Positions 1 through 64,000 of a DNA stretch of 64,000 nt are shown here, piece by piece. This DNA is from Galbibacter kalidii (lineage in GTDB: Bacteria; Bacteroidota; Bacteroidia; Flavobacteriales; Flavobacteriaceae). The stretch spans positions 64,369 to 128,368 of the forward strand of contig NZ_JAPFGA010000006.1 of the NCBI RefSeq assembly GCF_026241135.1, in the 5' to 3' direction. Numbering within the stretch: the stretch's first letter is position 1; each line of letters starts with the position of its first letter. Under the pieces are notes generated by a model. The model made no database searches. It saw only the letters and a list, made by a program, of their open reading frames with translations, and was not told the DNA's origin. The translations under genes were made by a program, and so were the position numbers.

Positions 1-2098
1 TGGAATCTTTAGTGATTTCGGGATAGTCTTGTGCTACAAATGCAGTGTCGGTTTGGATATAAAATTGAACCGGATTCCTTTTCGAACTGCCAAAAAAGAT
101 ATCTTCTTTTCCATCGCCGTTAAGATCACCCACAGCCGTTGCCGGACCACGATCGGAAATTTGATACGGAATTAACTTCTGACGGTTAAAATCGGTATAG
201 TTGTTTTCCTTGTGTACAAAATCGATTCCGAGGTTATCTGGAATTTTTTCAAAGAGCCTTTCTTTTTTAGGTTTCAACACATTAAAGTTGAAGGGATCCC
301 TTTTGCTTTTAGCTTGAACAAGTAATGTTTGATTTGTAGTAACATTGTTGAGTTTTTGATAGGTATTATCGGGCCAAACAATTAATAATGAATCAACGGT
401 GGCAATTTTACCATATCCTAAATGAATAACAGGTTCCGAAGAAGCCTGGAATCCTCTTACGGTGTATAATTCTTTATACTGAACGTTTCCATCAACATAC
501 GAAAACACCTTGGTGCCAATTCCAAACGGGTTTTTTGTGTTGTTCTTAAAACGAAGTTTTAAATAGTTGCTTTTTTCATTGGTTTTGTTAATGTATAAGC
601 TGGCAGGAGCATTAATGTTGTTGGTTACTACATCCAGATCGCCATCATTATCCAGATCACCCATGGCCATGGCACCCGAAATAAGGGTGTCTTTTCCAAT
701 CCATGTTCCAGACCTGTCTGAAAAGTTCAATGAATCTGAGCCTTCAAAAATATAATTGTGGGTATTTCCACTAGGCATCATGTCCAGGGCCTTTTTATCA
801 ACCAATCTGGTATTATCAAGTTTTTTCTTAATATGCTCGTCGGATACAAATTTGATGTAATCGAGATCGTTAGGGCGTTTCGGAATTCCGTTGGAAATAA
901 ACAGATCTTGTTCGCCATCCTGATTAAAATCTTCAAACAAGGCACTCCAACTCCAGTCGGTTGCAGCAATGCCGCTTAACAATGCCGTTTCGGCATATCC
1001 TGTGCCTTGTTGATTTACCTGAAGCATATTGCGGGTAAACTGGTAGTGATAACCCAAGGCTTGGGTCCTCATTTTAAGCATCTGTGGATTGTCGTCCCCT
1101 TCAGAGGACTTTAAAACTTTTTCATCTTCGGGAAGCATGTCTAAGGATAAAAGATCGGGATAACCGTCATGATTGATATCGGCCACATCATTCCCCATAG
1201 AGAAGCGGCTGGTATGACCAAAATAGTCTTTCAGGCTTTCAGAAAAAGTACCGTCTCCATTGTTCAGATAGTAATAATCATCTTCATGAAAATCGTTACC
1301 AACATAAATATCGGGCCATCCATCCTGGTTAAAATCAGATACGGCAACACCTAATCCGTAACCATTTACCCCACCAAAAATTCCGGCTTCTTCACTTACA
1401 TCTGTGAACACCCCCCTTGGTCCCCCCTCAAGGGGGGAATTATAAATGTCGTTGCGAAGTAATTTATCACCAGTTTCATAAGTTCTCTTGTTCCGAAGAT
1501 CGACATTGCCAAAAGATTCTTGCGTATGTACGGCATGATTTAGTAGGTAAATGTCCAGGTCGCCATCTTTGTCGTAATCCAAAAATGCAGCCGACGAACT
1601 GTAAGTGTCAAAGTCCAGACCGTATTTGGCGGCACTTTCGGTAAAGGTGTTGTCTCCATTGTTGATGTAGAGTTCGTTATATCCATTAAACCCGTTAATA
1701 CCTACAACGGCACACACATAAATATCGAGTAAGCCATCGCCATTAATATCGCCCATGACGGCTCCGGTGTTCCAACTGCTGTTTCCTGCTACCCCTGCCT
1801 GTTCGGTAATATCTTCAAATTGCAAATTGCCTTTGTTGAGGTAGAGCTTGTTTTTTTCCTGATTGGATGAAAAGAAAATATCGGGCAAACCATCATTGTT
1901 AATATCACCAATAGCAACACCACCACCATTATAAAAGTAGAGGTAGTCGAGGATGTTCAATTCATCCGATTCGGTAATCTTGTTTACAAAATCGATACCT
2001 GTTTCTTCCGGAGACGGGTTAGAAAAGAGAGAACCTTCCTTTTTTCCACATCCGGTAATGGCTACAAAGAGAGTTATATATAAAAACTTTTTAATCAT
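1..2098 (-). CDS. VCBS/FG-GAP repeat, ASPIC/UnbV-type lipoprotein (partial, runs off left edge)
   Basis: Read on the minus strand from ATG at 2098: MIKKFLYITLFVAITGCGKKEGSLFSN... lipobox Cys, many DxNxDGxxD repeats, close paralog of the next two genes. Absent from ORF track because it has no stop inside the window. Confidence 0.9.
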   Translation of the reverse strand, partial: MIKKFLYITLFVAITGCGKKEGSLFSNPSPEETGIDFVNKITESDELNILDYLYFYNGGGVAIGDINNDGLPDIFFSSNQEKNKLYLNKGNLQFEDITEQAGVAGNSSWNTGAVMGDINGDGLLDIYVCAVVGINGFNGYNELYINNGDNTFTESAAKYGLDFDTYSSSAAFLDYDKDGDLDIYLLNHAVHTQESFGNVDLRNKRTYETGDKLLRNDIYNSPLEGGPRGVFTDVSEEAGIFGGVNGYGLGVAVSDFNQDGWPDIYVGNDFHEDDYYYLNNGDGTFSESLKDYFGHTSRFSMGNDVADINHDGYPDLLSLDMLPEDEKVLKSSEGDDNPQMLKMRTQALGYHYQFTRNMLQVNQQGTGYAETALLSGIAATDWSWSALFEDFNQDGEQDLFISNGIPKRPNDLDYIKFVSDEHIKKKLDNTRLVDKKALDMMPSGNTHNYIFEGSDSLNFSDRSGTWIGKDTLISGAMAMGDLDNDGDLDVVTNNINAPASLYINKTNEKSNYLKLRFKNNTKNPFGIGTKVFSYVDGNVQYKELYTVRGFQASSEPVIHLGYGKIATVDSLLIVWPDNTYQKLNNVTTNQTLLVQAKSKRDPFNFNVLKPKKERLFEKIPDNLGIDFVHKENNYTDFNRQKLIPYQISDRGPATAVGDLNGDGKEDIFFGSSKRNPVQFYIQTDTAFVAQDYPEITKDS
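1405..1446. repeat. C/G-rich palindromic repeat inside the VCBS gene (encodes NSPLEGGPRG)
   Basis: ccccccttggtcccccctcaagggggg; absent at the same place in the two neighbouring paralogs. Confidence 0.75.
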
Positions 2099-2344
2099 TA
2101 AGGTGGTTTCTAAAAATTGCTTTCTTTTGAAAAATGAAGAGAACAAGTAAGATGCAAGGCCTATTTTTTTTGGAATAGCCTTAGCTATTGCAGAAAAATA
2201 TAACGCAGTCAGATTGCTTGTTATATTCGTTCCCTTTGGGTTTTCATAGTTTTTCATATACTGCTTCAAATTTTCTTACGTTATCCCGATAGCGTTGCTA
2301 AAATTTTCATTGTCTCTAAAAAACTATGAAAATTTCAATGCAAA

Positions 2345-5300
2345 TCAATTTTTAGAACCCACCTTTAGTTTAAAAATCTTTGGTTGATCATTATTTAATG
2401 CTACAAAAAGGTGCGTGCTACCGTTCTTATCTTTAAACGGTTTAATATGCTTTACTTCACCCCGTACAAAAAAGCCCGATTTGTTATAGTTCTGCCAATT
2501 AAAATCACCTGTTCCATCGCCGAGGAGCACACATCCGTAATTGGAATCGAGTCTTGAAAATTGTGGTTTGAATTCATAATTGTTACCACCCATTATAAGA
2601 TCTATATTGCCATCGTTGTTGATGTCCTGAGGTGTAATATCGCAAACACATGAAAACTGTACCTGACCGGGTAACGGTTTAATATCGAATTGTCCGTTAC
2701 CATTGTTTATCGCTATTACCGATTGAATGGTGGTTACCGTTTTTTGGATAGCATTGTCGGTAAGTTCCTTAGGAAAAAGTTCCTGTATCGACCTTTTGGC
2801 ATAATCTGAAGCTTTTAGGTTTTCTTTTTTTAAGGAAGATAACTGGGCAGTAAGCTCTTTTTTCATGTGGATGGGTTTGTCTTTACCGTCTATGGTATGT
2901 GTAACAATTTGTTCTATGGTACCATTATTGTCATAATCGTTAATAAACATACGCATAGGGGCATCTTTTGATGCTTTATAAGAGATATTCTCTCCCATAT
3001 TTCCCATTACAAGGTCTAAATCACCATCATTATCTACATCTATGGTTTTTACGGTATTCCACCAGCCGCCATATTCAGATAGGTTGGAAGATAATTTTCC
3101 AAGTCGCCTACCTGAGTTTTTCAAAATCATCGGGGCAGCCCAATCGCCTACAAGAACCAGATCTTTTTTATCATCACCATCGGTATCGGCCCAAATGGCG
3201 TCGGTGATCATGCCGGCATCTTTAAGATCGTAAGCTTTGCTTTCGGTTATGTCTTTAAAAGAGCCATCACCTTGGTTTTCCAGGAACAGGTGCTTCGGGT
3301 TCACTCCATAGATACCCGGTACGCTCCTCGATCCGATAAATACATCTGTATCACCATCACCATCAAAATCATAAGGGGCAATTACAGAGGTGTTGTGGAA
3401 GGTAGACGGAATTTGGCCTTCACTTTTTGTGAATTTACCATGTCCGTTGTTTAAATAGAGTCTTGTAACATATTTGTTGGCATCGGATTCTTCGTTTCCT
3501 CCGGTGCCCACCATTAGATCAAGATCGCCATCATTATCGGTATCAAAAAAGGCAGATGAAGTATCTTCTAATTCTTGGTCGTTTTTAAAAGCTGTTTGCT
3601 GCGATTTTACAAGATTGCCATTACCCGAATTTAAGTATAGCACTCCGGCCTGACCTTTGGCACCGCCAACAAATACATCTTCGTTACCGTCGTTATTTAC
3701 ATCGGCTACAGAAAGCGCTGGCCCTTCTTGGGAAGTCATGGTAGAGATAAGTCCTTCGTAATCAAAATCTACAAAATCATTTTCTTGATGTGCTTCTATG
3801 TTTCCAGAAGCAACTTCCGTTAGGTAGGTTTCCACTTTTTGTTTAACCGGAATGGTATATTTTTCTTCGGCATCGGACTGTTTTAGTTCGATAAGTTGAT
3901 TCACCTGAACATTGGTTAACTTTTGGGTATGGTCGTTAGGCCAGATTACCTTAATGGAATCGATGGTTTTGGTTTCTCCAACACCTATGGTCATGATATG
4001 TTCCATAGTAGATTGAAATCCTCTGTACGGAATCAGCTCTTGCAAGATGGTTTTTTCTCCCATATAAAGTTTCACCGTTGTCCCGATGGCAAATTTGTTC
4101 TTTTCGCTTCCTTCAAATTTTAGTTTTATGTAATTATTGTCACTAAGTTTTTCAGAGTTGTTTTTGTATACAAACGACTCCATGTTTACGTTGTTGACAA
4201 TCAGATCGAGGTCACCATCATTATCGAGGTCGCCATAGGCTACACCATTCGACATGCTCGGAGTTCCTAAGCCCCAGTTATCGGCAACATTGGTAAACCT
4301 AAGGGCGCTATTGTTTTTAAAGGCATAATTAGGAATGGGTTTCCTTGGCATTTTGTTAATAATAGAATCAATAGCCTGTTTTTTACCGGTAAGCGCCATT
4401 TTCTGGATGATCTCATTCGCAAAGAAATTCACAAAATCGATGTCGGTAAGATCATGATTTATACCGTTGGTTACATAGATGTCCCTATACCCGTCATTAT
4501 CCATATCAAATATCAGTCCTGCCCAACTCCAGTCTGTTTTGGCAACACCGCTATAGTAGGCCACTTCAGAAAAACCATTATTACCATTATTAAGCTGAAG
4601 TGTGTTTTGGATGTATTGTTGATAAAAGTCTTTACTTTGTTTAAGCTTAAATACGTCATAGCCTTCAAACTCCATAACCGATTTCACCCTTTCATCTCCT
4701 TCGGGAAGCATATCGGTAATAAAAATATCATTTAATCCATCATTGTTAATGTCTGCTATGTCCACACCCATGGCAGAAAGACACAAGCGTGAAGTCCATT
4801 CTTTGATTTCTTCATTAAAAGTGCCATCTTTTTGATTGATATAGAGGTAATCGCGTTCATAAAAGTCGTTAGATACATAAATATCGGGGTAGTTATCTTC
4901 ATTTATATCGGTGATCATGACCCCTAACCCAAAACCGATAAGACTTCCGTAAATCCCGGCCTCTTCACTGGCATCCGTAAATTTGCCATTGTCGTTTCTA
5001 AGCAACATATCACCAACACCTTTAAAAACATCAGGAATACCTTCCCAGTCCTGGGCTCTGGTTTCCCGTTGTTCGGCATATCCGAGGCTACTTACCGGAA
5101 TATTACTATTGTTCAAAATGTAGGCATCCAGATCACCATCCTTGTCATAATCAAAAAAGGCAGCATGTGTGGTAAATCCACTTTTTGCTAAATTGTATGC
5201 TGCGGCTTTTTCGGTAAAGGTCAGGTCGCCGTTGTTGATGTAGAGGTCGTTGTCGTGATTATTCCCTTCCATATTCCCCGCATTGGCCACATAGATATCC

Positions 5301-5728
5301 AGAAGCCCATCACTGTTGATGTCCACCATGGTTACTCCGGTAGACCAAGGCTTATTTCCGCCAACCCCAGCACTTTCCGTAATGTCTTCAAACTTAAAAT
5401 CGCCTTTGTTGAGAAATAGTTTGTTTTGTCCCATATTGGCGGTAAGGTAGATGTCCGGCAAGCCGTCATTATTAATATCGCCAATAGCAACGCCACCACC
5501 GTTGTAGAAATTTCTGTATTTAAAAATATTGAAGTCTTTCTGGTTTTCTATTTCGTTTATGAAATCGATACCGCTTTCTTCCGAAGAAACTAGTGTAAAA
5601 AGCGTTTCTTTTTCATTTTTCACCTCTTCTTGAGCGTCTTCTTTTTTACATGAAAAAAGTATACAGAACAGACTAAGGCTTAAAACTGTCTTTATTACAA
5701 AGGATTGGATGTTCATTTTATGGTTCAT
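2345..5728 (-). CDS. VCBS/FG-GAP repeat, ASPIC/UnbV-type lipoprotein
   Basis: 1127 aa; lipobox LFSC, repeated DINNDGLPDIY / DYDKDGDLDAY Ca-binding motifs; start may be 5716. Confidence 0.92.
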   Translation of the reverse strand: MNHKMNIQSFVIKTVLSLSLFCILFSCKKEDAQEEVKNEKETLFTLVSSEESGIDFINEIENQKDFNIFKYRNFYNGGGVAIGDINNDGLPDIYLTANMGQNKLFLNKGDFKFEDITESAGVGGNKPWSTGVTMVDINSDGLLDIYVANAGNMEGNNHDNDLYINNGDLTFTEKAAAYNLAKSGFTTHAAFFDYDKDGDLDAYILNNSNIPVSSLGYAEQRETRAQDWEGIPDVFKGVGDMLLRNDNGKFTDASEEAGIYGSLIGFGLGVMITDINEDNYPDIYVSNDFYERDYLYINQKDGTFNEEIKEWTSRLCLSAMGVDIADINNDGLNDIFITDMLPEGDERVKSVMEFEGYDVFKLKQSKDFYQQYIQNTLQLNNGNNGFSEVAYYSGVAKTDWSWAGLIFDMDNDGYRDIYVTNGINHDLTDIDFVNFFANEIIQKMALTGKKQAIDSIINKMPRKPIPNYAFKNNSALRFTNVADNWGLGTPSMSNGVAYGDLDNDGDLDLIVNNVNMESFVYKNNSEKLSDNNYIKLKFEGSEKNKFAIGTTVKLYMGEKTILQELIPYRGFQSTMEHIMTIGVGETKTIDSIKVIWPNDHTQKLTNVQVNQLIELKQSDAEEKYTIPVKQKVETYLTEVASGNIEAHQENDFVDFDYEGLISTMTSQEGPALSVADVNNDGNEDVFVGGAKGQAGVLYLNSGNGNLVKSQQTAFKNDQELEDTSSAFFDTDNDGDLDLMVGTGGNEESDANKYVTRLYLNNGHGKFTKSEGQIPSTFHNTSVIAPYDFDGDGDTDVFIGSRSVPGIYGVNPKHLFLENQGDGSFKDITESKAYDLKDAGMITDAIWADTDGDDKKDLVLVGDWAAPMILKNSGRRLGKLSSNLSEYGGWWNTVKTIDVDNDGDLDLVMGNMGENISYKASKDAPMRMFINDYDNNGTIEQIVTHTIDGKDKPIHMKKELTAQLSSLKKENLKASDYAKRSIQELFPKELTDNAIQKTVTTIQSVIAINNGNGQFDIKPLPGQVQFSCVCDITPQDINNDGNIDLIMGGNNYEFKPQFSRLDSNYGCVLLGDGTGDFNWQNYNKSGFFVRGEVKHIKPFKDKNGSTHLFVALNNDQPKIFKLKVGSKN

Positions 5729-8700
5729 TCTTGTGTTTTTTTAAGAAAAACAGGTTTGTTGTTATTTATGGTAATGATATAGTTGATCGTATCTTGAATA
5801 CTGATGGTATTGATATCCCTTGCCGGACCCGGAATGTCAAAACCTTGTGACCGAAGTACTTCAAAAAAACCGTTTTGGTCATTCAGCAGAACCAAACCAT
5901 GCAGGGCATCAAGTCTTCCCAGTTGCGTACTTATTTCATAGTTGTTGCCCACGAGTAACAGATCTTCATAACCATCATTGTCGAAATCGTCTTTTTGAAT
6001 ATCGAAGATACTGGATGTTTGTGCCATGAACGGAAGTCTATGCGCTGTAAAAGTACCGTCTCCGTTATTTTCAAAATAAATCGAAGCTAATTCGAACACT
6101 TGTTTTTTGTATGCTTTTTCTATTTTTTCCTTCGGAAAGAGTTCATTGAATGCCGCTGAAGCAAAATCAGAATAGGAAAGGAATTTTTTGTTTAGCATCG
6201 GAATTTGTTTGACGAGTTCGTCTTTTGATGAAAAGGTGGTTTCGGTTCCCTGATAAAAATAAGTAACCACAGGTTCTACATTACCGTTGTCGTCAAAATC
6301 GTTGCTATATAGAGTGATAGGCTCTTCTTTTGAAGCTTTCAAACGGGTGTTCAATCCCCAATTCCCGGCCAAAATATCGATATCCCCATCTTTGTCAAAA
6401 TCGCCTGCTTCAACAGTATTCCACCAACCGTGTGTTTTGTCAAGCGAGTTGCTTTGCAGGCTTAGTTTTTTGCCGTCGTTGATAAAAACGGAAATGGACA
6501 TCCAGTGCCCAACAGCCACAGCGTCTTTAAAACCATCATTGTTCAAATCGATCCATTTCAGGTCCTGAACCAAGCCGATTTCCTGAAATTCTGGGGCGTA
6601 AGATGATGTAATGTCTTTAAATATTCCTTTTCCGTTATTCTGAAAGAGAAACTGTTTAGGGGTTTTCCCAAATTCCCTCGGAATCCCGTTGGAGGTTATG
6701 CAAAGGTCAAGGTCACCGTCATTATCCAGATCGACTGCGGTAATGGTTGAGGCGTTTATGGACAAACTTGTAAATTGAATGCTGTCCTTAACCATTTGCC
6801 CGCTTTCATTAAAATAGAGTCGGGGGGAAAGCGGTTTTCCTGTAGTGAATTCATTTCCTCCACTAACAACAACCAAATCCTGATCGCCATCGCCATCAGC
6901 ATCAAAAAAGAGATTGTCCACATCCTCGCTGATCGCATCTTTTTCGAATATCTCGTTTTGGGTTGCTTCAAAAGTTCCGTTTGCTTGTTGAAGGTACAAA
7001 GTTGAGGCTTGCGTTTTGGCTCCACCAATGAATAGGTCTTCCAAACCGTTATTGTTTACATCGGCAACAGTAGTTTTTGGACCTTGATTGGTGTTGGCAA
7101 AAGGAATCAATGGATCCCGATTAAACTCAATAGAGGCGAAATCTTTGTGTTTGAAATCAATTGGAGAAGCTATATTTTTTAATAAACGGGAGTTTTTTGC
7201 ACTATTTTTCAGGGAGTAATTCCCTTGAGCGTTTTTATAATCAGCTAAGAAGACAGTATCTACCATTTGCTCATTTATTTTTTCATATTTCCCATCCGGC
7301 CAGATAATGTGTACAGAGTCTATTGTAGCGGTTTTCCCCAATCCAAAATGAAGTTCAGGAGTTACTGCCGACATAAATCCGCGGGATGTGTAGTTCTCTC
7401 CGGTTATTGTTTGTGAATCTGCAAAAACAACTACTTTGCTTCCTATCCCGAAATGGTTTTTATCACTTCCTTTAAATTTTATCTTTAGAAAATGATTGTT
7501 CGGAAATACTTGTTCAGCATTATTTTTAAGGATCATAGCCGGTTCGTTCACATTGTTGACTATCACATCCAAATCACCGTCATTGTCCAGATCGGCATAA
7601 GCACTTCCGTTGCTATACGATGGAATTTTGGCAAACCATTCATCGGTCATATCAGTAAAAGTGTGGTCGCCATTGTTTTTGAACATATAATTTGGGACGT
7701 GTTTGGCAGGGATTTTATCAATAAAAGCCATATCTTCTCGGTTCATGCCTTTACTTAGGCGTTTTTGAATATGTTCGTTGGCAATAAAGCTGATAAAATC
7801 CATGTCATTGGTAGCTCCTAAAATGCCATTGGACACAAACACATCTTTAAACCCGTCGTTATCAAGGTCGGCCAAAAGAGGAGCCCAGGACCATTCCGTT
7901 GAAGCAAGGCCGCTTAAAAAAGCCGTTTCAGTAAAATGACCACCGCCGTTGTTGATATGAAGGGCGTTTTGCATGAATTGAGGAGCGTAACCGTTTTTTA
8001 GATAACCGCTGTAGGTTTGAAAGTTGTATTCCGTTCCCGAAGTTTTAAAACTTTTTAGATCTTCCGGGAGCATATCAACCGAAATAATATCGGAAAGGCC
8101 ATCATTGTTAATATCGGCAATGTCGTTTCCCATGGAAAAATGGGTGGTATGCCCAAATTTTGTTTCGTCGGAAGCAATTACTTCTTTAAAAGCACCATTT
8201 TTTTGATTGATATAGAGGTAATCGTTTTCAAAGAAATCATTTCCGATGTAGATGTCGGGATAGCTGTCGTTGTTGATATCGGAAATTGAAATTCCGAGCC
8301 CGTACCCAATACCTCCTTGATGTATGCCCGCTTCTTGGGAAACGTCTGTAAAGAGTCCGTCGTCGTTCCTTAGGAGTTTGTCGCCGGCAAGGATGTCTGT
8401 TTCATGTCTTTTTTTTCCGCTTCCATAAGTTCGGTTAGGGTGTAGGGAATGATTGAGTAAATACATATCCAGATCGCCGTCAAGGTCGTAGTCAAAAAAA
8501 GCGGCTTGCGTGGCATAGGATTGGATATCGAGGCCGTATTTTTCAGATTCTTCTTTGAATTGCGGAAGCTTCCCAGCATTTAATCCCTGATTTACGTAGA
8601 GTAAATTATGACTGTTTTTTTCAGAAAGACTTCCTACCCTGCAGATATAAATGTCCATCCATCCATCATTATTGATATCAACAACAGTAACCCCGGTTGT

Positions 8701-9036
8701 CCAATTTTCAGCATTGGAGATTCCTGTTTTTTCTGTAATGTCTGTAAATTGAAAATCGCCCTTGTTCAAATAGAGTTTGTCTGCAGTTTGATTGCCTGTA
8801 AAATACAAGTCTGTTAAACCATCGTTGTTAAAATCACTTGCGGCGATACCTGCGCCGTTGTAATAGTAGAGATAGTTAAGGATGTTGAGTTCAGGAGTAT
8901 TGGTGAGTTCATTTTTAAAACTGATCCCCGTTTCACTTTCATTTAATTGTGTAAAAAGCCGTTCCTTTTCTGTCGTACAGGAGAGGAAGAATAAAAAAGA
9001 AGGGAGTATTATTTTTACGGCTTTTTTTATGATCAT
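5725..9036 (-). CDS. VCBS/FG-GAP repeat, ASPIC/UnbV-type lipoprotein
   Basis: Start adjusted to ATG giving MIIKKAVKIILPSFLFFLSCTTEKE; overlaps next gene by 4 nt. Confidence 0.9.
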   Translation of the reverse strand: MIIKKAVKIILPSFLFFLSCTTEKERLFTQLNESETGISFKNELTNTPELNILNYLYYYNGAGIAASDFNNDGLTDLYFTGNQTADKLYLNKGDFQFTDITEKTGISNAENWTTGVTVVDINNDGWMDIYICRVGSLSEKNSHNLLYVNQGLNAGKLPQFKEESEKYGLDIQSYATQAAFFDYDLDGDLDMYLLNHSLHPNRTYGSGKKRHETDILAGDKLLRNDDGLFTDVSQEAGIHQGGIGYGLGISISDINNDSYPDIYIGNDFFENDYLYINQKNGAFKEVIASDETKFGHTTHFSMGNDIADINNDGLSDIISVDMLPEDLKSFKTSGTEYNFQTYSGYLKNGYAPQFMQNALHINNGGGHFTETAFLSGLASTEWSWAPLLADLDNDGFKDVFVSNGILGATNDMDFISFIANEHIQKRLSKGMNREDMAFIDKIPAKHVPNYMFKNNGDHTFTDMTDEWFAKIPSYSNGSAYADLDNDGDLDVIVNNVNEPAMILKNNAEQVFPNNHFLKIKFKGSDKNHFGIGSKVVVFADSQTITGENYTSRGFMSAVTPELHFGLGKTATIDSVHIIWPDGKYEKINEQMVDTVFLADYKNAQGNYSLKNSAKNSRLLKNIASPIDFKHKDFASIEFNRDPLIPFANTNQGPKTTVADVNNNGLEDLFIGGAKTQASTLYLQQANGTFEATQNEIFEKDAISEDVDNLFFDADGDGDQDLVVVSGGNEFTTGKPLSPRLYFNESGQMVKDSIQFTSLSINASTITAVDLDNDGDLDLCITSNGIPREFGKTPKQFLFQNNGKGIFKDITSSYAPEFQEIGLVQDLKWIDLNNDGFKDAVAVGHWMSISVFINDGKKLSLQSNSLDKTHGWWNTVEAGDFDKDGDIDILAGNWGLNTRLKASKEEPITLYSNDFDDNGNVEPVVTYFYQGTETTFSSKDELVKQIPMLNKKFLSYSDFASAAFNELFPKEKIEKAYKKQVFELASIYFENNGDGTFTAHRLPFMAQTSSIFDIQKDDFDNDGYEDLLLVGNNYEISTQLGRLDALHGLVLLNDQNGFFEVLRSQGFDIPGPARDINTISIQDTINYIITINNNKPVFLKKTQE

Positions 9037-9253
9037 TAACGGAATGTGCTTTTTTGTAATTATACGAACAAATACAACATTACAATCGGTCAACACTCGG
9101 TTTGTTGTTTCATATGCTTATATTTATTGTTTGGGTTGTTTCACCAACCAAAAAAAGCCAACTTAAAAAGTTAGCTTTTCTATAATTGTATAAAGAATGT
9201 TTTTTGAACTAATTGAACATTGCTAAAATAGGGAACAATTCGGTCGGTTAAGG

Positions 9254-9303
9254 TTAATGAGAGTTCAAAAAGATTAATGAAAGGTTAATAGTATTAATGA
9301 AAG
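9254..9303 (+). promoter_or_regulatory. Three TTAATGARAG direct repeats at 20-bp spacing upstream of the HK/RR operon
   Basis: TTAATGAGAG (9254), TTAATGAAAG (9274), TTAATGAAAG (9294). Confidence 0.6.
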
Positions 9304-9347
9304 TATAATAAAGCATATCGAGGGCGATTTTTTAGTTAATTGTTGTG

Positions 9348-10628
9348 ATGTTAAATTTTAAAAAAGGATATGTCGTTGTTTTTATAATATCAGTCATAGG
9401 ATTGGCTTTTATTCAGTATCAATATCTGAAAATAGGGCTTAACCTTGCCAAAGTGCAATTCAACAACAAGACCGGACAAGCATTACAGACGATAAAAACC
9501 GATTTGGGGACTAAAAATGAACTTACCTTCTTAATGGTACAGGCTATTAATGAAGATGATTCTCATTTCACCTTGAGTGTGGACAGTATTCAAGATGCCT
9601 CACGCTATTTTTTGAATGATTTTTTGATAGACAGGCTATTGCAGCGAGGTATAAAAACAGAATTTGTCTATCGTTTGCATACCAACGACAGCACTATTTT
9701 TTTATCTCCAGGGTATAAAACGCTTGAAGAAGAAGAATTGAAATTCCCGGTGCTGCTTAGCGGATATTTACCCGAGGCTGTGAACAAGAGGTTGGTACTT
9801 GAAATTCAATTTGAAGACCTGAACAATTATTTCCTGTCGCAACTCAACGGCTTGACCATTCCCAGCCTGATATTTATTGCAGCCATTATTGTAGTAGTTA
9901 TTTGGGTGTTACGCTCGATGTATTGGCAGAAAAATGTGATTGCTACTACTAATGATTTTATCAATAACCTGACACACGAACTTAAAACCCCTGTTTTTTC
10001 TATAGGATTGGCGACCAAATTGCTGGAAGAAAAAGTAGATGAAGAGAGCAAATCGCTGGTAGGAATAGTCAGGGAACAAAACGAGAGACTAAAAGTCCAT
10101 ATCGATAAGGTTTTGGAACTATCGGGTATTGAAAATAAAAAAAGTGTATTAAGACTTAAGAAACAGGATTTTTATCCAAGTTTGAAGAAGTTGGCCGAAT
10201 CGTTTTCGGAACTTTCGGTTATGGAGGATGTTGATTTTAATTATGAATTGAAAGGGGAGACCTACTGGTTGAATTGTGAACAGAACCATTTAGCGAATGC
10301 TGTTGGGAACTTGCTGGATAATGCTAAAAAATATTCGGGAAGCCATCCAGTGATTCAATTAAACGCATATGTTGAAGAAAAAATCTTGTATATTGTTGTG
10401 GAGGATAACGGAATTGGGATTGAAAAAAGTGAATTGAAGAACATCTTCAAGAAATTCCACCGAATCCCTTCCGGGGATTTGCACAATGTGAGAGGGTACG
10501 GACTCGGGTTGAGTTATGTAAAACAAGTGATAAAATTACACAAAGGAAGCGTTTCAGTTGAAAGTGACAGAGGAAAAGGAACAAAAGTAACCATAAAACT
10601 GCCGGTTGTTGAAGATGACAAGAAATAA
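9348..10628 (+). CDS. Sensor histidine kinase
   Basis: H-box NNLTHELKTPVFS, N box NLLDNAKKYS, G boxes DNGIGIE / GYGLGLSYV; two TM segments. Confidence 0.95.
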   Translation: MLNFKKGYVVVFIISVIGLAFIQYQYLKIGLNLAKVQFNNKTGQALQTIKTDLGTKNELTFLMVQAINEDDSHFTLSVDSIQDASRYFLNDFLIDRLLQRGIKTEFVYRLHTNDSTIFLSPGYKTLEEEELKFPVLLSGYLPEAVNKRLVLEIQFEDLNNYFLSQLNGLTIPSLIFIAAIIVVVIWVLRSMYWQKNVIATTNDFINNLTHELKTPVFSIGLATKLLEEKVDEESKSLVGIVREQNERLKVHIDKVLELSGIENKKSVLRLKKQDFYPSLKKLAESFSELSVMEDVDFNYELKGETYWLNCEQNHLANAVGNLLDNAKKYSGSHPVIQLNAYVEEKILYIVVEDNGIGIEKSELKNIFKKFHRIPSGDLHNVRGYGLGLSYVKQVIKLHKGSVSVESDRGKGTKVTIKLPVVEDDKK

Positions 10629-11307
10629 GCTCTTATTGGTTGAAGACGACAATTCGTTGGGTTATTTACTCAGTGAATACCTAAAAATGAAAAACTTTCA
10701 TTTGGAATGGGCAACCAATGGTGTTAAAGCACTGGAGGTTCTGAAGCAGGAAGCCTTCGATTTGATCATCATGGACGTTATGATGCCCGAAATGGACGGC
10801 TTTACCCTTGCCGGAAAAGTAAGGGATCTGTATCCTTCAATCCCTTTTATATTTTTAACAGCCCGCTCTTTAAAAATTGATGTACTGAAGGGGTTTTCTT
10901 TAGGAGCAGTAGATTATTTGAAAAAACCAATAGACGAAGAAGAATTGGTGGTGCGGATTGAAACCTTACTATCCCGATTACAATCTGGCAATGAAGAAGT
11001 CACAGCGGAAAATTATCAGATAGGGGGGTATAGTTTCAGCAGGAAAAACCAAAAACTGCAATATGGCGATGAAACAATTACGCTTACATCAAGGGAAAGT
11101 GAATTGCTTTTATTCCTTTGGAGGAACAAAAACGAACTCTCCCTTCACAAAGATATTCTAACGCATATTTGGGGCAAGAACGATTATTTTAATCGTAAAA
11201 GTTTGAATGTGTTTATTTCCCACCTTCGAAAATATTTGAGCAAAGACCCGCGTATTTCCATTGAAAATGTTCACAACAAGGGGTTTGTGTTTAAGATTGA
11301 AGAATAA
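10615..11307 (+). CDS. OmpR/PhoB-family response regulator
   Basis: Receiver domain (LLVEDD, IMDVMMPEMDG) plus winged-helix C-terminus; overlaps HK end. Confidence 0.95.
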   Translation: MTRNKLLLVEDDNSLGYLLSEYLKMKNFHLEWATNGVKALEVLKQEAFDLIIMDVMMPEMDGFTLAGKVRDLYPSIPFIFLTARSLKIDVLKGFSLGAVDYLKKPIDEEELVVRIETLLSRLQSGNEEVTAENYQIGGYSFSRKNQKLQYGDETITLTSRESELLLFLWRNKNELSLHKDILTHIWGKNDYFNRKSLNVFISHLRKYLSKDPRISIENVHNKGFVFKIEE

Positions 11308-11345
11308 AAAAACACCGCTTTAATTTTTTAAGCGGTGTTTTTATT
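11306..11345. terminator. Bidirectional intrinsic terminator
   Basis: AACACCGCTT(11311-11320)/AAGCGGTGTT(11330-11339) flanked by poly-A/poly-T between convergent genes. Confidence 0.85.
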
Positions 11346-11364
11346 TTAAATAAAAATTGTTCTG

Positions 11365-12981
11365 TTAATATCCCGGATTTTGAACCAAGTTCGGATTAAG
11401 CGGAAGCTGCGATGCCGGAATAGGGAATAAATTTCTATCACTGTTTCCTACAGCATCAGGATCTTTAAAATCCCAATCTTTATTGTACTGTCCAAAACGG
11501 ATCATGTCATTTCTTCTCCAGAACTCCGTATACAATTCTCTACCACGTTCATCCAGTAAACCTTGTTCTGAAATTCCCGTCAATTCAGACGCACCTCTTA
11601 AAGTTCTTAATTCGTTTACTAAAGCTGTAGGATCCCCACCACCTCTCATGATGGCTTCTGCCTTCATTAAGTGTGCGTCAGAGTACCTAAAGAAAATTTC
11701 ATGCTCTTTAAAAGCACCATTTGCAGGGTGATATTTAATAACTCGAATACCTGATACTTCGTCATTATCGGTTAAACTAGGCTCTCCTGTAGAAGCATTG
11801 GTAAAATCTCTGGTATAACCCAAAGGGGAACCACCTCTATCAGTTGCAGCTACGGGTTCAAGGGGCGTGATAATATCACCATCTTCGTTTGTAGCTACAC
11901 TATACTGTTGACTTATTAAAAAGCCATAGCCTATACCATAGTTGGTTTCATCTATATTGTCTGAAGCAATGTCTGGTACAAATCCTCGTCTTTCTTCCTG
12001 GCCCGAACCTTCAGTGTTTACGTTAGGGTCACCTTCAAACAGGTCGTAGAATTCAGCAAGGGTAGAAAATCCATTCCAACCACCGGATTGCTCCGGAGTA
12101 ATCTGGTTGTAATGTAAACCATTCCAAATTCTGTTACCAACAGACGTTGGGATGTACCAGATGGTTTCGTTATCCATATCTTCTTTAAAGATGTCGAAAT
12201 ATCCGGCTACCAAACCGTAACCATCGTTAGCTATTTGGTCAACTAAAGAAACAACTTGATCCATATCAGCCGGATTAGCTGTTCCAGAACCGTTAAAGAT
12301 GTGTTTGTTTAATAAAGTTTTAGCCAATAAATATCTGGCGGCTGCTTTACCGGCACGGTTATTTCCGTCTCCAGGAGCAATAATTGGCAATCCTGAGATG
12401 GCGTTTTCTAAATCGCTTACAATAAAATTAATGGCGTCATCACCTGTTAATACTTCTGGATCGTCTAATGGAGATGCAGCAGTATCTCTGTATGGAACCT
12501 GACCAAAATTATCGAGGATTACATACATACCCAATGCTCTAAGAAAATACGCTTGAGCACGTGATTCATCTGATGAGGCAGAGCGCTCATCAATAACTTC
12601 ACTTGCTCCTAATTGTAATTCGTTCCACTGGTTCCATACATTAGTTATATAATTATGGTCCGGGGTCCAAGAGTGTTGGTGCATTTGTCTCCATATACCA
12701 TTATCACCCCAATCTGATCCTCTGGTTGGAACCAATTGTTCATCTGTAGTTACTTCTGTAAGCGCATATAAGTTTGCCTGATCTCCTATATAACCATTTA
12801 AACTATTATACAATGCACCAACAGAATTTGCAGCTTCTTCAGCGGTTTCAATACCGTTAAAGCCTTCTTGTAGCCTGGAGTCTGTTTCTTCTATTTCTAA
12901 ATCGGTGCACGAAAGAATAGAAAAACAAACTAAAAGTAATATGCCCAGACGGTTATTTTTTATATGATGTGTATTGATCAT
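11365..12981 (-). CDS. SusD/RagB-family nutrient-binding lipoprotein
   Basis: lipobox SILSC, C-terminal LFPIPASQLPLNPNLVQNPGY typical of SusD. Confidence 0.95.
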   Translation of the reverse strand: MINTHHIKNNRLGILLLVCFSILSCTDLEIEETDSRLQEGFNGIETAEEAANSVGALYNSLNGYIGDQANLYALTEVTTDEQLVPTRGSDWGDNGIWRQMHQHSWTPDHNYITNVWNQWNELQLGASEVIDERSASSDESRAQAYFLRALGMYVILDNFGQVPYRDTAASPLDDPEVLTGDDAINFIVSDLENAISGLPIIAPGDGNNRAGKAAARYLLAKTLLNKHIFNGSGTANPADMDQVVSLVDQIANDGYGLVAGYFDIFKEDMDNETIWYIPTSVGNRIWNGLHYNQITPEQSGGWNGFSTLAEFYDLFEGDPNVNTEGSGQEERRGFVPDIASDNIDETNYGIGYGFLISQQYSVATNEDGDIITPLEPVAATDRGGSPLGYTRDFTNASTGEPSLTDNDEVSGIRVIKYHPANGAFKEHEIFFRYSDAHLMKAEAIMRGGGDPTALVNELRTLRGASELTGISEQGLLDERGRELYTEFWRRNDMIRFGQYNKDWDFKDPDAVGNSDRNLFPIPASQLPLNPNLVQNPGY

Positions 12982-13000
12982 GTCTTTTTGAGTTTAATAA

Positions 13001-16000
13001 TTAAAATCTTGCGTTTACACCAAAGGTAAATGTCCTAGGTCTTGGAAAAGATGTATAGTCAATTCCGGCACTAGGAATACCACTTCCAAAATCACCGGTA
13101 GAAGAGGATACTTCCGGGTCCAAACCACTGTAGCCTGTAATTAAAAACAAGTTCTGACCTGTTAAAGACAATCGAAGTGATTTAAGGAATCCTTCATTGT
13201 TTACAGGTACGTTATACCCAATTGAGGCGGATTGCATTCTCACAAAATCCCCTTTTTCCAAGTACAATGTTGAAACCTCCTGCGATTGGTTTTCTAATCC
13301 TGCAGGGGTTACATTCCGGGTAGTCTCAAAAGTGGGTCGGTTTAAGAACGCATTGGCTGTATTGTTGTATACATGAAAACCAAACTGCCCTGCAAAATAT
13401 GTTGAAGCATCCCAGTTTTTATAGCTTACATTCAAAGAAAGACCGGCATTTACATCAGGAAGTGCATCTTTTCCAACAAATACTTTGTCATCTGCATTAA
13501 AATCAGGATTCCCATCTGCATCTTCTGCGTATTCCGCCATATAGTATGAGAATAATGACATTCCTTCTCCTAATTTTTGCGCAAAGGCATCTGTAAGCCC
13601 CGGACCGTTTAACAATCCAAAGTCGGCAGTTGTACCTTCAAGACCTTCAACAGTATTATCATTATATGCAATATTGAAAGAGCTAGAGAAGGTTACATCG
13701 TCTGTCTGGATGAAATCATAATTTAGGGCTAATTCTACACCTTGGTTTATCACTTTTCCGTTTTCAAGGTTTTTAAATGTAAACGGATCGAAAGCCGGTG
13801 CGGCTGCAGCCTGTCTAAACAGTAAATCTTTGGTCTCTTTTCTATAAAAATCCAATGAACCGTTAAAACGATCTAAATCGATACCAAAATCAATTCCAAG
13901 GTTCAGGTCTAATGTAGATTCCCATTTTAAATCAGGGTTTTGAACTGCAACAGTTTCTATTCCTGGTCTAGTTATAGTACCTGCATCAGATATTCCCGGT
14001 TGGGCAAAACGACCTCTTTTTAAATAGTTGGCATATCCTAAACCTTCTTGGTTACCAGTTACACCGGCACCAATTCTAATTTTTAAGGTTGAAAAGGCAG
14101 GACCTACAAAATCTTCTTCGTCTAGTTTCCACGCCAAAGCACCTGAGGGGAAGAAACCATACTTGTTATCATCAGCAAACCTAGAGGAACCATCGGCACG
14201 TAAGGTGGCGGTTAATAAAAACTTCTCATAAAACGTCAGGTTAACACGAGCGAAAAACGATTGTAATTCGTCTGTGTTGTCAAAAGTATCTGCCCAAAGC
14301 GCTCTATAGTTCTTAACGATGTTATCTGATAAAGACCCTGAATCGTCAAAAGGAATAATACTGTTTACAAAACTTGTACCTTCATCATCATAACCAAATT
14401 GTTGGTATGGACCATCTATAGAATTACGTGCACTGTGAACAGACTCTTGTAAAAGGTCTCCCATTTGGTCTAAGTTATTAGACGAAACGCCCCAACCTTG
14501 TGAGTTAAATCCACTTCTTCTAAAGTCTTGGAATGAATATCCTACAAGGGCATCTAAAGAAATGTTCGAAAACTCCTTTTTATAATTTAATGTTCCCTCT
14601 AATAGCTGACTCTTAACATCAAGGGTGTTGAAAGCTGCTTGTCCGTTTCCAGAAACACGGTTTAAATTATTTATATCGGGAGTAACAGCAGTAATGGCTT
14701 CAGCACTCGAATTATCGTAACCAACAGTTACTTTTGCAGCTAGTTCAGGTACTATATCGTATTCAGCAGAAAAGTTTATAAGGAATCGGTCTGTAATGGT
14801 TTCCGATTGAAAATTTTCCAAATAATTAGCTGGGTTTAATTGGTTTCCTTCTAGAAAAAACTTTGGATTTTCAGGCCAAGACGGATTTGCAGAATAGGCA
14901 GCACCTATTAAATTACCACTCGCTCCTGAGGTTCCACTAATTGGAGGCGCTTCATCGTTGACCCTCGAAAGAGTTGATTGAAGGCTTAATTTTAATTTGT
15001 CATCAAAGAGACGTTGCATTGCATTAATCCTACCTGTTATACGATCTTGAGATGATTTTTTTATTACCCCAAATTGTTGACCATACCCAAAAGTAGCTCT
15101 AACGTTACCACTGCCATAATTGTGTGAATAAGAAAGATTTTGATTACGAGATGCTTCTGATTGGATGATATAATCTTGCCAGTCGGTATCAGCACCAAAA
15201 TCATTATCATCTGCTATTTGTTGTGACCTTAGCTGTGCTGTAGTATTTAAAAATGTTTCAGCATCAAATAAGTCATAACGCTCAGCTGGATGATAAAAGC
15301 TTACAGAAGAATTGAATTCAAATACTCCTCCTTGTCCGGCTTTACCACTTTTAGTAGTGACAATTACAACACCATTTGCTCCCCTTGATCCGTAAATAGC
15401 GGTTGCCGATGCATCTTTTAATATCGACATACTTTCTATGTCGGAAGGGTTTAAGAAGCTTAATGGGTTACGGGTCGAGTTTGCCCCATTAATAACATCA
15501 CCTCCTGAAGGTGTAGTTGATTCACCAGAGATAGGAACCCCATCAACAACAAATAAGGGATTGTTGTTGGATCTTATGGAGTTTGATCCACGAATCCTGA
15601 TTGCTACTCCGGCACCAGGCTCACCACTGGCCTGTGCAATTTGCACACCGGCAGTTTTACCTTGGATTAACTGTTCAGGAGAAGAAATAACACCTTGGTT
15701 AAAGTCTTCAGAAGTTACAGCAGATACAGATCCGGTAGCATCTTTAACAGTAGTTGTACCATAGCCGATAACTACTACTTCACCTAATGCCTGTGCATCT
15801 TCTTGAAGGGTGACATTGATAGTTGAGCGTCCGTTTACGGGAATTTCCTGTGCACTGAATCCGACATAGCTGAATACCAGAACGGCGTCAGCGCCTACGT
15901 CGTCTAAAGTGTAATTTCCGTCAAAATCAGTTTGAGTCCCGTTGGTTGTTCCTTTTACAATGACATTGGCCCCGGGTAGCGGACCGTTTTCGTCTGAGAC

Positions 16001-16087
16001 TGTTCCATTAACAGTCTGTGCTTTGACCATGCTGAAACATAAGAATGCTCCGACAAAGGCCAAGCCTTTCAGAAAATTGTTCTTCAT
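13001..16087 (-). CDS. SusC/RagA-family TonB-linked outer membrane protein
   Basis: N-term carboxypeptidase-D-like GTVSDENGPLPGANVIVKGT, TonB box, plug SILKDASATAIYGSRGANGVVIVTTK. Confidence 0.97.
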   Translation of the reverse strand: MKNNFLKGLAFVGAFLCFSMVKAQTVNGTVSDENGPLPGANVIVKGTTNGTQTDFDGNYTLDDVGADAVLVFSYVGFSAQEIPVNGRSTINVTLQEDAQALGEVVVIGYGTTTVKDATGSVSAVTSEDFNQGVISSPEQLIQGKTAGVQIAQASGEPGAGVAIRIRGSNSIRSNNNPLFVVDGVPISGESTTPSGGDVINGANSTRNPLSFLNPSDIESMSILKDASATAIYGSRGANGVVIVTTKSGKAGQGGVFEFNSSVSFYHPAERYDLFDAETFLNTTAQLRSQQIADDNDFGADTDWQDYIIQSEASRNQNLSYSHNYGSGNVRATFGYGQQFGVIKKSSQDRITGRINAMQRLFDDKLKLSLQSTLSRVNDEAPPISGTSGASGNLIGAAYSANPSWPENPKFFLEGNQLNPANYLENFQSETITDRFLINFSAEYDIVPELAAKVTVGYDNSSAEAITAVTPDINNLNRVSGNGQAAFNTLDVKSQLLEGTLNYKKEFSNISLDALVGYSFQDFRRSGFNSQGWGVSSNNLDQMGDLLQESVHSARNSIDGPYQQFGYDDEGTSFVNSIIPFDDSGSLSDNIVKNYRALWADTFDNTDELQSFFARVNLTFYEKFLLTATLRADGSSRFADDNKYGFFPSGALAWKLDEEDFVGPAFSTLKIRIGAGVTGNQEGLGYANYLKRGRFAQPGISDAGTITRPGIETVAVQNPDLKWESTLDLNLGIDFGIDLDRFNGSLDFYRKETKDLLFRQAAAAPAFDPFTFKNLENGKVINQGVELALNYDFIQTDDVTFSSSFNIAYNDNTVEGLEGTTADFGLLNGPGLTDAFAQKLGEGMSLFSYYMAEYAEDADGNPDFNADDKVFVGKDALPDVNAGLSLNVSYKNWDASTYFAGQFGFHVYNNTANAFLNRPTFETTRNVTPAGLENQSQEVSTLYLEKGDFVRMQSASIGYNVPVNNEGFLKSLRLSLTGQNLFLITGYSGLDPEVSSSTGDFGSGIPSAGIDYTSFPRPRTFTFGVNARF

Positions 16088-16322
16088 ACAATTAAATTTT
16101 AAAGTTCAAATAGTTAGCTCTATTAACATTCTCTCAAAGTTTTCAATGTCCTTAGTTAGCTTGCGTTGAAACTATGAGGTTTTGAATGTTAAATATTTCC
16201 AAATATATGTGAAATTATGAAAAAAATTAAACTATAAATGTGTTTTTTTCATTTTTTACACACTTTTTTCGTTAAAAATATAAAATGTGCAATTTACATT
16301 TATAGTAAATAAATTGAAAATG

Positions 16323-16459
16323 AAAAAGGTTGTCTAAAAAGCCTTGGCAAATTGTTTTATCAGTCTGAGCTTGTCGAAGACGTATTGAACTTCAATAAAT
16401 TATACTTCGATAAGCTCAGTATGACAATTCGTTGTATCTCTTTTTGAGACAACCTTTTT
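16323..16459 (-). repeat. Nested double-hairpin repeat element at 3' end of amylase gene
   Basis: Outer arms AAAAAGGTTGTCT/AGACAACCTTTTT; inner AGTCTGAGCTTGTCGAAG/CTTCGATAAGCTCAGTATGAC. Confidence 0.85.
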
Positions 16460-16489
16460 TATGTAGAACAAAATAATAAATGCATTATG

Positions 16490-17926
16490 TTACTGTACAT
16501 CAGCGATAGACCAAATGGCATATCCATTGGCTGGTGCTTCAAGAGGAGCCTCACCACTTTTGGATGTTTGGGGTGTAGTTGAAGTGCTTGAGGTGTAGTC
16601 TATCAGGTAACTGTTATTCCATTGTGTTTGCACCATGCGCTTTTTTAAACTGCTCGAAGTATTGATGTATAAGATGAGCCCCGGATTTTCAGCGGTTCCT
16701 TTTCTTTTCATGATATATTCATCATTGTCAGCATACACAATTTCAGTTTCCCCGGTGGCAATACTGTTATGGATTTTGATGAGTTGTTTGATAGGGGCTT
16801 TAAACGCATCGTTTTCAAAATCGGAATAGAAGATCGTTGGATAACCGGGATGGGTCAAAATATAGGCGTAAGCCTTCAATTTATTGTCAGCAGCAATATG
16901 ATTATCTGCATTTTCATCCTTTTCTGTGTCGTGATTGGCGGTAAAAGTTACGGCTTTATCCGGATGGGTTTTCCAGAGCATTTCCTGATCGAGGTAAGTA
17001 AGATCGTTATATCTGTCCATAGCTTCCTCAAGTTTGTAAAAAGTAGAAAAATCAAAAACACCGCTTCCGGTCTCGTCGGCATAATCTGCCAGTACGGTTG
17101 CATTGCCGTCCCAGAGTTCGCTTACTGAAAAACCGCCTACTTCTTCCAACCACATTTTAACCACCCAAGGCTCGTAACCCAGGACATAATCAAAGCGCCA
17201 ACCATCAAAACCCATGACATTTTTATAGTATTTTGCTACGGAATTGTCATTTTTCCACAGCCAGTTCTGAACGTACTCCTGATTGTGGTCGAGATTTTGT
17301 TCCGCATAGAACAAGCTACCGTCATCATAAGAGCTGGTACTGTTCGGGTAGAAATTCTCATAATTCCGGTTGAACATTCCCGATGCGTTTCCGTGTTCTT
17401 CATCAAAAAGGGTATAGGTGTTTTTATCGCGATACGGATTGTACTCTTCCCCGCCTCCGGAGTTGTGGTTGATAACAATATCAGCGATAACCTCAAGTCC
17501 GTTGTTGTGGGCTTCAGCAATCAGGGTTTCCAATTCTGTTCGGCTTCCAAAACGGGTTTCTACAGTACCGTGTTGTTCAAATTCACCAAAATCGAAATAA
17601 TCAGAAATATCATATCCCATGGAATACCCTCCCGATTGTCCTTTGGTAGCCACCGGAAGCCATAAACGATCAATCCCTGAGGAAGCCCATTCATCCAGCT
17701 TTCCGGTAAGGAGTGTCCACCATTCACCCCTAGGCTCTACATCCCAGTAAAAAGCTTGCATCATCACACGATTGTTGTTGTCGTATGCTGAAAGATCGAT
17801 GGCCCTTATTTCTGATGGTTCAGGGTTTTCATTTTGGAGAGGATTTTCGGTTACATCATTGTCACTTGAACATGAAATGAACATAAGACCAAAAAGAAGG
17901 CCGAGGGAGTAATAAAAAGTTTTCAT
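16490..17926 (-). CDS. GH13 alpha-amylase, lipoprotein
   Basis: MMQAFYWDVE..., VIADIVINHNSGG, GWRFDYVLGY, FTANHDTEK; lipobox MFISC. Confidence 0.93.
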   Translation of the reverse strand: MKTFYYSLGLLFGLMFISCSSDNDVTENPLQNENPEPSEIRAIDLSAYDNNNRVMMQAFYWDVEPRGEWWTLLTGKLDEWASSGIDRLWLPVATKGQSGGYSMGYDISDYFDFGEFEQHGTVETRFGSRTELETLIAEAHNNGLEVIADIVINHNSGGGEEYNPYRDKNTYTLFDEEHGNASGMFNRNYENFYPNSTSSYDDGSLFYAEQNLDHNQEYVQNWLWKNDNSVAKYYKNVMGFDGWRFDYVLGYEPWVVKMWLEEVGGFSVSELWDGNATVLADYADETGSGVFDFSTFYKLEEAMDRYNDLTYLDQEMLWKTHPDKAVTFTANHDTEKDENADNHIAADNKLKAYAYILTHPGYPTIFYSDFENDAFKAPIKQLIKIHNSIATGETEIVYADNDEYIMKRKGTAENPGLILYINTSSSLKKRMVQTQWNNSYLIDYTSSTSTTPQTSKSGEAPLEAPANGYAIWSIADVQ

Positions 17927-17953
17927 TTGTTAATATTTATTTGTTTTTCAATG

Positions 17954-18019
17954 GTCAGATGGAATGCCCCGATTATCATATCGGTTGGTATCTGAAAAAT
18001 TGGTTATGGGCATTTCATA
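17954..18019 (-). promoter_or_regulatory. 66-nt conserved leader/promoter module (copy A, upstream of amylase)
   Basis: gtcagatggaat...catatcggttgGtatc...gttatgg-catttcata, shared with 23946-24011. Confidence 0.7.
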
Positions 18020-18050
18020 AGTGTATCGTTATGTTTGGTTAATGTGATTT

Positions 18051-18085
18051 AAAAACCTCACAGGTTCTGATGTGTCTGTGAGGTT
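18051..18085 (-). terminator. Terminator downstream of SusE/F-like gene
   Basis: AACCTCACAG/CTGTGAGGTT 10-bp stem followed by TTTTT on minus strand. Confidence 0.7.
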
Positions 18086-18125
18086 CACATTAAATACTAA
18101 CTTACTAACTGTTAACTATTAATAT

Positions 18126-19427
18126 TTAGTTTTGAGTGAGGGAATAAGTCAATTCTTCCAGATTGATGGTCACAGCATAATTGCCCGCGGTTACTTCAAT
18201 ATCAGCGCCATTAAGTTCTAATGAACCGTCGGCTCCGTCATCACCATAGTTTACATCCCAAGCATTGTTGGAGCGAAATTTGATCAGACCATCTACGAGA
18301 TCTACGCTGTTGTTGTACCAAACGGCTCCGTCACTGGCATAATCCAGTTTTAGTTCAGCATCGGGACCGTCCCAACCATTGGGCGCAGCACTTCCCACGA
18401 TACCCCAAAAGTCGATGGCTTCGATGGTATAGGTAAGGTCTTTTTCGTTGAAAGTAACCAAGTAATTTCCTGCACTTACAACAATGTTAGAGCCATTGAG
18501 TTCTAAAGTGCCATCAGCTCCATCATCACCATAGTTCACCGCCCAATCGTTGTTTTGTCTGATCTTGATTTCACCATCGGTCAAAGTAACCAAGGCACGC
18601 CATTGGTCTGAAGACGGGTCGTATTCAAACTCTACATCCGGTCCGTCCCAACCATTAGGTGCGGCACTACCTACAATACCCCAGCTGTATGGCTCAATGG
18701 TATAGGTAAGGTCGTTGATGTTGAATTCAATTTTGTATGTTCCCGCAGTAACTTCAATATCGGCACCCCCTTCTTCAAGGGTTCCATCGGCTCCATTGTC
18801 ACCATAATTCAGAGCCCAATCATTGTTTTCGCGGAATTTTATTAATCCGTCAATCAAAGTGGTATAGGCAACATACACTCCGTCTGTTCCTGTTTGATAG
18901 AACGGAACATCCGGGCCATCCCAACCGTTAGGTGTTGCACTTCCTACTACTCCCCAAGTAGTGCTTAGATCCAATACGGTGGAATATGGAGTAACAGTAA
19001 GGCTTACGGGCGTTGAGGTTACCACAGACGAACTGCTCAAACGAGATTCTACAACTATATCTATAGTAGCTTCTACATCGGGCTCAAGCTCCAAATTTAA
19101 TAATCTGGAGTTTAGTTCTGACCCTGTAAAAGTCATGAAAAGATCTGATCCGGCAGGAATGGTTTGGGCCTCTGCAAAATCACCTCCGGCTATATCAAAC
19201 AATATCCGGTAGGTAGGTGCATTAGAAAAACCGAAATCTGGCTCAGTCCAGGAAACGGTAAGTGCTTCATCCGCAGCAGTTTCTTCGGTAAGTACAACCG
19301 AGTTGGTTGAAAGACTTACCGTAGCGTTGGCATTGGAATTTATCATGGTGTATTCCCTGTCATCGCAAGCGGTAAATATCAATACGATACTTAAAAGGAA
19401 TACAGCTTTATTTAGTAGTGTCTTCAT
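18126..19427 (-). CDS. SusE/SusF-like outer-membrane glycan-binding lipoprotein with three tandem domains
   Basis: lipobox IFTAC; three copies of WGxVGSAxPNGWDGPD...NYGDxGADGTLE..G..I.V.AG.Y.... Confidence 0.88.
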   Translation of the reverse strand: MKTLLNKAVFLLSIVLIFTACDDREYTMINSNANATVSLSTNSVVLTEETAADEALTVSWTEPDFGFSNAPTYRILFDIAGGDFAEAQTIPAGSDLFMTFTGSELNSRLLNLELEPDVEATIDIVVESRLSSSSVVTSTPVSLTVTPYSTVLDLSTTWGVVGSATPNGWDGPDVPFYQTGTDGVYVAYTTLIDGLIKFRENNDWALNYGDNGADGTLEEGGADIEVTAGTYKIEFNINDLTYTIEPYSWGIVGSAAPNGWDGPDVEFEYDPSSDQWRALVTLTDGEIKIRQNNDWAVNYGDDGADGTLELNGSNIVVSAGNYLVTFNEKDLTYTIEAIDFWGIVGSAAPNGWDGPDAELKLDYASDGAVWYNNSVDLVDGLIKFRSNNAWDVNYGDDGADGSLELNGADIEVTAGNYAVTINLEELTYSLTQN

Positions 19428-19438
19428 TGTGTTATTTT

Positions 19439-21031
19439 TTAGTAACCTGTATTTTGTGTTAGGTTTGGGTTAACGGTCAATACACTTGACGGTAATGGGA
19501 ACAGATTAAGGTGTTCACTTACTGAAATACCACCGGGTTCATTTCCTTTGAAAGGCCATAGGTAATCACTGGTAGTAAACAGGCTGTAACGAATCAAATC
19601 GGTACGACGCTGTCCTTCCCAGTACAATTCACGTGAACGCTCATCAAGGACAAAATCAAGGGTTAGATCTCCTGAAGTGATATTACCTGTAGTTCCTCCA
19701 TAGGCACGGGTTCTCAATTCGTTAATTGCATTTACAGCTGTGTTCAGATCACCGCCACCACCTCTGAGGCTGGCTTCGGCGTAGTTCAGATAAATCTCAG
19801 CCAAACGAATAATTGGCAGATCAGTAGAAACAAATTCGCCACTGCTGTCATTCCCTTGATTGCCGTTAGAATCAATGTTCTTGAATTTTGTTATGGCATA
19901 ACCATCAGTAAAAGTGGATATATCTTCTATTTCCAGATTCTGACCTTCGGTGTGGAACATAGCTCTCATGTCTTCGGCTTCAAACTTGTTCACCAAAGAT
20001 TTTGTGGTACGCATACCGCCCCAGCCACCATTTACACCAAAATCACCCGGTACCATATCGCCACCAATAGCTCCGTGTACTAAAAAAGTCGTGCCTCCGT
20101 AGGTAGTGGAATTAATACCGTCAAAATTAAGGGCAAAAATGAATTCGTTTTGAGCACCGTTGGTATCGTTATCTGCTAAAAACAACTCATCATAAGCCGT
20201 CCCATTGCCGTTAGCGTCAGTGGTGTTGATGCTATAGGATGAATTCATCACCCTTTCTGAATACGTTACACAATCAGCATAACGATCTTCTCCAGTCCAG
20301 CTCTCGGCATTGAGATACAATTTTGAAAGGAGTGCCCAGGCACCTGCTTTGTCTATTCTACCATAATCGGAGGACTCGGCCAAAAGGTCTTGGATTTCCA
20401 ACAATTCAGATTCAACAAAAGAAAATATTTCGACTCTTGAATTTTGTGCCGGTAATTCAGTAGTAATCTCTGTTATCAAGGGCACATTGCCATACATATC
20501 CATAAGGTTGTAATAGGCAAATGCCCTTAAAAATCGGGCTTCTGCAATATAATTCTGCACTACATTGTCTTCTAGGACAGAAGCATTGTTTATAAAAGAA
20601 TTGCAAAAAGATACTTCCTGTGCCAATCGGACATACATAGCTTCCGTGAAATCGTTGCTACCAGACCAATACTGACCGTGTAAATCGGGCAGACCGGCAT
20701 CACCCCAACCAATAACAGCATGGTCTGTGGTGAGCTCGTTCAGGTTAAAGAGCATCCTTGAATACTGCGAAAATCCTTCATCTATATCTGCAATATCGGG
20801 TTGTCCTGCAGGTCCTTCCTGACCTGTAAGGGCCAAACTGGCATATAGTTTTGCCAAGGCACCGTAAGCTTGGTCTGCGTTGGCGAATACGTCTTCCTCA
20901 GTAAAACTGTCCGGGTCTATTGGGGATTGGTCTAAATCGTCGTGACAGGACACAAACGATACCAAAACCGCAAATAAAATGTGTTTTATAGTCTTCATCT
21001 TTTTCTTCATTTTTTTGTTAAAAATCAACAT
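19439..21031 (-). CDS. SusD/RagB-family nutrient-binding lipoprotein
   Basis: lipobox VSFVSC, C-term NLFPLPSSVLTVNPNLTQNTGY; start possibly 20998. Confidence 0.95.
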   Translation of the reverse strand: MLIFNKKMKKKMKTIKHILFAVLVSFVSCHDDLDQSPIDPDSFTEEDVFANADQAYGALAKLYASLALTGQEGPAGQPDIADIDEGFSQYSRMLFNLNELTTDHAVIGWGDAGLPDLHGQYWSGSNDFTEAMYVRLAQEVSFCNSFINNASVLEDNVVQNYIAEARFLRAFAYYNLMDMYGNVPLITEITTELPAQNSRVEIFSFVESELLEIQDLLAESSDYGRIDKAGAWALLSKLYLNAESWTGEDRYADCVTYSERVMNSSYSINTTDANGNGTAYDELFLADNDTNGAQNEFIFALNFDGINSTTYGGTTFLVHGAIGGDMVPGDFGVNGGWGGMRTTKSLVNKFEAEDMRAMFHTEGQNLEIEDISTFTDGYAITKFKNIDSNGNQGNDSSGEFVSTDLPIIRLAEIYLNYAEASLRGGGGDLNTAVNAINELRTRAYGGTTGNITSGDLTLDFVLDERSRELYWEGQRRTDLIRYSLFTTSDYLWPFKGNEPGGISVSEHLNLFPLPSSVLTVNPNLTQNTGY

Positions 21032-23921
21032 TTACTCCCAATACAAACGACCGTGGTCTTGGGTAGAAGTTATTGTCAATACCCCCGTCGATTTCGGGAT
21101 CTAGTCCGTCGTAATCAGTTACAGTCAATACATTTTGTAATGAACTATATATCCTTATGCTGGTATTTTCTATGGCTTGGTCTAAAGTATAGCCCAATGA
21201 GATGTTGTCTATTTTGAAGAAAGAAGCCTCTTGAACAAAATGGTCACTCAATGCATTGGGGTCTGAATAGTTTTCAAATCCGGTGTTGAAATAATCAGCG
21301 TGGATGTTGTCCAGCATACTCAAGTCGGTTACCCCGGCTAGGATTCCTCTACCGGCAAATACGTCATTATACATATAATTACCAAGGCTGGCACGTGTTT
21401 GTGCCGAAAAATCCCATTTTTTATAGTTTGCATTGATATTGAAACCCATAAAGATATCAGCATTCGGACTATTGAAGATGTACTTGTCCTGATCGTTTAT
21501 CATACCGTCTTCGTTTCTATCCACATATACACCCTCTATAGGTTTTCCGGTTTCGTCATACACTTGCTGATAAACAAGGAAGCTTGCAGCTTCTTCACCT
21601 ACCCGATGTACTTGAGCGAAGTTGCCTACACCGGATGAAATACCTCCTGTTGGTTGATCCACAGAAAGTTTTGTGATCTCATTGTCGTTATAGGAAATGT
21701 TGTAGTTGAGTGACAGATTGAAATCATCCCTTCTGATGGCATCAACATTAATATTGAATTCAATTCCTCGATTTTCCATGTTACCGATATTGGCATCGAT
21801 ACGATTCCCAAAGTTGGTAAAAGGATCCACAAGTGAAGAAGCGATTAGATCTTCAGTATTACGGATGTAAGCATTTACCAAACCGGATACACGGCCGTCA
21901 AACAGGCTGTAATCCAAACCAACGTTGAAAGTTTTACCAACTTCCCAACGTAAGTTCTCGTTAATAGGCTCAGGGCGATAGGTTTGATAGAAACTATTGC
22001 CAAGTTGATACCGGGCACTGTCGGTACTACCTGTATAACGTGTCAGGAAGAGGTAATCTCCCAAACCGTTTACGTTGGCAATTTCACCGTAACCTACACG
22101 TAGTTTCAACAAGTTGAATGCAGAGTCTTCCATAAAGGATTCGTCGCTTATCTTCCAAGCCAAAGCTACCGATGGAAAATACCCCCAACGATCTTCCGGA
22201 TTCAGTTTTGAAGAGGCATCGGCCCTAAAAGAAGCCGTTAATAGATATTTTCCTTTGTAATCATAGTTTAGCCTTCCAAAATAAGACAACAGTACATTTT
22301 TACTTTTGTCTATAAATTCATATTTCAATCCGTCTTCCTGAGCTTCACTGTCATAACTTTCGTTGTCATATTCAAACGATTGGTAGGAATGCCCAGCCAC
22401 AAAGGAAATGTTATGCGTGTCGTTTAATGTTTTTGTATAAGTGGCATAGGCATCAAATAAAAGATTTGTCGAAATGTTCGAGTACCTGTTTAAAGAACCG
22501 TTCCAAAGCATATCGGAGGTAGGCATTAATTCTGAAACTATACGCCTTCCGTTGCTATTGGATTTATCGATACCCACGTTTACTGTAGCGGTTAAATCAG
22601 GAAAGAAGTGTAATTTGTAATCTACCTTACCATTTACTACAAAGCGTCTTACTTCGGCACTGTCGTCAATCAGATCCAACAAGGCCACCGGGTTGGTGGG
22701 TGCTTGACTGTTTTGGGTCACACCGTCTGGATTAAGCCATGCATAATATCCAAAGGGAGAGTTTTCATCAAAAACACTTTGTGTAGGATCAAATTGGATG
22801 GCACTACCTATGGCACCTCTGTCTGCAAAAGTGTTTTCAATGTACATTCCCCGGGCGTTGAGCTCTAGTTTTAGGTGGTCGTCCATCAATCTGGGTGTAA
22901 GGTTAATTGAGGCTGTTCCTCTACTGAATTCATCACCTTTTAGGATTCCTTCGTGATTTGAAAAACCTGCAGACACTCTCATGGGTATACCAAAAGCACT
23001 TCCCAAAGCACTAACGTTGTGGTCTTGCCCTACAGCAAAGGTGTAGATTTCGTCTTGCCAATCGGTGTTGGCATTACCCATCCTGGCAGCAGCATCGGGA
23101 TTGTCCAGACTTAAAACCAGTTCCCTGAAACGGTCGGCTTCCAATACATCTACAGTTTCTGTTACATTATAGATTGTGGTCTGTGAGCTGGCATTAAACT
23201 CAAACTCATGTTTTTTTCCTTTTTTGGTAGTAATTAAAATTACGCCATTGGCACCACGGGATCCATAAATAGCTGTTGAAGAGGCATCTTTAAGCACCAC
23301 AAAGCTTTCAATATCGTTAGGATTGATAAAGTTAAGTGGGTTTCTGGTGCCTCCTACACCTGAATTATCGAGTGGAATTCCATCAACAACAATTAGCGGA
23401 GAACTGGTTAACGACAAGGACCCCATACCGCGGATGGTAATTTCCTGTCCGTCACCCGGAGCACCACTACCCGAAGTTACGTTAACTCCGGCTACCCTAC
23501 CGCTAATAAGTGATTGGGCCGATACAATGGGGCCTTTATTAAAATCTTCAGAGGTTACTAAATCGGTAGTACCGGTAAGGTCTTCCTTTTTAACCGATCC
23601 ATAACCAATAACCACAACTTCTTCCAGTTGTTGGGTGTCTTCTTGCAGTGCTACATTCATAGTGCTTCCTGCAACTACTTTTTCAGTAGTAGTGAATCCG
23701 ATATATGAAAATTGAAGTACATCTCCATCGTTGGCATTGATTTCGTATGCACCGTCAAAATCGGTCGTAGTTCCAGTTGTACTTCCTTTTACAAGGACAT
23801 TCACTCCCGGAATAGGTGTTCCCGTAGCGGCTTCTGTTACCACACCACTAACAGTTTGCTGTGCAAAGACCCCTAAGGGAATCAAAAACAGCAATAAGTT
23901 TAGTTTTTGTAATATTTTCAT
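21018..23921 (-). CDS. SusC/RagA-family TonB-linked outer membrane protein
   Basis: VSGVVTEAATGTPIPGVNVLVKGS, plug VVLKDASSTAIYGSRGANGVILITTKKG. Confidence 0.97.
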   Translation of the reverse strand: MKILQKLNLLLFLIPLGVFAQQTVSGVVTEAATGTPIPGVNVLVKGSTTGTTTDFDGAYEINANDGDVLQFSYIGFTTTEKVVAGSTMNVALQEDTQQLEEVVVIGYGSVKKEDLTGTTDLVTSEDFNKGPIVSAQSLISGRVAGVNVTSGSGAPGDGQEITIRGMGSLSLTSSPLIVVDGIPLDNSGVGGTRNPLNFINPNDIESFVVLKDASSTAIYGSRGANGVILITTKKGKKHEFEFNASSQTTIYNVTETVDVLEADRFRELVLSLDNPDAAARMGNANTDWQDEIYTFAVGQDHNVSALGSAFGIPMRVSAGFSNHEGILKGDEFSRGTASINLTPRLMDDHLKLELNARGMYIENTFADRGAIGSAIQFDPTQSVFDENSPFGYYAWLNPDGVTQNSQAPTNPVALLDLIDDSAEVRRFVVNGKVDYKLHFFPDLTATVNVGIDKSNSNGRRIVSELMPTSDMLWNGSLNRYSNISTNLLFDAYATYTKTLNDTHNISFVAGHSYQSFEYDNESYDSEAQEDGLKYEFIDKSKNVLLSYFGRLNYDYKGKYLLTASFRADASSKLNPEDRWGYFPSVALAWKISDESFMEDSAFNLLKLRVGYGEIANVNGLGDYLFLTRYTGSTDSARYQLGNSFYQTYRPEPINENLRWEVGKTFNVGLDYSLFDGRVSGLVNAYIRNTEDLIASSLVDPFTNFGNRIDANIGNMENRGIEFNINVDAIRRDDFNLSLNYNISYNDNEITKLSVDQPTGGISSGVGNFAQVHRVGEEAASFLVYQQVYDETGKPIEGVYVDRNEDGMINDQDKYIFNSPNADIFMGFNINANYKKWDFSAQTRASLGNYMYNDVFAGRGILAGVTDLSMLDNIHADYFNTGFENYSDPNALSDHFVQEASFFKIDNISLGYTLDQAIENTSIRIYSSLQNVLTVTDYDGLDPEIDGGIDNNFYPRPRSFVLGVNVDF

Positions 23922-23945
23922 CTGTTCTTTTTTATTGTTTTGTTT

Positions 23946-24011
23946 GTCAGATGGAATTCGCCATAAAACATATCGGTTGTTATCAACTTAAATGTTATGG
24001 CTCATTTCATA
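23946..24011 (-). promoter_or_regulatory. 66-nt conserved leader/promoter module (copy B, upstream of susC2)
   Basis: Same three blocks and same length as 17954-18019; ends 24 nt before start codon. Confidence 0.7.
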
Positions 24012-24132
24012 GATAAATTAGAATAATTAGATCTGTTTTGTACTTGATATTTTTACTTCTCGGTGTTAAAACTATGTAAATTTTAAGTGAAGAAATGCTT
24101 AGAAAGCCCGTGGAACGCTACGAAAACGGTTT

Positions 24133-24162
24133 AGTGTTAAAAACTTTTTATTTTTTAACACT
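24133..24162. promoter_or_regulatory. 11-bp inverted repeat in the susC2/lacI divergent region
   Basis: AGTGTTAAAAA (24133-24143) / TTTTTAACACT (24152-24162). Confidence 0.55.
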
Positions 24163-24253
24163 TCGAGTCCTTTTAAAGCTGCAAATTTTCATATCCATAA
24201 TAAAAAAGGACGCATACTGATGAATTATTAATTTTTAAGTTTTGAACTAGAGA

Positions 24254-24282
24254 TTGTTATATGCTAGAAAACCGTACTTTTG
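24254..24282 (+). promoter_or_regulatory. Bacteroidota-type promoter for lacI-family gene
   Basis: TTG (24254-24256) and TACTTTTG (24275-24282), matching -33 TTG / -7 TAnnTTTG. Confidence 0.7.
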
Positions 24283-24297
24283 TAGGAATTTGATATA

Positions 24298-24417
24298 AAA
24301 TCAACTGCCTCGGGAAATCCATGAGGTATTAAAAGGGGCAAACCTTAATTCATTTCGATGCAGACCATCGGGGAAACTTGCCTAACGGCAGTCAGGTAAA
24401 ACCCACTTAGTGGGATT
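24298..24417 (+). ncRNA. Three-hairpin repeated 5' leader element, copy 1
   Basis: CCTCG-GG-aaat-CC-A-TGAGG; CGATGcagacCATCG; CCCACTTAGTGGG; ends 13 nt before ATG 24431; second copy at 54243-54343. Confidence 0.6.
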
Positions 24418-24430
24418 CAACTCAATTTAT

Positions 24431-25453
24431 ATGAAAAAGAAAATGACTATAAAGGAACTCGCACGAGAGTTGGATGTTTCTGTTTCCACGGTTTCAAAAG
24501 CCATGAGAAACAGTCCTGAAATCAGTAAGGATACCATTGAAAAGGTGCAGGCTTTTGCAAAACTGTACAATTACAAGCCGAATAACATAGCACTGAGTCT
24601 TAAAAACAAAAAAACCAAGAATATTGCGGTGATCATTCCCGAGATCGTTCACCATTTTTTCACCTTGATCGTGAGTGGGATAGAACACAAATCCAATGAA
24701 CTGGGCTATAATGTTATTGTGTGCTTATCCAATGAGTCTTTTGCTAAGGAAGTGATCAATATGGAGACCATGGCCAACGGAAGTATAGACGGCTTCCTGC
24801 TGTCGTTATCCAAGGAGACCCTTTTGAAGAAAGACTTTCAGCATTTAAGGGAAGTCATCAATCAAGGAATGCCTTTGGTGATGTTCGACCGCGTTTCCGA
24901 AGAAATTTATTGTGACAAAGTGGTTATTGACGATGCAAGGGCTTCTTACAATGCCATTCAACATCTTATTTATACCGGATGTAGGCGTATAGCATTGATC
25001 ACCACAGCCGATTATGTCTCCGTAGGTAAATTGCGAACCTCCGGATATATCAATGCTTTAACAGATGAAGGGATTGAGGTAGATCCGAATCTTATTGTGA
25101 AAGTCGATGATATCGGGGAACTTGAACAAAAGGTAAAAGAATTGTTCGACACTCAAAGTTTTGACGCAGTTTTTGGCGTAAACGAAATCTATGCCGTTGT
25201 GGCAATGCGGGAAGCTCACAACAGAGGCTATAAAATCCCGATGGAAATGAGTTTTATAGGTTTTAGTGATGGAATTTTATCCAAATACGCCTATCCATCA
25301 CTAACGACTGTAGTGCAACACGGTTATGAAATAGGTGAAAAAGCGGCTCAACTGCTTATAGAAAGGTTAGAAAATGAGGAAGAAGATGAGAATTTTAAAA
25401 CAGAAGTCATCAAAACATCTTTATTGGTTCGGGAATCTACAAAACCCGTTTAA
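24431..25453 (+). CDS. LacI-family transcriptional regulator
   Basis: MTIKELARELDVSVSTVSKAMRNSPEISKDTIEKVQAFAKLYNYKPN HTH plus periplasmic-binding-like domain. Confidence 0.96.
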   Translation: MKKKMTIKELARELDVSVSTVSKAMRNSPEISKDTIEKVQAFAKLYNYKPNNIALSLKNKKTKNIAVIIPEIVHHFFTLIVSGIEHKSNELGYNVIVCLSNESFAKEVINMETMANGSIDGFLLSLSKETLLKKDFQHLREVINQGMPLVMFDRVSEEIYCDKVVIDDARASYNAIQHLIYTGCRRIALITTADYVSVGKLRTSGYINALTDEGIEVDPNLIVKVDDIGELEQKVKELFDTQSFDAVFGVNEIYAVVAMREAHNRGYKIPMEMSFIGFSDGILSKYAYPSLTTVVQHGYEIGEKAAQLLIERLENEEEDENFKTEVIKTSLLVRESTKPV

Positions 25454-25500
25454 TAGCCATTTGATTAGATTGTTACAAAAAAAGTAGTATCTTAGCCCAC

Positions 25501-25548
25501 ATCAAAACTTATATTTTTACTTCTCAAACATTTAATTTAAGTTTTGAT
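25501..25548. promoter_or_regulatory. 11-bp inverted repeat upstream of sugar transporter
   Basis: ATCAAAACTTA (25501-25511) / TAAGTTTTGAT (25538-25548). Confidence 0.55.
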
Positions 25549-25591
25549 AAGTCATAGCGCTTATCGTACTATAAATCAATAAATTACGATA

Positions 25592-26965
25592 ATGAAGAAG
25601 CGTATTTTAGGTTTCTGGGAAATTTGGAACATGAGTTTCGGTTTCTTGGGGATTCAATTCGGTTTTGCCCTTCAGGGAGGCTTTATGTCCCGTATCTTTC
25701 AAACACTTGGAGCCGATAAAGACAGTATTCCTTTGTTGTGGATAGCAGCACCACTAACCGGATTGATCATTCAACCCATCATTGGATATTTAAGTGACAA
25801 AACATGGCACCCCAAACTGGGGAGAAGGCGTCCTTATTTTCTTATAGGAGCTATTCTCAGTTCGTTGGCCTTGTTTTTTGTGCCTCATTCACCTGCTTTA
25901 TGGGTAGCTGCGGGATTTTTATGGGTTTTGGATGCTTCCATCAATGTGAGTATGGAGCCTTTCAGGGCACTGGTAGCCGATAAACTTCATGAGTCACAAC
26001 GTTCCTATGGTTTTGTGGTGCAAACCCTTATTATCGGGATCGGAACGTGGATAGCCAGTAACCTGCCTTGGTTGGTCAACAGCTTGGGTGTAAGCAATGA
26101 GGCTGCTCCGGGAGTGGTACCCATGTCTGTAAAAGTGGCTTTCGCTATTGGGGCTTTTGTGTTTATCACCAGTATTCTTTATACCATTTTTACTACGGAT
26201 GAATACCCACCGGAAGACATGGAAGCTTTTAAAAAGATGAAGAAAGAATCCAAAGGGAATTTTGTAAAGGATATCATAGAAAATATAGGAAAAATGCCTC
26301 CAACGATGGTGAAACTGGGCGTTATTCAATTTTTTAGTTGGTTCGCTTTTTTCGCGATGTGGAGTATGGCCACACCTGCGCTTACAGAACATGTTTATCA
26401 AGCACCGGCACCAATAGAGAAAGCGTATAATTTTGAAGATACACAACAGCAAGAAGCGTTTAGTACAGCCAATAGAAAATATCAAGATGCATCAGATAAA
26501 GTAGGTTCTGCAATGGGAGTTTACGGATTGTCGTCCATGGTATTTGCCTTAGCGCTTACGTTTTATGCTTCCAGAAAACGGGTAAATAGAAAACTGACCC
26601 ATATGGTTTCCTTGATCTTAGGAGGAATCGGTTTTATATCGATGTATTTTGTCCCAAGTCCGTCGTTTTTGTATGTGAGTTTTATACTGGTCGGAATTGC
26701 CTGGGGAAGTATTCTCTCCATGCCGTACGCCATGTTGTCGAGTTCTATCGACGCAAAGAAAATGGGGGTTTATATGGGCTTGTTCAACATGTTTATCGTA
26801 ATTCCGCAAATTGTGGCGGCCCTTGAAGGAATCAACTTCACTTATAAACTGTTGGGGGATGAAACCATCAACGCAATGATCATAGCTGGGATGTGTTTGA
26901 TTATCGCCGGATTTTCAAATCTTCTTATTACCAATAAAAAAGCAATTGCATATACATTAGATTAA
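25592..26965 (+). CDS. MFS (GPH/SLC45-like) maltose/disaccharide transporter
   Basis: 12-TM pattern, LGRRRPYFLIG motif, located in the maltodextrin operon. Confidence 0.88.
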   Translation: MKKRILGFWEIWNMSFGFLGIQFGFALQGGFMSRIFQTLGADKDSIPLLWIAAPLTGLIIQPIIGYLSDKTWHPKLGRRRPYFLIGAILSSLALFFVPHSPALWVAAGFLWVLDASINVSMEPFRALVADKLHESQRSYGFVVQTLIIGIGTWIASNLPWLVNSLGVSNEAAPGVVPMSVKVAFAIGAFVFITSILYTIFTTDEYPPEDMEAFKKMKKESKGNFVKDIIENIGKMPPTMVKLGVIQFFSWFAFFAMWSMATPALTEHVYQAPAPIEKAYNFEDTQQQEAFSTANRKYQDASDKVGSAMGVYGLSSMVFALALTFYASRKRVNRKLTHMVSLILGGIGFISMYFVPSPSFLYVSFILVGIAWGSILSMPYAMLSSSIDAKKMGVYMGLFNMFIVIPQIVAALEGINFTYKLLGDETINAMIIAGMCLIIAGFSNLLITNKKAIAYTLD

Positions 26966-26969
26966 AAAA

Positions 26970-27626
26970 ATGAAGGAAAAGAAAGGATTTATATTCGACC
27001 TCGACGGCGTGATTGTCGATACCGCCAAATACCATTTTTTAGCGTGGAAGAATTTAGCTGAAGAACTCGATATCAACTTTACCGAAAAAGACAACGAACG
27101 TTTAAAAGGCGTAAGTCGGGTACGGTCGTTAGAGATTATTTTGGAACTCGGAAACAAAACACTTTCGAAGGAAGATTTTGATAACTACCTCGTTCAAAAA
27201 AATGAAGAATATCTGGACTACATCGACAAAATGGATGAAAATGAAATTCTACCTGATGTGTTGAAAACTTTAAAATTCCTAAAAGAAAAAGGTTACCACA
27301 TTGTGTTGGGTTCTGCAAGTAAAAACGCCCGTAGAATCTTGAAACAGGTCAATCTGATTGATTATTTCGATGCCATTGTGGATGGCAATGATGTTTCCAA
27401 AGCCAAGCCCGATCCTGAAGTTTTTGTGATTGGTGCCACAAAAGTGGGTGTTGAGAATGAAGCTTGCGTGGTGTTTGAAGATTCCGTAGCCGGTATTCAA
27501 GCGTCCAATACTGCCGGGATGACAAGCATCGGTATAGGCAGCAAAACTGTTTTGGGCGAAGCCGATTATGTGTTTGCCGATTTTACGGAGATGAGTGATG
27601 AATTTTTAAATAAACTAATAAAATAA
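26970..27626 (+). CDS. pgmB: Beta-phosphoglucomutase (HAD superfamily)
   Basis: FIFDLDGVIVDTAKYHFLAWK, ADPDGN-type KAKPDPEVF; adjacent to GH65. Confidence 0.93.
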   Translation: MKEKKGFIFDLDGVIVDTAKYHFLAWKNLAEELDINFTEKDNERLKGVSRVRSLEIILELGNKTLSKEDFDNYLVQKNEEYLDYIDKMDENEILPDVLKTLKFLKEKGYHIVLGSASKNARRILKQVNLIDYFDAIVDGNDVSKAKPDPEVFVIGATKVGVENEACVVFEDSVAGIQASNTAGMTSIGIGSKTVLGEADYVFADFTEMSDEFLNKLIK

Positions 27627-27627
27627 C

Positions 27628-27680
27628 CCCTCAACTGCGCTCGGGGTGACAATGTCAGGTCGAGCGCAGTCGAGACCTAT
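27628..27680. repeat. Palindromic intergenic repeat (GCGCAGTCGAG family)
   Basis: ctcaactgcgctcggggtgacaatgtcaggtcgagcgcagtcgagacc. Confidence 0.7.
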
Positions 27681-27696
27681 TAATTGAAAAAATAAA

Positions 27697-30003
27697 ATGA
27701 ATCAGGATTATATAGTTCCAAACGAATGGTCCTTAATTGAGGAAGGATTTAATGCAGAAAAAGTAAAGTCGTCCGAAAGCTTGTTCAGTATCGGAAACGG
27801 TGCCATGGGACAACGTGCGAATTTTGAAGAAACATATAGTGGAGATACTTTTCAGGGAAGTTATATTGCCGGAGTTTATTATCCCGACAAAACCCGCGTG
27901 GGCTGGTGGAAAAATGGCTATCCCGAATATTTTGCCAAAGTGCTTAATGCGCCTAATTGGATTGGAATCGACGTAAAGATTGATGGAGAAATGCTCGACC
28001 TTCACACTTGTAAATCGGTGAGTGATTTCCGTCGCGAACTCAATATGAAAGAAGGTTGGCACAAACGCAGTTTTAAAGCAATTTTACCTAATGATGTGGA
28101 AGTTGAGGTGGTAGCCACCCGTTTTTTGAGTTTAGACATGGATGAAGTAGGTGCCATCAATTACGAAGTAAAACCGCTTAACAAGGATGTGGAAATTACG
28201 TTTTTACCCTATGTAGATAGTGGAATTACCAATGAGGATTCCAATTGGGATGATAAATTTTGGGATGTTTATGAAGCAAATGTTGAAGATGATTTTGGCT
28301 ATGTAGTTTCCAAAACCATGAAAACCGAATTTCACGTGTGTACGGGAATGATAAACCAACTTTTTGTCGATAAAAATGAAGTAAATGTAGCTCCCGGAAT
28401 AGTGCAAACAGAAGCAAAAGTAAGTTTTTGCTACACCACTTCAGTAAAACAAGGACAAATGGCTTCTTTGGTAAAAATGGCGGGGTATGTAACCTCGATG
28501 AACCATTCACAGGATAAATTAGTCTCTGCTTCAAAAAGTGTTTTGGAAAAAGCCATAAATCTTGGTTTTGATGCGTTGAAAGCACAACAAAAAGATGCTT
28601 GGGCCAACATTTGGGAAATGGCCAATATCACTATTGAAGGCGATGTAAAAGCACAGCAAGGGATACGTTTTAATATTTTTCAGTTGAATCAGACCTACCT
28701 CGGGAAAGACGCCCGATTGAACATCGGTCCGAAAGGGTTCACCGGTGAAAAATACGGAGGGTCGACCTATTGGGATACCGAAGCTTATTGCTTGCCTTTC
28801 TATATGGCAACTAAAAATCAAAGTGTAGCGCGAAATCTTTTGGAATACCGCTATAAACACTTAGAAAAAGCCATTGAAAACGCTGAAAAACTCGGTTTTT
28901 CCGGTGGAGCAGCTTTGTATCCAATGGTGACGATGAACGGAGAAGAATGTCACAACGAATGGGAAATTACCTTTGAGGAAATCCACCGAAACGGAGCGAT
29001 TGCCTATGCCATTTTCAATTACCACCGCTTTACGGGAGATTACAGTTACATTCCCGAAATGGGATTGGAGGTGCTAATCGGGATTGCCCGTTTTTGGCAG
29101 CAGAGAGCTACGTTTTCAACTGCAAAAAACAAATATGTCATTTTAGGTGTAACCGGACCAAACGAATATGAAAACAACGTAAACAACAACTTTTACACCA
29201 ACTATATTGCCAAATGGTGTATCGAGTATGCTTTGGGACAAGTTCACAAAGTAAAAGCCGAATATCCTTCGGATTACAAAAGGGTTATGGACAAGGTGAA
29301 ATTGTTTGAAACCGAAATGGAACAGATGAAAACTGTGGCCGAGGAGATGTATTTTCCATATTCTGAAGAACATCAAGTCTATTTGCAACAAGATGGCTTT
29401 TTGGACAAGGAACTCATCACTGTGACCGATTTGGACAAATCGCAACGTCCGATTAACCAAAAATGGTCATGGGACAGAATCCTGCGTTCGCCTTACATCA
29501 AACAAGCCGATACCTTGCAAGGATTTTACTTTTTTGAAGATGATTTTACTGATAAGGAACTGGAACGTCATTTCGATTTTTACGAACCTTTTACCGTACA
29601 CGAAAGTTCGTTGTCTCCTTGCGTACATAGCATTCAGGCAGCGAAGCTAGGTAGGATGGAACAGGCGTATACATTTTACTTGAGAACATCAAGGTTGGAT
29701 TTAGACGACTACAATAAAGAAGTGCATCAAGGCTTGCACATCACTTCCATGGCTGGTACGTGGATGAGTATTGTGGAAGGTTTTGGCGGAATGCGTGTAA
29801 AAGACGATGTGCTGCATTTTAATCCGCAGATTCCGGAGCAGTGGAAAAGTTATTCGTTTAAAGTGAACTTTAGAAATCAGATTTTAAAAGTGAATGTAAG
29901 TCACGATGAAACTGAGTTTACAACGGATAATGATAAGGAATTAACGATTGTTGTTAATGGTGAAGAAAGAGTAACTTTATCTAGAAAAGTAGAAAAGATT
30001 TAA
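27697..30003 (+). CDS. GH65 maltose phosphorylase-like glycoside hydrolase
   Basis: EKYGGSTYWDTEAYCLPFY, NGEECHNEWEITFEEIHRNGAIAYAI, GVTGPNEYENNVNNNFYTN. Confidence 0.94.
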   Translation: MNQDYIVPNEWSLIEEGFNAEKVKSSESLFSIGNGAMGQRANFEETYSGDTFQGSYIAGVYYPDKTRVGWWKNGYPEYFAKVLNAPNWIGIDVKIDGEMLDLHTCKSVSDFRRELNMKEGWHKRSFKAILPNDVEVEVVATRFLSLDMDEVGAINYEVKPLNKDVEITFLPYVDSGITNEDSNWDDKFWDVYEANVEDDFGYVVSKTMKTEFHVCTGMINQLFVDKNEVNVAPGIVQTEAKVSFCYTTSVKQGQMASLVKMAGYVTSMNHSQDKLVSASKSVLEKAINLGFDALKAQQKDAWANIWEMANITIEGDVKAQQGIRFNIFQLNQTYLGKDARLNIGPKGFTGEKYGGSTYWDTEAYCLPFYMATKNQSVARNLLEYRYKHLEKAIENAEKLGFSGGAALYPMVTMNGEECHNEWEITFEEIHRNGAIAYAIFNYHRFTGDYSYIPEMGLEVLIGIARFWQQRATFSTAKNKYVILGVTGPNEYENNVNNNFYTNYIAKWCIEYALGQVHKVKAEYPSDYKRVMDKVKLFETEMEQMKTVAEEMYFPYSEEHQVYLQQDGFLDKELITVTDLDKSQRPINQKWSWDRILRSPYIKQADTLQGFYFFEDDFTDKELERHFDFYEPFTVHESSLSPCVHSIQAAKLGRMEQAYTFYLRTSRLDLDDYNKEVHQGLHITSMAGTWMSIVEGFGGMRVKDDVLHFNPQIPEQWKSYSFKVNFRNQILKVNVSHDETEFTTDNDKELTIVVNGEERVTLSRKVEKI

Positions 30004-30069
30004 AAGAGAGGCTGTCTAAAAAAAAGATACTGAAACAATCCCGATAATTATCGGAACAAAATAAAAAAA

Positions 30070-31950
30070 ATGAAAAAATTACTCATACTTACATTATTTA
30101 TCACGTTTCAACTTTCAGCGCAAGTTGAAAAAATAGAACCGCCTTTTTGGTGGAGTGGAATGAACAACACCGAACTGCAATTGTTGGTGTATGGAGAAAA
30201 CATTTCAGAACTTCAACCCGAATTTTCGGATGGTATTGCCATTGAGAAAATCAAAAAAGTGGAAAATCCGAATTACCTTTTTGTAACGATTGATACTGAA
30301 AATGTGAGTCCGAAGACGGTACAACTTCAGTTTAAAAAAGGGAAGAAAATTGTTCAGGAATTCGATTATGAATTTAAAGAGCGAGCTGAAAATTCCGCAG
30401 GAAGAAAAGGTTTTGACAGCTCGGATGTTATCTACCTCTTGATGCCCGATCGTTTTGCCAATGGCAATCCGAAAAACGACAGTACAAAAAACACCGCTGA
30501 AAAAGCTGACAGGGAAAACAATGGTGGTCGCCACGGGGGCGATATCGAAGGCATCATTCAGCATCTGGATTATATTGAAGAACTCGGCGCTACTGCTATT
30601 TGGAGTACACCGCTTTTGGAAGACAACGAGCCACGGTATTCCTATCACGGTTATGCGCAGAGCGATTATTACAAAATCGATCCGCGTTTTGGCAGCAACG
30701 ACGATTACAAGCGTTTGGCCGATGAGCTTCATAAACGTGAAATGAAATTGTTGATGGATTATGTGACCAATCACTGGGGAAGCAAACATTGGCTGATTCA
30801 AGATCTGCCTTCCAAAGATTGGATTCATATTTGGGAAAACAGCAACCTTGATGCCAATGGTCGCGATGGCTTTCAGCGAAGTAATTATAGAATGACGACA
30901 CAGTTTGATCCCAATGCATCACAAGCTGATGCCGAAGGTTGTATGAACGGTTGGTTCGACACCACTATGCCTGATATGAACCAAAGCAATCCGTTGGTGT
31001 TGAATTATATGGTACAAAATGCCATTTGGTGGATAGAATTTGCCGGATTAGATGGTTTTCGCGTGGATACCTATTCCTATAATGACAAACACGGTATAGC
31101 CGAATGGACCAAACGTATCATGGATGAATACTCGAACTTCAACATTGTAGGTGAAGTGTGGATGCACGATCAGGCGCAAATGGCCTATTGGCAAAAAGAC
31201 AGTAAAATAGGTGCAATAGACGGTTACAACTCACATTTACCTTCGGTAATGGATTTTACGCTTCACGATGCCATCATGCAGGCCTTTGACGAGAACGAGC
31301 AAGGTTGGGATACTGGAGCCATGCGGTTTTATGATAATTTTGCCAACGATTTCTTGTATCCAAATATCAACAATTTATTGGTTTTTGCCGGAAATCACGA
31401 TACGCAACGTATCCAGACTGTTTTTGGTGGCGATGTAAATAAATACAAATTGGCCATGACCTTGATTGCTACTGTTCGCGGGATTCCGCAGTTGTATTAT
31501 GGCGACGAAATCGGAATGGAAGGTGATAAAGGCAAAGGCGATGGTGATATCCGTAGGGATTTTCCCGGAGGTTGGAAAGGTGATACAGATCCCGATAACT
31601 ATCGGGACGCTTTTACTGCTGAAGGAAGAACTGAGACACAAAAGGAATATTTCAACTTCACCAAAAAACTGTTGAACTGGCGTAAAAACAAGGTGGTAAT
31701 TCATTCAGGAAAAACCACGCATTATATTCCGCAGGACAATGTGTATGTGTATTTCAGATATAATGATGAGGAAACCGTTATGGTGGTACTGAACAATTCC
31801 GATAAAGAACAAAGTGTAGGTTTGAAGCGTTTTTCAAAGCATATTCAGGATAAAAAATTAGGAAAAGAAGTGATATCCGGACAAGAATTTACGCTGAATG
31901 AACCCTTGAAAGTGGAAGCCAAATCGGCACTAATATTTGAGCTAAAATAA
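30070..31950 (+). CDS. GH13 neopullulanase/cyclomaltodextrinase (SusA-like)
   Basis: Signal peptide, N-terminal beta domain, MDYVTNHWG, GFRVDTYSYND, FAGNHDTQR. Confidence 0.94.
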   Translation: MKKLLILTLFITFQLSAQVEKIEPPFWWSGMNNTELQLLVYGENISELQPEFSDGIAIEKIKKVENPNYLFVTIDTENVSPKTVQLQFKKGKKIVQEFDYEFKERAENSAGRKGFDSSDVIYLLMPDRFANGNPKNDSTKNTAEKADRENNGGRHGGDIEGIIQHLDYIEELGATAIWSTPLLEDNEPRYSYHGYAQSDYYKIDPRFGSNDDYKRLADELHKREMKLLMDYVTNHWGSKHWLIQDLPSKDWIHIWENSNLDANGRDGFQRSNYRMTTQFDPNASQADAEGCMNGWFDTTMPDMNQSNPLVLNYMVQNAIWWIEFAGLDGFRVDTYSYNDKHGIAEWTKRIMDEYSNFNIVGEVWMHDQAQMAYWQKDSKIGAIDGYNSHLPSVMDFTLHDAIMQAFDENEQGWDTGAMRFYDNFANDFLYPNINNLLVFAGNHDTQRIQTVFGGDVNKYKLAMTLIATVRGIPQLYYGDEIGMEGDKGKGDGDIRRDFPGGWKGDTDPDNYRDAFTAEGRTETQKEYFNFTKKLLNWRKNKVVIHSGKTTHYIPQDNVYVYFRYNDEETVMVVLNNSDKEQSVGLKRFSKHIQDKKLGKEVISGQEFTLNEPLKVEAKSALIFELK

Positions 31951-31953
31951 ATT

Positions 31954-32005
31954 CTTTGCGCCTCTGCGTCTTTGCGAGAAATAATATTACTTAAAACACG
32001 CAAAG
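31954..32005. repeat. CTTTGCG-type intergenic repeat
   Basis: CTTTGCG CTCTGCG CTTTGCG ... CGCAAAG. Confidence 0.6.
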
Positions 32006-32020
32006 AGAAAGCTAACAATT

Positions 32021-33889
32021 ATGAAACAAACAATCGTATTAAGCTTATTAGTTTTATATTTATTTTGCACTTGCAAGACAGAAAAAAAAGTGAAAGAAGA
32101 TAACAGCACAGACAAAGTGACCAAAAAAGTAGTCTATCAGGTTTTTACAAGACTTTTTGGTAATACAAATACCACTAACAAACCTTGGGGAACGATAGAA
32201 GAAAACGGGATAGGTAAATTTGCTGATTTTACTGATCAGGCTTTGCAGGAGATAAAAGAGCTGGGGATTACCCATATTTGGTATACAGGAGTGCCGCATC
32301 ATGCTTTGGTAAACGATTATACACAATACGAAATTTCCAATGACGATCCGGATGTGATAAAAGGCCGTGCCGGATCTCCCTATGCAGTAAAAGATTATTA
32401 CAATGTAGATCCCGATATGGCTGTGGATCCTGCCAATCGCTTGGAGGAGTTCAAACAGTTGATCGCCCGCACACACAAGACCGGACTGAAAGTGATTGTC
32501 GATATTGTGCCCAATCACGTAGCGAGAAAATATGAAAGTACCTCAGTTCCGGAAGGGGTAGAAAGTTTTGGTGCTTCGGATGACACTTCGGTAACCTATA
32601 AAAAGAATAACAATTTTTATTACAATCCCGGAGAGGAATTTGAAGTACCGGAATGGGAAAACGGTTATCAACTGCTTGGCGGGGAAAAACATACATCAGC
32701 TGATGCAAAATTTGTGGAGATTCCCGCAAAATGGACAGGAAACGGTTCACATCTTTCTCAGCCGAATTTTAATGATTGGTATGAAACCGTAAAGATCAAT
32801 TATGGGGTTTCACCCGATGGTGATAGAGATTTTGATTCCTTGCCGGAAGGTTTTGATAAAGCATCCTACAAAAAGCATTTTCAGTTTTGGAAAGATAAGG
32901 AAGTACCCGATTCATGGAAGAAATTCAAGGATATTGCCTTGTATTGGGTGGAAATGGGAGTGGATGGTTTTCGTTATGACATGGCCGAAATGGTGCCGGT
33001 GGAGTTTTGGAGCTATATGAATTCAGCCATAAAAATGGAAAATCCTGATGCTTTTTTAATGGCAGAAGTCTATCAACCCGATTTGTACAGGGATTATATC
33101 CGTCTTGGGAAAATGGATTACTTGTATGACAAGGTGGACATGTACGATTCCATTGCTCATATTATGAAAGGTTACGGTTGGACAGATCACATTCCTGTAG
33201 TGCGGGATAAGTTTACCGATATTGAGCCGAACTTACTTTATTTCCTGGAAAATCACGATGAGCTTCGCTTGGCGAGTCCGCAGTTTTTGGGTGATGCCCG
33301 AAAAGCCAAGCCGGCCATGGTGACTTTAGCTACTATCGGCACCGGGCCTTTGATGATTTACTTCGGACAGGAAGTAGGGGAAGATGCTGAAGAAGATGGT
33401 GGTTTTGGTGATCCCGGACGCACATCAATTTTTGATTATGTGGGTGTTCCACATCATCAACGATGGATGAATGATGGGAAGTTCGACGGCGGACAATTAT
33501 CCTCTTCAGAAAAAGAATTGCGTGATTTTTATAAGCGTTTGCTCAATTTTACAATCAAAAGCGAAGCTTTAACGGGAGATTCCCGTGAAATTCATTATTA
33601 CAACAAAGAGCATACAGAAAATTACGACCACAGGGTGTTTTCTTTTGTGCGTTGGAAAGGAGATGAGAAACTTTTGGTTATTTCCAATTTTGATGCTGAA
33701 AATCACTGTGAGTTTGAATTGAAAATCCCAGAAGACATTATAAAAGAATGGGATTTGGAAGAGGGAAGTTATGTGTTGACCGATCAATTATTCGGAGAGC
33801 AAAAAGCAGATTTGATATTAAGAAATGGTAAAGGAAGCGTGAAAATAGCGCTCAATCCGTTGCAATCGTTTATTTTTAGACTTGATTAG
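32021..33889 (+). CDS. GH13 alpha-amylase, lipoprotein
   Basis: lipobox LFCTC; VIVDIVPNHVAR, GFRYDMAEMVP, LENHDELR. Confidence 0.93.
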   Translation: MKQTIVLSLLVLYLFCTCKTEKKVKEDNSTDKVTKKVVYQVFTRLFGNTNTTNKPWGTIEENGIGKFADFTDQALQEIKELGITHIWYTGVPHHALVNDYTQYEISNDDPDVIKGRAGSPYAVKDYYNVDPDMAVDPANRLEEFKQLIARTHKTGLKVIVDIVPNHVARKYESTSVPEGVESFGASDDTSVTYKKNNNFYYNPGEEFEVPEWENGYQLLGGEKHTSADAKFVEIPAKWTGNGSHLSQPNFNDWYETVKINYGVSPDGDRDFDSLPEGFDKASYKKHFQFWKDKEVPDSWKKFKDIALYWVEMGVDGFRYDMAEMVPVEFWSYMNSAIKMENPDAFLMAEVYQPDLYRDYIRLGKMDYLYDKVDMYDSIAHIMKGYGWTDHIPVVRDKFTDIEPNLLYFLENHDELRLASPQFLGDARKAKPAMVTLATIGTGPLMIYFGQEVGEDAEEDGGFGDPGRTSIFDYVGVPHHQRWMNDGKFDGGQLSSSEKELRDFYKRLLNFTIKSEALTGDSREIHYYNKEHTENYDHRVFSFVRWKGDEKLLVISNFDAENHCEFELKIPEDIIKEWDLEEGSYVLTDQLFGEQKADLILRNGKGSVKIALNPLQSFIFRLD

Positions 33890-33907
33890 TTTTAAACAGC
33901 CTGAGAA

Positions 33908-34657
33908 ATGCGAAGAATCTTTTTTTGTAGTGTATTTTTGATGTTCATGCAAAGTTGTGAACAGATGAAACAAGAACCCATAGTGATTGGACACAGAGGT
34001 GCCAGGGGACATGTAATTGAAAACAGTTTGCCTTCGGTGCAAAAAGCACTCGACCTTAATTCCGATGGGATTGAGATTGATGTTTTTAAGATTGCTGATG
34101 GAACCATTGTTGTTTTTCATGATGATACAGTCGATAGGCTTACCGATGCAACCGGTCCGATTGAAAAATATACCAAAAAAGAGTTGGATACCCTTACTTT
34201 GGAAGGTGGAGTGAAAATACCTACGCTGGAGGAAGTATTGGATTTGATGGACAAAAAAGCAATGTTGAACATCGAGTTGAAAGGTTCCGGAACAGCCAAA
34301 GATGTAAACAGGATAGTGAAAAAATATATCGCTGAAAAAGGCTGGAAATTATCCGATTTTCTTATTTCAAGTTTTAAGTGGGATGAGCTAGAGGAAATGA
34401 GGGAAGTGAATGACGATATTGCGATAGGAATACTGACAAGTGAAGACCCCGTGGAGGCTTTGGAAGTAGCAGACGAACTGAACGCAGTAGCAATTCACCC
34501 CAACTATAAAAAATTGACTGCTGAAAATGTGAAAAAGATTCAGGAAGAAGACTTGAAAGTCTATGTATGGACGGTCAATAAGCCTTCAGATATCAAAACA
34601 ATGAAATCTTTTGGAGTGGATGGAATCATTACCGATTTCCCGGAAAGGGTACAATAA
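33908..34657 (+). CDS. Glycerophosphodiester phosphodiesterase
   Basis: VIGHRGARGHVIENSLPSVQKALDLNSDGIEIDVF. Confidence 0.95.
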   Translation: MRRIFFCSVFLMFMQSCEQMKQEPIVIGHRGARGHVIENSLPSVQKALDLNSDGIEIDVFKIADGTIVVFHDDTVDRLTDATGPIEKYTKKELDTLTLEGGVKIPTLEEVLDLMDKKAMLNIELKGSGTAKDVNRIVKKYIAEKGWKLSDFLISSFKWDELEEMREVNDDIAIGILTSEDPVEALEVADELNAVAIHPNYKKLTAENVKKIQEEDLKVYVWTVNKPSDIKTMKSFGVDGIITDFPERVQ

Positions 34658-34669
34658 GGTTTTGGTTAT

Positions 34670-35473
34670 TTAAACCTTAACTTTTGCTTCAAATACGGTT
34701 AACGCTTTTCCTTTAATCTCTACTTTGTTATCAGCTAACTTTACCTTCAATTTGCCTGTTCGTTTTGATAATTGTAACGAATCCATTTCTGCCTTTCCCA
34801 GTTTTTCTGCCCATAAGGGAGTCAAAGCACAATGAGCCGATCCGGTAACCGGGTCTTCGTTAATGCCAACTCCGGGAACAAAACACCTTACTACAAAATC
34901 TGCCGGATAGGAATCGCTTTTGGCAGTAACCATTAAATGGGAAAATGCACTGGTTTTCATCTGTTCAAAATTGGGCGATGCATTTACTATTTGTAGTTCG
35001 TTTTCGGCGACGGCAACTACCCAATTATACTTGCTGGTGTAGACCTCAAGCGGCTGAAAACCTACAATGGTTTTAAAGCCATTAGTAGGGATGTCAATTT
35101 TGTTTAGCGGGTATTTAGGAAAAACCATTTTTATCCAATCCCCTTCCTTGGTGATGGTTAAATTTCCGCCTCGAGCTTCAAATTCTATGGTTTCATCCTC
35201 TTTTTTGAGTTTGTTTTGGTAAATAATATGCGAACTCGCCAAAGTAGCATGTCCGCACAAGGGCACTTCTTTAGTAGGGGTAAAATACCTTATCTGAAAT
35301 TTTTCTCCTTTTGGAATCACAAAGGCGGTTTCGGAAAGGTTCATTTCCTTAGCCATGTTTTGCATCCACTGGGAAGAAACACTTTCGTCAACAATCATCA
35401 CCCCGGCAGGGTTTCCTTTGAAAACTTCTTCGGTAAAAGCGTCTACCTGATATATGGTTTTGTTGTTTGTCAT
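34670..35473 (-). CDS. PhzF-family isomerase/epimerase
   Basis: YQVDAFTEEVFKGNPAGV, LCGHATLASSH, DPVTGSAHCAL. Confidence 0.93.
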   Translation of the reverse strand: MTNNKTIYQVDAFTEEVFKGNPAGVMIVDESVSSQWMQNMAKEMNLSETAFVIPKGEKFQIRYFTPTKEVPLCGHATLASSHIIYQNKLKKEDETIEFEARGGNLTITKEGDWIKMVFPKYPLNKIDIPTNGFKTIVGFQPLEVYTSKYNWVVAVAENELQIVNASPNFEQMKTSAFSHLMVTAKSDSYPADFVVRCFVPGVGINEDPVTGSAHCALTPLWAEKLGKAEMDSLQLSKRTGKLKVKLADNKVEIKGKALTVFEAKVKV

Positions 35474-35555
35474 TTTATGGTTTTAATGAGAAATTGTTCA
35501 TTATAAATGATATTGTAAATATAACAAATGTCTTAAACTGACCATCCTAAATCCC

Positions 35556-35563
35556 TACCTTTG
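35556..35563 (+). promoter_or_regulatory. -7 box TACCTTTG, 5 nt from ATG
   Basis: ccctacctttgcgaccATG. Confidence 0.6.
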
Positions 35564-35568
35564 CGACC

Positions 35569-36813
35569 ATGATTTTTGATGTACTCATAGTTGGTGGCGG
35601 AGCTGCCGGGTTTTTTGCGGCTATTCAAATAGCGGAACGGAATCCGAACCTTAAAGTTGTTATCCTTGAACGTGGCAAAGAGGTACTGACCAAGGTAAAA
35701 ATATCCGGAGGCGGACGATGTAATGTTACCCATGCTGAGTTTGTCCCCAACGAGTTGACAAAATCATACCCAAGAGGGGAAAAAGAATTGCGGGGACCTT
35801 TCCACACTTTTGCAAGCGGCGATACGATGGCTTTTTTTGAAGAGCGGGGTGTGGCATTAAAGATTGAAGAAGACGGACGTATATTTCCGCAAGCAAACAC
35901 TTCACAAGCCATAATCGACTGTTTTATGGAGGAAATAAATAGACTTGGCGTAAAACTGAATACTCAATGTGGCGTAAAAAACATAGCACAACTTGAAGAT
36001 AAAACCTGGAAATTAACAACAACCCAAGGCGAATTCTTATCCCGTAAATTAATGGTCGCTTCAGGAAGCAATCCTAAAATATGGAAGTTACTTGAAAATT
36101 TAGGTCATACCATTGTTCCCCCGGTACCTTCACTGTTTACTTTCAATATAAAAGACCCCAGAATCAACGGACTTATGGGACTTTCTACTCCGGCTACGGT
36201 TCAGCTATTGGACAGAAAAGGAGCGCCATTGAAAATCGACAGTACCAAAAAAAACATTGCCGGTGGACCTTTGCTTATCACACATTGGGGAATGAGCGGT
36301 CCGGCTATTTTGAAATTGTCCGCTTGGGGTGCACGGGTATTACACGAACACGATTATCAGTTTAAAATCAAAGTAAACTGGCTTCAACATTATTCTTTTG
36401 AGGAAACTTTAGAACAATTAAAAGAAATAAAAACCGATGAAGCCAGAAAAAGAGTCTTCAATACACGTCCGTTTGACCTGCCAAAACGTTTATGGTTCCG
36501 TTTTTTGGAAGAATTGGGATTTGATAAAAATGTAAAATGGGCAGAAGTGAGCCATCAATTACTGCGCCAACTGGCCAAAGAATTGACTGAAGCTGAATTT
36601 TCAGTAAACGGGAAGAGCACTTTTAAGGAAGAGTTTGTTACCGCAGGAGGGATAGACTTGAAAGACATTAATTTTAAAACTTTCCAGAGCAAACGGTGTG
36701 AAAATTTGTATTTGGCGGGCGAAGTTTTGAATATTGATGCTATCACCGGCGGATTTAACTTTCAAAATGCGTGGACAGGGGCGTTTGTTGCCGCACAGGA
36801 TATATCAAAATAA
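35569..36813 (+). CDS. HI0933/YhiN-family FAD-dependent flavoprotein
   Basis: DVLIVGGGAAGFFAAIQIAE, KISGGGRCNVTH, TAGGIDLKDIN, GEVLNIDAITGGFNFQNAWTGAFVA. Confidence 0.95.
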   Translation: MIFDVLIVGGGAAGFFAAIQIAERNPNLKVVILERGKEVLTKVKISGGGRCNVTHAEFVPNELTKSYPRGEKELRGPFHTFASGDTMAFFEERGVALKIEEDGRIFPQANTSQAIIDCFMEEINRLGVKLNTQCGVKNIAQLEDKTWKLTTTQGEFLSRKLMVASGSNPKIWKLLENLGHTIVPPVPSLFTFNIKDPRINGLMGLSTPATVQLLDRKGAPLKIDSTKKNIAGGPLLITHWGMSGPAILKLSAWGARVLHEHDYQFKIKVNWLQHYSFEETLEQLKEIKTDEARKRVFNTRPFDLPKRLWFRFLEELGFDKNVKWAEVSHQLLRQLAKELTEAEFSVNGKSTFKEEFVTAGGIDLKDINFKTFQSKRCENLYLAGEVLNIDAITGGFNFQNAWTGAFVAAQDISK

Positions 36814-36852
36814 TATATTTTTTATATATTTGATATATTAATTATATATATT

Positions 36853-37098
36853 ATGGGAAAGACAAAAAAACTGATAGAATTGGACGACAAGGCCATTAAA
36901 GCCCTTGAAAAACAGGCTAAATTGGAAAAAAGATCGCTTAAAAACTATATGGAATGGTTGTTGGAAGACACTGCACAGCGCTATAGCGAACCTTCGGAAG
37001 AATATAAAGCAATGATGGATGATATGTTGGAACGAATGAAAAACGATGAGATTAATTTTATATCTGTAGAAGAAGTGCGTGAAAAATATGGCTTATAA
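36853..37098 (+). CDS. Antitoxin-like small protein
   Basis: 81 aa, charged, overlaps downstream toxin; palindromic AT-rich operator just upstream. Confidence 0.75.
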   Translation: MGKTKKLIELDDKAIKALEKQAKLEKRSLKNYMEWLLEDTAQRYSEPSEEYKAMMDDMLERMKNDEINFISVEEVREKYGL

Positions 37099-37357
37099 AA
37101 TTATTATTTCACCAGAAGCGTATCGTGAACTTGATTTAGCTGAATGTTATTTTAAATTTAAAGGACTTTCAAAAGAATTTTTGGAAGATTTCAACATTCA
37201 ATTAAGTTATCTAGAACAAATGCCATTGTCTAGACAAAAACGATATAAGAATATTAGAATTCACCTTTTTGATAAATTTTCATACTCTATTCATTATGTG
37301 GTCATGGGATATGAAGTTCGTGTTTTACACATTCTGAGTCAAAAACAGGGTTTTTAA
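37088..37357 (+). CDS. RelE/ParE-superfamily toxin
   Basis: MAYKIIISPEAYRELDLAECYFKFKGLSKEFLEDF...YSIHYVVMGYEVRVLHILSQKQ. Confidence 0.85.
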   Translation: MAYKIIISPEAYRELDLAECYFKFKGLSKEFLEDFNIQLSYLEQMPLSRQKRYKNIRIHLFDKFSYSIHYVVMGYEVRVLHILSQKQGF

Positions 37358-37404
37358 ACCGAAAATGCTTTATACAGCCTACTGCAAATCGATGTTAAAC
37401 TTAT

Positions 37405-37412
37405 TATCTTTG
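37405..37412 (+). promoter_or_regulatory. -7 box TATCTTTG upstream of mevalonate-decarboxylase gene
   Basis: ttattatctttgtgcagataaagatATATG. Confidence 0.55.
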
Positions 37413-37427
37413 TGCAGATAAAGATAT

Positions 37428-38558
37428 ATGGACGCACAACAATTCATTCCAAACCCCTACATTTATTCCGTAGAGAAAGGGAAGGTTTCATGGCAATCGC
37501 CAAGTAATATTGCCTTGGTAAAATACTGGGGGAAAAAGCAGGATCAGATTCCGACCAACCCATCTATTAGTTTTACGTTGAATGATTGCAAGACGATGAC
37601 CTCACTTACATTCACCAAAAAAGAAAATGATGGTAATTTCTCTTTTGAAGTCTATCTGGATGGGGAGAAAAAAGATAGTTTTAAGCCTAAAATCGAAACT
37701 TTTTTTAAGCGGGTGGAAAGTTACTTACCATTTTTAAAGGATTATCATTTTAAAATTGAAACTCATAATACCTTTCCGCATAGTTCAGGAATAGCATCAT
37801 CGGCCAGCGGAATGAGTGCGTTAGCCTTATGTCTACTTAGTGTTGAACAACAATTGATAGATAAAGCTGTTAGGTCGGTCGCACCTGTCTCGACCAAAGC
37901 GTCGGGAGTCGAGACCTCAGGAAAAAAAGCCTCTTTTTTAGCGCGATTGGGCTCAGGAAGTGCTTGCAGAAGTATTGAGGGGAGCCTTGTGGAATGGGGA
38001 ACGCATCCTGAAATTGAAGGCAGCACCGACCTTTTCGGTGTAAAATATCCGTATGAGGTGCACGAGGTTTTTCAGAATTATCAGGATACTATCCTGTTGG
38101 TCGATGTGGGGGAGAAAAAAGTGAGCAGTACGGTGGGTCATAATTTGATGCACGGTCACTCCTATGCCGAATCGAGATTCAAACAAGCGGGTGAAAATCT
38201 TTCAGCCTTAAAAGATGTTTTTAAAAGAGGAGACCTCGATCGGTTTGTTGAAATTGTAGAGAGTGAGGCCTTGACGCTTCATGCCATGATGATGACCTCC
38301 TTGCCCTATTTTATTTTGATAAAACCGAATACACTCCAGATCATTGAAAAAATATGGGCTTTTAGAAAAAGTACGGGATCGAAAGCCTGTTTCACACTCG
38401 ATGCCGGAGCGAATGTACACTTGCTATATCCCGAAACCGAAAAAGATAAAGTCTTGCAATTTGTTCAAGGTGAACTCGTCGAACATTGTAAAGACGGAAA
38501 ATATATTTGCGATAGTGTCGGATTGGGAGCTCAACCGATTATTGAGAATGAAGAATGA
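37428..38558 (+). CDS. mvaD: Diphosphomevalonate decarboxylase
   Basis: SPSNIALVKYWGKKQDQIPTNPSISFTL, HNTFPHSSGIASSASGMSALAL, ASFLARLGSGSACRSIEG. Confidence 0.95.
   Translation: MDAQQFIPNPYIYSVEKGKVSWQSPSNIALVKYWGKKQDQIPTNPSISFTLNDCKTMTSLTFTKKENDGNFSFEVYLDGEKKDSFKPKIETFFKRVESYLPFLKDYHFKIETHNTFPHSSGIASSASGMSALALCLLSVEQQLIDKAVRSVAPVSTKASGVETSGKKASFLARLGSGSACRSIEGSLVEWGTHPEIEGSTDLFGVKYPYEVHEVFQNYQDTILLVDVGEKKVSSTVGHNLMHGHSYAESRFKQAGENLSALKDVFKRGDLDRFVEIVESEALTLHAMMMTSLPYFILIKPNTLQIIEKIWAFRKSTGSKACFTLDAGANVHLLYPETEKDKVLQFVQGELVEHCKDGKYICDSVGLGAQPIIENEE
37881..37916. repeat. Palindromic repeat inside mvaD
   Basis: gtctcgac (37887-37894) / gtcgagac (37908-37915). Confidence 0.6.
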
Positions 38559-38568
38559 AAGATTTATA

Positions 38569-39048
38569 ATGAAGAAGAATATACCCATATTAATATTTTT
38601 TATTTTAAGCCAAATTGGATTTTCTCAAGAAGGAAAATATTTTGGAGAAGAGTATGCTTGTACAGGAGTAAGTCCAATAAATCATTATTACTGGATTGAT
38701 TTAAAAAAAGATAAGACTTTCGAATATCATATTTTTAATAATGACGATGAATTAAGATGCAAAGAGATAAAAGGAATTTGGGAGGTTAAAAATGATACGT
38801 TGTATTTGACTAAAAATAAACGAAAAAAGTATTACTATCTGATTTCGGTTGATACAATTAAAAGCCCAACACAAGATATTTTTCATAAAATAATGACTGG
38901 ACAAGATAAGGATATCGTGAATAAAGGAATTGATGATTTTGGACTAGGAATCACTCAAATGATAAAATTAGATAAAGTACTTAAAGGAAAAACCGGTTTA
39001 ACTCGTAAAGTAATAATGAGATGGAGTAATAAAAAATACTGTCGCTGA
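38569..39048 (+). CDS. Hypothetical secreted protein
   Basis: Start adjusted to MKKNIPILIFFILSQIGFSQEG (signal peptide); ORF-track start at 38344 overlaps mvaD. Confidence 0.7.
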   Translation: MKKNIPILIFFILSQIGFSQEGKYFGEEYACTGVSPINHYYWIDLKKDKTFEYHIFNNDDELRCKEIKGIWEVKNDTLYLTKNKRKKYYYLISVDTIKSPTQDIFHKIMTGQDKDIVNKGIDDFGLGITQMIKLDKVLKGKTGLTRKVIMRWSNKKYCR

Positions 39049-39085
39049 TTTTGATTTCTGTAAAAGTAATATCTCAATTTTTATG

Positions 39086-39093
39086 TACCTTTG
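39086..39093 (+). promoter_or_regulatory. -7 box TACCTTTG upstream of GHMP kinase
   Basis: ttatgtacctttgcaatgg. Confidence 0.55.
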
Positions 39094-39160
39094 CAATGGT
39101 AAATGAAAGGTTTACAATGCAAAATTTTTCATTTTCACTTTTAATTATTCATTATAAAAA

Positions 39161-40099
39161 ATGAAAGGACCTTTATTTTATTCAAAAATATTACTCTTCG
39201 GGGAATATGGGATCATCAAGGATTCCAAAGGCTTATCCATTCCGTATAATTTTTATAATGGCGGATTGAAGCTTAGTGACGAGTTGGATACTTCTGCAAA
39301 AAAATCCAACAAAAGTTTAAAACACTTTTCTGCCTATCTCAAAGATTTGCAAACGGAACAACCTGATCTTGTTTCTTTTGATTTGGAGAAACTAGATGCC
39401 GATGTTACCAAAGGAATGTATTTCGACAGCAGTATTCCGCAAGGATATGGTGTGGGGAGTAGCGGTGCTCTTGTAGCAGCTGTTTACGATAAGTACGCTT
39501 TTGATAAAATAACGGTATTGGAAAATTTGACCCGGGAAAAACTCCTGAAACTAAAAGCTATTTTCGGGGCGATGGAGTCCTTTTTCCATGGAAAATCTTC
39601 CGGATTGGATCCGTTGAACAGCTATTTAAGTCTTCCAATACTGATCAATTCCAAAGATAATATAGAACCTACAGGAATTCCTTCACAAACCGTTGACGGA
39701 AAAGGAGCTGTGTTTTTGTTGGATAGCGGAGTGACAGGGGAAACCGCACCTATGATCCAGATCTTTTTGGAGAATATGAAGCACGAAGGTTTTAGAAATA
39801 TGCTGAAAGATCAGTTTATAAAACATACCGATGCTTGTGTGGATGATTTCCTGAAAGGGGATGTGAAATCACTGTTTAAAAACCTGAAACAACTCTCCAA
39901 TACGGTGTTGAACAACTTTAAGCCTATGATTCCGGCACAATTTCATAAACTGTGGAAATACGGGATCGACACCAACGAGTATTATCTAAAACTTTGCGGT
40001 TCTGGTGGTGGAGGTTATATTTTGGGCTTTACCCAAGATATTGAAAAAGCGAGAAAAGCGCTGGAAGGGCACAAATTGGAGGTGGTTTACAACTTCTAA
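39161..40099 (+). CDS. GHMP kinase, probable mevalonate kinase
   Basis: SKILLFGEYGIIKDSKGLSIPY, SIPQGYGVGSSGALVAAVY, KLCGSGGGGYILGF. Confidence 0.9.
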   Translation: MKGPLFYSKILLFGEYGIIKDSKGLSIPYNFYNGGLKLSDELDTSAKKSNKSLKHFSAYLKDLQTEQPDLVSFDLEKLDADVTKGMYFDSSIPQGYGVGSSGALVAAVYDKYAFDKITVLENLTREKLLKLKAIFGAMESFFHGKSSGLDPLNSYLSLPILINSKDNIEPTGIPSQTVDGKGAVFLLDSGVTGETAPMIQIFLENMKHEGFRNMLKDQFIKHTDACVDDFLKGDVKSLFKNLKQLSNTVLNNFKPMIPAQFHKLWKYGIDTNEYYLKLCGSGGGGYILGFTQDIEKARKALEGHKLEVVYNF

Positions 40100-40119
40100 G
40101 AATTTCAAAACCTGCATAT

Positions 40120-41025
40120 ATGTTCAATCGGAAGCAAAAGCTCTTATTCCTTAAGTTGTTAAGTTTGTTTTCGGTAGTTCGTGGTTATAATGTGTTGGTC
40201 ATTGCCTTGGCACAATACCTAACCTCTATCTATATTTTATCTCCCGATACACCATTGTACCAAGTGTTGTTTGATCCTAATCTGTTTGCCATTGTTGTGG
40301 CTTCGGCTATTGCCATTGCGTCAGGTTATATCATCAATAATTTTTATGATGCGGAGAAAGACTTGATCAACAGGCCGACGAAAAGCATGTTGGATAGGTT
40401 AGTCGGACAGCGATTCAAACTATCGGCTTATTTTGTGCTCAATTTCCTGTCGGTTGTTTTTGCCAGTTATGTTTCTTTTCGGGCGGTGATATTCTTTTCG
40501 CTCTATATTTTCGGAATTTGGTTTTATTCACATAAACTGAAAAAAGTAGCGTTTATTGGTAATTTTGTATCAGCAACTCTTGCTATTACACCTTTTTTTG
40601 CCGTTTTTATCTATTATAAGAACTTCGATCCGGTTATTTTTGTCCATGCAACCTTCTTGTTCCTCATCATTCTTATCCGTGAAAAGGTAAAAGACCTGGA
40701 AAATATGAAAGGCGATATGGCGCAAAATTACAAGACCATTCCGGTGGTTTACGGAGAGCGTGTATCGAAGATCGTTATTACTGTATTGACTGCACTAACA
40801 TTGATTCCGGCCTATTTGTTGATCACTAGATTTGAAATTGGATATATGCATATTTTCTTTTATGGATGTATATTCCTCTTGTTGATCTTTGTGATTCTTC
40901 TATGGCGTTCGTCGGTCAAAATGCATTATCTGTTACTTCACAATATTTTGAAGTTCATTATAGTCTCCGGGGTTTTCAGTATTTTACTGATTGATGTAGA
41001 TTTGGTATTGAACAGGATTTTTTAG
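40120..41025 (+). CDS. UbiA-family prenyltransferase
   Basis: IINNFYDAEKDLINRPTKSM, multiple TM helices, LIREKVKDLENMKGDMAQNYKTIPVVYG. Confidence 0.92.
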   Translation: MFNRKQKLLFLKLLSLFSVVRGYNVLVIALAQYLTSIYILSPDTPLYQVLFDPNLFAIVVASAIAIASGYIINNFYDAEKDLINRPTKSMLDRLVGQRFKLSAYFVLNFLSVVFASYVSFRAVIFFSLYIFGIWFYSHKLKKVAFIGNFVSATLAITPFFAVFIYYKNFDPVIFVHATFLFLIILIREKVKDLENMKGDMAQNYKTIPVVYGERVSKIVITVLTALTLIPAYLLITRFEIGYMHIFFYGCIFLLLIFVILLWRSSVKMHYLLLHNILKFIIVSGVFSILLIDVDLVLNRIF

Positions 41026-41126
41026 ATAATCCTCCAAAGGAGAAAATTGAATTGAACTTTGCTGATTGGAGTTGACCGGTTTTTTTTAATCCAAATCCCA
41101 ATTTCGGTAACCTGTCATCGATCAAA

Positions 41127-41280
41127 ACTTCTAACTTCCCACTTCATGCTTCCGTCATCGGTCATCCGTCTTCAAACTCTATTGTACATCCCTTAATCAG
41201 GCTGACCGTTTTTCAAAATTCCTAATTTCGTATTTCTAATCTTGTATTTCAAATTTCACACTTTATTCATCTATCTTTGC
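41127..41280 (+). repeat. Heptad (7-bp periodic) degenerate array ending in -7 box TATCTTTG
   Basis: ACTTCTA ACTTCCC ACTTCAT GCTTCCG TCATCGG TCATCCG TCTTCAA ... ATTCCTA ATTTCGT ATTTCTA ATCTTGT ATTTCAA ATTTCAC ACTTTAT TCATCTA TCTTTGC. Confidence 0.75.
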
Positions 41281-41293
41281 AAAAAAGATTTTT

Positions 41294-42166
41294 ATGAGTA
41301 GAGAGGATAAGTCTAAAAAGGGAAAAAGTTATGGTAGACAAGGAGGCGGCAGCAAAAAAGTATCGGGTAGACAGGGAGGAAAGATGAAAGGGGAAAGTTA
41401 CGGACGTGGATATTCCCCCAGCCGAAAACCGACTCCCAAAAAAAATCAATTGGCACCAGACGAAATACGACTCAATAAATATATATCAAATAGTGGGGTT
41501 TGTTCAAGAAGGGATGCCGATATTTATATAGCTTCGGGAAATGTGACCGTTAATGGAAAAGTAGTGACAGAAATGGGCTATAAAGTGAAACTGACCGATG
41601 AGGTAAAGTTTGACGGGCGCAAAATCAATCCTGAAAAAAAGGAATACATATTGCTGAACAAACCCAAAGGTTTTATCACCACCACAAACGATGAAAAAGG
41701 AAGACGTACTGTGATGGATTTGGTGAAGAATGCTACCAAAAGCAACATAGTGCCTGTTGGGCGATTGGACCGGAATACCATCGGACTCTTGCTGTTTACC
41801 AACGACGGCGACTTGGCTAAAAAGCTTACACATCCTAAACACGGGGTTCGAAAAATCTATCATGTGGCTTTGGATAAAAACTTTAAGGGCGAAGATTTGC
41901 TTAAGGTAAAAGAAGGTTTAAGACTTGAAGATGGAGAGATCAAGGTGGATGAAATTTCCTTTATCGATGGCGGAAAGAAAAATGAAGTGGGTGTGAAAAT
42001 ACACAGCGGACGCAACCGTATCGTAAGACGTATTTTTCAACATCTGGACTATGAAGTGGTGAAGTTGGATCGTGTTGTCTTTGCCGGACTGACAAAAAAA
42101 GACCTTCCACGAGGGACTTGGAGACATTTGACAAAACAGGAGGTCATCAATCTAAGGATGCTTTAA
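41294..42166 (+). CDS. RluB/RluF-type pseudouridine synthase
   Basis: S4 domain IRLNKYISNSGVCSRRDADIYIASGNVTVNG, VGRLDRNTIGLLLFTNDGDLAKKLTHP. Confidence 0.95.
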   Translation: MSREDKSKKGKSYGRQGGGSKKVSGRQGGKMKGESYGRGYSPSRKPTPKKNQLAPDEIRLNKYISNSGVCSRRDADIYIASGNVTVNGKVVTEMGYKVKLTDEVKFDGRKINPEKKEYILLNKPKGFITTTNDEKGRRTVMDLVKNATKSNIVPVGRLDRNTIGLLLFTNDGDLAKKLTHPKHGVRKIYHVALDKNFKGEDLLKVKEGLRLEDGEIKVDEISFIDGGKKNEVGVKIHSGRNRIVRRIFQHLDYEVVKLDRVVFAGLTKKDLPRGTWRHLTKQEVINLRML

Positions 42167-42175
42167 CCAAAAAAA

Positions 42176-42201
42176 CTCCTTGGGACTTGCTCCAAGGTTT
42201 T
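42176..42201 (+). terminator. Intrinsic terminator after rluB-like gene
   Basis: CCTTGGgacttgctCCAAGGttttt. Confidence 0.7.
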
Positions 42202-42208
42202 TCGTTTT

Positions 42209-43591
42209 TTACCTCTTCCGCCTTGGGCGGATCGAAACTGTTCGGATGAGGAAAGGTTTTTTCAGAATAACTTCTCTAATAAAGCAGAAGTATACAACAA
42301 GGTATTCCAGGGCGATAAGCCAAAGGTTTTCGTTGAAGTTTTCCCGGGCATAGGCATGATAACTAATCATGATCACCAGACTCCATACCACCGGGAACCT
42401 GTATGGGGTGAACACACATAAAACAAGTGGAGTGGCAATGTACCACGGATGAACGGTAGTGGACAGGAACAAATAAAAAGAACAGGTTATTAGCATTGAG
42501 ATGATCAGGGTTTGTGGCGTGCTGTTCTTTTTGAAAAAGGATAAATAGAGAACAATCAATACTACGGAAATAGCCAAAACGATTCCGGTCGATTGAATGA
42601 TGTTATAGCCCTTTATCAAGAACCCGACTTCCCTGATGATATAATAAATCCCCGCATTGAATTCGAATTTCTGAAACCACAATCCGATGCTTTTCCCGAA
42701 ATTGGAAATCAGATTGTCGGACATGAAAGGAAGGAATGAAATCACAAATCCGATAATGACGATAGCATAAAAAGCGATAAGTTTCAACAGGCTTGTTTTT
42801 TGATCTTTTTTAAAGAACCAATAAACCAGCAGGGGTAAAAAGATAAGTGGAATCAGTTTTACGGAAATGGAAATGGAGAGCAAAAATGCTGCAAGTACCC
42901 ATTTCTTCCGAAGTAAAAAATAAAGAGCAGCTACCAAGAAGAAAAGCATCACCCCTTCAAAATGAAGATTTCCACATAGCTCGATAATGATAAACGGATT
43001 CAAAAAATACCAAAATATCTGATGTGTAGGAAGTTTGAGTAAGTTCAATACCTTTCTTCCGAAGTAAAGTATCCCTAGATCAGCAGCAATCATAAAAACA
43101 CGTAGCACAATTGTAGTGCCCAGAATACTTTTACCTCCTAAGAGTGCAGCCAAAGCAAAAAACAGTTGATGTACGGGGGGATAATTGCTGTAATTGCCAG
43201 CGCTTAAACTCCCCATTCCGTCCAACAGAGCCTTGTAATTTTCCATTGGGATCATTTCAGAATTAAAAAGTTGTTGGGGAGTAAATTCGTATGGGTTTAT
43301 TCCTTCCAGAATCATTCTACCATCCCAGATAAAACGATAAAAATCCTGTGATAAGTTTGGGGCAGCCACAATAAATACTAATCTGAAAAGAATTCCTGTA
43401 AGCAAAAGGAATTTAAAATTCCCCTTCTCCATTTGAAGGGTTTTGTAAAAGAAATAGAACAGCACGGCGTATAAACCGAAAAGTTTCACGGTGTCGGATC
43501 TTTCCAAATCATAAGCAAAACTGAAATAGAAAAGTAAGGCTGAAAGGGTGAAAATTATCGGGTACTTGTGCGCGCTCCAATAATCAAGCAT
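42209..43591 (-). CDS. Polytopic membrane mannosyltransferase-like GT (DUF2029/GT87-like)
   Basis: Many TM helices, DFYRFIWDGRMILEGINPYEFTP. Confidence 0.8.
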   Translation of the reverse strand: MLDYWSAHKYPIIFTLSALLFYFSFAYDLERSDTVKLFGLYAVLFYFFYKTLQMEKGNFKFLLLTGILFRLVFIVAAPNLSQDFYRFIWDGRMILEGINPYEFTPQQLFNSEMIPMENYKALLDGMGSLSAGNYSNYPPVHQLFFALAALLGGKSILGTTIVLRVFMIAADLGILYFGRKVLNLLKLPTHQIFWYFLNPFIIIELCGNLHFEGVMLFFLVAALYFLLRKKWVLAAFLLSISISVKLIPLIFLPLLVYWFFKKDQKTSLLKLIAFYAIVIIGFVISFLPFMSDNLISNFGKSIGLWFQKFEFNAGIYYIIREVGFLIKGYNIIQSTGIVLAISVVLIVLYLSFFKKNSTPQTLIISMLITCSFYLFLSTTVHPWYIATPLVLCVFTPYRFPVVWSLVIMISYHAYARENFNENLWLIALEYLVVYFCFIREVILKKPFLIRTVSIRPRRKR

Positions 43592-45077
43592 AAGATGTTC
43601 TTGAGGTTATGGAATGAAAAAATACAAAACCAAAGCCCAAGCACAAAATTAAATGGAAAGGGAAGAAGCTGAAATCGTTAAAATGAAAGGCGCTGAACAT
43701 TCCGAATAGAAAATAAAGGAGCAGTATTCCTTCGGGGATAAGACTTTTTGAAATCCCGTTGGAGAGGTACTTGTTGCTTTTCCAAGAATCAGATATGTTT
43801 TTGATATTGAACTTTGGGGTTCTTACAAATCCGCTGCGTTTTCCCAAATGTCCTTGAATAACCGCAACGCTATTGTGCAATGTAAAACCGAGGACAATGG
43901 TGAAAAAAGCGATAAATACCCTGGTGTATGAAAAAATTCCCGTCCAACCTTCATTTTTCAAGTTTTTGTAGGTAAACCAATAGCAGATATACAAAATTAG
44001 GGTGCTGGCGATAAAGATGCCTGTGAAATCGAATATCCATGCCGGAATAAAATCCAATTGTCTGATAAACAACACAGGAACACTTAAAAAAGCAATGAGA
44101 AACGCACATAAGAACATACTACTGTTCAAAAGGTGGATAAAACCGTGGATTTTTGTTTTCAGTGGAAGCTTGTCAGCTTTCAATAGCTTGCTTACGGTTT
44201 TTCTGAAGTTTTCGGCACCCCCTTTATTCCATCTGAATTGTTGTGTTCTCGCAGCACTGATAACTACCGGAAGCTCTGCCGGGGTTTCCACATCTTCCAG
44301 ATATTTGAATTTCCAGTTTTTCAGCTGAGCCCTATAGCTCAGGTCGAGGTCTTCGGTCAGGGTATCCGCTTCCCAATTCCCGGCATCAACGATACATTCT
44401 TTACGCCATATCCCTGCGGTACCGTTAAAATTGATAAAATGTCCTTTGGCATTTCTTCCCACCTGTTCGATAGTAAAATGGGCATCCAAAGCAAAAGCCT
44501 GAATCTCTGTGAGTAACGAGTAATTCCTGTTGAGGTGTCCCCATCGGGTCTGTACAACCCCGATCTCAGGGTCTTTAAAATAGGGAACTGTTTTTTTAAG
44601 CCAGTCTTTTTCCGGGAGGAAATCAGCATCAAAAATAGCGATAAAGTCGCCTTTGGCAGCCTTTAGGCCTTCTTTTAACGCACCCGCTTTAAAGCCTTCA
44701 CGATTATTTCTTCTGATGTGTTTTATATCGAAACCGAGTTGCTGTAATGCTTCGATCTTTTTTATTGTTTTTTCAACGGATTCCTCAGTAGAATCGTCCA
44801 AAACCTGAATTTCCAGTTTTTGCGATGGATATTCCAGTTTTACAATATTGTCGAGCAGTCTTTCAATCACATAATCTTCGTTGTAGACGGGTAGTTGAAC
44901 GGTGATGTTTGGAATTTCCGAAGCATTCAGGGAATTGAATTTAGGAGCCGGCGATTCATTTTTCTTAAAGTGCAGGTAATTAACGAGTAGATTCAGCTGT
45001 GTTAAACTGTAAATCAGAATAAACACCAAAGCAAAGATGTAAATACCGAGGATGCTGTATGAAACGATCTCGATCAT
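43584..45077 (-). CDS. GT2 processive-type glycosyltransferase
   Basis: VTVQLPVYNED, VLDDSTEE, DADFLPEKDWL, QFRWNKGGAENF. Confidence 0.92.
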   Translation of the reverse strand: MIEIVSYSILGIYIFALVFILIYSLTQLNLLVNYLHFKKNESPAPKFNSLNASEIPNITVQLPVYNEDYVIERLLDNIVKLEYPSQKLEIQVLDDSTEESVEKTIKKIEALQQLGFDIKHIRRNNREGFKAGALKEGLKAAKGDFIAIFDADFLPEKDWLKKTVPYFKDPEIGVVQTRWGHLNRNYSLLTEIQAFALDAHFTIEQVGRNAKGHFINFNGTAGIWRKECIVDAGNWEADTLTEDLDLSYRAQLKNWKFKYLEDVETPAELPVVISAARTQQFRWNKGGAENFRKTVSKLLKADKLPLKTKIHGFIHLLNSSMFLCAFLIAFLSVPVLFIRQLDFIPAWIFDFTGIFIASTLILYICYWFTYKNLKNEGWTGIFSYTRVFIAFFTIVLGFTLHNSVAVIQGHLGKRSGFVRTPKFNIKNISDSWKSNKYLSNGISKSLIPEGILLLYFLFGMFSAFHFNDFSFFPFHLILCLGFGFVFFHSITSRTSYA

Positions 45078-45763
45078 TTGAAACTATATTTAAAAATCCA
45101 ACCCAATATTTTGATTCCTGCCATAATGGTTCCTTTTACGGTTCCTGAAACTTTTGAAACACCTATTCTGTTTCTGTATTTTACGGGCACTTCCACATAT
45201 TTCAACCCTTTTTTGATGGCTTTTAATTGCATTTCTACCGTCCATCCATAGGTTTCGTCTTCCATTTCCAAGCTTAAAAGCTTTTTGTATTTGATCGCCC
45301 TGAAGGGTCCAAGGTCGGTAAAATTTGCTTTAAAGAAAAGCCGCATCAATGTGGTGGCCAACCAATTCCCGAAAACTTGCTGTGGTGTCATCGAATTTTT
45401 AGCCCTCAAAACTTTTGTCCTAGCTCCGATAACCAGATCGACATCATCTTCAAGAATAGGAGCTACCAATTTGGGGAGCTCCTCCGGATAATCGGAATAA
45501 TCACCATCCAAAAAAACAACAACTTCAGGCCTCTTGTCTTGGTCGGCTATATATTCCATTCCTTTCAGGCAGGCATAGCCATATCCTTTTCTGTGTTCGT
45601 TTAAAACCGTTGCTCCGGCTTGTTTTGCCACTTTTTCAGTCTTATCCGTCGAACGGTTGTTGACGACAATCACCTCATCGACCATTTCCGGAATATCACG
45701 AATTACAGAAGTAATGGAAGCCTCTTCGTTATAAGCCGGAATGATTACTTTGATGCTTGTCAT
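45074..45763 (-). CDS. GT2 glycosyltransferase (DPM/DPG-synthase-like)
   Basis: IKVIIPAYNEEASITSVIRDIP, VNNRSTDKT, VVFLDGDYSDYPEE. Confidence 0.92.
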   Translation of the reverse strand: MTSIKVIIPAYNEEASITSVIRDIPEMVDEVIVVNNRSTDKTEKVAKQAGATVLNEHRKGYGYACLKGMEYIADQDKRPEVVVFLDGDYSDYPEELPKLVAPILEDDVDLVIGARTKVLRAKNSMTPQQVFGNWLATTLMRLFFKANFTDLGPFRAIKYKKLLSLEMEDETYGWTVEMQLKAIKKGLKYVEVPVKYRNRIGVSKVSGTVKGTIMAGIKILGWIFKYSFK

Positions 45764-47361
45764 TTTTCGGTATCAGATGATGAACTCAAGGACAACAAAT
45801 CTACATCATTTCCAAGAAGAACCTCCTTAGTGTTGATGCGTCCTTTTTGCGGGCCGTTTTCAAGTTTTAAGACACCACGCGGACAAACAGCAGAGCAGAT
45901 ACCACAACCTACACAAGAAGCCCTCACGATATTTTCTCCTCTTTGGGCGTAGGCTCTTACATCAATTCCCATTTCGCAATAGGTAGAACAATTTCCGCAG
46001 GAAATACATTGTCCGCCATTGGTCGTGATCCTGAATTTTGAAAAAAGGCGTTGTTGTAACCCTAAAATAGCAGCCATGGGACAACCAAAACGACACCACA
46101 CCCTGCTACCGAAAATGGGATAGAATCCGGTACCGACAACTCCCGCAAAAATTGAACCGATCAAAAAGGCATAAGTACTTCGCAACGTTTCCGGACCGAA
46201 GATGAAAATATTGTTTCCGCTGAAGTAATGAATACTGATAAGCCCAAGAATGATTGCCGTAAAACCAATAGCACCATAACGGGCATCTTTTTCCAGTTCG
46301 TGACGTTTAAAGATCCATATAACGGCAAACAATAGCCCGATCAATACAGCAACACCAATCAAAAAGGTGTCTTTGTTCAGCCAGTATTTATCAGCGTCAT
46401 AACTTAAATAACTGTGGACAACGGCTGTGGTCATCAAGACAGAAAATACGAGGACAATGTGTACCATCCAGCGTTCCAATTTCCAAGCGGATAATCTTTT
46501 ATCTGATAAATGCCTGAAAGGATCTCCTGCGGTTTCGGCTAGGCCTCCGCAGCCACAAACCCAAGAGCAGTACCACCGCTTTCCGTATTTATAGGTCAGT
46601 ATTGGGGTGATAATCAAGATAGAAGCGACACCAAAAATCAAAAGTGCTATGCCAATATTTCCTGAGCTTATAAAATCGTCAACGCGGTATTGGTCAAAAT
46701 TGTAATAGTTGAGCGGCCAAATGTTTTTTAGGTCGTAATAAGGAAGTGAAAACGAATCGGAGTTCATGCGCGCCATCAATTCAGGAATGATAAAGGCGAA
46801 TGACAATTGAAAGAACATCACACTGAATGTCCGCAACACTTCATAACGGTTGTTTCTGTATTTCCAGAGGAATTTAATACCAAAAGCAAGAATGGCCACC
46901 GTGTAGAGCGTTCCATAAACAAACCACTGACTGGCTGGGTTACCGTTTAGAAACCGACTCAGAGGATCGAATAAAGCGACGAGTCCAGTGTTTTTATCAG
47001 TATTGAGTCCGAGATATTGCGGATAAAAATAGAGAACGATATAAAATCCGGTAATCGCAATTCCCGTTATCCAAGCAATAAGGCCTTTGGAAGTCATGGG
47101 TTTTAGCCAAACCCCGTCGTTTTTAATCCCAGCGGGTTGTGAAGTGTATAAACCATAAGAAAAAAGAGATATTCCAAGGGTGATCGAAATTAAAGAAACC
47201 GTAAGCCAAAGCGTTTTGTTGGGGAAATTAACATTGAAAATTGCCAACAAAAGAATACCAAGTCCAAACATCCCGACAAGAACCCCGATTTTTTGCCAAG
47301 TAGACAAAGCCACAGGAGGTTCTCCGGATAATGACATATTGTGTTGTATGGAAGTATTCAT
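45760..47361 (-). CDS. Polytopic membrane 4Fe-4S protein (NosR/CcoG-like)
   Basis: CISCGNCSTYCEMG, CVGCGICSAVCPRG, WCRFGCPMAAILG, WCSWVCGCGGLAETAGDP, multiple TM. Confidence 0.9.
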   Translation of the reverse strand: MNTSIQHNMSLSGEPPVALSTWQKIGVLVGMFGLGILLLAIFNVNFPNKTLWLTVSLISITLGISLFSYGLYTSQPAGIKNDGVWLKPMTSKGLIAWITGIAITGFYIVLYFYPQYLGLNTDKNTGLVALFDPLSRFLNGNPASQWFVYGTLYTVAILAFGIKFLWKYRNNRYEVLRTFSVMFFQLSFAFIIPELMARMNSDSFSLPYYDLKNIWPLNYYNFDQYRVDDFISSGNIGIALLIFGVASILIITPILTYKYGKRWYCSWVCGCGGLAETAGDPFRHLSDKRLSAWKLERWMVHIVLVFSVLMTTAVVHSYLSYDADKYWLNKDTFLIGVAVLIGLLFAVIWIFKRHELEKDARYGAIGFTAIILGLISIHYFSGNNIFIFGPETLRSTYAFLIGSIFAGVVGTGFYPIFGSRVWCRFGCPMAAILGLQQRLFSKFRITTNGGQCISCGNCSTYCEMGIDVRAYAQRGENIVRASCVGCGICSAVCPRGVLKLENGPQKGRINTKEVLLGNDVDLLSLSSSSDTEK

Positions 47362-47367
47362 AGGATT

Positions 47368-48663
47368 TTATACAGTTTGTAAGGGTTGTTTATATGAATT
47401 CTTTATCGCCTTATGATGTTGCTTATAAAACTCAGGATCAAAATTGGCCTGATGGAAATTTTCAATAACAAAATCGATGCTTTTTTCTTCGGATAACCAA
47501 CGGTCGATAACCTCATGACATATACGGATACCAAGACTATTGATGCCCAAAATGGCCCTGGAGTTTTTATGATAAGCTATCCGAATACATTTTTCTTCTG
47601 TGGAGTGTTCCCAGTAAAAATGCAGTTCATCATCTTTAGGTTTTGGCCACACCCAACCGTAGGTTTGGTATTCAATATCAAAGAATTTAGCAGAATTGAA
47701 CCAATGCCCGGGTTGATAAGCCATTTTATTTCCGCAGAGGGTCTGTGCCACAGTTTCGCCCATCATCCGTCCGGTGTACCATACCGCTTCCACGGGTCTT
47801 CTCAAACCGGTGGGCTCTGTTTGTTCAGCACAATCGCCTATGGCATAAATCCCCGGAATGTTGGTTTCCAGATATCGGTTTACTTTTACGCCTTTCCCCA
47901 ATTCGATTCCTGAATTTTTTAAAAAATCGATATTTGGAGAAACACCGGCGGTAAGTCCGACAAAATCACAAGGAATTTCTTCATCTTCGGAAGTGATTAC
48001 AGCTCTGGCTCTTCCGTTTTCATCAGCTTTGATTTCCTTCAATTCGGTGGAGAGTCTCAAATCCACATGATGTTTTCTGATGTGTTTATTGATGGTTTCT
48101 GATTCGTCATCAGGTAAGACATTATTCCAAAACGAATCTTCCCTCACCAAAAAAGTAACAGGAATGTCCCTCGTACGAAGCATTTCTGCCAGTTCAATAC
48201 CGATAAGTCCGCCACCGACAATAATAGCTCTTTTGCAAAGCTTGTTGTTGGGCGCATTGGTTTCCAGCAGTTCCAGATCTTGTTTTGAGTACAATCCCTG
48301 TACCCTTTCCAGATCCTGTCCGGGCCATCCAAATTTATTGGGTTTAGAACCTGAGGCAATAATGAGTTCGTCATAATTCAATGTAGAATGATCACTAAAA
48401 ACGAGTTTATTTTCTTTGGGAACCACTTTAGAAACATAACCTTTTTTGAGTTCGATCCGGTTCTTTTCCCAAAACCAATTTTCATAAGGTTGTGTGTGTT
48501 CAAACTTCTGATGTCCCATATAGACATACATCAGTGCCGTTCTGGAAAAAAAGTATTCCGATTCGGCGGAGATTACAGTGATCTTATGATCGCTCCATTT
48601 CCGAATATGCCTGGCAGCTGTGATGCCGGAAATTCCGTTCCCTATAATCGCAATGTGTTTCAT
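47368..48663 (-). CDS. FAD/NAD(P)-dependent pyridine-nucleotide-disulfide-type oxidoreductase
   Basis: IAIIGNGISGITAARHIRK, AIIVGGGLIGIELAEMLR, GIYAIGDCAEQ; start adjusted to MKHIAIIG. Confidence 0.92.
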   Translation of the reverse strand: MKHIAIIGNGISGITAARHIRKWSDHKITVISAESEYFFSRTALMYVYMGHQKFEHTQPYENWFWEKNRIELKKGYVSKVVPKENKLVFSDHSTLNYDELIIASGSKPNKFGWPGQDLERVQGLYSKQDLELLETNAPNNKLCKRAIIVGGGLIGIELAEMLRTRDIPVTFLVREDSFWNNVLPDDESETINKHIRKHHVDLRLSTELKEIKADENGRARAVITSEDEEIPCDFVGLTAGVSPNIDFLKNSGIELGKGVKVNRYLETNIPGIYAIGDCAEQTEPTGLRRPVEAVWYTGRMMGETVAQTLCGNKMAYQPGHWFNSAKFFDIEYQTYGWVWPKPKDDELHFYWEHSTEEKCIRIAYHKNSRAILGINSLGIRICHEVIDRWLSEEKSIDFVIENFHQANFDPEFYKQHHKAIKNSYKQPLQTV

Positions 48664-48758
48664 TTTTACCGACTTGAACAATCAACATAAACAAGATAAG
48701 AACTTAATATGGGATAGCCGTTTTATAGCGGATAAAATTATGTGAATTGGTATGGAGG

Positions 48759-48880
48759 ATGTCTAAAAAGACTGTTTTTACACAAATGTCAGTCTGAGCT
48801 TGTCGAAGACGATTTGGTTTTCAACACATTACACTTCGACAAGCTCAGTGTGACAAAGGTTTTTAAGTCTTTTTAGACAT
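48759..48880 (-). repeat. Nested double-hairpin repeat element (same family as 16323-16459)
   Basis: Outer ATGTCTAAAAAGACT/AGTCTTTTTAGACAT; inner AGTCTGAGCTTGTCGAAG/CTTCGACAAGCTCAGTGTGAC. Confidence 0.85.
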
Positions 48881-48908
48881 TCTCTCTTTTCATCTACAGG
48901 TCAGAACT

Positions 48909-49451
48909 TTATTTCAAAATACCATCAACAATGCCGTAGTCAATCGATTCATCGGCATTCATCCAATAATCCCTGTTGAAATCTTTCATGATCTTTTCAA
49001 CGGTTTGTCCGCAGTTATCAGCTAAAATTTGTGCACCGATCTCTTTGGTTTTCAAAAGTTCCTGGGCTTGGATTTCTATGTTTGAAGCCTGTCCTTGAGC
49101 ACCGCCACTGGGTTGATGTATCATCACTCTTGCATACGGATATACAAAACGCTTTCCCTTTTCTCCTGCTGAAAGTAGGATGGACCCCATTGAAGCAGCC
49201 AAACCTGTGCAAATAGTAGAAACTGGACTTTTTAGTGATTTCATGGTGTCGTGAATGGCAAAACCAGAAGTGACATAACCACCCGGACTGTTGATAATGA
49301 GCTTTATTTCATCCTTGCCCAATTGATCTAAATACAACAATCGATCTATTACGTGTTTTGCAGATTTATCATCTACCTGCCCCCATAGAAAAACCTTGCG
49401 GTCGTCAAGGAGTGTTTCGTCTATTTTGTCTTGAATTTTTTTACTCGCCAT
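48909..49451 (-). CDS. clpP: ATP-dependent Clp protease proteolytic subunit
   Basis: INSPGGYVTSGFAIHDTM, TGLAASMGSILLSAGEKGKR, VMIHQPSGGAQGQASNIEI. Confidence 0.96.
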   Translation of the reverse strand: MASKKIQDKIDETLLDDRKVFLWGQVDDKSAKHVIDRLLYLDQLGKDEIKLIINSPGGYVTSGFAIHDTMKSLKSPVSTICTGLAASMGSILLSAGEKGKRFVYPYARVMIHQPSGGAQGQASNIEIQAQELLKTKEIGAQILADNCGQTVEKIMKDFNRDYWMNADESIDYGIVDGILK

Positions 49452-49527
49452 ATATTTGGTGTTTTTATTGTCTTCGAATATAACTATTTTAACCCACATT
49501 CTACATCTTGAAATTTATTGAAAAAAC

Positions 49528-49649
49528 CGTCAGTTCGAGTTTTTTTCTGAAAGAAAAAAGTATCGAGAATCGTTTTTTAAAGTTCAAATTCCTATTCTCG
49601 ATACATTTTTTACTCTGTTATCACTCCGTAAAAATCACTCGAATTGACG
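49528..49649. repeat. Nested palindromic element between clpP and sterol desaturase-like gene
   Basis: Outer CGTCAGTTCGAGT/ACTCGAATTGACG (1 mismatch); inner GTATCGAGAAT/ATTCTCGATAC. Confidence 0.75.
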
Positions 49650-49683
49650 AATTTGAATTCATAATTCATAACAGGTTATTTTT

Positions 49684-50577
49684 TTACTGTGATTCTGTTG
49701 CCTTTCTCTCATTCAAAGGATAAATTTCCTGCTGAAAAAAATGCTTCGGAAATCCTTCGTCCCCCTCAAAACCGAGTTCGATATCCCTCCCGTCGTAGGG
49801 GATATAATTGGTTTTAAACAGATAATCCCAGAGACTTAATGTAATTCCGAAGTTAACCCCGTATCTATTCGGAATCTTTTTGCTGTGGTGCCAAATATGC
49901 ATTTTAGGGTTGTTGAAAATGTATTTGAAGGGTCCGTAATCCCAGCCAATGTTTGCATGGTTTAAGTGTCCGATGGTAATATTGAAAAAATGGACAATAG
50001 CAATGGCTTCAATGTCAAAACCGCCAATAATAGCTATGGGGATGTATAAAATGGATTTATACACCACAGGTTCCATCCAGTGATACCGAAAATGTGCCGC
50101 AAATCCCATCTCTTTTACCGAATGATGGATTTTGTGAAAATTCCATAAAAAAGGCACACGGTGCAACAACATATGCGTAGCCCATTGTACAAAATCGGCA
50201 ATGACAAAAAATATAAGTACGCCGGCCCACCAAGGAAATTGAGAAACATCAAACAACTGAAAATGAGAAACGGATAAACCTACCACACCTAAAATATCAT
50301 TGAAAATAACTTCAGCAAGGTTAGACAAGGCTATGAGCGCTATTAAATTCAGTAAAAAGAAATTGAAAAAAAGATAGAAAGTATCCAGCCAAAAATCTTT
50401 TCTGAAGATCTTCTGGTTTTTCCTCCACGGAAATAATATTTCGAGCATCCAAACAGCAAAAGAAATAATCAGAAGTCCATAAAAGTAGTTCTCCCAGTGA
50501 AATGCAGTGATTTCTGAGATGAGGTAATTAAAATACCCCGAATAGGAATTTTTTATGATCTCTAAATATTTTTCCAT
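49684..50577 (-). CDS. Sterol desaturase/fatty acid hydroxylase family protein
   Basis: HMLLHRVPFLWNFHKIHHSVKEMGFAAHFRYHWME, MHIWHHSKK His-rich motifs. Confidence 0.93.
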   Translation of the reverse strand: MEKYLEIIKNSYSGYFNYLISEITAFHWENYFYGLLIISFAVWMLEILFPWRKNQKIFRKDFWLDTFYLFFNFFLLNLIALIALSNLAEVIFNDILGVVGLSVSHFQLFDVSQFPWWAGVLIFFVIADFVQWATHMLLHRVPFLWNFHKIHHSVKEMGFAAHFRYHWMEPVVYKSILYIPIAIIGGFDIEAIAIVHFFNITIGHLNHANIGWDYGPFKYIFNNPKMHIWHHSKKIPNRYGVNFGITLSLWDYLFKTNYIPYDGRDIELGFEGDEGFPKHFFQQEIYPLNERKATESQ

Positions 50578-50588
50578 TACTGAGTGTT

Positions 50589-50615
50589 AAGTACTAAGTA
50601 TAAAGTACAAAGTAT
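50589..50615 (-). repeat. 7-bp tandem array 5' of sterol desaturase-like gene
   Basis: AAGTACT AAGTATA AAGTACA AAGTATT: AAGTA at 50589, 50596, 50603, 50610. Confidence 0.75.
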
Positions 50616-50720
50616 TAAGATTTTCCGCAACTGAATTGTGTTTCTTCGATTATGTTATATACATTTTTGTTAGTAATCAAGCGGCTTCATTTGCCATCGC
50701 GCCAGCTGGCTCGTTCGCTA

Positions 50721-50741
50721 AAACAGTCCACCGGACTGTTT
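50721..50741. repeat. Perfect hairpin AAACAGTCC-ACC-GGACTGTTT
   Basis: 9-bp perfect stem downstream of arsM; adjacent GCCAGCTGGC palindrome 50701-50710. Confidence 0.75.
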
Positions 50742-50767
50742 CTTAACGCTCCGCCCTCTAATTTCCT

Positions 50768-51736
50768 TTAACAACATCCTCCACCGTCATAATGCCAGGT
50801 GGACTTTGATATAAAAATATCATTTCTGCCGAGATTTTCAAGTACGGCAGCGGTTTTATCACAGATCGCCAAAGGTTGATTTTGAGGCAGTACATGTCCT
50901 TTTTGATCATCAAAAAAATCATCTTCCCCATAATACAGGGCTGTTTTTCCGGTAAACACACATGGACCATCCTCGGGTATGGGGTCTTTTATCGCCGCTA
51001 CTTCTATCGATTCAATAAAAATCAACTCTTCAGTATCATAATGATTCGGATCCAGAATACGGTATGGTTTTCTCGCTCGGATTTCAATAGTACCAAAGCC
51101 TGCACCAGTAAGCATTTTTACATATTCAGTAATGGGCAAACTTCCGCTAAGGCATAAAGCGCGTAATTTTTCGTCGTTTCTTAAGGCTTCATTCATGGGC
51201 TGCTCACAAGTGGGATCACTCATAATCAGTCGTCCATGGGGTTTAAGCACCCGATACATTTCTGCAATGGCTTTTTTTAGCTCTTCTTTTTTGAAAATAT
51301 TGAACAAGCAATTTTGAGCAGCGACATCTATACTGTTATCAGTTACGGGAAGGTGTAAAGCATCACCTTTTTTTAGATCGACAAATTCGCTTTTAAACCA
51401 ATCGTTTTGTGCTTCAGCCTCTTTAAAGTTTTTTCGGGAAGCTTCCAGCATTTCATCGACCACATCGATGCCAATCACTCCGTTTTTTTGGCGGGAGAAA
51501 TAAGCAAATTGCAACAATTCCATTCCGCCGCCAACACCTACATAAAGGATATTGGGGTTATTGACCAAATCCCTTGCGTGTACGGTGCTTCCACATCCGT
51601 AGTTCATTTCCTGCATGATCTTCGGGATCTTTAAGCCCGGTAATTCCCACACCGGATTGGTGGTACAGCACAAACCAACATTGGGAGTAAGTGCCGCTTC
51701 CTGATAAACATTTATTGTGGTATCTAGATAACTCAT
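50768..51736 (-). CDS. arsM: ArsM-like arsenite methyltransferase, arsenosugar type
   Basis: SAM-MTase motif VGVGGGMELLQFAYFSR, CCTTNPVW near N-term, C-terminal GGGCC tail. Confidence 0.85.
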   Translation of the reverse strand: MSYLDTTINVYQEAALTPNVGLCCTTNPVWELPGLKIPKIMQEMNYGCGSTVHARDLVNNPNILYVGVGGGMELLQFAYFSRQKNGVIGIDVVDEMLEASRKNFKEAEAQNDWFKSEFVDLKKGDALHLPVTDNSIDVAAQNCLFNIFKKEELKKAIAEMYRVLKPHGRLIMSDPTCEQPMNEALRNDEKLRALCLSGSLPITEYVKMLTGAGFGTIEIRARKPYRILDPNHYDTEELIFIESIEVAAIKDPIPEDGPCVFTGKTALYYGEDDFFDDQKGHVLPQNQPLAICDKTAAVLENLGRNDIFISKSTWHYDGGGCC

Positions 51737-52548
51737 AATTCTTTGATCAATTCTTTAAATAAAGCGATCATTTTAGGTTCTGTTTCGCCTGCTACACGGA
51801 TAATATCATCAAGATTCACAGGTTTTAGATTGTCCGGGTTGCCTTCATCAGTAATAACAGAAATAGCGACAATCGGTAGCCTGAGGTGGTTAGCGACAAT
51901 CACTTCAGGAACAGTGCTCATCCCTACGGCGTCGGCTCCGATAATCTTCAAATAGCGGTATTCGGCTTTGGTTTCCAATTGAGGTCCTACAACGGATACA
52001 TAAACTCCTTTTTTCAACGGAATCTGCTTTTTTTCGGCAATTTCTGTAAGCATACGGCGCATTTCCGGATTGTATGGTTCACTCATATCTACAAATCGGT
52101 CACCAAATTGTGCTACGTCTTTAAAAGCTAGGGGAGAACCGCCTTGCAGGTTGATATGGTCTTCGATAAGCATAAGATCCCCTTTTTTGAGGTCGAGATT
52201 GATAGACCCCGCCGCATTGGAAATCAATAGTTTTTTGATGCCCAATTCGTGCATAGCCCGTATCGGGTAGGTGATATCTATAAAATCATAACCTTCATAC
52301 AAGTGGAAACGTCCTTGCATCACCACTACTTTTTTTCCTTCAATCTCACCATAAATAAGTTTCCCGCTGTGGAATTCTACCGTGGCCATTGGAAAGAACG
52401 GAATATGGTTGTAGTGCGCTACAATAGGGTTTTCAATTTCTTCTACTAATTTTCCCAAACCTGTTCCTAAAACAATACCGATCTCGGGCTTGTCAAAACC
52501 TTTGCTTTTTAAATACTCGGTGGTTTCTTGCAGTTGTTTTTTGGTCAT
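51733..52548 (-). CDS. Purine nucleoside phosphorylase
   Basis: IGIVLGTGLGKLVEEI, MQGRFHLYEGY, ISNAAGSINLDLKKGDLMLIEDHINL. Confidence 0.94.
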   Translation of the reverse strand: MTKKQLQETTEYLKSKGFDKPEIGIVLGTGLGKLVEEIENPIVAHYNHIPFFPMATVEFHSGKLIYGEIEGKKVVVMQGRFHLYEGYDFIDITYPIRAMHELGIKKLLISNAAGSINLDLKKGDLMLIEDHINLQGGSPLAFKDVAQFGDRFVDMSEPYNPEMRRMLTEIAEKKQIPLKKGVYVSVVGPQLETKAEYRYLKIIGADAVGMSTVPEVIVANHLRLPIVAISVITDEGNPDNLKPVNLDDIIRVAGETEPKMIALFKELIKEL

Positions 52549-53159
52549 ATTTTTATGCTTTTTAAAAATTTTTGAAAAGCCGGGTGGGCTTTTATGTCGT
52601 TATAGTTATCAATATCGTTGCGTGTGTCTAACAAAGCTACATCAACTGTTTTTAAATCTTCTAAAGTATCTCTTAAAACCGTGTCTGTACTCCACTTTTT
52701 TTGCTGAAAGACCTTCGGGAACAACTGTTTTAAACCTAAGAGATAATAACCACCGTCTGCTGCAGGTCCTATTACGGCATCGTGGGCTTCCAGTTTTTTG
52801 AATGCGGTTTCGATATGCGACGGAGTAATATCATATAAATCACTACCAATAATGATTACTTTTTTATATCCTTCGGAAAAACATTCAAAAAAGGCATTTT
52901 CCATACGCTGCCCCAAATTATCACCTTTTTGGAGCTTTTTGCTGAATGTTTCTGGACTCCACAAGTCGTTTTCAATGATTTCTTCAGAATAATACACTGC
53001 TTTGTCACAAGGAAGATTACGGGTTACCTGTTTTGTTTTATTAAGAAGGAACTTATAAATTTCGAGTGCTTTTTCTTTTCCGACACTTTGGGCGAGACGG
53101 GTTTTTACCTTTCCCAATTCGGGATTTTTCGTAAATATGATGAGGATACTATTATTCAT
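52545..53159 (-). CDS. DUF2064/TIGR04282-type glycosyltransferase
   Basis: LIIFTKNPELGKVKTRLAQSVG, IIGSDLYDITPSHI, GPAADGGYYLLGL. Confidence 0.88.
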   Translation of the reverse strand: MNNSILIIFTKNPELGKVKTRLAQSVGKEKALEIYKFLLNKTKQVTRNLPCDKAVYYSEEIIENDLWSPETFSKKLQKGDNLGQRMENAFFECFSEGYKKVIIIGSDLYDITPSHIETAFKKLEAHDAVIGPAADGGYYLLGLKQLFPKVFQQKKWSTDTVLRDTLEDLKTVDVALLDTRNDIDNYNDIKAHPAFQKFLKSIKI

Positions 53160-53173
53160 CTGATGTTGTATGC

Positions 53174-54229
53174 TTATGTGACAGTCCCCTGACAACTGCT
53201 TCCTGATCCTGCAGTGCAGCCATAGCAGTGTTGGGAAATCAAAATATTCCGGTCGTTTAAAATGTCTTCGTTGTAGTCTTTGATGTGTTTTACCGGGCTA
53301 TTGACTTTCAAGCCCAACATCTGATTGAAATCACAGTCGTATAACCAACCGTCCCAACTCACCGAGATGGTGTTGGTACACATTACGTTTTGCACAGCTG
53401 CCGGATTGAAGGCTTCAACAAGCGAATACATATAATCTTCATAGTTTTCTGAGGCGATGAGGTAATCCAAAAACCTGGAGATAGGTAGGTTGGTAATTGC
53501 AAAAAGTTCGTGAAAATGAATCCCAAAATCTTCCAGCAATACCTTTTTAAAGTCTTTCTCCATAGAAGCCTGATCGGTGGGCAAAAAAGCCCCTGACGGA
53601 TTATAGATCAAATCCAGCTTCAAATCGCTATCCGGCATGCCATAACCCACAGCGTTTAGTTTTTTCAACGCACTGATCGATTTGTTAAAGACACCATCGC
53701 CACGCTGTCTGTCGGTTTTTCCCTTGGTCCAATGTGGCATGGAAGAAACAACATGGATCTTGTGTTTTTTGAAAAACCCGGGCAGGTCGTGATATTTTTT
53801 GTTCGCCATGATGATGGTCAGGTTGCTGCGCACGATAAAATCCTTTACCCCAAGCTTGGAAGCCTCTTCCACAAACCACCTGAAACTAGGGTTCATTTCC
53901 GGAGCACCTCCTGTGAGATCGAGCGTGTGGGCGCCGGTATATTTGATAACGTCGAGGCATTGTTGCATGGTTTCCCGGGTCATGATCTCTTTTCTGTCCG
54001 GACCGGCATCTACATGGCAGTGGGAACACACCTGATTGCACATATATCCCACATTGATCTGTAGGATCTCTGTTTTTCTCGGCCGTAAAGGAAATTGACC
54101 TGTTTCGGCAATTTTTTCCTTAAATGTGGGTAATTCCCCATTGACGAAAATTCCGTTGGACAAAATTTCCAGTTGTTTTTCGGTATTTGCGAGTTCGTTT
54201 TTTCGTTTATGTAACGATTGGGTCGGCAT
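53174..54229 (-). CDS. arsS: ArsS-like radical SAM protein (arsenosugar biosynthesis)
   Basis: CNQVCSHCHVDAGPDR radical SAM motif, C-term HCYGCTAGSGSSCQG. Confidence 0.88.
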   Translation of the reverse strand: MPTQSLHKRKNELANTEKQLEILSNGIFVNGELPTFKEKIAETGQFPLRPRKTEILQINVGYMCNQVCSHCHVDAGPDRKEIMTRETMQQCLDVIKYTGAHTLDLTGGAPEMNPSFRWFVEEASKLGVKDFIVRSNLTIIMANKKYHDLPGFFKKHKIHVVSSMPHWTKGKTDRQRGDGVFNKSISALKKLNAVGYGMPDSDLKLDLIYNPSGAFLPTDQASMEKDFKKVLLEDFGIHFHELFAITNLPISRFLDYLIASENYEDYMYSLVEAFNPAAVQNVMCTNTISVSWDGWLYDCDFNQMLGLKVNSPVKHIKDYNEDILNDRNILISQHCYGCTAGSGSSCQGTVT

Positions 54230-54242
54230 GTATTTGTTTTTT

Positions 54243-54343
54243 AATCCCACTAAGTGGGTTTAATTCCTCGATGCTCTTCATCGAAATGAGTTAAGGTTTT
54301 GTTCCTTTTAATACCTCGTGGGTTTACCCCGAGGTAGTTGATT
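54243..54343 (-). ncRNA. Three-hairpin repeated 5' leader element, copy 2
   Basis: Minus strand CCTCGGGGTAAACCCACGAGG; CGATGaagagCATCG; CCCACTTAGTGGG; ends 13 nt before ATG 54229. Confidence 0.6.
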
Positions 54344-54345
54344 CT

Positions 54346-54681
54346 TTACATCGAAAGCTTTTCATATTTATTCATCATTTGGACACCGTGAACCAAGGTC
54401 GCGCCACTTTCGATAGCAGCTCCTGCATGTACGGCTTCCATCATTTCCTCTTTGGTGATACCACGTTGCAGTCCGTCTTTTGTGTAGGCGTCGATACAAT
54501 ACGGGCATTTAACCACATGTGATACGGCCAAGGCAATCAATGATTTTTCCCTGGCGGAAAGTGCGCCTTCTTCAAAAACCTTTCCGTAGTATTCAAAAAA
54601 TTTATCACCAAGCTCTTTACTCCATTCAGTGATAGAGCTGAATTTTTTTAGATCGGCAGGATCATAATATGTCTTTTTCAT
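54346..54681 (-). CDS. AhpD/carboxymuconolactone-decarboxylase-like protein (arsenosugar-associated)
   Basis: ALAVSHVVKCPYCIDAYTKDGL CxxC motif. Confidence 0.9.
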   Translation of the reverse strand: MKKTYYDPADLKKFSSITEWSKELGDKFFEYYGKVFEEGALSAREKSLIALAVSHVVKCPYCIDAYTKDGLQRGITKEEMMEAVHAGAAIESGATLVHGVQMMNKYEKLSM

Positions 54682-54873
54682 GATTTCTTGTTATAAATTA
54701 GTGTTCAATCTATAAAAGTAAAAGAAATAAAGATGAGTTCAGTTTTAATTCCTGAAAAAGGGCTTTACATTGTTATGGACGACATAATTCAGTACACCTT
54801 ACAAATAGAACACATATAAGCGACGGATTTGGAGCCATAATGGGACTTAATATGTGTTTTCAATATATCAAAC

Positions 54874-54917
54874 ACGCCATATATACGCTATATACACGCT
54901 ATAAATACGCTATAATC
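54874..54917. repeat. Four 11-bp tandem repeats
   Basis: ACGCCATATAT ACGCTATATAC ACGCTATAAAT ACGCTATAATC. Confidence 0.8.
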
Positions 54918-55034
54918 ATATCGAATCCATGGTTTATAACGGTTTTAATTCCGTGACCGGGGGAAGGTAGAGGCAAAGCTTTGAAGCTTCCATAAAATCA
55001 CTATCTTTCAGAATTCAAAAAAATAGAAAGAAAG

Positions 55035-56366
55035 ATGAGTAAAGTTTTTCAATGGGCCATCATCATATCGCTTGGTGGCTTTTTGTTTGGTTTTGATACG
55101 GCCGTTATTTCCGGGGCGGAACAATCGATTCAACAAGTATGGGGATTAAGTGATCTCATGCATGGATTTTCCATCGCAGTTGCTTTATACGGGACTTTAG
55201 TAGGTGCTATTTTTGGCGGATTCCCATCGGATAGAATGGGGAGGAGAAAAACTTTATTTTGGATTGCAATCCTGTTTTTGGCTTCGGCTGTGGGTTCTGC
55301 CCTTGCACCGGAGGTCTATTCCTTTATTACGTTTCGATTTATAGGGGGGATTGCTGTTGGGGCTTCCTCAGTTACTGCTCCAATCTATATTTCTGAGATA
55401 TCACAAGCGAAAAACCGGGGGAAATTAGTGGCTTCTTTTCAGTTGAATCTGGTTTTGGGTATTCTTATGGCTTATGTGTCCAATTATATTATCAGTTTAT
55501 TGAATTTGGAAAGTGCATGGCGTTGGATGCTGGGTGTAGAGGCTCTCCCTGCTTTGGCTTTTGCTTTGTTGGTGAGGAAACTGCCACGGAGTCCGCGTTG
55601 GGTGCTTGCAAAATTGGGTGCTGAAGAAGAGGCAGTCGAGACCTTAAAAAGTATTAATGAAGAGAACTATCGTGAAGAATTGGAAGCGATCAAAGAATCG
55701 CTGAATGAAGACAAAGAAAAAACTTCCCTTAAAGAGCGTTTCTTTTCCATGAAATTCAGCTTCCTTATTCTTTTAGCGTTTCTGTTTGCGTTTTTCAATC
55801 AGCTTTCAGGAATCAATTCCGTGATCTATTTCGCACCGCGGATTTTTGCCGATGCAGGATTGGGGAGTGAGTCCTCTATGCTTTCCACAGTAGGGATTGG
55901 TATTGTAAACCTCGTTTTTACGATGTTGGGAATGTACCTGATCGATCGTAGTGGGAGGAAAAAATTGATGTACATAGGTTCCATAGGCTATATTATTTCC
56001 CTGTTTTTTATCGGAAGGGCTTTTGATACCGGAAATACCGGAGGAAGTATCGTGCCGGTATTGTCATTTCTTTTTATAGCTTCTCATGCCATTGGGCAAG
56101 GGGCGGTGATCTGGGTGTTTATTTCAGAAATATTCCCAAACAGGATCAGGGCTTATGGAATGTCCCTCGGGAGTTCAACCCATTGGGTTTTTGCGGCATT
56201 GATCACTAACTTTTTTCCATACTTTACCAAGAGCGTTGGTCCGTCAGTCATTTTTTACTTTTTCTGCGGAATGATGGTCTTGCAATTATTGTTCGTTATC
56301 TTTCTGATGCCGGAGACCAAAGGAAAGTCATTGGAAGGATTATCTAAAATACTACTAAGAAAATAA
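55035..56366 (+). CDS. MFS sugar-porter family transporter
   Basis: GFDTAVISGAEQSI, SDRMGRRKTLF, FFNQLSGINSVIYFAPRIF, PETKGKSLE. Confidence 0.95.
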   Translation: MSKVFQWAIIISLGGFLFGFDTAVISGAEQSIQQVWGLSDLMHGFSIAVALYGTLVGAIFGGFPSDRMGRRKTLFWIAILFLASAVGSALAPEVYSFITFRFIGGIAVGASSVTAPIYISEISQAKNRGKLVASFQLNLVLGILMAYVSNYIISLLNLESAWRWMLGVEALPALAFALLVRKLPRSPRWVLAKLGAEEEAVETLKSINEENYREELEAIKESLNEDKEKTSLKERFFSMKFSFLILLAFLFAFFNQLSGINSVIYFAPRIFADAGLGSESSMLSTVGIGIVNLVFTMLGMYLIDRSGRKKLMYIGSIGYIISLFFIGRAFDTGNTGGSIVPVLSFLFIASHAIGQGAVIWVFISEIFPNRIRAYGMSLGSSTHWVFAALITNFFPYFTKSVGPSVIFYFFCGMMVLQLLFVIFLMPETKGKSLEGLSKILLRK

Positions 56367-56560
56367 AGGGGCTTATTTTTATGAAGTGAGAAAAAAGCGC
56401 ATGCTGTTTTAAGAATCTATTATTTTAAGTGTTAAATATAATATAAGGGCAGGTGAGTTAATTCAATTTTATTTAACTTAATCCTCTGAAAAATACCGAG
56501 ATATCGCTGTTTAGAAGAAAACTTTGAGTAGTAGATGAAATAAAAACTTAAGGAGAAATA

Positions 56561-56800
56561 ATGAACATATTGCTTTTTGGCATAGCAAGGGAGATTGTAG
56601 GGGGAGATTCATTAAAAGTGGAATCCAATAATGAAATTGGTAATGTAAAGCAATTAAAATCGTATCTTACCAATAACTACCCCAAACTGAACAAGTTGTC
56701 TTCATTCGCCATTGCGGTAAACAATAAATACGCACAGGAAGAAACAGCGATAGGAAGTTCAGATGAAGTTGCTTTGATTCCACCTGTAAGCGGAGGATGA
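56561..56800 (+). CDS. moaD: Molybdopterin synthase sulfur carrier subunit
   Basis: Ubiquitin-like, C-terminal IPPVSGG. Confidence 0.88.
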   Translation: MNILLFGIAREIVGGDSLKVESNNEIGNVKQLKSYLTNNYPKLNKLSSFAIAVNNKYAQEETAIGSSDEVALIPPVSGG

Positions 56801-56827
56801 CATGATAGCACATAAAAAACATACACT

Positions 56828-56864
56828 ATCCTGCCTATGGTAGGATTTGTGTCTTTATAAAGAC
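56828..56864 (+). promoter_or_regulatory. Two consecutive hairpins in moaD-moaA spacer
   Basis: ATCCTGCCtatGGTAGGAT; perfect palindrome GTCTTTATAAAGAC. Confidence 0.6.
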
Positions 56865-56893
56865 CGGATTAACCACCAAACCAAAGGAGAAAA

Positions 56894-57877
56894 ATGCTGA
56901 TAGATAATCACAATAGAGTCATAAATTACTTGCGATTGGCCGTTACAGACCGTTGTAATCTGCGTTGCAATTATTGTATGCCTGCAGAAGGGATTGATTT
57001 TGCAAAGAGGGATAATCTGTTCACTATGGAAGAGTTGTGTGAGCTGAGCAGTATTTTGGTGTCACAGGGGATAGACAAAATCCGTTTAACGGGCGGGGAA
57101 CCTTTTGTGAGAAAAGACCTGATGACGCTTTTCCGGCACCTGTCAACCTTGGAAGGCTTGAAAGATATTTCGGTAACGACCAATGCTACCATCATAGGAC
57201 CTTATATTGATGAATTAAAATCCCTGGGCATTAAAGATATCAACGTGAGTTTGGATGCCATCAACAAGGAGGTTTTTGAACGCATTACCCGTCGTAAGCA
57301 ATATGATATTGTATATGAAAACCTGATCAGATTGATCACTGAAGGTTTTAATGTTCGGGTCAATTTTATTGTGCTAGACGGACAAAATGTGGAGGAGATA
57401 CTTCCTGTTTTAGAACTTACTAAATATTATGATGTTTCCGTGCGGTTTTTGGAGGAGATGCCTTTTAATGGAGGCTCCAAAAATTTCAACACTATAAAGT
57501 GGGATTACAAAACCATTTATGAATATATAGCCGGGCATTTTCCGGAAATAGAAAAATTAAAGTCGCATAAAACATCGACTTCCATCAACTACAAAATAAA
57601 AGGACATAAAGGCACATTCGGACTGATTCCTTCATTTTCAAGAACTTTTTGTGGCAATTGCAACCGCCTGCGGATCTCTGCTACCGGGGATGTGATTACC
57701 TGCCTATATGGAAAACCGAGGATGAATATCCGTGATATCATGAGAGGGGAAAATTCAGAAGAAGAAGTGAAGAGTCACATCATAGCAGCCGTTGGCAGTC
57801 GTTCAAAAACCGGATTTGAAGAACAACAGCAGTACAAAGGGGTGTTCAACAATTCCATGACTTCTATAGGAGGGTAA
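56894..57877 (+). CDS. moaA: GTP 3',8-cyclase
   Basis: RLAVTDRCNLRCNYCMP, IRLTGGEPFVRKDL, C-terminal CGNCNRLRISATGDVITCLY. Confidence 0.96.
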   Translation: MLIDNHNRVINYLRLAVTDRCNLRCNYCMPAEGIDFAKRDNLFTMEELCELSSILVSQGIDKIRLTGGEPFVRKDLMTLFRHLSTLEGLKDISVTTNATIIGPYIDELKSLGIKDINVSLDAINKEVFERITRRKQYDIVYENLIRLITEGFNVRVNFIVLDGQNVEEILPVLELTKYYDVSVRFLEEMPFNGGSKNFNTIKWDYKTIYEYIAGHFPEIEKLKSHKTSTSINYKIKGHKGTFGLIPSFSRTFCGNCNRLRISATGDVITCLYGKPRMNIRDIMRGENSEEEVKSHIIAAVGSRSKTGFEEQQQYKGVFNNSMTSIGG

Positions 57878-57936
57878 AAGAATTTTTCCTAATTTAAGAG
57901 ATGAATGGATGCATAGAATGGTGTCACCCTAAGTAA

Positions 57937-58013
57937 TGTCATGCTGAGCTTGTCGAAGTACAGTCAAAGGTTTGGAAAAATAGGCTTCGACCCCCGACGG
58001 GGGCAGTCTGACA
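57937..58013. repeat. Chimeric member of the AGCTTGTCGAAG palindrome family
   Basis: TGTCATGCTGAGCTTGTCGAAG ... CTTCGACCCCCGACGGGGGCAGTCTGACA. Confidence 0.7.
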
Positions 58014-58070
58014 ATTTGATAAATAAACTACAAACAGGAATCAGCACGTTAAAATAATATCAGAAAGAAG

Positions 58071-58544
58071 ATGAGTGAACAATTATCACATATCAACGAA
58101 CACGGAGAAGCGGCTATGGTCGATGTTTCCCATAAAGATAAAACAGCCCGGGTAGCGGTAGCTTCGGGGAAAGTGGTTTTCCCAAAAGCGGTGTTTTCTA
58201 TGCTGAAAGAAAATCATTTTTCAAATAAAAAAGGAAGTATTATCCAAACGGCAGTGATTGCCGGGATACAAGCGGTAAAAAAAACAGCCGATCTGATTCC
58301 ACTTTGCCATCAATTGGCCTTATCAAAAATTAAAATTGATATTGAACCCGGAAAAGACTTGCTGGCTATCCGATGTACAGTAAAATGCAACGAACGAACA
58401 GGAGTGGAGATGGAGGCATTGACAGGAGTTTCGGTGAGTGCGCTTACCATTTACGATATGTGCAAGGCCTTGTCGCACGATATCAAGATTTCCGATATTC
58501 AGTTGGAAGAGAAAACAGGAGGAAAAAATGACTTCAGCAGATAA
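58071..58544 (+). CDS. moaC: Cyclic pyranopterin monophosphate synthase
   Basis: MVDVSHKDKTARVAVASG, KKTADLIPLCHQLALSKI, GVEMEALTGVSVSALTIYDMCKA. Confidence 0.96.
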   Translation: MSEQLSHINEHGEAAMVDVSHKDKTARVAVASGKVVFPKAVFSMLKENHFSNKKGSIIQTAVIAGIQAVKKTADLIPLCHQLALSKIKIDIEPGKDLLAIRCTVKCNERTGVEMEALTGVSVSALTIYDMCKALSHDIKISDIQLEEKTGGKNDFSR

Positions 58545-59133
58545 ACTATACGGATTGGTTCTTTGCGGTGGAAAAAGCACCCGTATGGGCAGTGATAAAA
58601 GCCTAATTGCTTATCACGGAATTCCGCAGCGAATCCATTTGTGTCAATTGCTGGAAAAAGCCTGTGATAAGGTGTTTATGAGTATCAGGAAAGATCAAAA
58701 AGGGGAGTTTTCAGATACTTCCAATTTTATTGTAGATCAAGATATTCACAAAGGTCCCTACAACGGTTTGTTGAGTGCACATGAATATGATAAAAATGTG
58801 GCTTGGTTGGTGTTGGCATGCGACTTACCTTTGATAGATGAAGAAGCCATACAGGCCTTGGTAAAAAAAAGAGATCGGCAAAGGTATGCCACAGCCTACG
58901 CCTTGCTGAGTAGGAAGTTACCTGAACCGCTTTGTGCGATATGGGAATCAAAAGCATTGGCGGAATCTAAATGCCGTTTGGCAGAAGGAAAGGGTTTTGG
59001 TCCGAGGAAATTTTTATTGGATCACGGCGTTAAAATGATATATCCGAAGCGATCTTCTGTGTTGATGAATGCAAATTCAGCAGAAGAATATAATGAAGCG
59101 ATACAAAAACTGAAGATAGTTGAAAACAAATAG
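58528..59133 (+). CDS. mobA: Molybdenum cofactor guanylyltransferase
   Basis: GLVLCGGKSTRMGSDKSLI, ACDLPLIDEEAI; start adjusted. Confidence 0.9.
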   Translation: MTSADKLYGLVLCGGKSTRMGSDKSLIAYHGIPQRIHLCQLLEKACDKVFMSIRKDQKGEFSDTSNFIVDQDIHKGPYNGLLSAHEYDKNVAWLVLACDLPLIDEEAIQALVKKRDRQRYATAYALLSRKLPEPLCAIWESKALAESKCRLAEGKGFGPRKFLLDHGVKMIYPKRSSVLMNANSAEEYNEAIQKLKIVENK

Positions 59134-60193
59134 GTACATAAGACAAACCATCTTAAAGGGTTTTGGGGCAGAAGCCCAAAGCAAGTTAAAGAATGCCAAA
59201 GTTTTGGTGGTGGGCGCCGGCGGATTGGGCGTTCCCGTTTTGCAATACCTCAATGCGATGGGGATTGGAACCTTGGGAATTGTCGAGAACGATACGGTAG
59301 ATTTGTCCAATTTACAACGTCAGGTGTTGTATGGCGAAGCTGATGTAGGCTTGTCTAAATTAGAGGTTGCCAAAATGAAATTGATGGATCAAAATTCGGA
59401 AACGGATATCAATGCCCATGAAACCTTCTTGAATCGGGAAAATGCCTTGGAGATCATAGAAGAATATGATGTAGTAGTCGATGCGACTGATAATTTCCCG
59501 ACGAGATACCTCATTAACGATGCTTGTGTGATTTTGAAAAAGCCATTTGTATATGGGGCTCTGCATGAATTTGAAGGACAAATAAGCGTGTTTAATTACA
59601 AAGGAGGTCCCACCTACCGCTGTTTGTTTCCTACAATGCCGGGAAAAGATGAGGTTCCCGACTGTAACGAAAACGGGGTTTTGGGGATCATTCCCGGAAT
59701 CATAGGAAATTTGCAGGCTTTGGAGACCGTAAAAGTGATCACTGGGATTGGGGAAGTATTGTCCGGACAGTTGCTGATCTTTGACGGATTGCAACAGGAA
59801 TACCGAAAGTTTCATTTAGACGTACAAGAAGAAAACCTGAAAAGAACCGAATTGGAAGAAAGTTATGAAGCCATTTCCTGTGATGTGGGTGCACTCATTT
59901 CCGTAGCGGATTTTTCTACCTTACTGAATACCAAAACCGGAATCCAGATTATCGATGTGCGCACAACCGAAGAATTTGAAAACTTCCATTTTGAAGGCGC
60001 AAACAATATTCCGTTACAACAATTGCCGGAAAGGATAAACGAGATAGACATTTCTAAACCTGCATATTTGGTGTGTCAATCGGGTATAAGAAGCACCAAG
60101 GCTTTACAAATATTAAAACCGGTATTAGATATCGATCTTTTCGAATTGGAAGGAGGCATAAATAAGTACTTGCAGTATGCAGTTAACACCTGA
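59120..60193 (+). CDS. moeB: MoeB/ThiF-family adenylyltransferase with C-terminal rhodanese domain
   Basis: VLVVGAGGLGVPVLQYLNAMGIGTLGIVENDTVDLSNLQRQ, C-term IIDVRTTEEF...YLVCQSGIRSTKA; apparent TTG start. Confidence 0.92.
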   Translation: MKTNRYIRQTILKGFGAEAQSKLKNAKVLVVGAGGLGVPVLQYLNAMGIGTLGIVENDTVDLSNLQRQVLYGEADVGLSKLEVAKMKLMDQNSETDINAHETFLNRENALEIIEEYDVVVDATDNFPTRYLINDACVILKKPFVYGALHEFEGQISVFNYKGGPTYRCLFPTMPGKDEVPDCNENGVLGIIPGIIGNLQALETVKVITGIGEVLSGQLLIFDGLQQEYRKFHLDVQEENLKRTELEESYEAISCDVGALISVADFSTLLNTKTGIQIIDVRTTEEFENFHFEGANNIPLQQLPERINEIDISKPAYLVCQSGIRSTKALQILKPVLDIDLFELEGGINKYLQYAVNT

Positions 60194-60965
60194 ATCCCTC
60201 GTTATACTGGGAATAAGCTTTTTTATCATAGCCGTTTTATATTCTTCAGTTGGATTTGGAGGAGGGTCCAGCTATTTGGCCTTGTTGACCTTGTTCTTTG
60301 CCAGTTTTTTTGTGATTCGTTCCGTAGCTTTGGTATGTAATTTAGTGGTGGTCTCGGGGAGTACGATTTTGTATTACCGAAGAGGGCATTTTGATATAAA
60401 AAAATTCGTACCTTTTGTGGTGACAAGTATTCCTTTGGCATTTTTAGGAGCGTCATACCGGCTTGAAGAATACATTTTTTTCATAATTTTAGGTATCGCT
60501 TTGATGATATCAGCAATTTCTTTGGGTGCTCAAAGTGTAAAGGAAAAACGTAAAAGAATTAGGCTGACGGCCAAGAAATATCCTTGGTGGATTACCTGTG
60601 CCTTGGGAGCAGCAATCGGATTTTTATCCGGCTTGGTTGGTATTGGAGGCGGAATATTTCTGGCGCCAATACTCAATCACATGCGATGGGATTTTTCCAT
60701 AAAAGTAGCGGCATTGGCGAGTTTCTTTATTTTGGTGAATTCCATTTCGGGTATAGCAGGCTTGGTTACAAACGATATGTTTGTTTTTCCGTGGAAAGAA
60801 GGCTTGATCCTGTTGGCAATTGTGTTTGTTGGCGGACAAATAGGAATTCGCATCAGTTTGAATAAACTCAGCGGGAAAAGTATAAAACTACTCACTGCTG
60901 TGTTGGTGTTTTTGGTAGGCCTTCGGGTATTACTGAATAATGGTTTGGGACTAATCAATATTTAA
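60177..60965 (+). CDS. TauE/SafE-family sulfite/anion exporter
   Basis: SVGFGGGSSYLALL, GFLSGLVGIGGGIFLAPIL. Confidence 0.93.
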   Translation: MQLTPESLVILGISFFIIAVLYSSVGFGGGSSYLALLTLFFASFFVIRSVALVCNLVVVSGSTILYYRRGHFDIKKFVPFVVTSIPLAFLGASYRLEEYIFFIILGIALMISAISLGAQSVKEKRKRIRLTAKKYPWWITCALGAAIGFLSGLVGIGGGIFLAPILNHMRWDFSIKVAALASFFILVNSISGIAGLVTNDMFVFPWKEGLILLAIVFVGGQIGIRISLNKLSGKSIKLLTAVLVFLVGLRVLLNNGLGLINI

Positions 60966-60977
60966 AAAAACAAAGAG

Positions 60978-62174
60978 ATGATTTCTTTTGAAGAAGCGTA
61001 TGAAAAAGTAATGGAAAATACTTTTTCCTTCGGGGTTGAAAAAACATTACTTACACATAGTAGGGGAAGGGTTTTAGCTGAAGATGTTTTGGCAGACAGG
61101 GACTCCCCTCCCTTTAACCGATCGACCAAAGATGGAATAACCATTAATTATAAAGCTATTGAAGATGGACAAAAAGCCTTTAAAATTGAAGGGGTGATAG
61201 CTGCAGGAACAGCCAAAACCCAATTAAAAGATTCAGCAAATTGTTTGGAGATCATGACAGGGGCGGTATTGCCGGACAATGCCGATACGGTAGTGATGTA
61301 TGAAGATATTGAGATAAATGATGGTGTTGCAACCCTAAAAAAAGAGGTTGTAAAAGGACAGAATATCCATCGACAAGGAAGCGATGTTAAACAAGGAGAA
61401 GTCATCATCAAAAAAAACACAAAGATAACAGCTGCTGAAATTGGTATTCTGGCATCAGTGGGAAAAGTGGAAGTTTCCGTAAAGGAATTACCAAAAATTA
61501 CACTGATCTCTACGGGGAATGAGTTGGTTGCGGTACACGAAAAGCCACTACCACATCAAATAAGGGGGTCGAACACATTATCACTGCACGCTCTTTTGGA
61601 AACAGAAAATATCCATGCAGAGCACCTGCATCTGGATGATGAAAAAGAAAGTATCAAGAACAATTTGAGGGAATTGTTTGGTGAAAATGATGTTTTGATG
61701 CTAAGTGGAGGTGTCTCCAGAGGCAAGTTTGACTATATCCCGGAAGTGTTGGATGAATTGGGAGTGGAAAAAGTATTCCACAAGGTAAAACAACGCCCGG
61801 GAAAACCTTTTTGGTTCGGTTTGCATAAGGCGAGCAAAACTATCATTTTCTCTTTTCCCGGAAATCCGGTGTCGACCTTTGCCAATTATCACGTCTATTT
61901 TAAAGATTGGCTGTACAAGGCTATGGAAATTCCCGCAGAATCAAAGTCTGCCATATTGATGAATGAGGTGGAGAACGATTCTCCTTTGACCTTGTTTGTG
62001 AGGGTGAAATTAAAAACGGAAGCTGAAAAATTACACGCTTTTCTAATCAGTGAAAATGGCTCGGGAGATTTGAGCAGTTTGGCACATACCGACGGTTTTA
62101 TACGATTGTCGCCCGATAAGAAAAAATATGAAAAAGGAACAGTGGTGCCGTGTATACTATCCAGATATAATTAA
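60978..62174 (+). CDS. moeA: Molybdopterin molybdenumtransferase
   Basis: DRDSPPFNRSTKDG, MTGAVLPDNADTVV, LSGGVSRGKFDYI, FSFPGNPVST. Confidence 0.95.
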   Translation: MISFEEAYEKVMENTFSFGVEKTLLTHSRGRVLAEDVLADRDSPPFNRSTKDGITINYKAIEDGQKAFKIEGVIAAGTAKTQLKDSANCLEIMTGAVLPDNADTVVMYEDIEINDGVATLKKEVVKGQNIHRQGSDVKQGEVIIKKNTKITAAEIGILASVGKVEVSVKELPKITLISTGNELVAVHEKPLPHQIRGSNTLSLHALLETENIHAEHLHLDDEKESIKNNLRELFGENDVLMLSGGVSRGKFDYIPEVLDELGVEKVFHKVKQRPGKPFWFGLHKASKTIIFSFPGNPVSTFANYHVYFKDWLYKAMEIPAESKSAILMNEVENDSPLTLFVRVKLKTEAEKLHAFLISENGSGDLSSLAHTDGFIRLSPDKKKYEKGTVVPCILSRYN

Positions 62175-62177
62175 AAG

Positions 62178-63212
62178 ATGACACACGAATTCAAAAAAAT
62201 ACTGGAAACACACCTCAAGGCAAAAGCCAAAGGCACGAAAACGGTTTTGGCAACAGTGGTAGCACTCGATGGCTCGTCTTACCGAAGACCCGGAGTGCGA
62301 ATGCTCATCCGCGAAGACGGAAAAATGACCGGAGCCGTGAGCGGAGGTTGTGTTGAAAAAGAAGTTTTCAGGCAAAGTCAGTCCGTTTTTGAAACAGATA
62401 TGCCAAAATTAATGACCTACGATGGGCGCTATCGTTTGGGCTGTGAAGGCGTGTTGTATATTCTGATTGAACCTTTTTTGATTGATCCGGAATTTTATCA
62501 AGCCTTTGTGGAAGCAGAAGAAAACAGGACTCCGTTTACCATCACTTCCTATTTTGGTGAAAAAGAAGAATCCTCAGCTGATTTCGGTTCTTTTATTACA
62601 TTTTCAGAAGCGAAAAGCTTTGGTTTTTCAGAAAATGAAGTAGACACAACCAACAAAAAAGGATTGAACACCTTCTCTCAGGAATTAGAACCTTCCTTAA
62701 AACTGATTATCATCGGTGCCGAACACGATGCCGTACAGCTGTGTTTGATGGCATCTTTATGTGGGTGGGAAATAACTATTGTTGCTTCAGAAAGCGATCC
62801 AAAGACCTTGATGAACTTCCCCGGAGCTAAAAATATTGAAAATCTGCGTCCGGAAATTTTTGATGCATCGATAATTGATGATAAAACCGCTGTGATGTTG
62901 ATGACCCATAGTTATACAAAAGACCTTCAATACCTTTTGAAATTGTCAGGGCAACAAATAAAATACCTTGGGATTTTGGGTCCTTCCCGCCGTCGGGAAA
63001 AGCTTTTTCAGGAGTTGCTGGAGCGTCTTCCCGAACTGGACGATCGTTTTTTGGACAATATTTACGGTCCGGCAGGGATCAATATTGGGGCAGAGACACC
63101 ACAGGAGATTGCACTTTCGATCATAGCAGAAATCCTTTCTGTATTCAGGGAGCAAACCACGATTCCGTTGAAGGAAAAGAAAGGAACTATCCACTCCGGG
63201 GTAAAATTATAA
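62178..63212 (+). CDS. XdhC/CoxI-family Moco maturation protein
   Basis: TVVALDGSSYRRPGVRMLI, GAVSGGCVEKEV, IIIGAEHDAVQL, LGILGPSRRREK. Confidence 0.93.
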   Translation: MTHEFKKILETHLKAKAKGTKTVLATVVALDGSSYRRPGVRMLIREDGKMTGAVSGGCVEKEVFRQSQSVFETDMPKLMTYDGRYRLGCEGVLYILIEPFLIDPEFYQAFVEAEENRTPFTITSYFGEKEESSADFGSFITFSEAKSFGFSENEVDTTNKKGLNTFSQELEPSLKLIIIGAEHDAVQLCLMASLCGWEITIVASESDPKTLMNFPGAKNIENLRPEIFDASIIDDKTAVMLMTHSYTKDLQYLLKLSGQQIKYLGILGPSRRREKLFQELLERLPELDDRFLDNIYGPAGINIGAETPQEIALSIIAEILSVFREQTTIPLKEKKGTIHSGVKL

Positions 63213-63266
63213 ATATAACCTCTCAACAGCATAACTCCGTAACACCGTAACTTCATAACAATCAAT

Positions 63267-63854
63267 ATGAAAACAGCCATTGTTATTCTCGCAGCAGGAG
63301 CTTCCACTCGTATGGGACAGCCCAAACAACTTTTGAAGTGGGGGGACACTACCCTTTTGGGACATAGCGTGTTTTTGGTGAGAAATACTGTAGCCGAAGC
63401 TCTTTTTGTGGTTTTGGGAGCTAATGCCAAACAGATCAGCAAGACTCTTGATGAGAATGTTGAGGTGTTACTTCATAAAGATTGGGAAAAAGGTCTGGGA
63501 ACTTCCATCGCTTTTGCAGTATCGGAATTGGAAAAAAAGAATTTCGATGGCTTGCTATTCATCTTGGCAGACCAACCTTTTGTGACAAGCGCCTATCTGA
63601 ATCAGCTTATAAAAAGCTTCCATAATGACGGAAAAGGGATTGTAGCTTCAAAATTTAATGGAAGGATGGGAGTGCCGGCTATTTTTTCATCGACTTATTT
63701 TGAAATGCTCAAAAAACTTAATAGCGATGTTGGCGCCAAGCACATCATTCAATCCCATCAGAATGATTTAAAAACATTTAAAGCCGATGACCTTATTACA
63801 GATTTGGATACGATGGAGGATTATGAAAGAGCGCTAAAGGATAAACTGAAGTAA
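63267..63854 (+). CDS. MocA-like nucleotidyltransferase (Moco cytidylyltransferase-like)
   Basis: IVILAAGASTRMGQPKQLLKWG, LADQPFVTSAYL. Confidence 0.9.
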   Translation: MKTAIVILAAGASTRMGQPKQLLKWGDTTLLGHSVFLVRNTVAEALFVVLGANAKQISKTLDENVEVLLHKDWEKGLGTSIAFAVSELEKKNFDGLLFILADQPFVTSAYLNQLIKSFHNDGKGIVASKFNGRMGVPAIFSSTYFEMLKKLNSDVGAKHIIQSHQNDLKTFKADDLITDLDTMEDYERALKDKLK

Positions 63855-63872
63855 TCATGCTTCTCAAAACCA

Positions 63873-63902
63873 AAAAACCCAGACAAAACTGTCTGGGTTT
63901 TT
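63873..63902. terminator. Bidirectional intrinsic terminator
   Basis: AAAAACCCAGAC/GTCTGGGTTTTT between convergent mocA-like gene and tRNA. Confidence 0.85.
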
Positions 63903-63904
63903 AA

Positions 63905-63980
63905 TGGTGGTGCCTCCAGGAATCGAACCAGGGACACAAGGATTTTCAGTCCTTTGCTCTACCAACTGAGCTAAGGCACC
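63905..63980 (-). tRNA. tRNA-Phe (GAA), CCA encoded
   Basis: Minus strand GGTGCCTTAGCTCAGTTGGTAGAGCAAAGGACTGAAAATCCTTGTGTCCCTGGTTCGATTCCAGGAGGCACCACCA; anticodon GAA. Confidence 0.97.
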
Positions 63981-64000
63981 AGTTGTTGCCTGTTTAGCGG

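Follow-up and report, generated by a model that had tools for sequence, protein, structure and literature searches.

The alpha-amylase and susC2 leaders share a repeat of about 90 nt

The stretch of DNA analysed here (the window, 64,000 nt of the Galbibacter kalidii genome) carries on its minus strand an alpha-amylase gene and susC2, which encodes a SusC-like TonB-dependent receptor. An earlier note had placed a 66-nt module upstream of each gene and proposed it as a co-regulatory operator or structured leader RNA linking the two. The three blocks said to be common to both leaders were all found at their claimed coordinates, and the spacers between module and start codon have the lengths given there, 27 nt (17927-17953) for amylase and 24 nt (23922-23945) for susC2. 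The positions of the 66-nt modules were thus correct but their extent was not, as the repeat unit continues past the proposed right edge to the start codon. The similarity covers about 90 nt, running from an upstream ATGAA through an A-rich spacer up to and including the start codon, and the length from ATGAA to ATGAA is 92 nt in the amylase copy (copy A) and 89 nt in the susC2 copy (copy B). The features are listed below, where R1 is a sequence-only model built from the four own-genome copies described in the next section.

16490..17926, minus strand: alpha-amylase gene behind copy A (Pfam Alpha-amylase, Alpha-amy_C_pro)
17922..18018, minus strand: copy A, including both terminal ATGAA motifs, the last at the amylase start (model R1, E 1.7e-26)
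18014..18018, minus strand: left ATGAA of copy A, putative old start codon, with the mini-ORF ATG AAA TGC CCA TAA
18008..18018, minus strand: left arm of hairpin 1 in copy A, ATGAAATGCCC (sequence, pair counts)
17959..17969, minus strand: right arm of hairpin 1 in copy A, GGGCATTCCAT (sequence, pair counts)
17956..17961, minus strand: left arm of helix 2 in copy A, CATCTG (sequence, pair counts)
17924..17929, minus strand: right arm of helix 2 in copy A, CAAATG, including the amylase start (one mismatch against CATCTG)
21018..23921, minus strand: susC2, SusC-like TonB-dependent receptor gene behind copy B (Pfam Plug, TonB_dep_Rec_b-barrel, CarbopepD_reg_2)
23917..24010, minus strand: copy B, including both terminal ATGAA motifs, the last at the susC2 start (model R1, E 2.5e-23)
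24006..24010, minus strand: left ATGAA of copy B, putative old start codon, now ATG AAA TGA; the site is empty in relatives
23997..24010, minus strand: left arm of hairpin 1 in copy B, ATGAAATGAGCCAT (sequence, folding)
23951..23964, minus strand: right arm of hairpin 1 in copy B, ATGGCGAATTCCAT (GA/GA step against the left arm)
23948..23953, minus strand: left arm of helix 2 in copy B, CATCTG (sequence, pair counts, folding)
23919..23924, minus strand: right arm of helix 2 in copy B, CAGATG, including the susC2 start (sequence, pair counts, folding)

Two other repeats were seen in the region. On the minus strand between the amylase gene and the upstream susC1, the stretch 16320-16455 is bounded by the inverted repeats GGTTGTCT...AGACAACC (by eye) and resembles a small mobile repeat distinct from the element, and the SusE-like gene (window 18184-18851) contains an internal 110-nt repeat in three copies that are 70-72% alike.

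The repeat belongs to a dispersed family

The pattern CAACCGATATG-N12-TTCCATCTGA, with at most three mismatches, matched four times in the 4.66-Mb own genome whereas the reversed control pattern gave no match, so the amylase/susC2 similarity is not due to chance. The two additional matches lie before a PAP2-type phosphatase gene and before the gene of an exported protein of unknown function (labels from translations). The exact core pattern with a gap of 5-25 was confined to the own genome among the 99 searched. Model R1 found 43 matches in the own genome at E<=1 and 26 at E<0.01, the latter representing 25 elements since two of the matches are halves of one. In 21 of the 25, an ORF of at least 80 aa begins at the terminal ATG (a few nucleotides further on at L050), and the other four comprise one with a 72-aa ORF and three with no ORF; in a wider set that takes in weaker matches and other genomes, an ORF of at least 80 aa stands at the element end in 71 of 88 loci. 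As read from their translations, the genes behind the own-genome copies are unrelated and have no common function. The presence of copies before unrelated genes of the same genome shows that the element is not starch-specific.

The best R1 match reached E<=1e-5 in 28 of the 99 genomes (own and relatives); at E<=1, matches were obtained in 94 of the 99, chance matches among them. A draw of 296 genomes across the phylum gave 15 with a match at E<=1e-5, of which ten belong to the same family (own genome included), four to one other family of the class and one to a more distant group. The range of the element is mainly the Flavobacteriaceae. Tandem arrays also occur: at least four head-to-tail units of about 90 nt, joined at ATGAA, precede a pyrH-like gene in G019, and another array was found in G298, from another family of the same class. 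A scan of the window with Rfam 15 returned only tRNA and no family matching the element, and at seven loci with copies Rfam gave, at E<=1, two weak matches only, both far from the element. There were no matches in viral contigs (one query, exact pattern), and blastn gave none in phage records (one query, a G012-type copy) or plasmid records (one query, the susC2 copy).

Some copies contain other sequences. A second hairpin repeat, approximately CCTGCCTRCCGGYAGGCAGG, lies inside element copies at or just before the CAT, at L041, L046, L047, L053, L056 and L065 in the own genome and at L254, L271 and L284 in public genomes; this situation resembles that of the small repeats that target PATE palindromes in Haloquadratum, as far as the PATE account used here goes (PMC3119063). 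A longer form of the element, whose internal stretch bears CACGA...TCGTG-like arms and is similarly placed in several genera, was seen at L040, L042, L044/L045 and L046 in the own genome and at L218, L236, L267 and L279 in public genomes; it may represent an older full-length element.

Empty sites in related genomes point to insertion at ATGAA

Within the own genus, reading of the flanks by eye shows that the element is absent from susC2 in G001, G002, G003 and G006, where the same flank passes directly to the starting ATGAA; in G004 the susC2 copy is diverged, and in G005 another insert occupies that ATGAAA (by eye). The amylase gene is without the element in G001, G002, G004, G005 and G006 and has a degenerate copy of it in G003 (by eye; the G004 call was taken from the upstream line, as the automatic start is a later ATG). 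The earlier note had held that its link would fall if the similarity were absent in related genomes, and it is largely absent there: susC2 is empty in four of the six and amylase in five of the six. Only the own genome (G000), and none of its six congeners, has the element at both genes, so there is no case for a conserved amylase-susC2 link.

A further comparison is provided by G012, which contains 26 near-identical copies (at most three mismatches to one right end) where its three congeners contain none. The right end is followed by ATGAA in 24 of the 26 copies and not in the other two, the search pattern having ended before ATGAA; on the left, ATGAA is present in 23 of 26, is visible to its first base only in one and differs in two. 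Nineteen of the 26 copies open an ORF of at least 77 aa, and five precede an ATGAA with no long ORF. For serC, argG and the genes at L076 and L074, the order is flank-ATGAA-gene in the sister species and flank-ATGAA-element-ATGAA-gene in G012.

When flanks were aligned, the score exceeded all 300 shuffles in 4/4 comparisons for susC2, 3/3 for serC, 2/3 for argG, 1/3 for the L076 gene and 1/1 for the L074 gene, giving empty sites with colinear flanks for five of the eight genes tested. The alignments for amylase (0/4), thrA (0/4) and the L089 gene (0/3) did not exceed the shuffles, the flanks of these genes having diverged, and an empty site for the amylase copy is therefore not proven. Sequences with copies or inserts present, or with a misplaced start, were left out of these alignments (L198 and L199 for amylase, L188 and L195 for susC2, L178 and L181 for thrA). 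The same target can be used again: the ATGAAA occupied at the L071 gene bears another subtype in G099, and remnants occur there in G100 and G101. Different inserts beginning with ATGAAACCC were also noticed at ATGAAA starts, near 1355 of L195 (G005 susC2) and near 1425 of L181 (G006 thrA); they align poorly with each other and may form another family that shares this target.

Comparison with the empty sites shows that ATGAA remains on both sides after insertion. Together with the empty sites themselves and the burst in G012, this points to a non-autonomous mobile element that inserts at ATGAA. Sequence comparison documents a repeat family bounded by ATGAA at both ends, with empty sites, a burst, arrays, reuse of the same gene and helices with compensatory changes, and we give a probability of roughly 85% to the reading that the module belongs to a dispersed family of non-autonomous mobile elements, about 90 nt long, which insert at ATGAA and rebuild the start.

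These data bear directly on the proposal of a starch-specific co-regulatory operator or leader RNA, for example one bound by the LacI-type regulator whose gene lies at 24410-25453. Such a proposal would account for two similar copies in the same locus, both a short way from a start codon, and for the LacI-family gene adjoining susC2. However, at least 23 further own-genome elements precede unrelated genes and no other species of the genus has the element at both genes: it is neither confined to the two starch genes in the own genome nor conserved at them in the six congeners. The regulatory link between amylase and susC2 that the earlier note had suggested is not supported, and a starch operator appears highly improbable; its LacI version was rejected in view of the genome-wide spread of the element.

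Copies are concentrated at gene starts

A scan of public genomes with a pattern that fixed the terminal ATGAA, and not the gene behind it, returned at least 119 stretches, the matches listed holding 122 distinct copies in 119 loci. Among the matches listed, 96 of the 122 copies open an ORF that either has at least 80 aa or continues past the edge of the locus. The other 26 have no such ORF, and in four of them a further copy comes next; taken by themselves, the first 80 loci give 62/81. The left ATGAA lies at the expected distance in 75 of the 96 copies, again among the matches listed, and in none of these 75 does the empty-site frame reach an upstream ATG at 30 codons or more. This lack of upstream extension indicates that the targets are gene starts and not internal methionines.

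The window contains 272 ATGAA sites, of which 14 are ORF first codons, 10 lie near them, 195 are coding and 53 are intergenic. If start and non-coding sites were equally open to insertion, starts would account for at most 24/77 (31%). The observed proportions exceed this background, with binomial values of 6e-17 for the public copies (62/81, among the matches listed), 1e-5 for G012 (19/26) and 7e-8 for the own genome (21/25), values that are rough as the copies are not independent and the background comes from one window. The bias could result from selection against copies at other sites, from a true preference, or from both.

The element can form two mutually exclusive helices

Two helices can be drawn in the element: hairpin 1, which pairs ATGAAAYNNCC with GGNNRTTNCAT, and helix 2, which pairs CATSTG with CASATG and includes the start codon. 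At the free position of helix 2 (S..S), the public copies among the matches listed have G..C in 64 cases, C..G in 56 and a mismatch in 2 of 122, so that the position is paired in 120 of 122; the other letters of this helix were fixed by the search pattern and are uninformative on pairing. For hairpin 1, an alignment of 58 copies (54 public, among the matches listed, and 4 from G000) gave 85.3% standard pairs against 78.3% when shuffled and 16-42% when slid, controls that overstate significance as the copies are related. In two pairs of hairpin 1 both partners have changed, and a G.A step replaces two pairs in many copies. RNAalifold, unaided, predicted helix 2 and did not predict hairpin 1. 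As the same CAT is needed both for helix 2 and for the outer pairs of hairpin 1, the two are mutually exclusive. The two ends of the element differ and, by inspection of the 58 aligned copies, have no terminal inverted repeats; the alignment and pair counts do place a subterminal hairpin. The structured leader of the earlier proposal is thereby borne out, with two helices bearing compensatory changes, in sense orientation and directly before the start codon.

In the predicted folds the susC2 start AUG lies within helix 2 (probability of being unpaired 0.03-0.04), and the 66-nt susC2 module is clearly better folded than its shuffles (z -3.4), the amylase module giving z -1.3. The amylase copy has a mismatch in helix 2, and start codons of empty sites are likewise predicted to be largely paired; an effect of the element on translation is thus hypothetical, and plausible from the modelled folds.

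Could these structures belong to a widespread cis-regulatory leader RNA, riboswitch-like or the target of an sRNA or protein, that serves a large selected regulon and is copied by recombination? The sense orientation, the conserved structure and the position of the start codon within helix 2 would all suit it. Against it, the genes share no function as read from their translations, copies are not retained at orthologous genes, G012 shows a species-specific burst of near-identical copies, Rfam has no match and ATGAA is found on both sides after insertion; we regard such a regulon as very unlikely. A leader-peptide gene, in which a small in-frame ORF of the element ends on the next start and couples translation, was suggested by three of the first four copies, which hold such an ORF with its stop overlapping the ATGA start (frames by eye). 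The fourth copy stops early, however, and the loop region varies freely between subtypes, and the leader-peptide reading, to which we give hardly any credence, was rejected on these grounds.

Search for a mobilising enzyme and comparison with known systems

For the mobile element favoured here, the mobilising enzyme was sought by a Y1_Tnp search and was not found, with no match in cis. The Y1_Tnp list comprised 32 rows, two of which had no locus and were left out of the scan. When 48 Y1-transposase loci were scanned with R1, no element bounded a transposase and 46 loci had no copy; in the other two, the copy lies before a trpF-like gene (L331) and behind a Cas1-like gene (L347). These counts led us to reject a Y1 transposase as mobiliser in cis. 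Reading back 260 nt from ten partial matches revealed no autonomous copy, no gene lying between the two ends. It should be noted that L347 (Snuella sedimenti) has at 1471-2088 a RAYT-like Y1 gene between Cas9-like and Cas1-like ORFs, the element copy coming after the Cas1-like ORF (Cas labels read from translations).

A REP-like element moved by a host RAYT-type Y1 transposase would also be a small structured repeat in many copies, and Y1 proteins of RAYT-like size, for instance 187 to 205 aa, occur in the carriers G005, G000, G102 and G103. By contrast, there is no conserved GTAG tag and there are no invariant GTAG or CGTC columns in the 58 aligned copies, the Y1 loci are nearly all free of copies and the two present do not flank the transposase, four carriers (G011, G027, G060 and G104) gave no Y1_Tnp match, and the boundaries of IS200 in G012 show other targets. 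We consider an origin of this kind unlikely. REPs are, in the part of their description drawn on here (PMC3733652), small high-copy hairpin repeats for which mobilisation in trans by Y1-type transposases is assumed, a similarity to the present element, but their length is 20-40 bp and their terminal tag GTAG or CGTC, whereas our element is about 90 nt long, has no tag and sits at start codons.

The terminal inverted repeats expected of a MITE of a DDE transposon are absent. HEARO elements sit at ATGA. IsrB/HEARO (OMEGA) systems combine an NTGA-type motif beside the element with RNA structure, as here, but their wRNA alone is about 300 nt according to the portions of the accounts used (PMC9581776, PMC9755519), and the present element has no nuclease gene and no Rfam match. 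The PATEs of Haloquadratum, as far as their account is followed here (PMC3119063), are likewise free of transposase and of terminal inverted repeats, have palindromes near their ends, reach many copies per genome and receive other small repeats in their palindromes. Their ends resemble IS605-type transposons, whereas no such partner was found for our element and no ends common to it and an autonomous Y1 element were seen at the 48 Y1 loci; in the same part of that account (PMC3119063) PATEs are said to cause no target duplications and no start-codon placement is noted, while our element has ATGAA on both sides and lies at start codons. IS608 of the IS200/IS605 family, in the part of its description considered (PMC5934647), also inserts beside a fixed short target kept on its left flank and has subterminal hairpins, as here, and its cleavage sites are recognised by guide pairing, as is proposed here; it differs by its TTAC/TCAA sequences with a guide at each end, in place of the one internal CAT that would serve both ATGAA ends, and by its TnpA gene, which our element does not have. 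Small non-autonomous elements are thus already known (PATEs, REPs), and settling on start codons and rebuilding them is the new feature. No description of the element was recognised in the literature searched, and one may be in print, as most subscription journals lie outside that search.

Proposed mechanism and implications

We propose that the element inserts in one orientation at ATGAA, mostly the ATGAA that opens a gene, leaving that motif on each side. What had been the start codon would become the left boundary and open a mini-ORF of 2-4 codons, and at the right boundary the gene would keep an intact ATGAA start, now behind an A-rich leader derived from the element. At each end, the flanking ATG could pair with the internal CAT, in a manner reminiscent of the pairing between guide and cleavage site in IS200/IS605. 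Ends without inverted repeats, the single orientation, ATGAA on both sides and the internal CAT lead us to favour single-strand transposition with the enzyme provided in trans, a mechanism to which, by judgement, we would give somewhat less than an even chance. Selection would retain copies at start codons because the reading frame is left whole there, and the element may lower or condition translation, given that a 6-bp stem can take in the start AUG. More tentatively, the element might define a new class in which one internal CAT between two hairpins pairs with the ATG at both ends and with the target, homing to ATGAA starts and replacing leaders by a stem that hides the start codon, with a so far unrecognised system, single-strand or RNA-based, as its mobiliser.

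Mobile elements would be expected either to stay clear of genes or to disrupt them. The element described here settles on first codons, those of core genes included (serC-, argG- and pyrH-like by translation), where the frame stays whole and the leader is replaced. If confirmed, this would be a natural and recurrent route of 5' leader swapping and a testable case of target choice via start-codon pairing, and would explain why some leaders of Bacteroidota resemble a shared regulon; shared leaders in polysaccharide loci need not mean co-regulation.

Follow-up and report, generated by a model that had tools for sequence, protein, structure and literature searches.

PATEs (palindrome-associated transposable elements) of Haloquadratum walsbyi have no terminal inverted repeats, no target duplication and no transposase, carry palindromes near their termini and are related at their ends to IS605-type elements (PMC3119063), and one PATE-like sequence is described from Halanaerobium (PMC7290912). 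Here we describe a hairpin-bearing repeat that is present twice in the 64,000-nt stretch of DNA analysed (the window), which belongs to contig C70 in a draft genome of 4.66 Mb (own genome, G000). Like the PATEs of both reports (PMC3119063, PMC7290912), the element holds no gene, has IS200/IS605-related palindromes near its termini and shows no target duplication; its copies far outnumber intact transposases, and small palindromic repeats have been inserted into its palindromes. It differs from them in phylum and sequence, in its length of ~104 nt, in having an extra outer hairpin and in a strong strand bias in one genome. We consider it very likely that the element is itself a PATE, a non-coding derivative of the IS200 family with the left- and right-end hairpins of a Y1 (HUH) TnpA insertion sequence (IS), inserted in existing leaders. 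In the literature covered, which is incomplete, we found no earlier description of the element in Flavobacteriaceae, PATEs being known from other phyla, and we file it as a new family of an already known kind. A repeat easily mistaken for a riboswitch is thereby given a concrete identity, end points and a parent transposon. ERIC-, BOX- and RU-type repeats (PMC2229807, PMC2759123) are also ~100-nt intergenic mobile repeats with hairpins; the difference is that a parent IS family is identified here.

Two copies in the window and a dispersed family

Copy 1 lies ahead of lacI, the repressor gene of a sugar operon, and copy 2 ahead of arsS, a gene name taken over from a first-pass annotation of the window (Table 1). 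That annotation had reported two copies in common orientation, their hairpins, a canonical promoter upstream of copy 1, and an extra insert in copy 1 with a stem of its own. All of these are present, the promoter and the insert being read directly in the sequence and the named hairpins all being contained in predicted folds (z = -2.1 for copy 1, z = -5.9 for copy 2). The TTGCCTAACGGCAGTCAGG module that forms the insert is common to other ‘long’ copies in the genome, and when aligned the two window copies have 81% mean column identity. Other details needed adjustment. The distance to the ATG is equal in both copies, as had been noted, but it is 16 nt if the count starts at the final G of the outer hairpin, the earlier value of 13 nt having been counted from inside the adjoining ATTNAA. 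Copy 1 had been placed roughly correctly, with revised ends as in Table 1 and with ATTCAA now assigned to the flanking target; for copy 2 the end at 54343 stands, whereas the other end moves from 54243 to 54246.

Table 1. Positions of the two copies of the element and of neighbouring features in the window
Feature	Position	Strand	Remarks
Flavobacterial-type promoter, TTG (24254-24256)-N18-TACTTTTG (24275-24282)	24254..24282	+	Outside and upstream of the element; sequence read directly
Probable PATE copy 1, long form, within lacI 5' leader	24299..24414	+	IS-like strand is minus; ends from tandem junctions in sister genome
Hairpin H1	24306..24328	+	Equivalent to reverse complement of IS200 right-end hairpin; fold and end alignment
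Hairpin H3 (TCGATG/CATCGG)	24355..24371	+	Equivalent to reverse complement of IS200 left-end hairpin; fold and end alignment
Extra palindromic module TTGCCTAACGGCAGTCAGG of long form	24378..24396	+	Read in sequence
Outer hairpin H4 CCCACTTAGTGGG	24402..24414	+	Not in autonomous ISs compared
Putative target ATTCAA (IS-like strand: TTGAAT)	24415..24420	+	Inferred from family boundaries
LacI-family repressor gene	24431..25453	+	ATG at 24431
Putative target of copy 2, TTTAAT on + strand (the IS-like strand here)	54240..54245	-	
Probable PATE copy 2, short form	54246..54343	-	Between stop codon of upstream gene and arsS ATG (54229, - strand)

Similarity searches with each copy returned ~50 matches in the own genome. 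We built a covariance model, R1, from 11 intact copies, and at a threshold of E<=1e-3 it matched at least 45 sites in the own genome, far above chance, which upholds the repeat status proposed for the element. At the same threshold there were 66 matches in the sister species G005, a congener, 7 in G006, 4 in G003, 1 in G004 and 10 in G027, a member of another genus, and none in the congeners G001 and G002. Only five of 151 Flavobacteriaceae genomes, the own genome among them, had a match at E<=1e-5, a count that is too low for distant relatives since R1 models this subfamily. The family consensus is AATCAACTACCTCGGGGCAAGCCCACGAGGTATTCAAACGAACAAACCTTAACCCATTTCGATGCAGAGCATCGGGGAATTAAACCCACTTAGTGGG, followed by ATTAAA. 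The element is ~104 nt long and gains length where small palindromes are inserted. The copies analysed span 97-158 nt and are too short to code for a transposase. Mean pairwise identity of the copies is 72% in the own genome vs 83% in G005.

Small palindromes of the GCCTGTCTGCCGACAGAGGCAGGC type lie within the H1 loop of L003, L043, L044, L052 and L056, and others of the CCTTCGGTAAACTCAGCACAGG type within the H3 loop of G005 copies such as L157 and L160; these nested palindromes are paralleled by the SMR-A insertions of Haloquadratum (PMC3119063). In G027, a single-contig genome, a related subfamily is represented by several 97-nt copies that are almost identical (L124-L132). No Y1_Tnp match was found in this genome, which we count against the PATE reading and which suggests that the mobiliser of these copies is lost or unknown.

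IS200-type ends, target site and empty orthologous sites

A search for Y1 transposases identified intact IS200-type TnpA genes in two congeners, G003 (L116) and G006 (L117), with end hairpins like those of the element in the right order and on the right strand around both genes. Both proteins are IS200/IS605 transposases according to NCBIfam, and that of G003 is identical in sequence to the TnpA of Galbibacter pacificus, which points to Galbibacter as the probable genus. Relatives of the L116-type TnpA were found at 80 loci in a scan of GTDB genomes, including Arenibacter, Lutibacter, Maribacter, Polaribacter, Tenacibaculum and one Cyclobacteriaceae MAG, and the closest Bacteroidota IS members have a common left end, TTTAATCAATAGAATTCCCCGAGGCTCTGCCTCGGG, and a common right end, TTTTGATACCCCGACGGCTCTGCCTCGGGGTAGTTCATT. 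Once reverse-complemented, the element can be aligned to the two IS200 ends in their proper order, and the alignments extend to its terminal base on either side. They score 18.5 and 21, and none of 1000 shuffles did as well (maxima 16.5 and 17.5); the sense strand does not stand out in the same alignment. With the IS200-type ISs of Flavobacteriaceae (Galbibacter, Arenibacter, Lutibacter, Polaribacter and Tenacibaculum loci) the element has in common the left- and right-end hairpins, their order, the TTTAAT flank and the right end GTAGTTSATT, and it differs from them in having no tnpA and in the extra hairpin between target and left-end hairpin. The absence of this outer hairpin, H4, from the autonomous ISs compared counts against the PATE reading. 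So does the search for an intact cognate TnpA, which found none in G005 or in the own genome. The own genome yielded only a decayed relic of the L116 type with a degraded right-end hairpin (L063, C70:225953-226161), on the window's own contig and outside the window, and the presence of this relic speaks for the PATE reading.

The exact ends of the element come from G005, where L158 holds a perfect tandem of two copies, with ...CCCTCAATGAGAG joined directly to AATCAACTACC..., and where this joint recurs at L159, the first copy there being degenerate. These joints define the element as AATC...GGG, without duplication. We found no repeated flanks around the copies that would represent target duplication, and the element has no terminal inverted repeats. 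On the IS-like strand the six bases next to it are mainly TTTAAT, TTAAAT, TTGAAT or ATTAAT (most copies of G000 and G005); TTTAAT is also the flank of the autonomous ISs, and the target, to the 3' side of which the element is inserted, is TTNAAT-like. The right end of the element, TTGATT, is similar to this target, and in ISDra2 the left and right cleavage sites are similar to each other.

Orthologous sites in related species are empty. In six congeners the lacI orthologues (81-84% protein identity) have a short leader without the element and with a TANTTTTG-like -7 box; this leader is ~27-36 nt in the congeners measured, and the leader in the window, minus the element, is ~32-35 nt. The arsS site is without the element in the four congeners read, G003-G006. 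Given these empty sites, the simplest reading is that the lacI and arsS insertions postdate the split from the congeners concerned, and the empty lacI leaders indicate that regulation of lacI across the genus is independent of the element. The possibility of a mobile repeat, which the first-pass annotation had raised, is thus borne out by dispersed copies, IS200-type ends and empty orthologous sites. The more general lesson is that hairpins preceding an ORF should be compared with orthologous sites before an RNA regulator is named.

As to mechanism, we infer that at replication forks a TnpA acting in trans would release the minus strand of the element, the IS-like one, in single-stranded form, and that this strand would be inserted into the lagging-strand template, 3' of TTNAAT. 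The existing lacI 5' leader and the gap before arsS would each have received one insertion, and both may have been tolerated because promoter and start region were left intact. Any effect on the expression of lacI or arsS would be a by-product, and is hypothetical.

Orientation along a contig of a sister species

IS608 and ISDra2 are reported to insert into the lagging-strand template (PMC5371812). We determined GC skew along contig C1 of G005 in 60 windows of 20 kb, adjusted for coding strand, and found that the orientation of the element agrees with the skew in 50 of the 56 copies on this contig (49/56 with third-position skew). Among 365 rotations of >150 kb, none matched this agreement. 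The IS-like strand coincides with the G-rich strand. In G005 the latter has the larger share of coding bases (564,510 vs 402,681 on the other strand) and is therefore probably leading-strand sense, i.e. the lagging-strand template, in agreement with the reports on IS608 and ISDra2. Further checks of the leading strand in G005 drew on tRNA strands (8/11) and one ribosomal-protein operon; 16S genes gave no match in this genome. Orientation in the own genome follows skew weakly (27/45; difference in skew p = 0.048), which counts against the PATE reading. That one genome has so strong a strand bias is independent evidence that single-strand transposition coupled to replication has left its mark in Flavobacteriaceae.

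The skew of G005 C1 changes sign four times along the contig (L314-L373), and the orientation of the element changes along with it. These four sign changes suggest a large inversion or a misjoin.

Position relative to genes and other readings

Among 105 copies, those between co-directional genes were sense in 49 cases and antisense in 21 (p = 0.001); the neighbouring genes were divergent for a further 21 copies and convergent for 14. That the two window copies have equal spacing is coincidental and not a property of the family, since distances vary widely: in sense contexts the downstream ATG lies at -13 to 614 nt. Spacing is not fixed, but there is an excess of sense copies near the ATG, with 25/70 lying 5-25 nt before it (16 expected under uniform placement), and in antisense 0/42 (5.5 expected). 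A similar but weaker bias is seen for ATTAAA sites that are unoccupied in these same intergenic regions (98:72; 32/162 near an ATG). We rejected a pure target-site effect as the source of the orientation bias, as this background accounts for part of it and not for all. The ATG-proximal excess persists over the background (25/70 vs 32/162, Fisher p = 0.013), whereas the orientation excess over it is marginal (49:21 vs 98:72, p = 0.08) and the counts for G005 alone are not significant (17:10, p = 0.25). These p-values are indicative, since a simple home-made caller supplied the gene ends and the background was defined in several ways. The remaining bias may reflect either the purging of insertions that do harm or the retention of those that are useful.

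The residual sense, ATG-proximal excess (49:21) leaves room for exapted leaders. The element would then be a PATE by origin whose sense, ATG-proximal copies, those of lacI and arsS included, are now kept for altered translation or mRNA stability of unrelated genes. We regard this as unlikely. It draws on the excess that persists over ATTAAA sites, on the antisense copies being absent from the 5-25 nt interval, and on the start region being unpaired in the predicted folds, but the same pattern is expected from purging of harmful antisense insertions, and the marginal orientation excess, the counts in G005 alone and the dependence of gene ends on the home-made caller all speak against it. If true, a transposase-free IS200 derivative would have become a dispersed leader module, with sense copies 5-25 nt before start codons selectively kept, and the remaining excess makes this a testable case of leader exaptation.

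It is highly improbable that the element is a REP mobilised by a RAYT (TnpA_REP) transposase, a comparison that the annotation had suggested. Like the element, RAYT-associated REPs and REPINs (PMC2817692, PMC3116915) are palindromes scattered between genes and presumed to be mobilised by Y1 transposases, and RAYT-type genes occur in both G000 and G005. The cognate transposase is of a different class, however, and the ends of the element match IS200-type TnpA insertion sequences and not RAYT gene flanks: against the element the two intact TnpA loci score 16.5-20, vs 6.5-10 for RAYT-type genes (6.5-9) and another IS200-like gene taken together. No convincing copy of the element lies beside RAYT genes, and each oriented unit has two different end hairpins in fixed order, unlike a single REP or REPIN. 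As cognates we rejected the RAYT genes L062 and L118, whose flanks do not match the element, and L061, which carries its own, different REP-like palindromes.

L061 (G000:C37:275999-276343) is an IS200-like Y1 gene with GCTCCGTAGGAGCGTAATATTAA-type palindromes on both sides, apparently a separate REP-like system. The RAYT-like genes L118 (G005), L119 and L122 (G004) and L062 (G000) code for ~150-200 aa; the palindromes on either side of L118 and L119 are unlike the element and are possibly REP families of their own.

Barely tenable, finally, is the regulatory leader RNA that the annotation had offered as one possibility, a riboswitch- or attenuator-type element in cis whose hairpins would control lacI, arsS and further genes: the predicted fold is stable, with two-sided changes in 5/23 pairs, and both window copies are sense with equal ATG spacing, but Rfam, Flavo-1 included, gave no match at gathering or relaxed thresholds (only a tRNA and chance matches), orthologous leaders lack the element, -7 boxes exist without it, and copies occur in every gene context and orientation ahead of unrelated genes. 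Selection on an RNA strand, assessed by counting G-T against A-C mismatches in the stems, was rejected as inconsistent between genomes: G-T exceeds A-C in G000, and the reverse holds in G005 and relatives. The stems thus have no consistent strand-specific wobble bias and give no sign of an RNA strand under selection, and the hairpins are accounted for by the IS200 ends.

Follow-up and report, generated by a model that had tools for sequence, protein, structure and literature searches.

In Galbibacter kalidii the spacer between the gene of an AhpD-like peroxidase and arsS is filled by three hairpins on the minus strand, and it has to be asked whether they form a leader that belongs to arsS or are one copy of something more widespread. 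The spacer lies in the window, i.e. the whole stretch of 64,000 nt that was analysed, and its features are collected in Table 1. A reading made from the letters of the window (hereafter the sequence-only reading) had placed three hairpins with a conserved bulged A before arsS, within the arsenosugar operon and downstream of the AhpD-like gene, and had let the element run from just after the AhpD-like stop codon to 13 nt before the arsS ATG. All of this stands: the hairpins are present on direct reading, they fold beyond chance, and the coordinates agree.

Table 1. Positions in the window of the two element copies, their parts and the neighbouring genes (hp, hairpin; RE, right end; LE, left end).
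Feature	Position	Strand	Remarks
Copy 1 of the element	24299..24417	+	13 nt before the ATG (24431) of an ORF reading like a LacI-type regulator
Nested palindrome ACTTGCCTAACGGCAGTCAGGT in copy 1	24376..24397	+	22 nt; second dispersed palindrome family
arsS, arsenosugar biosynthesis radical SAM protein	53174..54229	minus	TIGR04167, 437.7 bits
A-rich stretch AAAAAACAAATAC	54230..54242	minus	13 nt, from the element to the arsS ATG
Copy 2 of the element, AATC...GATT	54243..54343	minus	101 nt; covariance model 119.6 bits, E 8.9e-17
LE of copy 2	54243
hp3, CCCAC-TTA-GTGGG	54246..54258	minus	outermost LE hairpin
hp2, CGATG-AAGAG-CATCG	54269..54283	minus	LE palindrome region, ..AATTCC[CT]CGA..TCG.. on the + strand
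hp1	54312..54336	minus	bulged A at 54319, read as a bulged T on the + strand; equivalent to the IS200-type RE palindrome
RE of copy 2	54343
AhpD-like arsenosugar biosynthesis-associated peroxidase-like protein	54346..54681	minus	TIGR04169

The element in its operon

The cluster (50768-54681) has the order AhpD-like gene, arsS, TIGR04282 glycosyltransferase, purine nucleoside phosphorylase (PNP) and arsM, and the assignments TIGR04167, TIGR04169, TIGR04282, PNP and NF038099 identify it as a standard arsenosugar cluster. On the minus strand, the TAA of the AhpD-like ORF (54348-54346) is followed by AG and by AATCAACT-A-CCTCG-GGG-TAAA-CCC-A-CGAGG-TATT..., and the element closes with ...CCCACTTAGTGGGATT at 54243, 13 nt ahead of the arsS ATG (54229); on the plus strand it reads TTTTAATCCCACTAAGTGGGTTTAATTCCTCGATGCTCTTCATCG...AATACCTCGTGGGTTTACCCCGAGGTAGTTGATT. 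The intervening AAAAAACAAATAC holds both the NAA motif that flanks the element and, at -13 to -11, the A motif associated with translation initiation.

With hp1 about 7 nt from the RE and hp3 about 3 nt from the LE, the element has near-terminal palindromes. Long terminal inverted repeats are absent, the ends AATCAACT and GTGGGATT having only AATC/GATT in common, and a length of 101 nt here (73-161 nt for the model matches among the 30 best copies) makes it impossible for the element to encode a transposase. As RNA, copy 2 folds with z = -4.6 (1 of 200 dinucleotide shuffles equally stable), and as single-stranded DNA with z = -6.4 on the minus strand and -5.8 on the plus strand (0 of 200 shuffles). 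A search of the window against Rfam 15 yielded a tRNA as the sole match and none for the element at the gathering score.

Dispersed copies and covarying hairpins

The genome of 4.66 Mb contains at least 42 DNA matches to the element, the best other copy being 88% identical (E 1.6e-30), and a covariance model built on 11 copies finds 69 matches at E<=1 and 42 at E<=1e-3. Across the dispersed copies the element is about 105 nt long, and its orientation relative to genes is mixed. Galbibacter orientalis DSM 19592 has at least 65 copies, the other congeners 5, 1, 1, 0 and 0, so that the distribution in the genus is patchy. Three other genomes of the family contain one or two copies each, and with the covariance model none was detected in 23 genomes from other families of the order. 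Further copies occur in Sinomicrobium, Muricauda/Allomuricauda, Zunongwangia and Flavobacteriaceae MAGs, and a model of hp1 alone has matches in 39 of 299 Flavobacteriaceae genomes (34 genera), while the hp1 pattern has no match in viral contigs. The 3' half varies among genera; hp2 and a third hairpin are usually retained.

Several copies have peculiarities of their own. A 129-nt subfamily of G. orientalis (L107-L114), whose hp2 loop holds a sequence resembling CCCTTCGGTAAACTCAGGGCAGG, has multiplied as a unit and counts dozens of copies, and at one of these loci (L112, 549-798) two elements form a tandem, the junction lying in hairpin 3 of one of them. On a contig binned as Candidatus Omnitrophota (L157, 7713-7814), hp1 and its flanks lie near the duplicated end of a recJ-like ORF, an occurrence that reflects either horizontal transfer or misbinning.

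The sequence-only reading had also seen, between the two copies in the window, compensatory changes that preserve pairing, and this extends far beyond them. In an alignment of 83 copies from several genera, which are related by descent and were fitted to the covariance model in a manner that favours structure, 21 of the 23 base pairs are changed on both sides somewhere (e.g. hp3, CCCAC-TTA-GTGGG here and CCCTC-AAT-GAGGG in G. orientalis). Double-change cells number 137, against 51 +/- 11 in shuffles (0 of 500 as high), and 91.4% of the cells are paired, against at most 49% when the partners are slid. We regard the alignment bias as a secondary concern because of this slid control and of the size of the effect. 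Among 11 copies, the covariation did not clearly exceed that of shuffles. A strand test counted 110 G.T versus 77 A.C pairs, a small excess given shared ancestry and the model-fitted alignment.

Ends in common with IS200-type elements

Matches to hp1 abut the 3' end of an IS200-type tnpA, in antisense, in five genomes: G012 (five times), G079, G190, G196 and G280. The product of the last is a Y1 transposase (PF01797, E 3.3e-34; NF033573, IS200/IS605 transposase), with ISDra2 and ISHp608 as its relatives in the PDB. One IS (L197) was compared with the element at both ends: this IS has the LE GGGTTTAATTCCCCGCTGCT.. and the RE ATACCTCG-T-ATGCTTGCAT-CGAGGTAGTTCATT, the window element the LE GGGTTTAATTCCTCGATGCT.. 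and the RE ATACCTCG-T-GGGTTTACCC-CGAGGTAGTTGATT, and they align with z = 7.5 over shuffles at the LE and at the RE each. At the RE the inner-stem sequence differs, with pairing and the unpaired T kept. The multi-copy IS of G012 (L212, L219, L225) begins with TTTAATCTAAAGAATTCC... on the left and ends with ...GGTAGTTCATT on the right, and similar palindromes occur in IS200-type elements of two congeners (G006 and G003). For the IS at L198, L203 and L212 the LE similarity is weak (z ~1), and hp3 is strong in the element and weak in the autonomous IS. Two further loci, the Omnitrophota contig and L141, were considered as autonomous elements and discarded, there being no IS200-type gene beside the hairpin.

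Full IS of other Flavobacteriaceae thus carry hp1 as their RE and the hp2/hp3 region as their LE around a Y1 gene, and therefore the three hairpins correspond to one RE and two LE palindromes from between which the gene is gone. A second LE hairpin has been described in IS608, ISDra2 and IS605 (PMC5934647). The element is very probably a non-autonomous IS200-type derivative (IS200/IS605 family, Y1 HUH TnpA) whose RE and LE palindromes were joined by the loss of tnpA, i.e. a PATE. In copy 2 the plus strand of the window is the tnpA-sense strand of the parent IS. An IS200-type (class 1.1) tnpA was found neither in the genome itself nor in G. orientalis; for this reason the identity of the mobiliser is deduced from other genera, and the copies are probably inactive at present.

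By analogy with the biochemistry of IS608, a course of events can be proposed. The loss of tnpA would bring the RE palindrome (hp1) and the LE palindromes (hp2, hp3) together; a TnpA presumably supplied in trans would bind the hairpins on the single-stranded tnpA-sense strand and excise a single-stranded DNA circle, which would insert 3' of a short T-rich target, TTN, which the mRNA strand shows as NAA. Such a target may be offered by the A-rich motif in the translation initiation regions of Bacteroidota, so that sense copies of this genome would come to lie about 13 nt before an ATG. The arsS copy would be one insertion of this kind, with the A motif and the start codon intact and hp3 just outside the A motif. 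The cleavage positions and guide sequences that we assign to the element are inferred likewise.

The flanks agree with this picture in several respects. The two flanks of the 56 copies compared match no more often than expected at k = 2-5, i.e. there is no target duplication. GATT is followed by any base and then by A in 51 of 56 and A in 47 of 56 copies, which gives an NAA beside the LE (84-91%), and the flank opposite the LE is unbiased in base composition. This NAA represents the TTN target kept 5' of the LE on the tnpA-sense strand; IS608 keeps TTAC 5' of its left end (PMC5934647). The site between the AhpD-like gene and arsS is vacant in 29 relatives, and that of a second insertion, in the grpE-dnaJ spacer, in 6 of 6 congeners. 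These vacant sites belong to diverged congeners, and a recent, base-precise empty site was not found.

The element shares homologous ends with flavobacterial IS200-type elements. Like IS608 and ISDra2, it has subterminal hairpins at the LE and the RE, one base of the RE stem being unpaired, and next to the LE a short T-rich flank that is fixed, and it shows no target duplication; unlike them, it lacks tnpA and measures about 105 nt. With the MITEs of DDE transposons it has in common that it is small, non-autonomous and dispersed, and it differs from them in having neither long terminal inverted repeats nor a target duplication. The closest likeness is to the PATEs of Haloquadratum walsbyi, which have near-terminal palindromes related to IS200/IS605-type transposons (PMC3119063): such palindromes, no target duplication, a size that leaves no room for a transposase and dozens of copies are found here as well. 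This likeness is one of features, and in contrast to the Haloquadratum elements the present one is bacterial (Flavobacteriaceae), is akin to the IS200 type (tnpA only) and has two LE hairpins. To judge from its sequence features, which are those of PATEs, it is a new family of an already known kind. No earlier description of a flavobacterial IS200-derived repeat was found in the literature searched.

The resemblance includes small repeats nested in the palindromes, here of the CCTGCCTGCCGGCAGGCAGG type. Of the 30 best copies, 17 have additional palindromes, each about 20 nt long, in or beside hp1 and hp2. The family centred on CCTGCCTGCCGGCAGGCAGG matches the genome 68 times in forward and 70 times in reverse orientation, the reversed control pattern 0 times. 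Palindromes of the second family (CCTGCCTGCCGGCAGGCAGG-like and others) were observed in copy 1 of the window (24376-24397) and in L030, L034, L037, L038, L040-L042, L044-L047 and L049-L053. Perfect or near-perfect palindromes TCCCGATAGTTATCGGGA stand at 31590-31607 and 30039-30056 (4 strand matches versus 0.04 expected), and palindromes of this kind are likewise nested in element copies. In Haloquadratum, small mobile repeats prefer the near-terminal palindromes of PATEs for insertion (PMC3119063). By analogy, the nesting seen here appears to be a close parallel, with the difference that the nested palindromes measure about 20 nt whereas those of Haloquadratum are SMR-A elements of 110 bp.

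Start codons and competing explanations

In this genome many copies lie close to a start codon. Among the 30 best copies of the genome, 11 of the 16 with a same-sense downstream gene end at most 20 nt before its ATG, where 5.2 are expected from uniform placement in the spacer (P = 1.5e-4, in a test that was chosen after the data had been seen, with mechanically called ORFs). No comparable excess was found on the hp1 side. It is conceivable that the mobile element was co-opted in the lineage as a common 5'-UTR module, its hairpins abutting the A motif and determining translation or the stability of the mRNA in a group of genes, and these two observations speak for it. However, the effect weakens in the next 20 copies, where 4 of 11 lie this close to the ATG against an expectation of 2.3, and G. 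orientalis does not show it (3 of 22, with 4.5 expected), and a general leader function deduced from ATG proximity was rejected on the ground that significance is confined to the best copies of one genome. Moreover, the ATGs of 43 long ORFs of the window show an AA frequency of 0.33-0.35 at -13 to -10, versus about 0.1 at -30 to -21. Because this peak matches the A motif (functional at -14 to -11 in Flavobacterium johnsoniae; PMC6847099), the choice of target is a sufficient cause of the proximity, with no need of selection. We therefore consider co-option unlikely. A related idea fares marginally better and is still rather unlikely: the IS200-type target (TTN/NAA) would coincide with the A-rich motif at -14 to -11 that Bacteroidota use instead of a Shine-Dalgarno sequence, and elements would for this reason land just outside initiation sites, placing a hairpin module before many of them, and some copies, such as that before arsS, would have been kept as translation modulators.

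A second alternative concerns the enzyme. The element could be a REP/REPIN-type repeat, with a RAYT (TnpA_REP) as its mobiliser in place of an IS200-type TnpA, and it does share with such repeats the dispersed palindromes and the link to a Y1 transposase, together with a high copy number, a mostly intergenic position and a bulged hairpin. Both the genome (L057) and G. orientalis (L063) encode RAYT-like Y1 proteins, and a Bacteroidetes subclass of RAYT-like proteins accompanies atypical secondary structures (PMC6006769). Nevertheless, the element does not flank RAYT-like genes (none at L056, L057 or L063), L056 carries different repeats of its own, and the 5' GT[AG]G foot of REP sequences is missing, the 5' foot of hp1 being AACT on the minus strand and TTAA/TGAA on the other. 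The homology of LE and RE and the adjacency to tnpA favour IS200-type elements instead, whose ends the element matches, and a RAYT origin is decidedly unlikely. The RAYT-like genes of the genome were rejected as mobilisers; their flanks carry other repeats. At L056 a Y1 transposase gene (1856-2715, YIKNQEEHH motif) lies between inverted arrays of a different repeat, GCTCCGTAGGAGCGTAATATTAATAG, and the RAYT-like genes at L057 (1543-2142) and L063 (1429-1992) lie near similar small genes ending in ..GGHVPE[KR]RCRLIR[KR]EL.

The sequence-only reading had assigned the element to arsS, as a leader, perhaps arsenic-responsive, that could adjust arsS translation or contain an internal processing site, and had named beforehand two points that together would overturn this: absence of the element before the arsS orthologs of close relatives, and unchanged expression. 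The position inside the operon, the stable RNA fold and the end 13 nt before the ATG fit such a role, and in F. johnsoniae translation is tuned by mRNA structure near the start (PMC6847099). However, the first of these points, absence, was observed: inspection and the covariance model found the element in 0 of 29 related arsS loci. In all of them the AhpD-like gene stands ahead of arsS, the spacers ranging from a 3-nt overlap to 515 nt; the Rfam search had no match to offer, and the copies, at least 42 in the genome itself, stand beside unrelated genes in both orientations. Because it is the dispersed remnant of a mobile element and is missing from the 29 orthologs, the reading of the element as an arsS leader is not supported, and we hold an arsS-specific function to be highly improbable. 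The insertion may possibly affect arsS translation or processing, and unless expression shows otherwise its arsS context is incidental. The notion that the similarity among copies is due to chance or low complexity can draw on the AT-rich flanks and on nothing more, and is practically negligible against DNA matches down to E = 1e-30, model matches down to 1e-17 and a level of covariation that no shuffle attained.

The IS200-type derivation, which we prefer, ties conspicuous covarying leader hairpins in flavobacterial genomes, easily mistaken for riboswitch-like elements, to IS200-type transposons. The most interesting feature of the element is that so many of its copies lie just before start codons, and the overlap between the flank motif of a transposon and the A motif of the phylum provides a concrete and testable idea of how this placement may come about.
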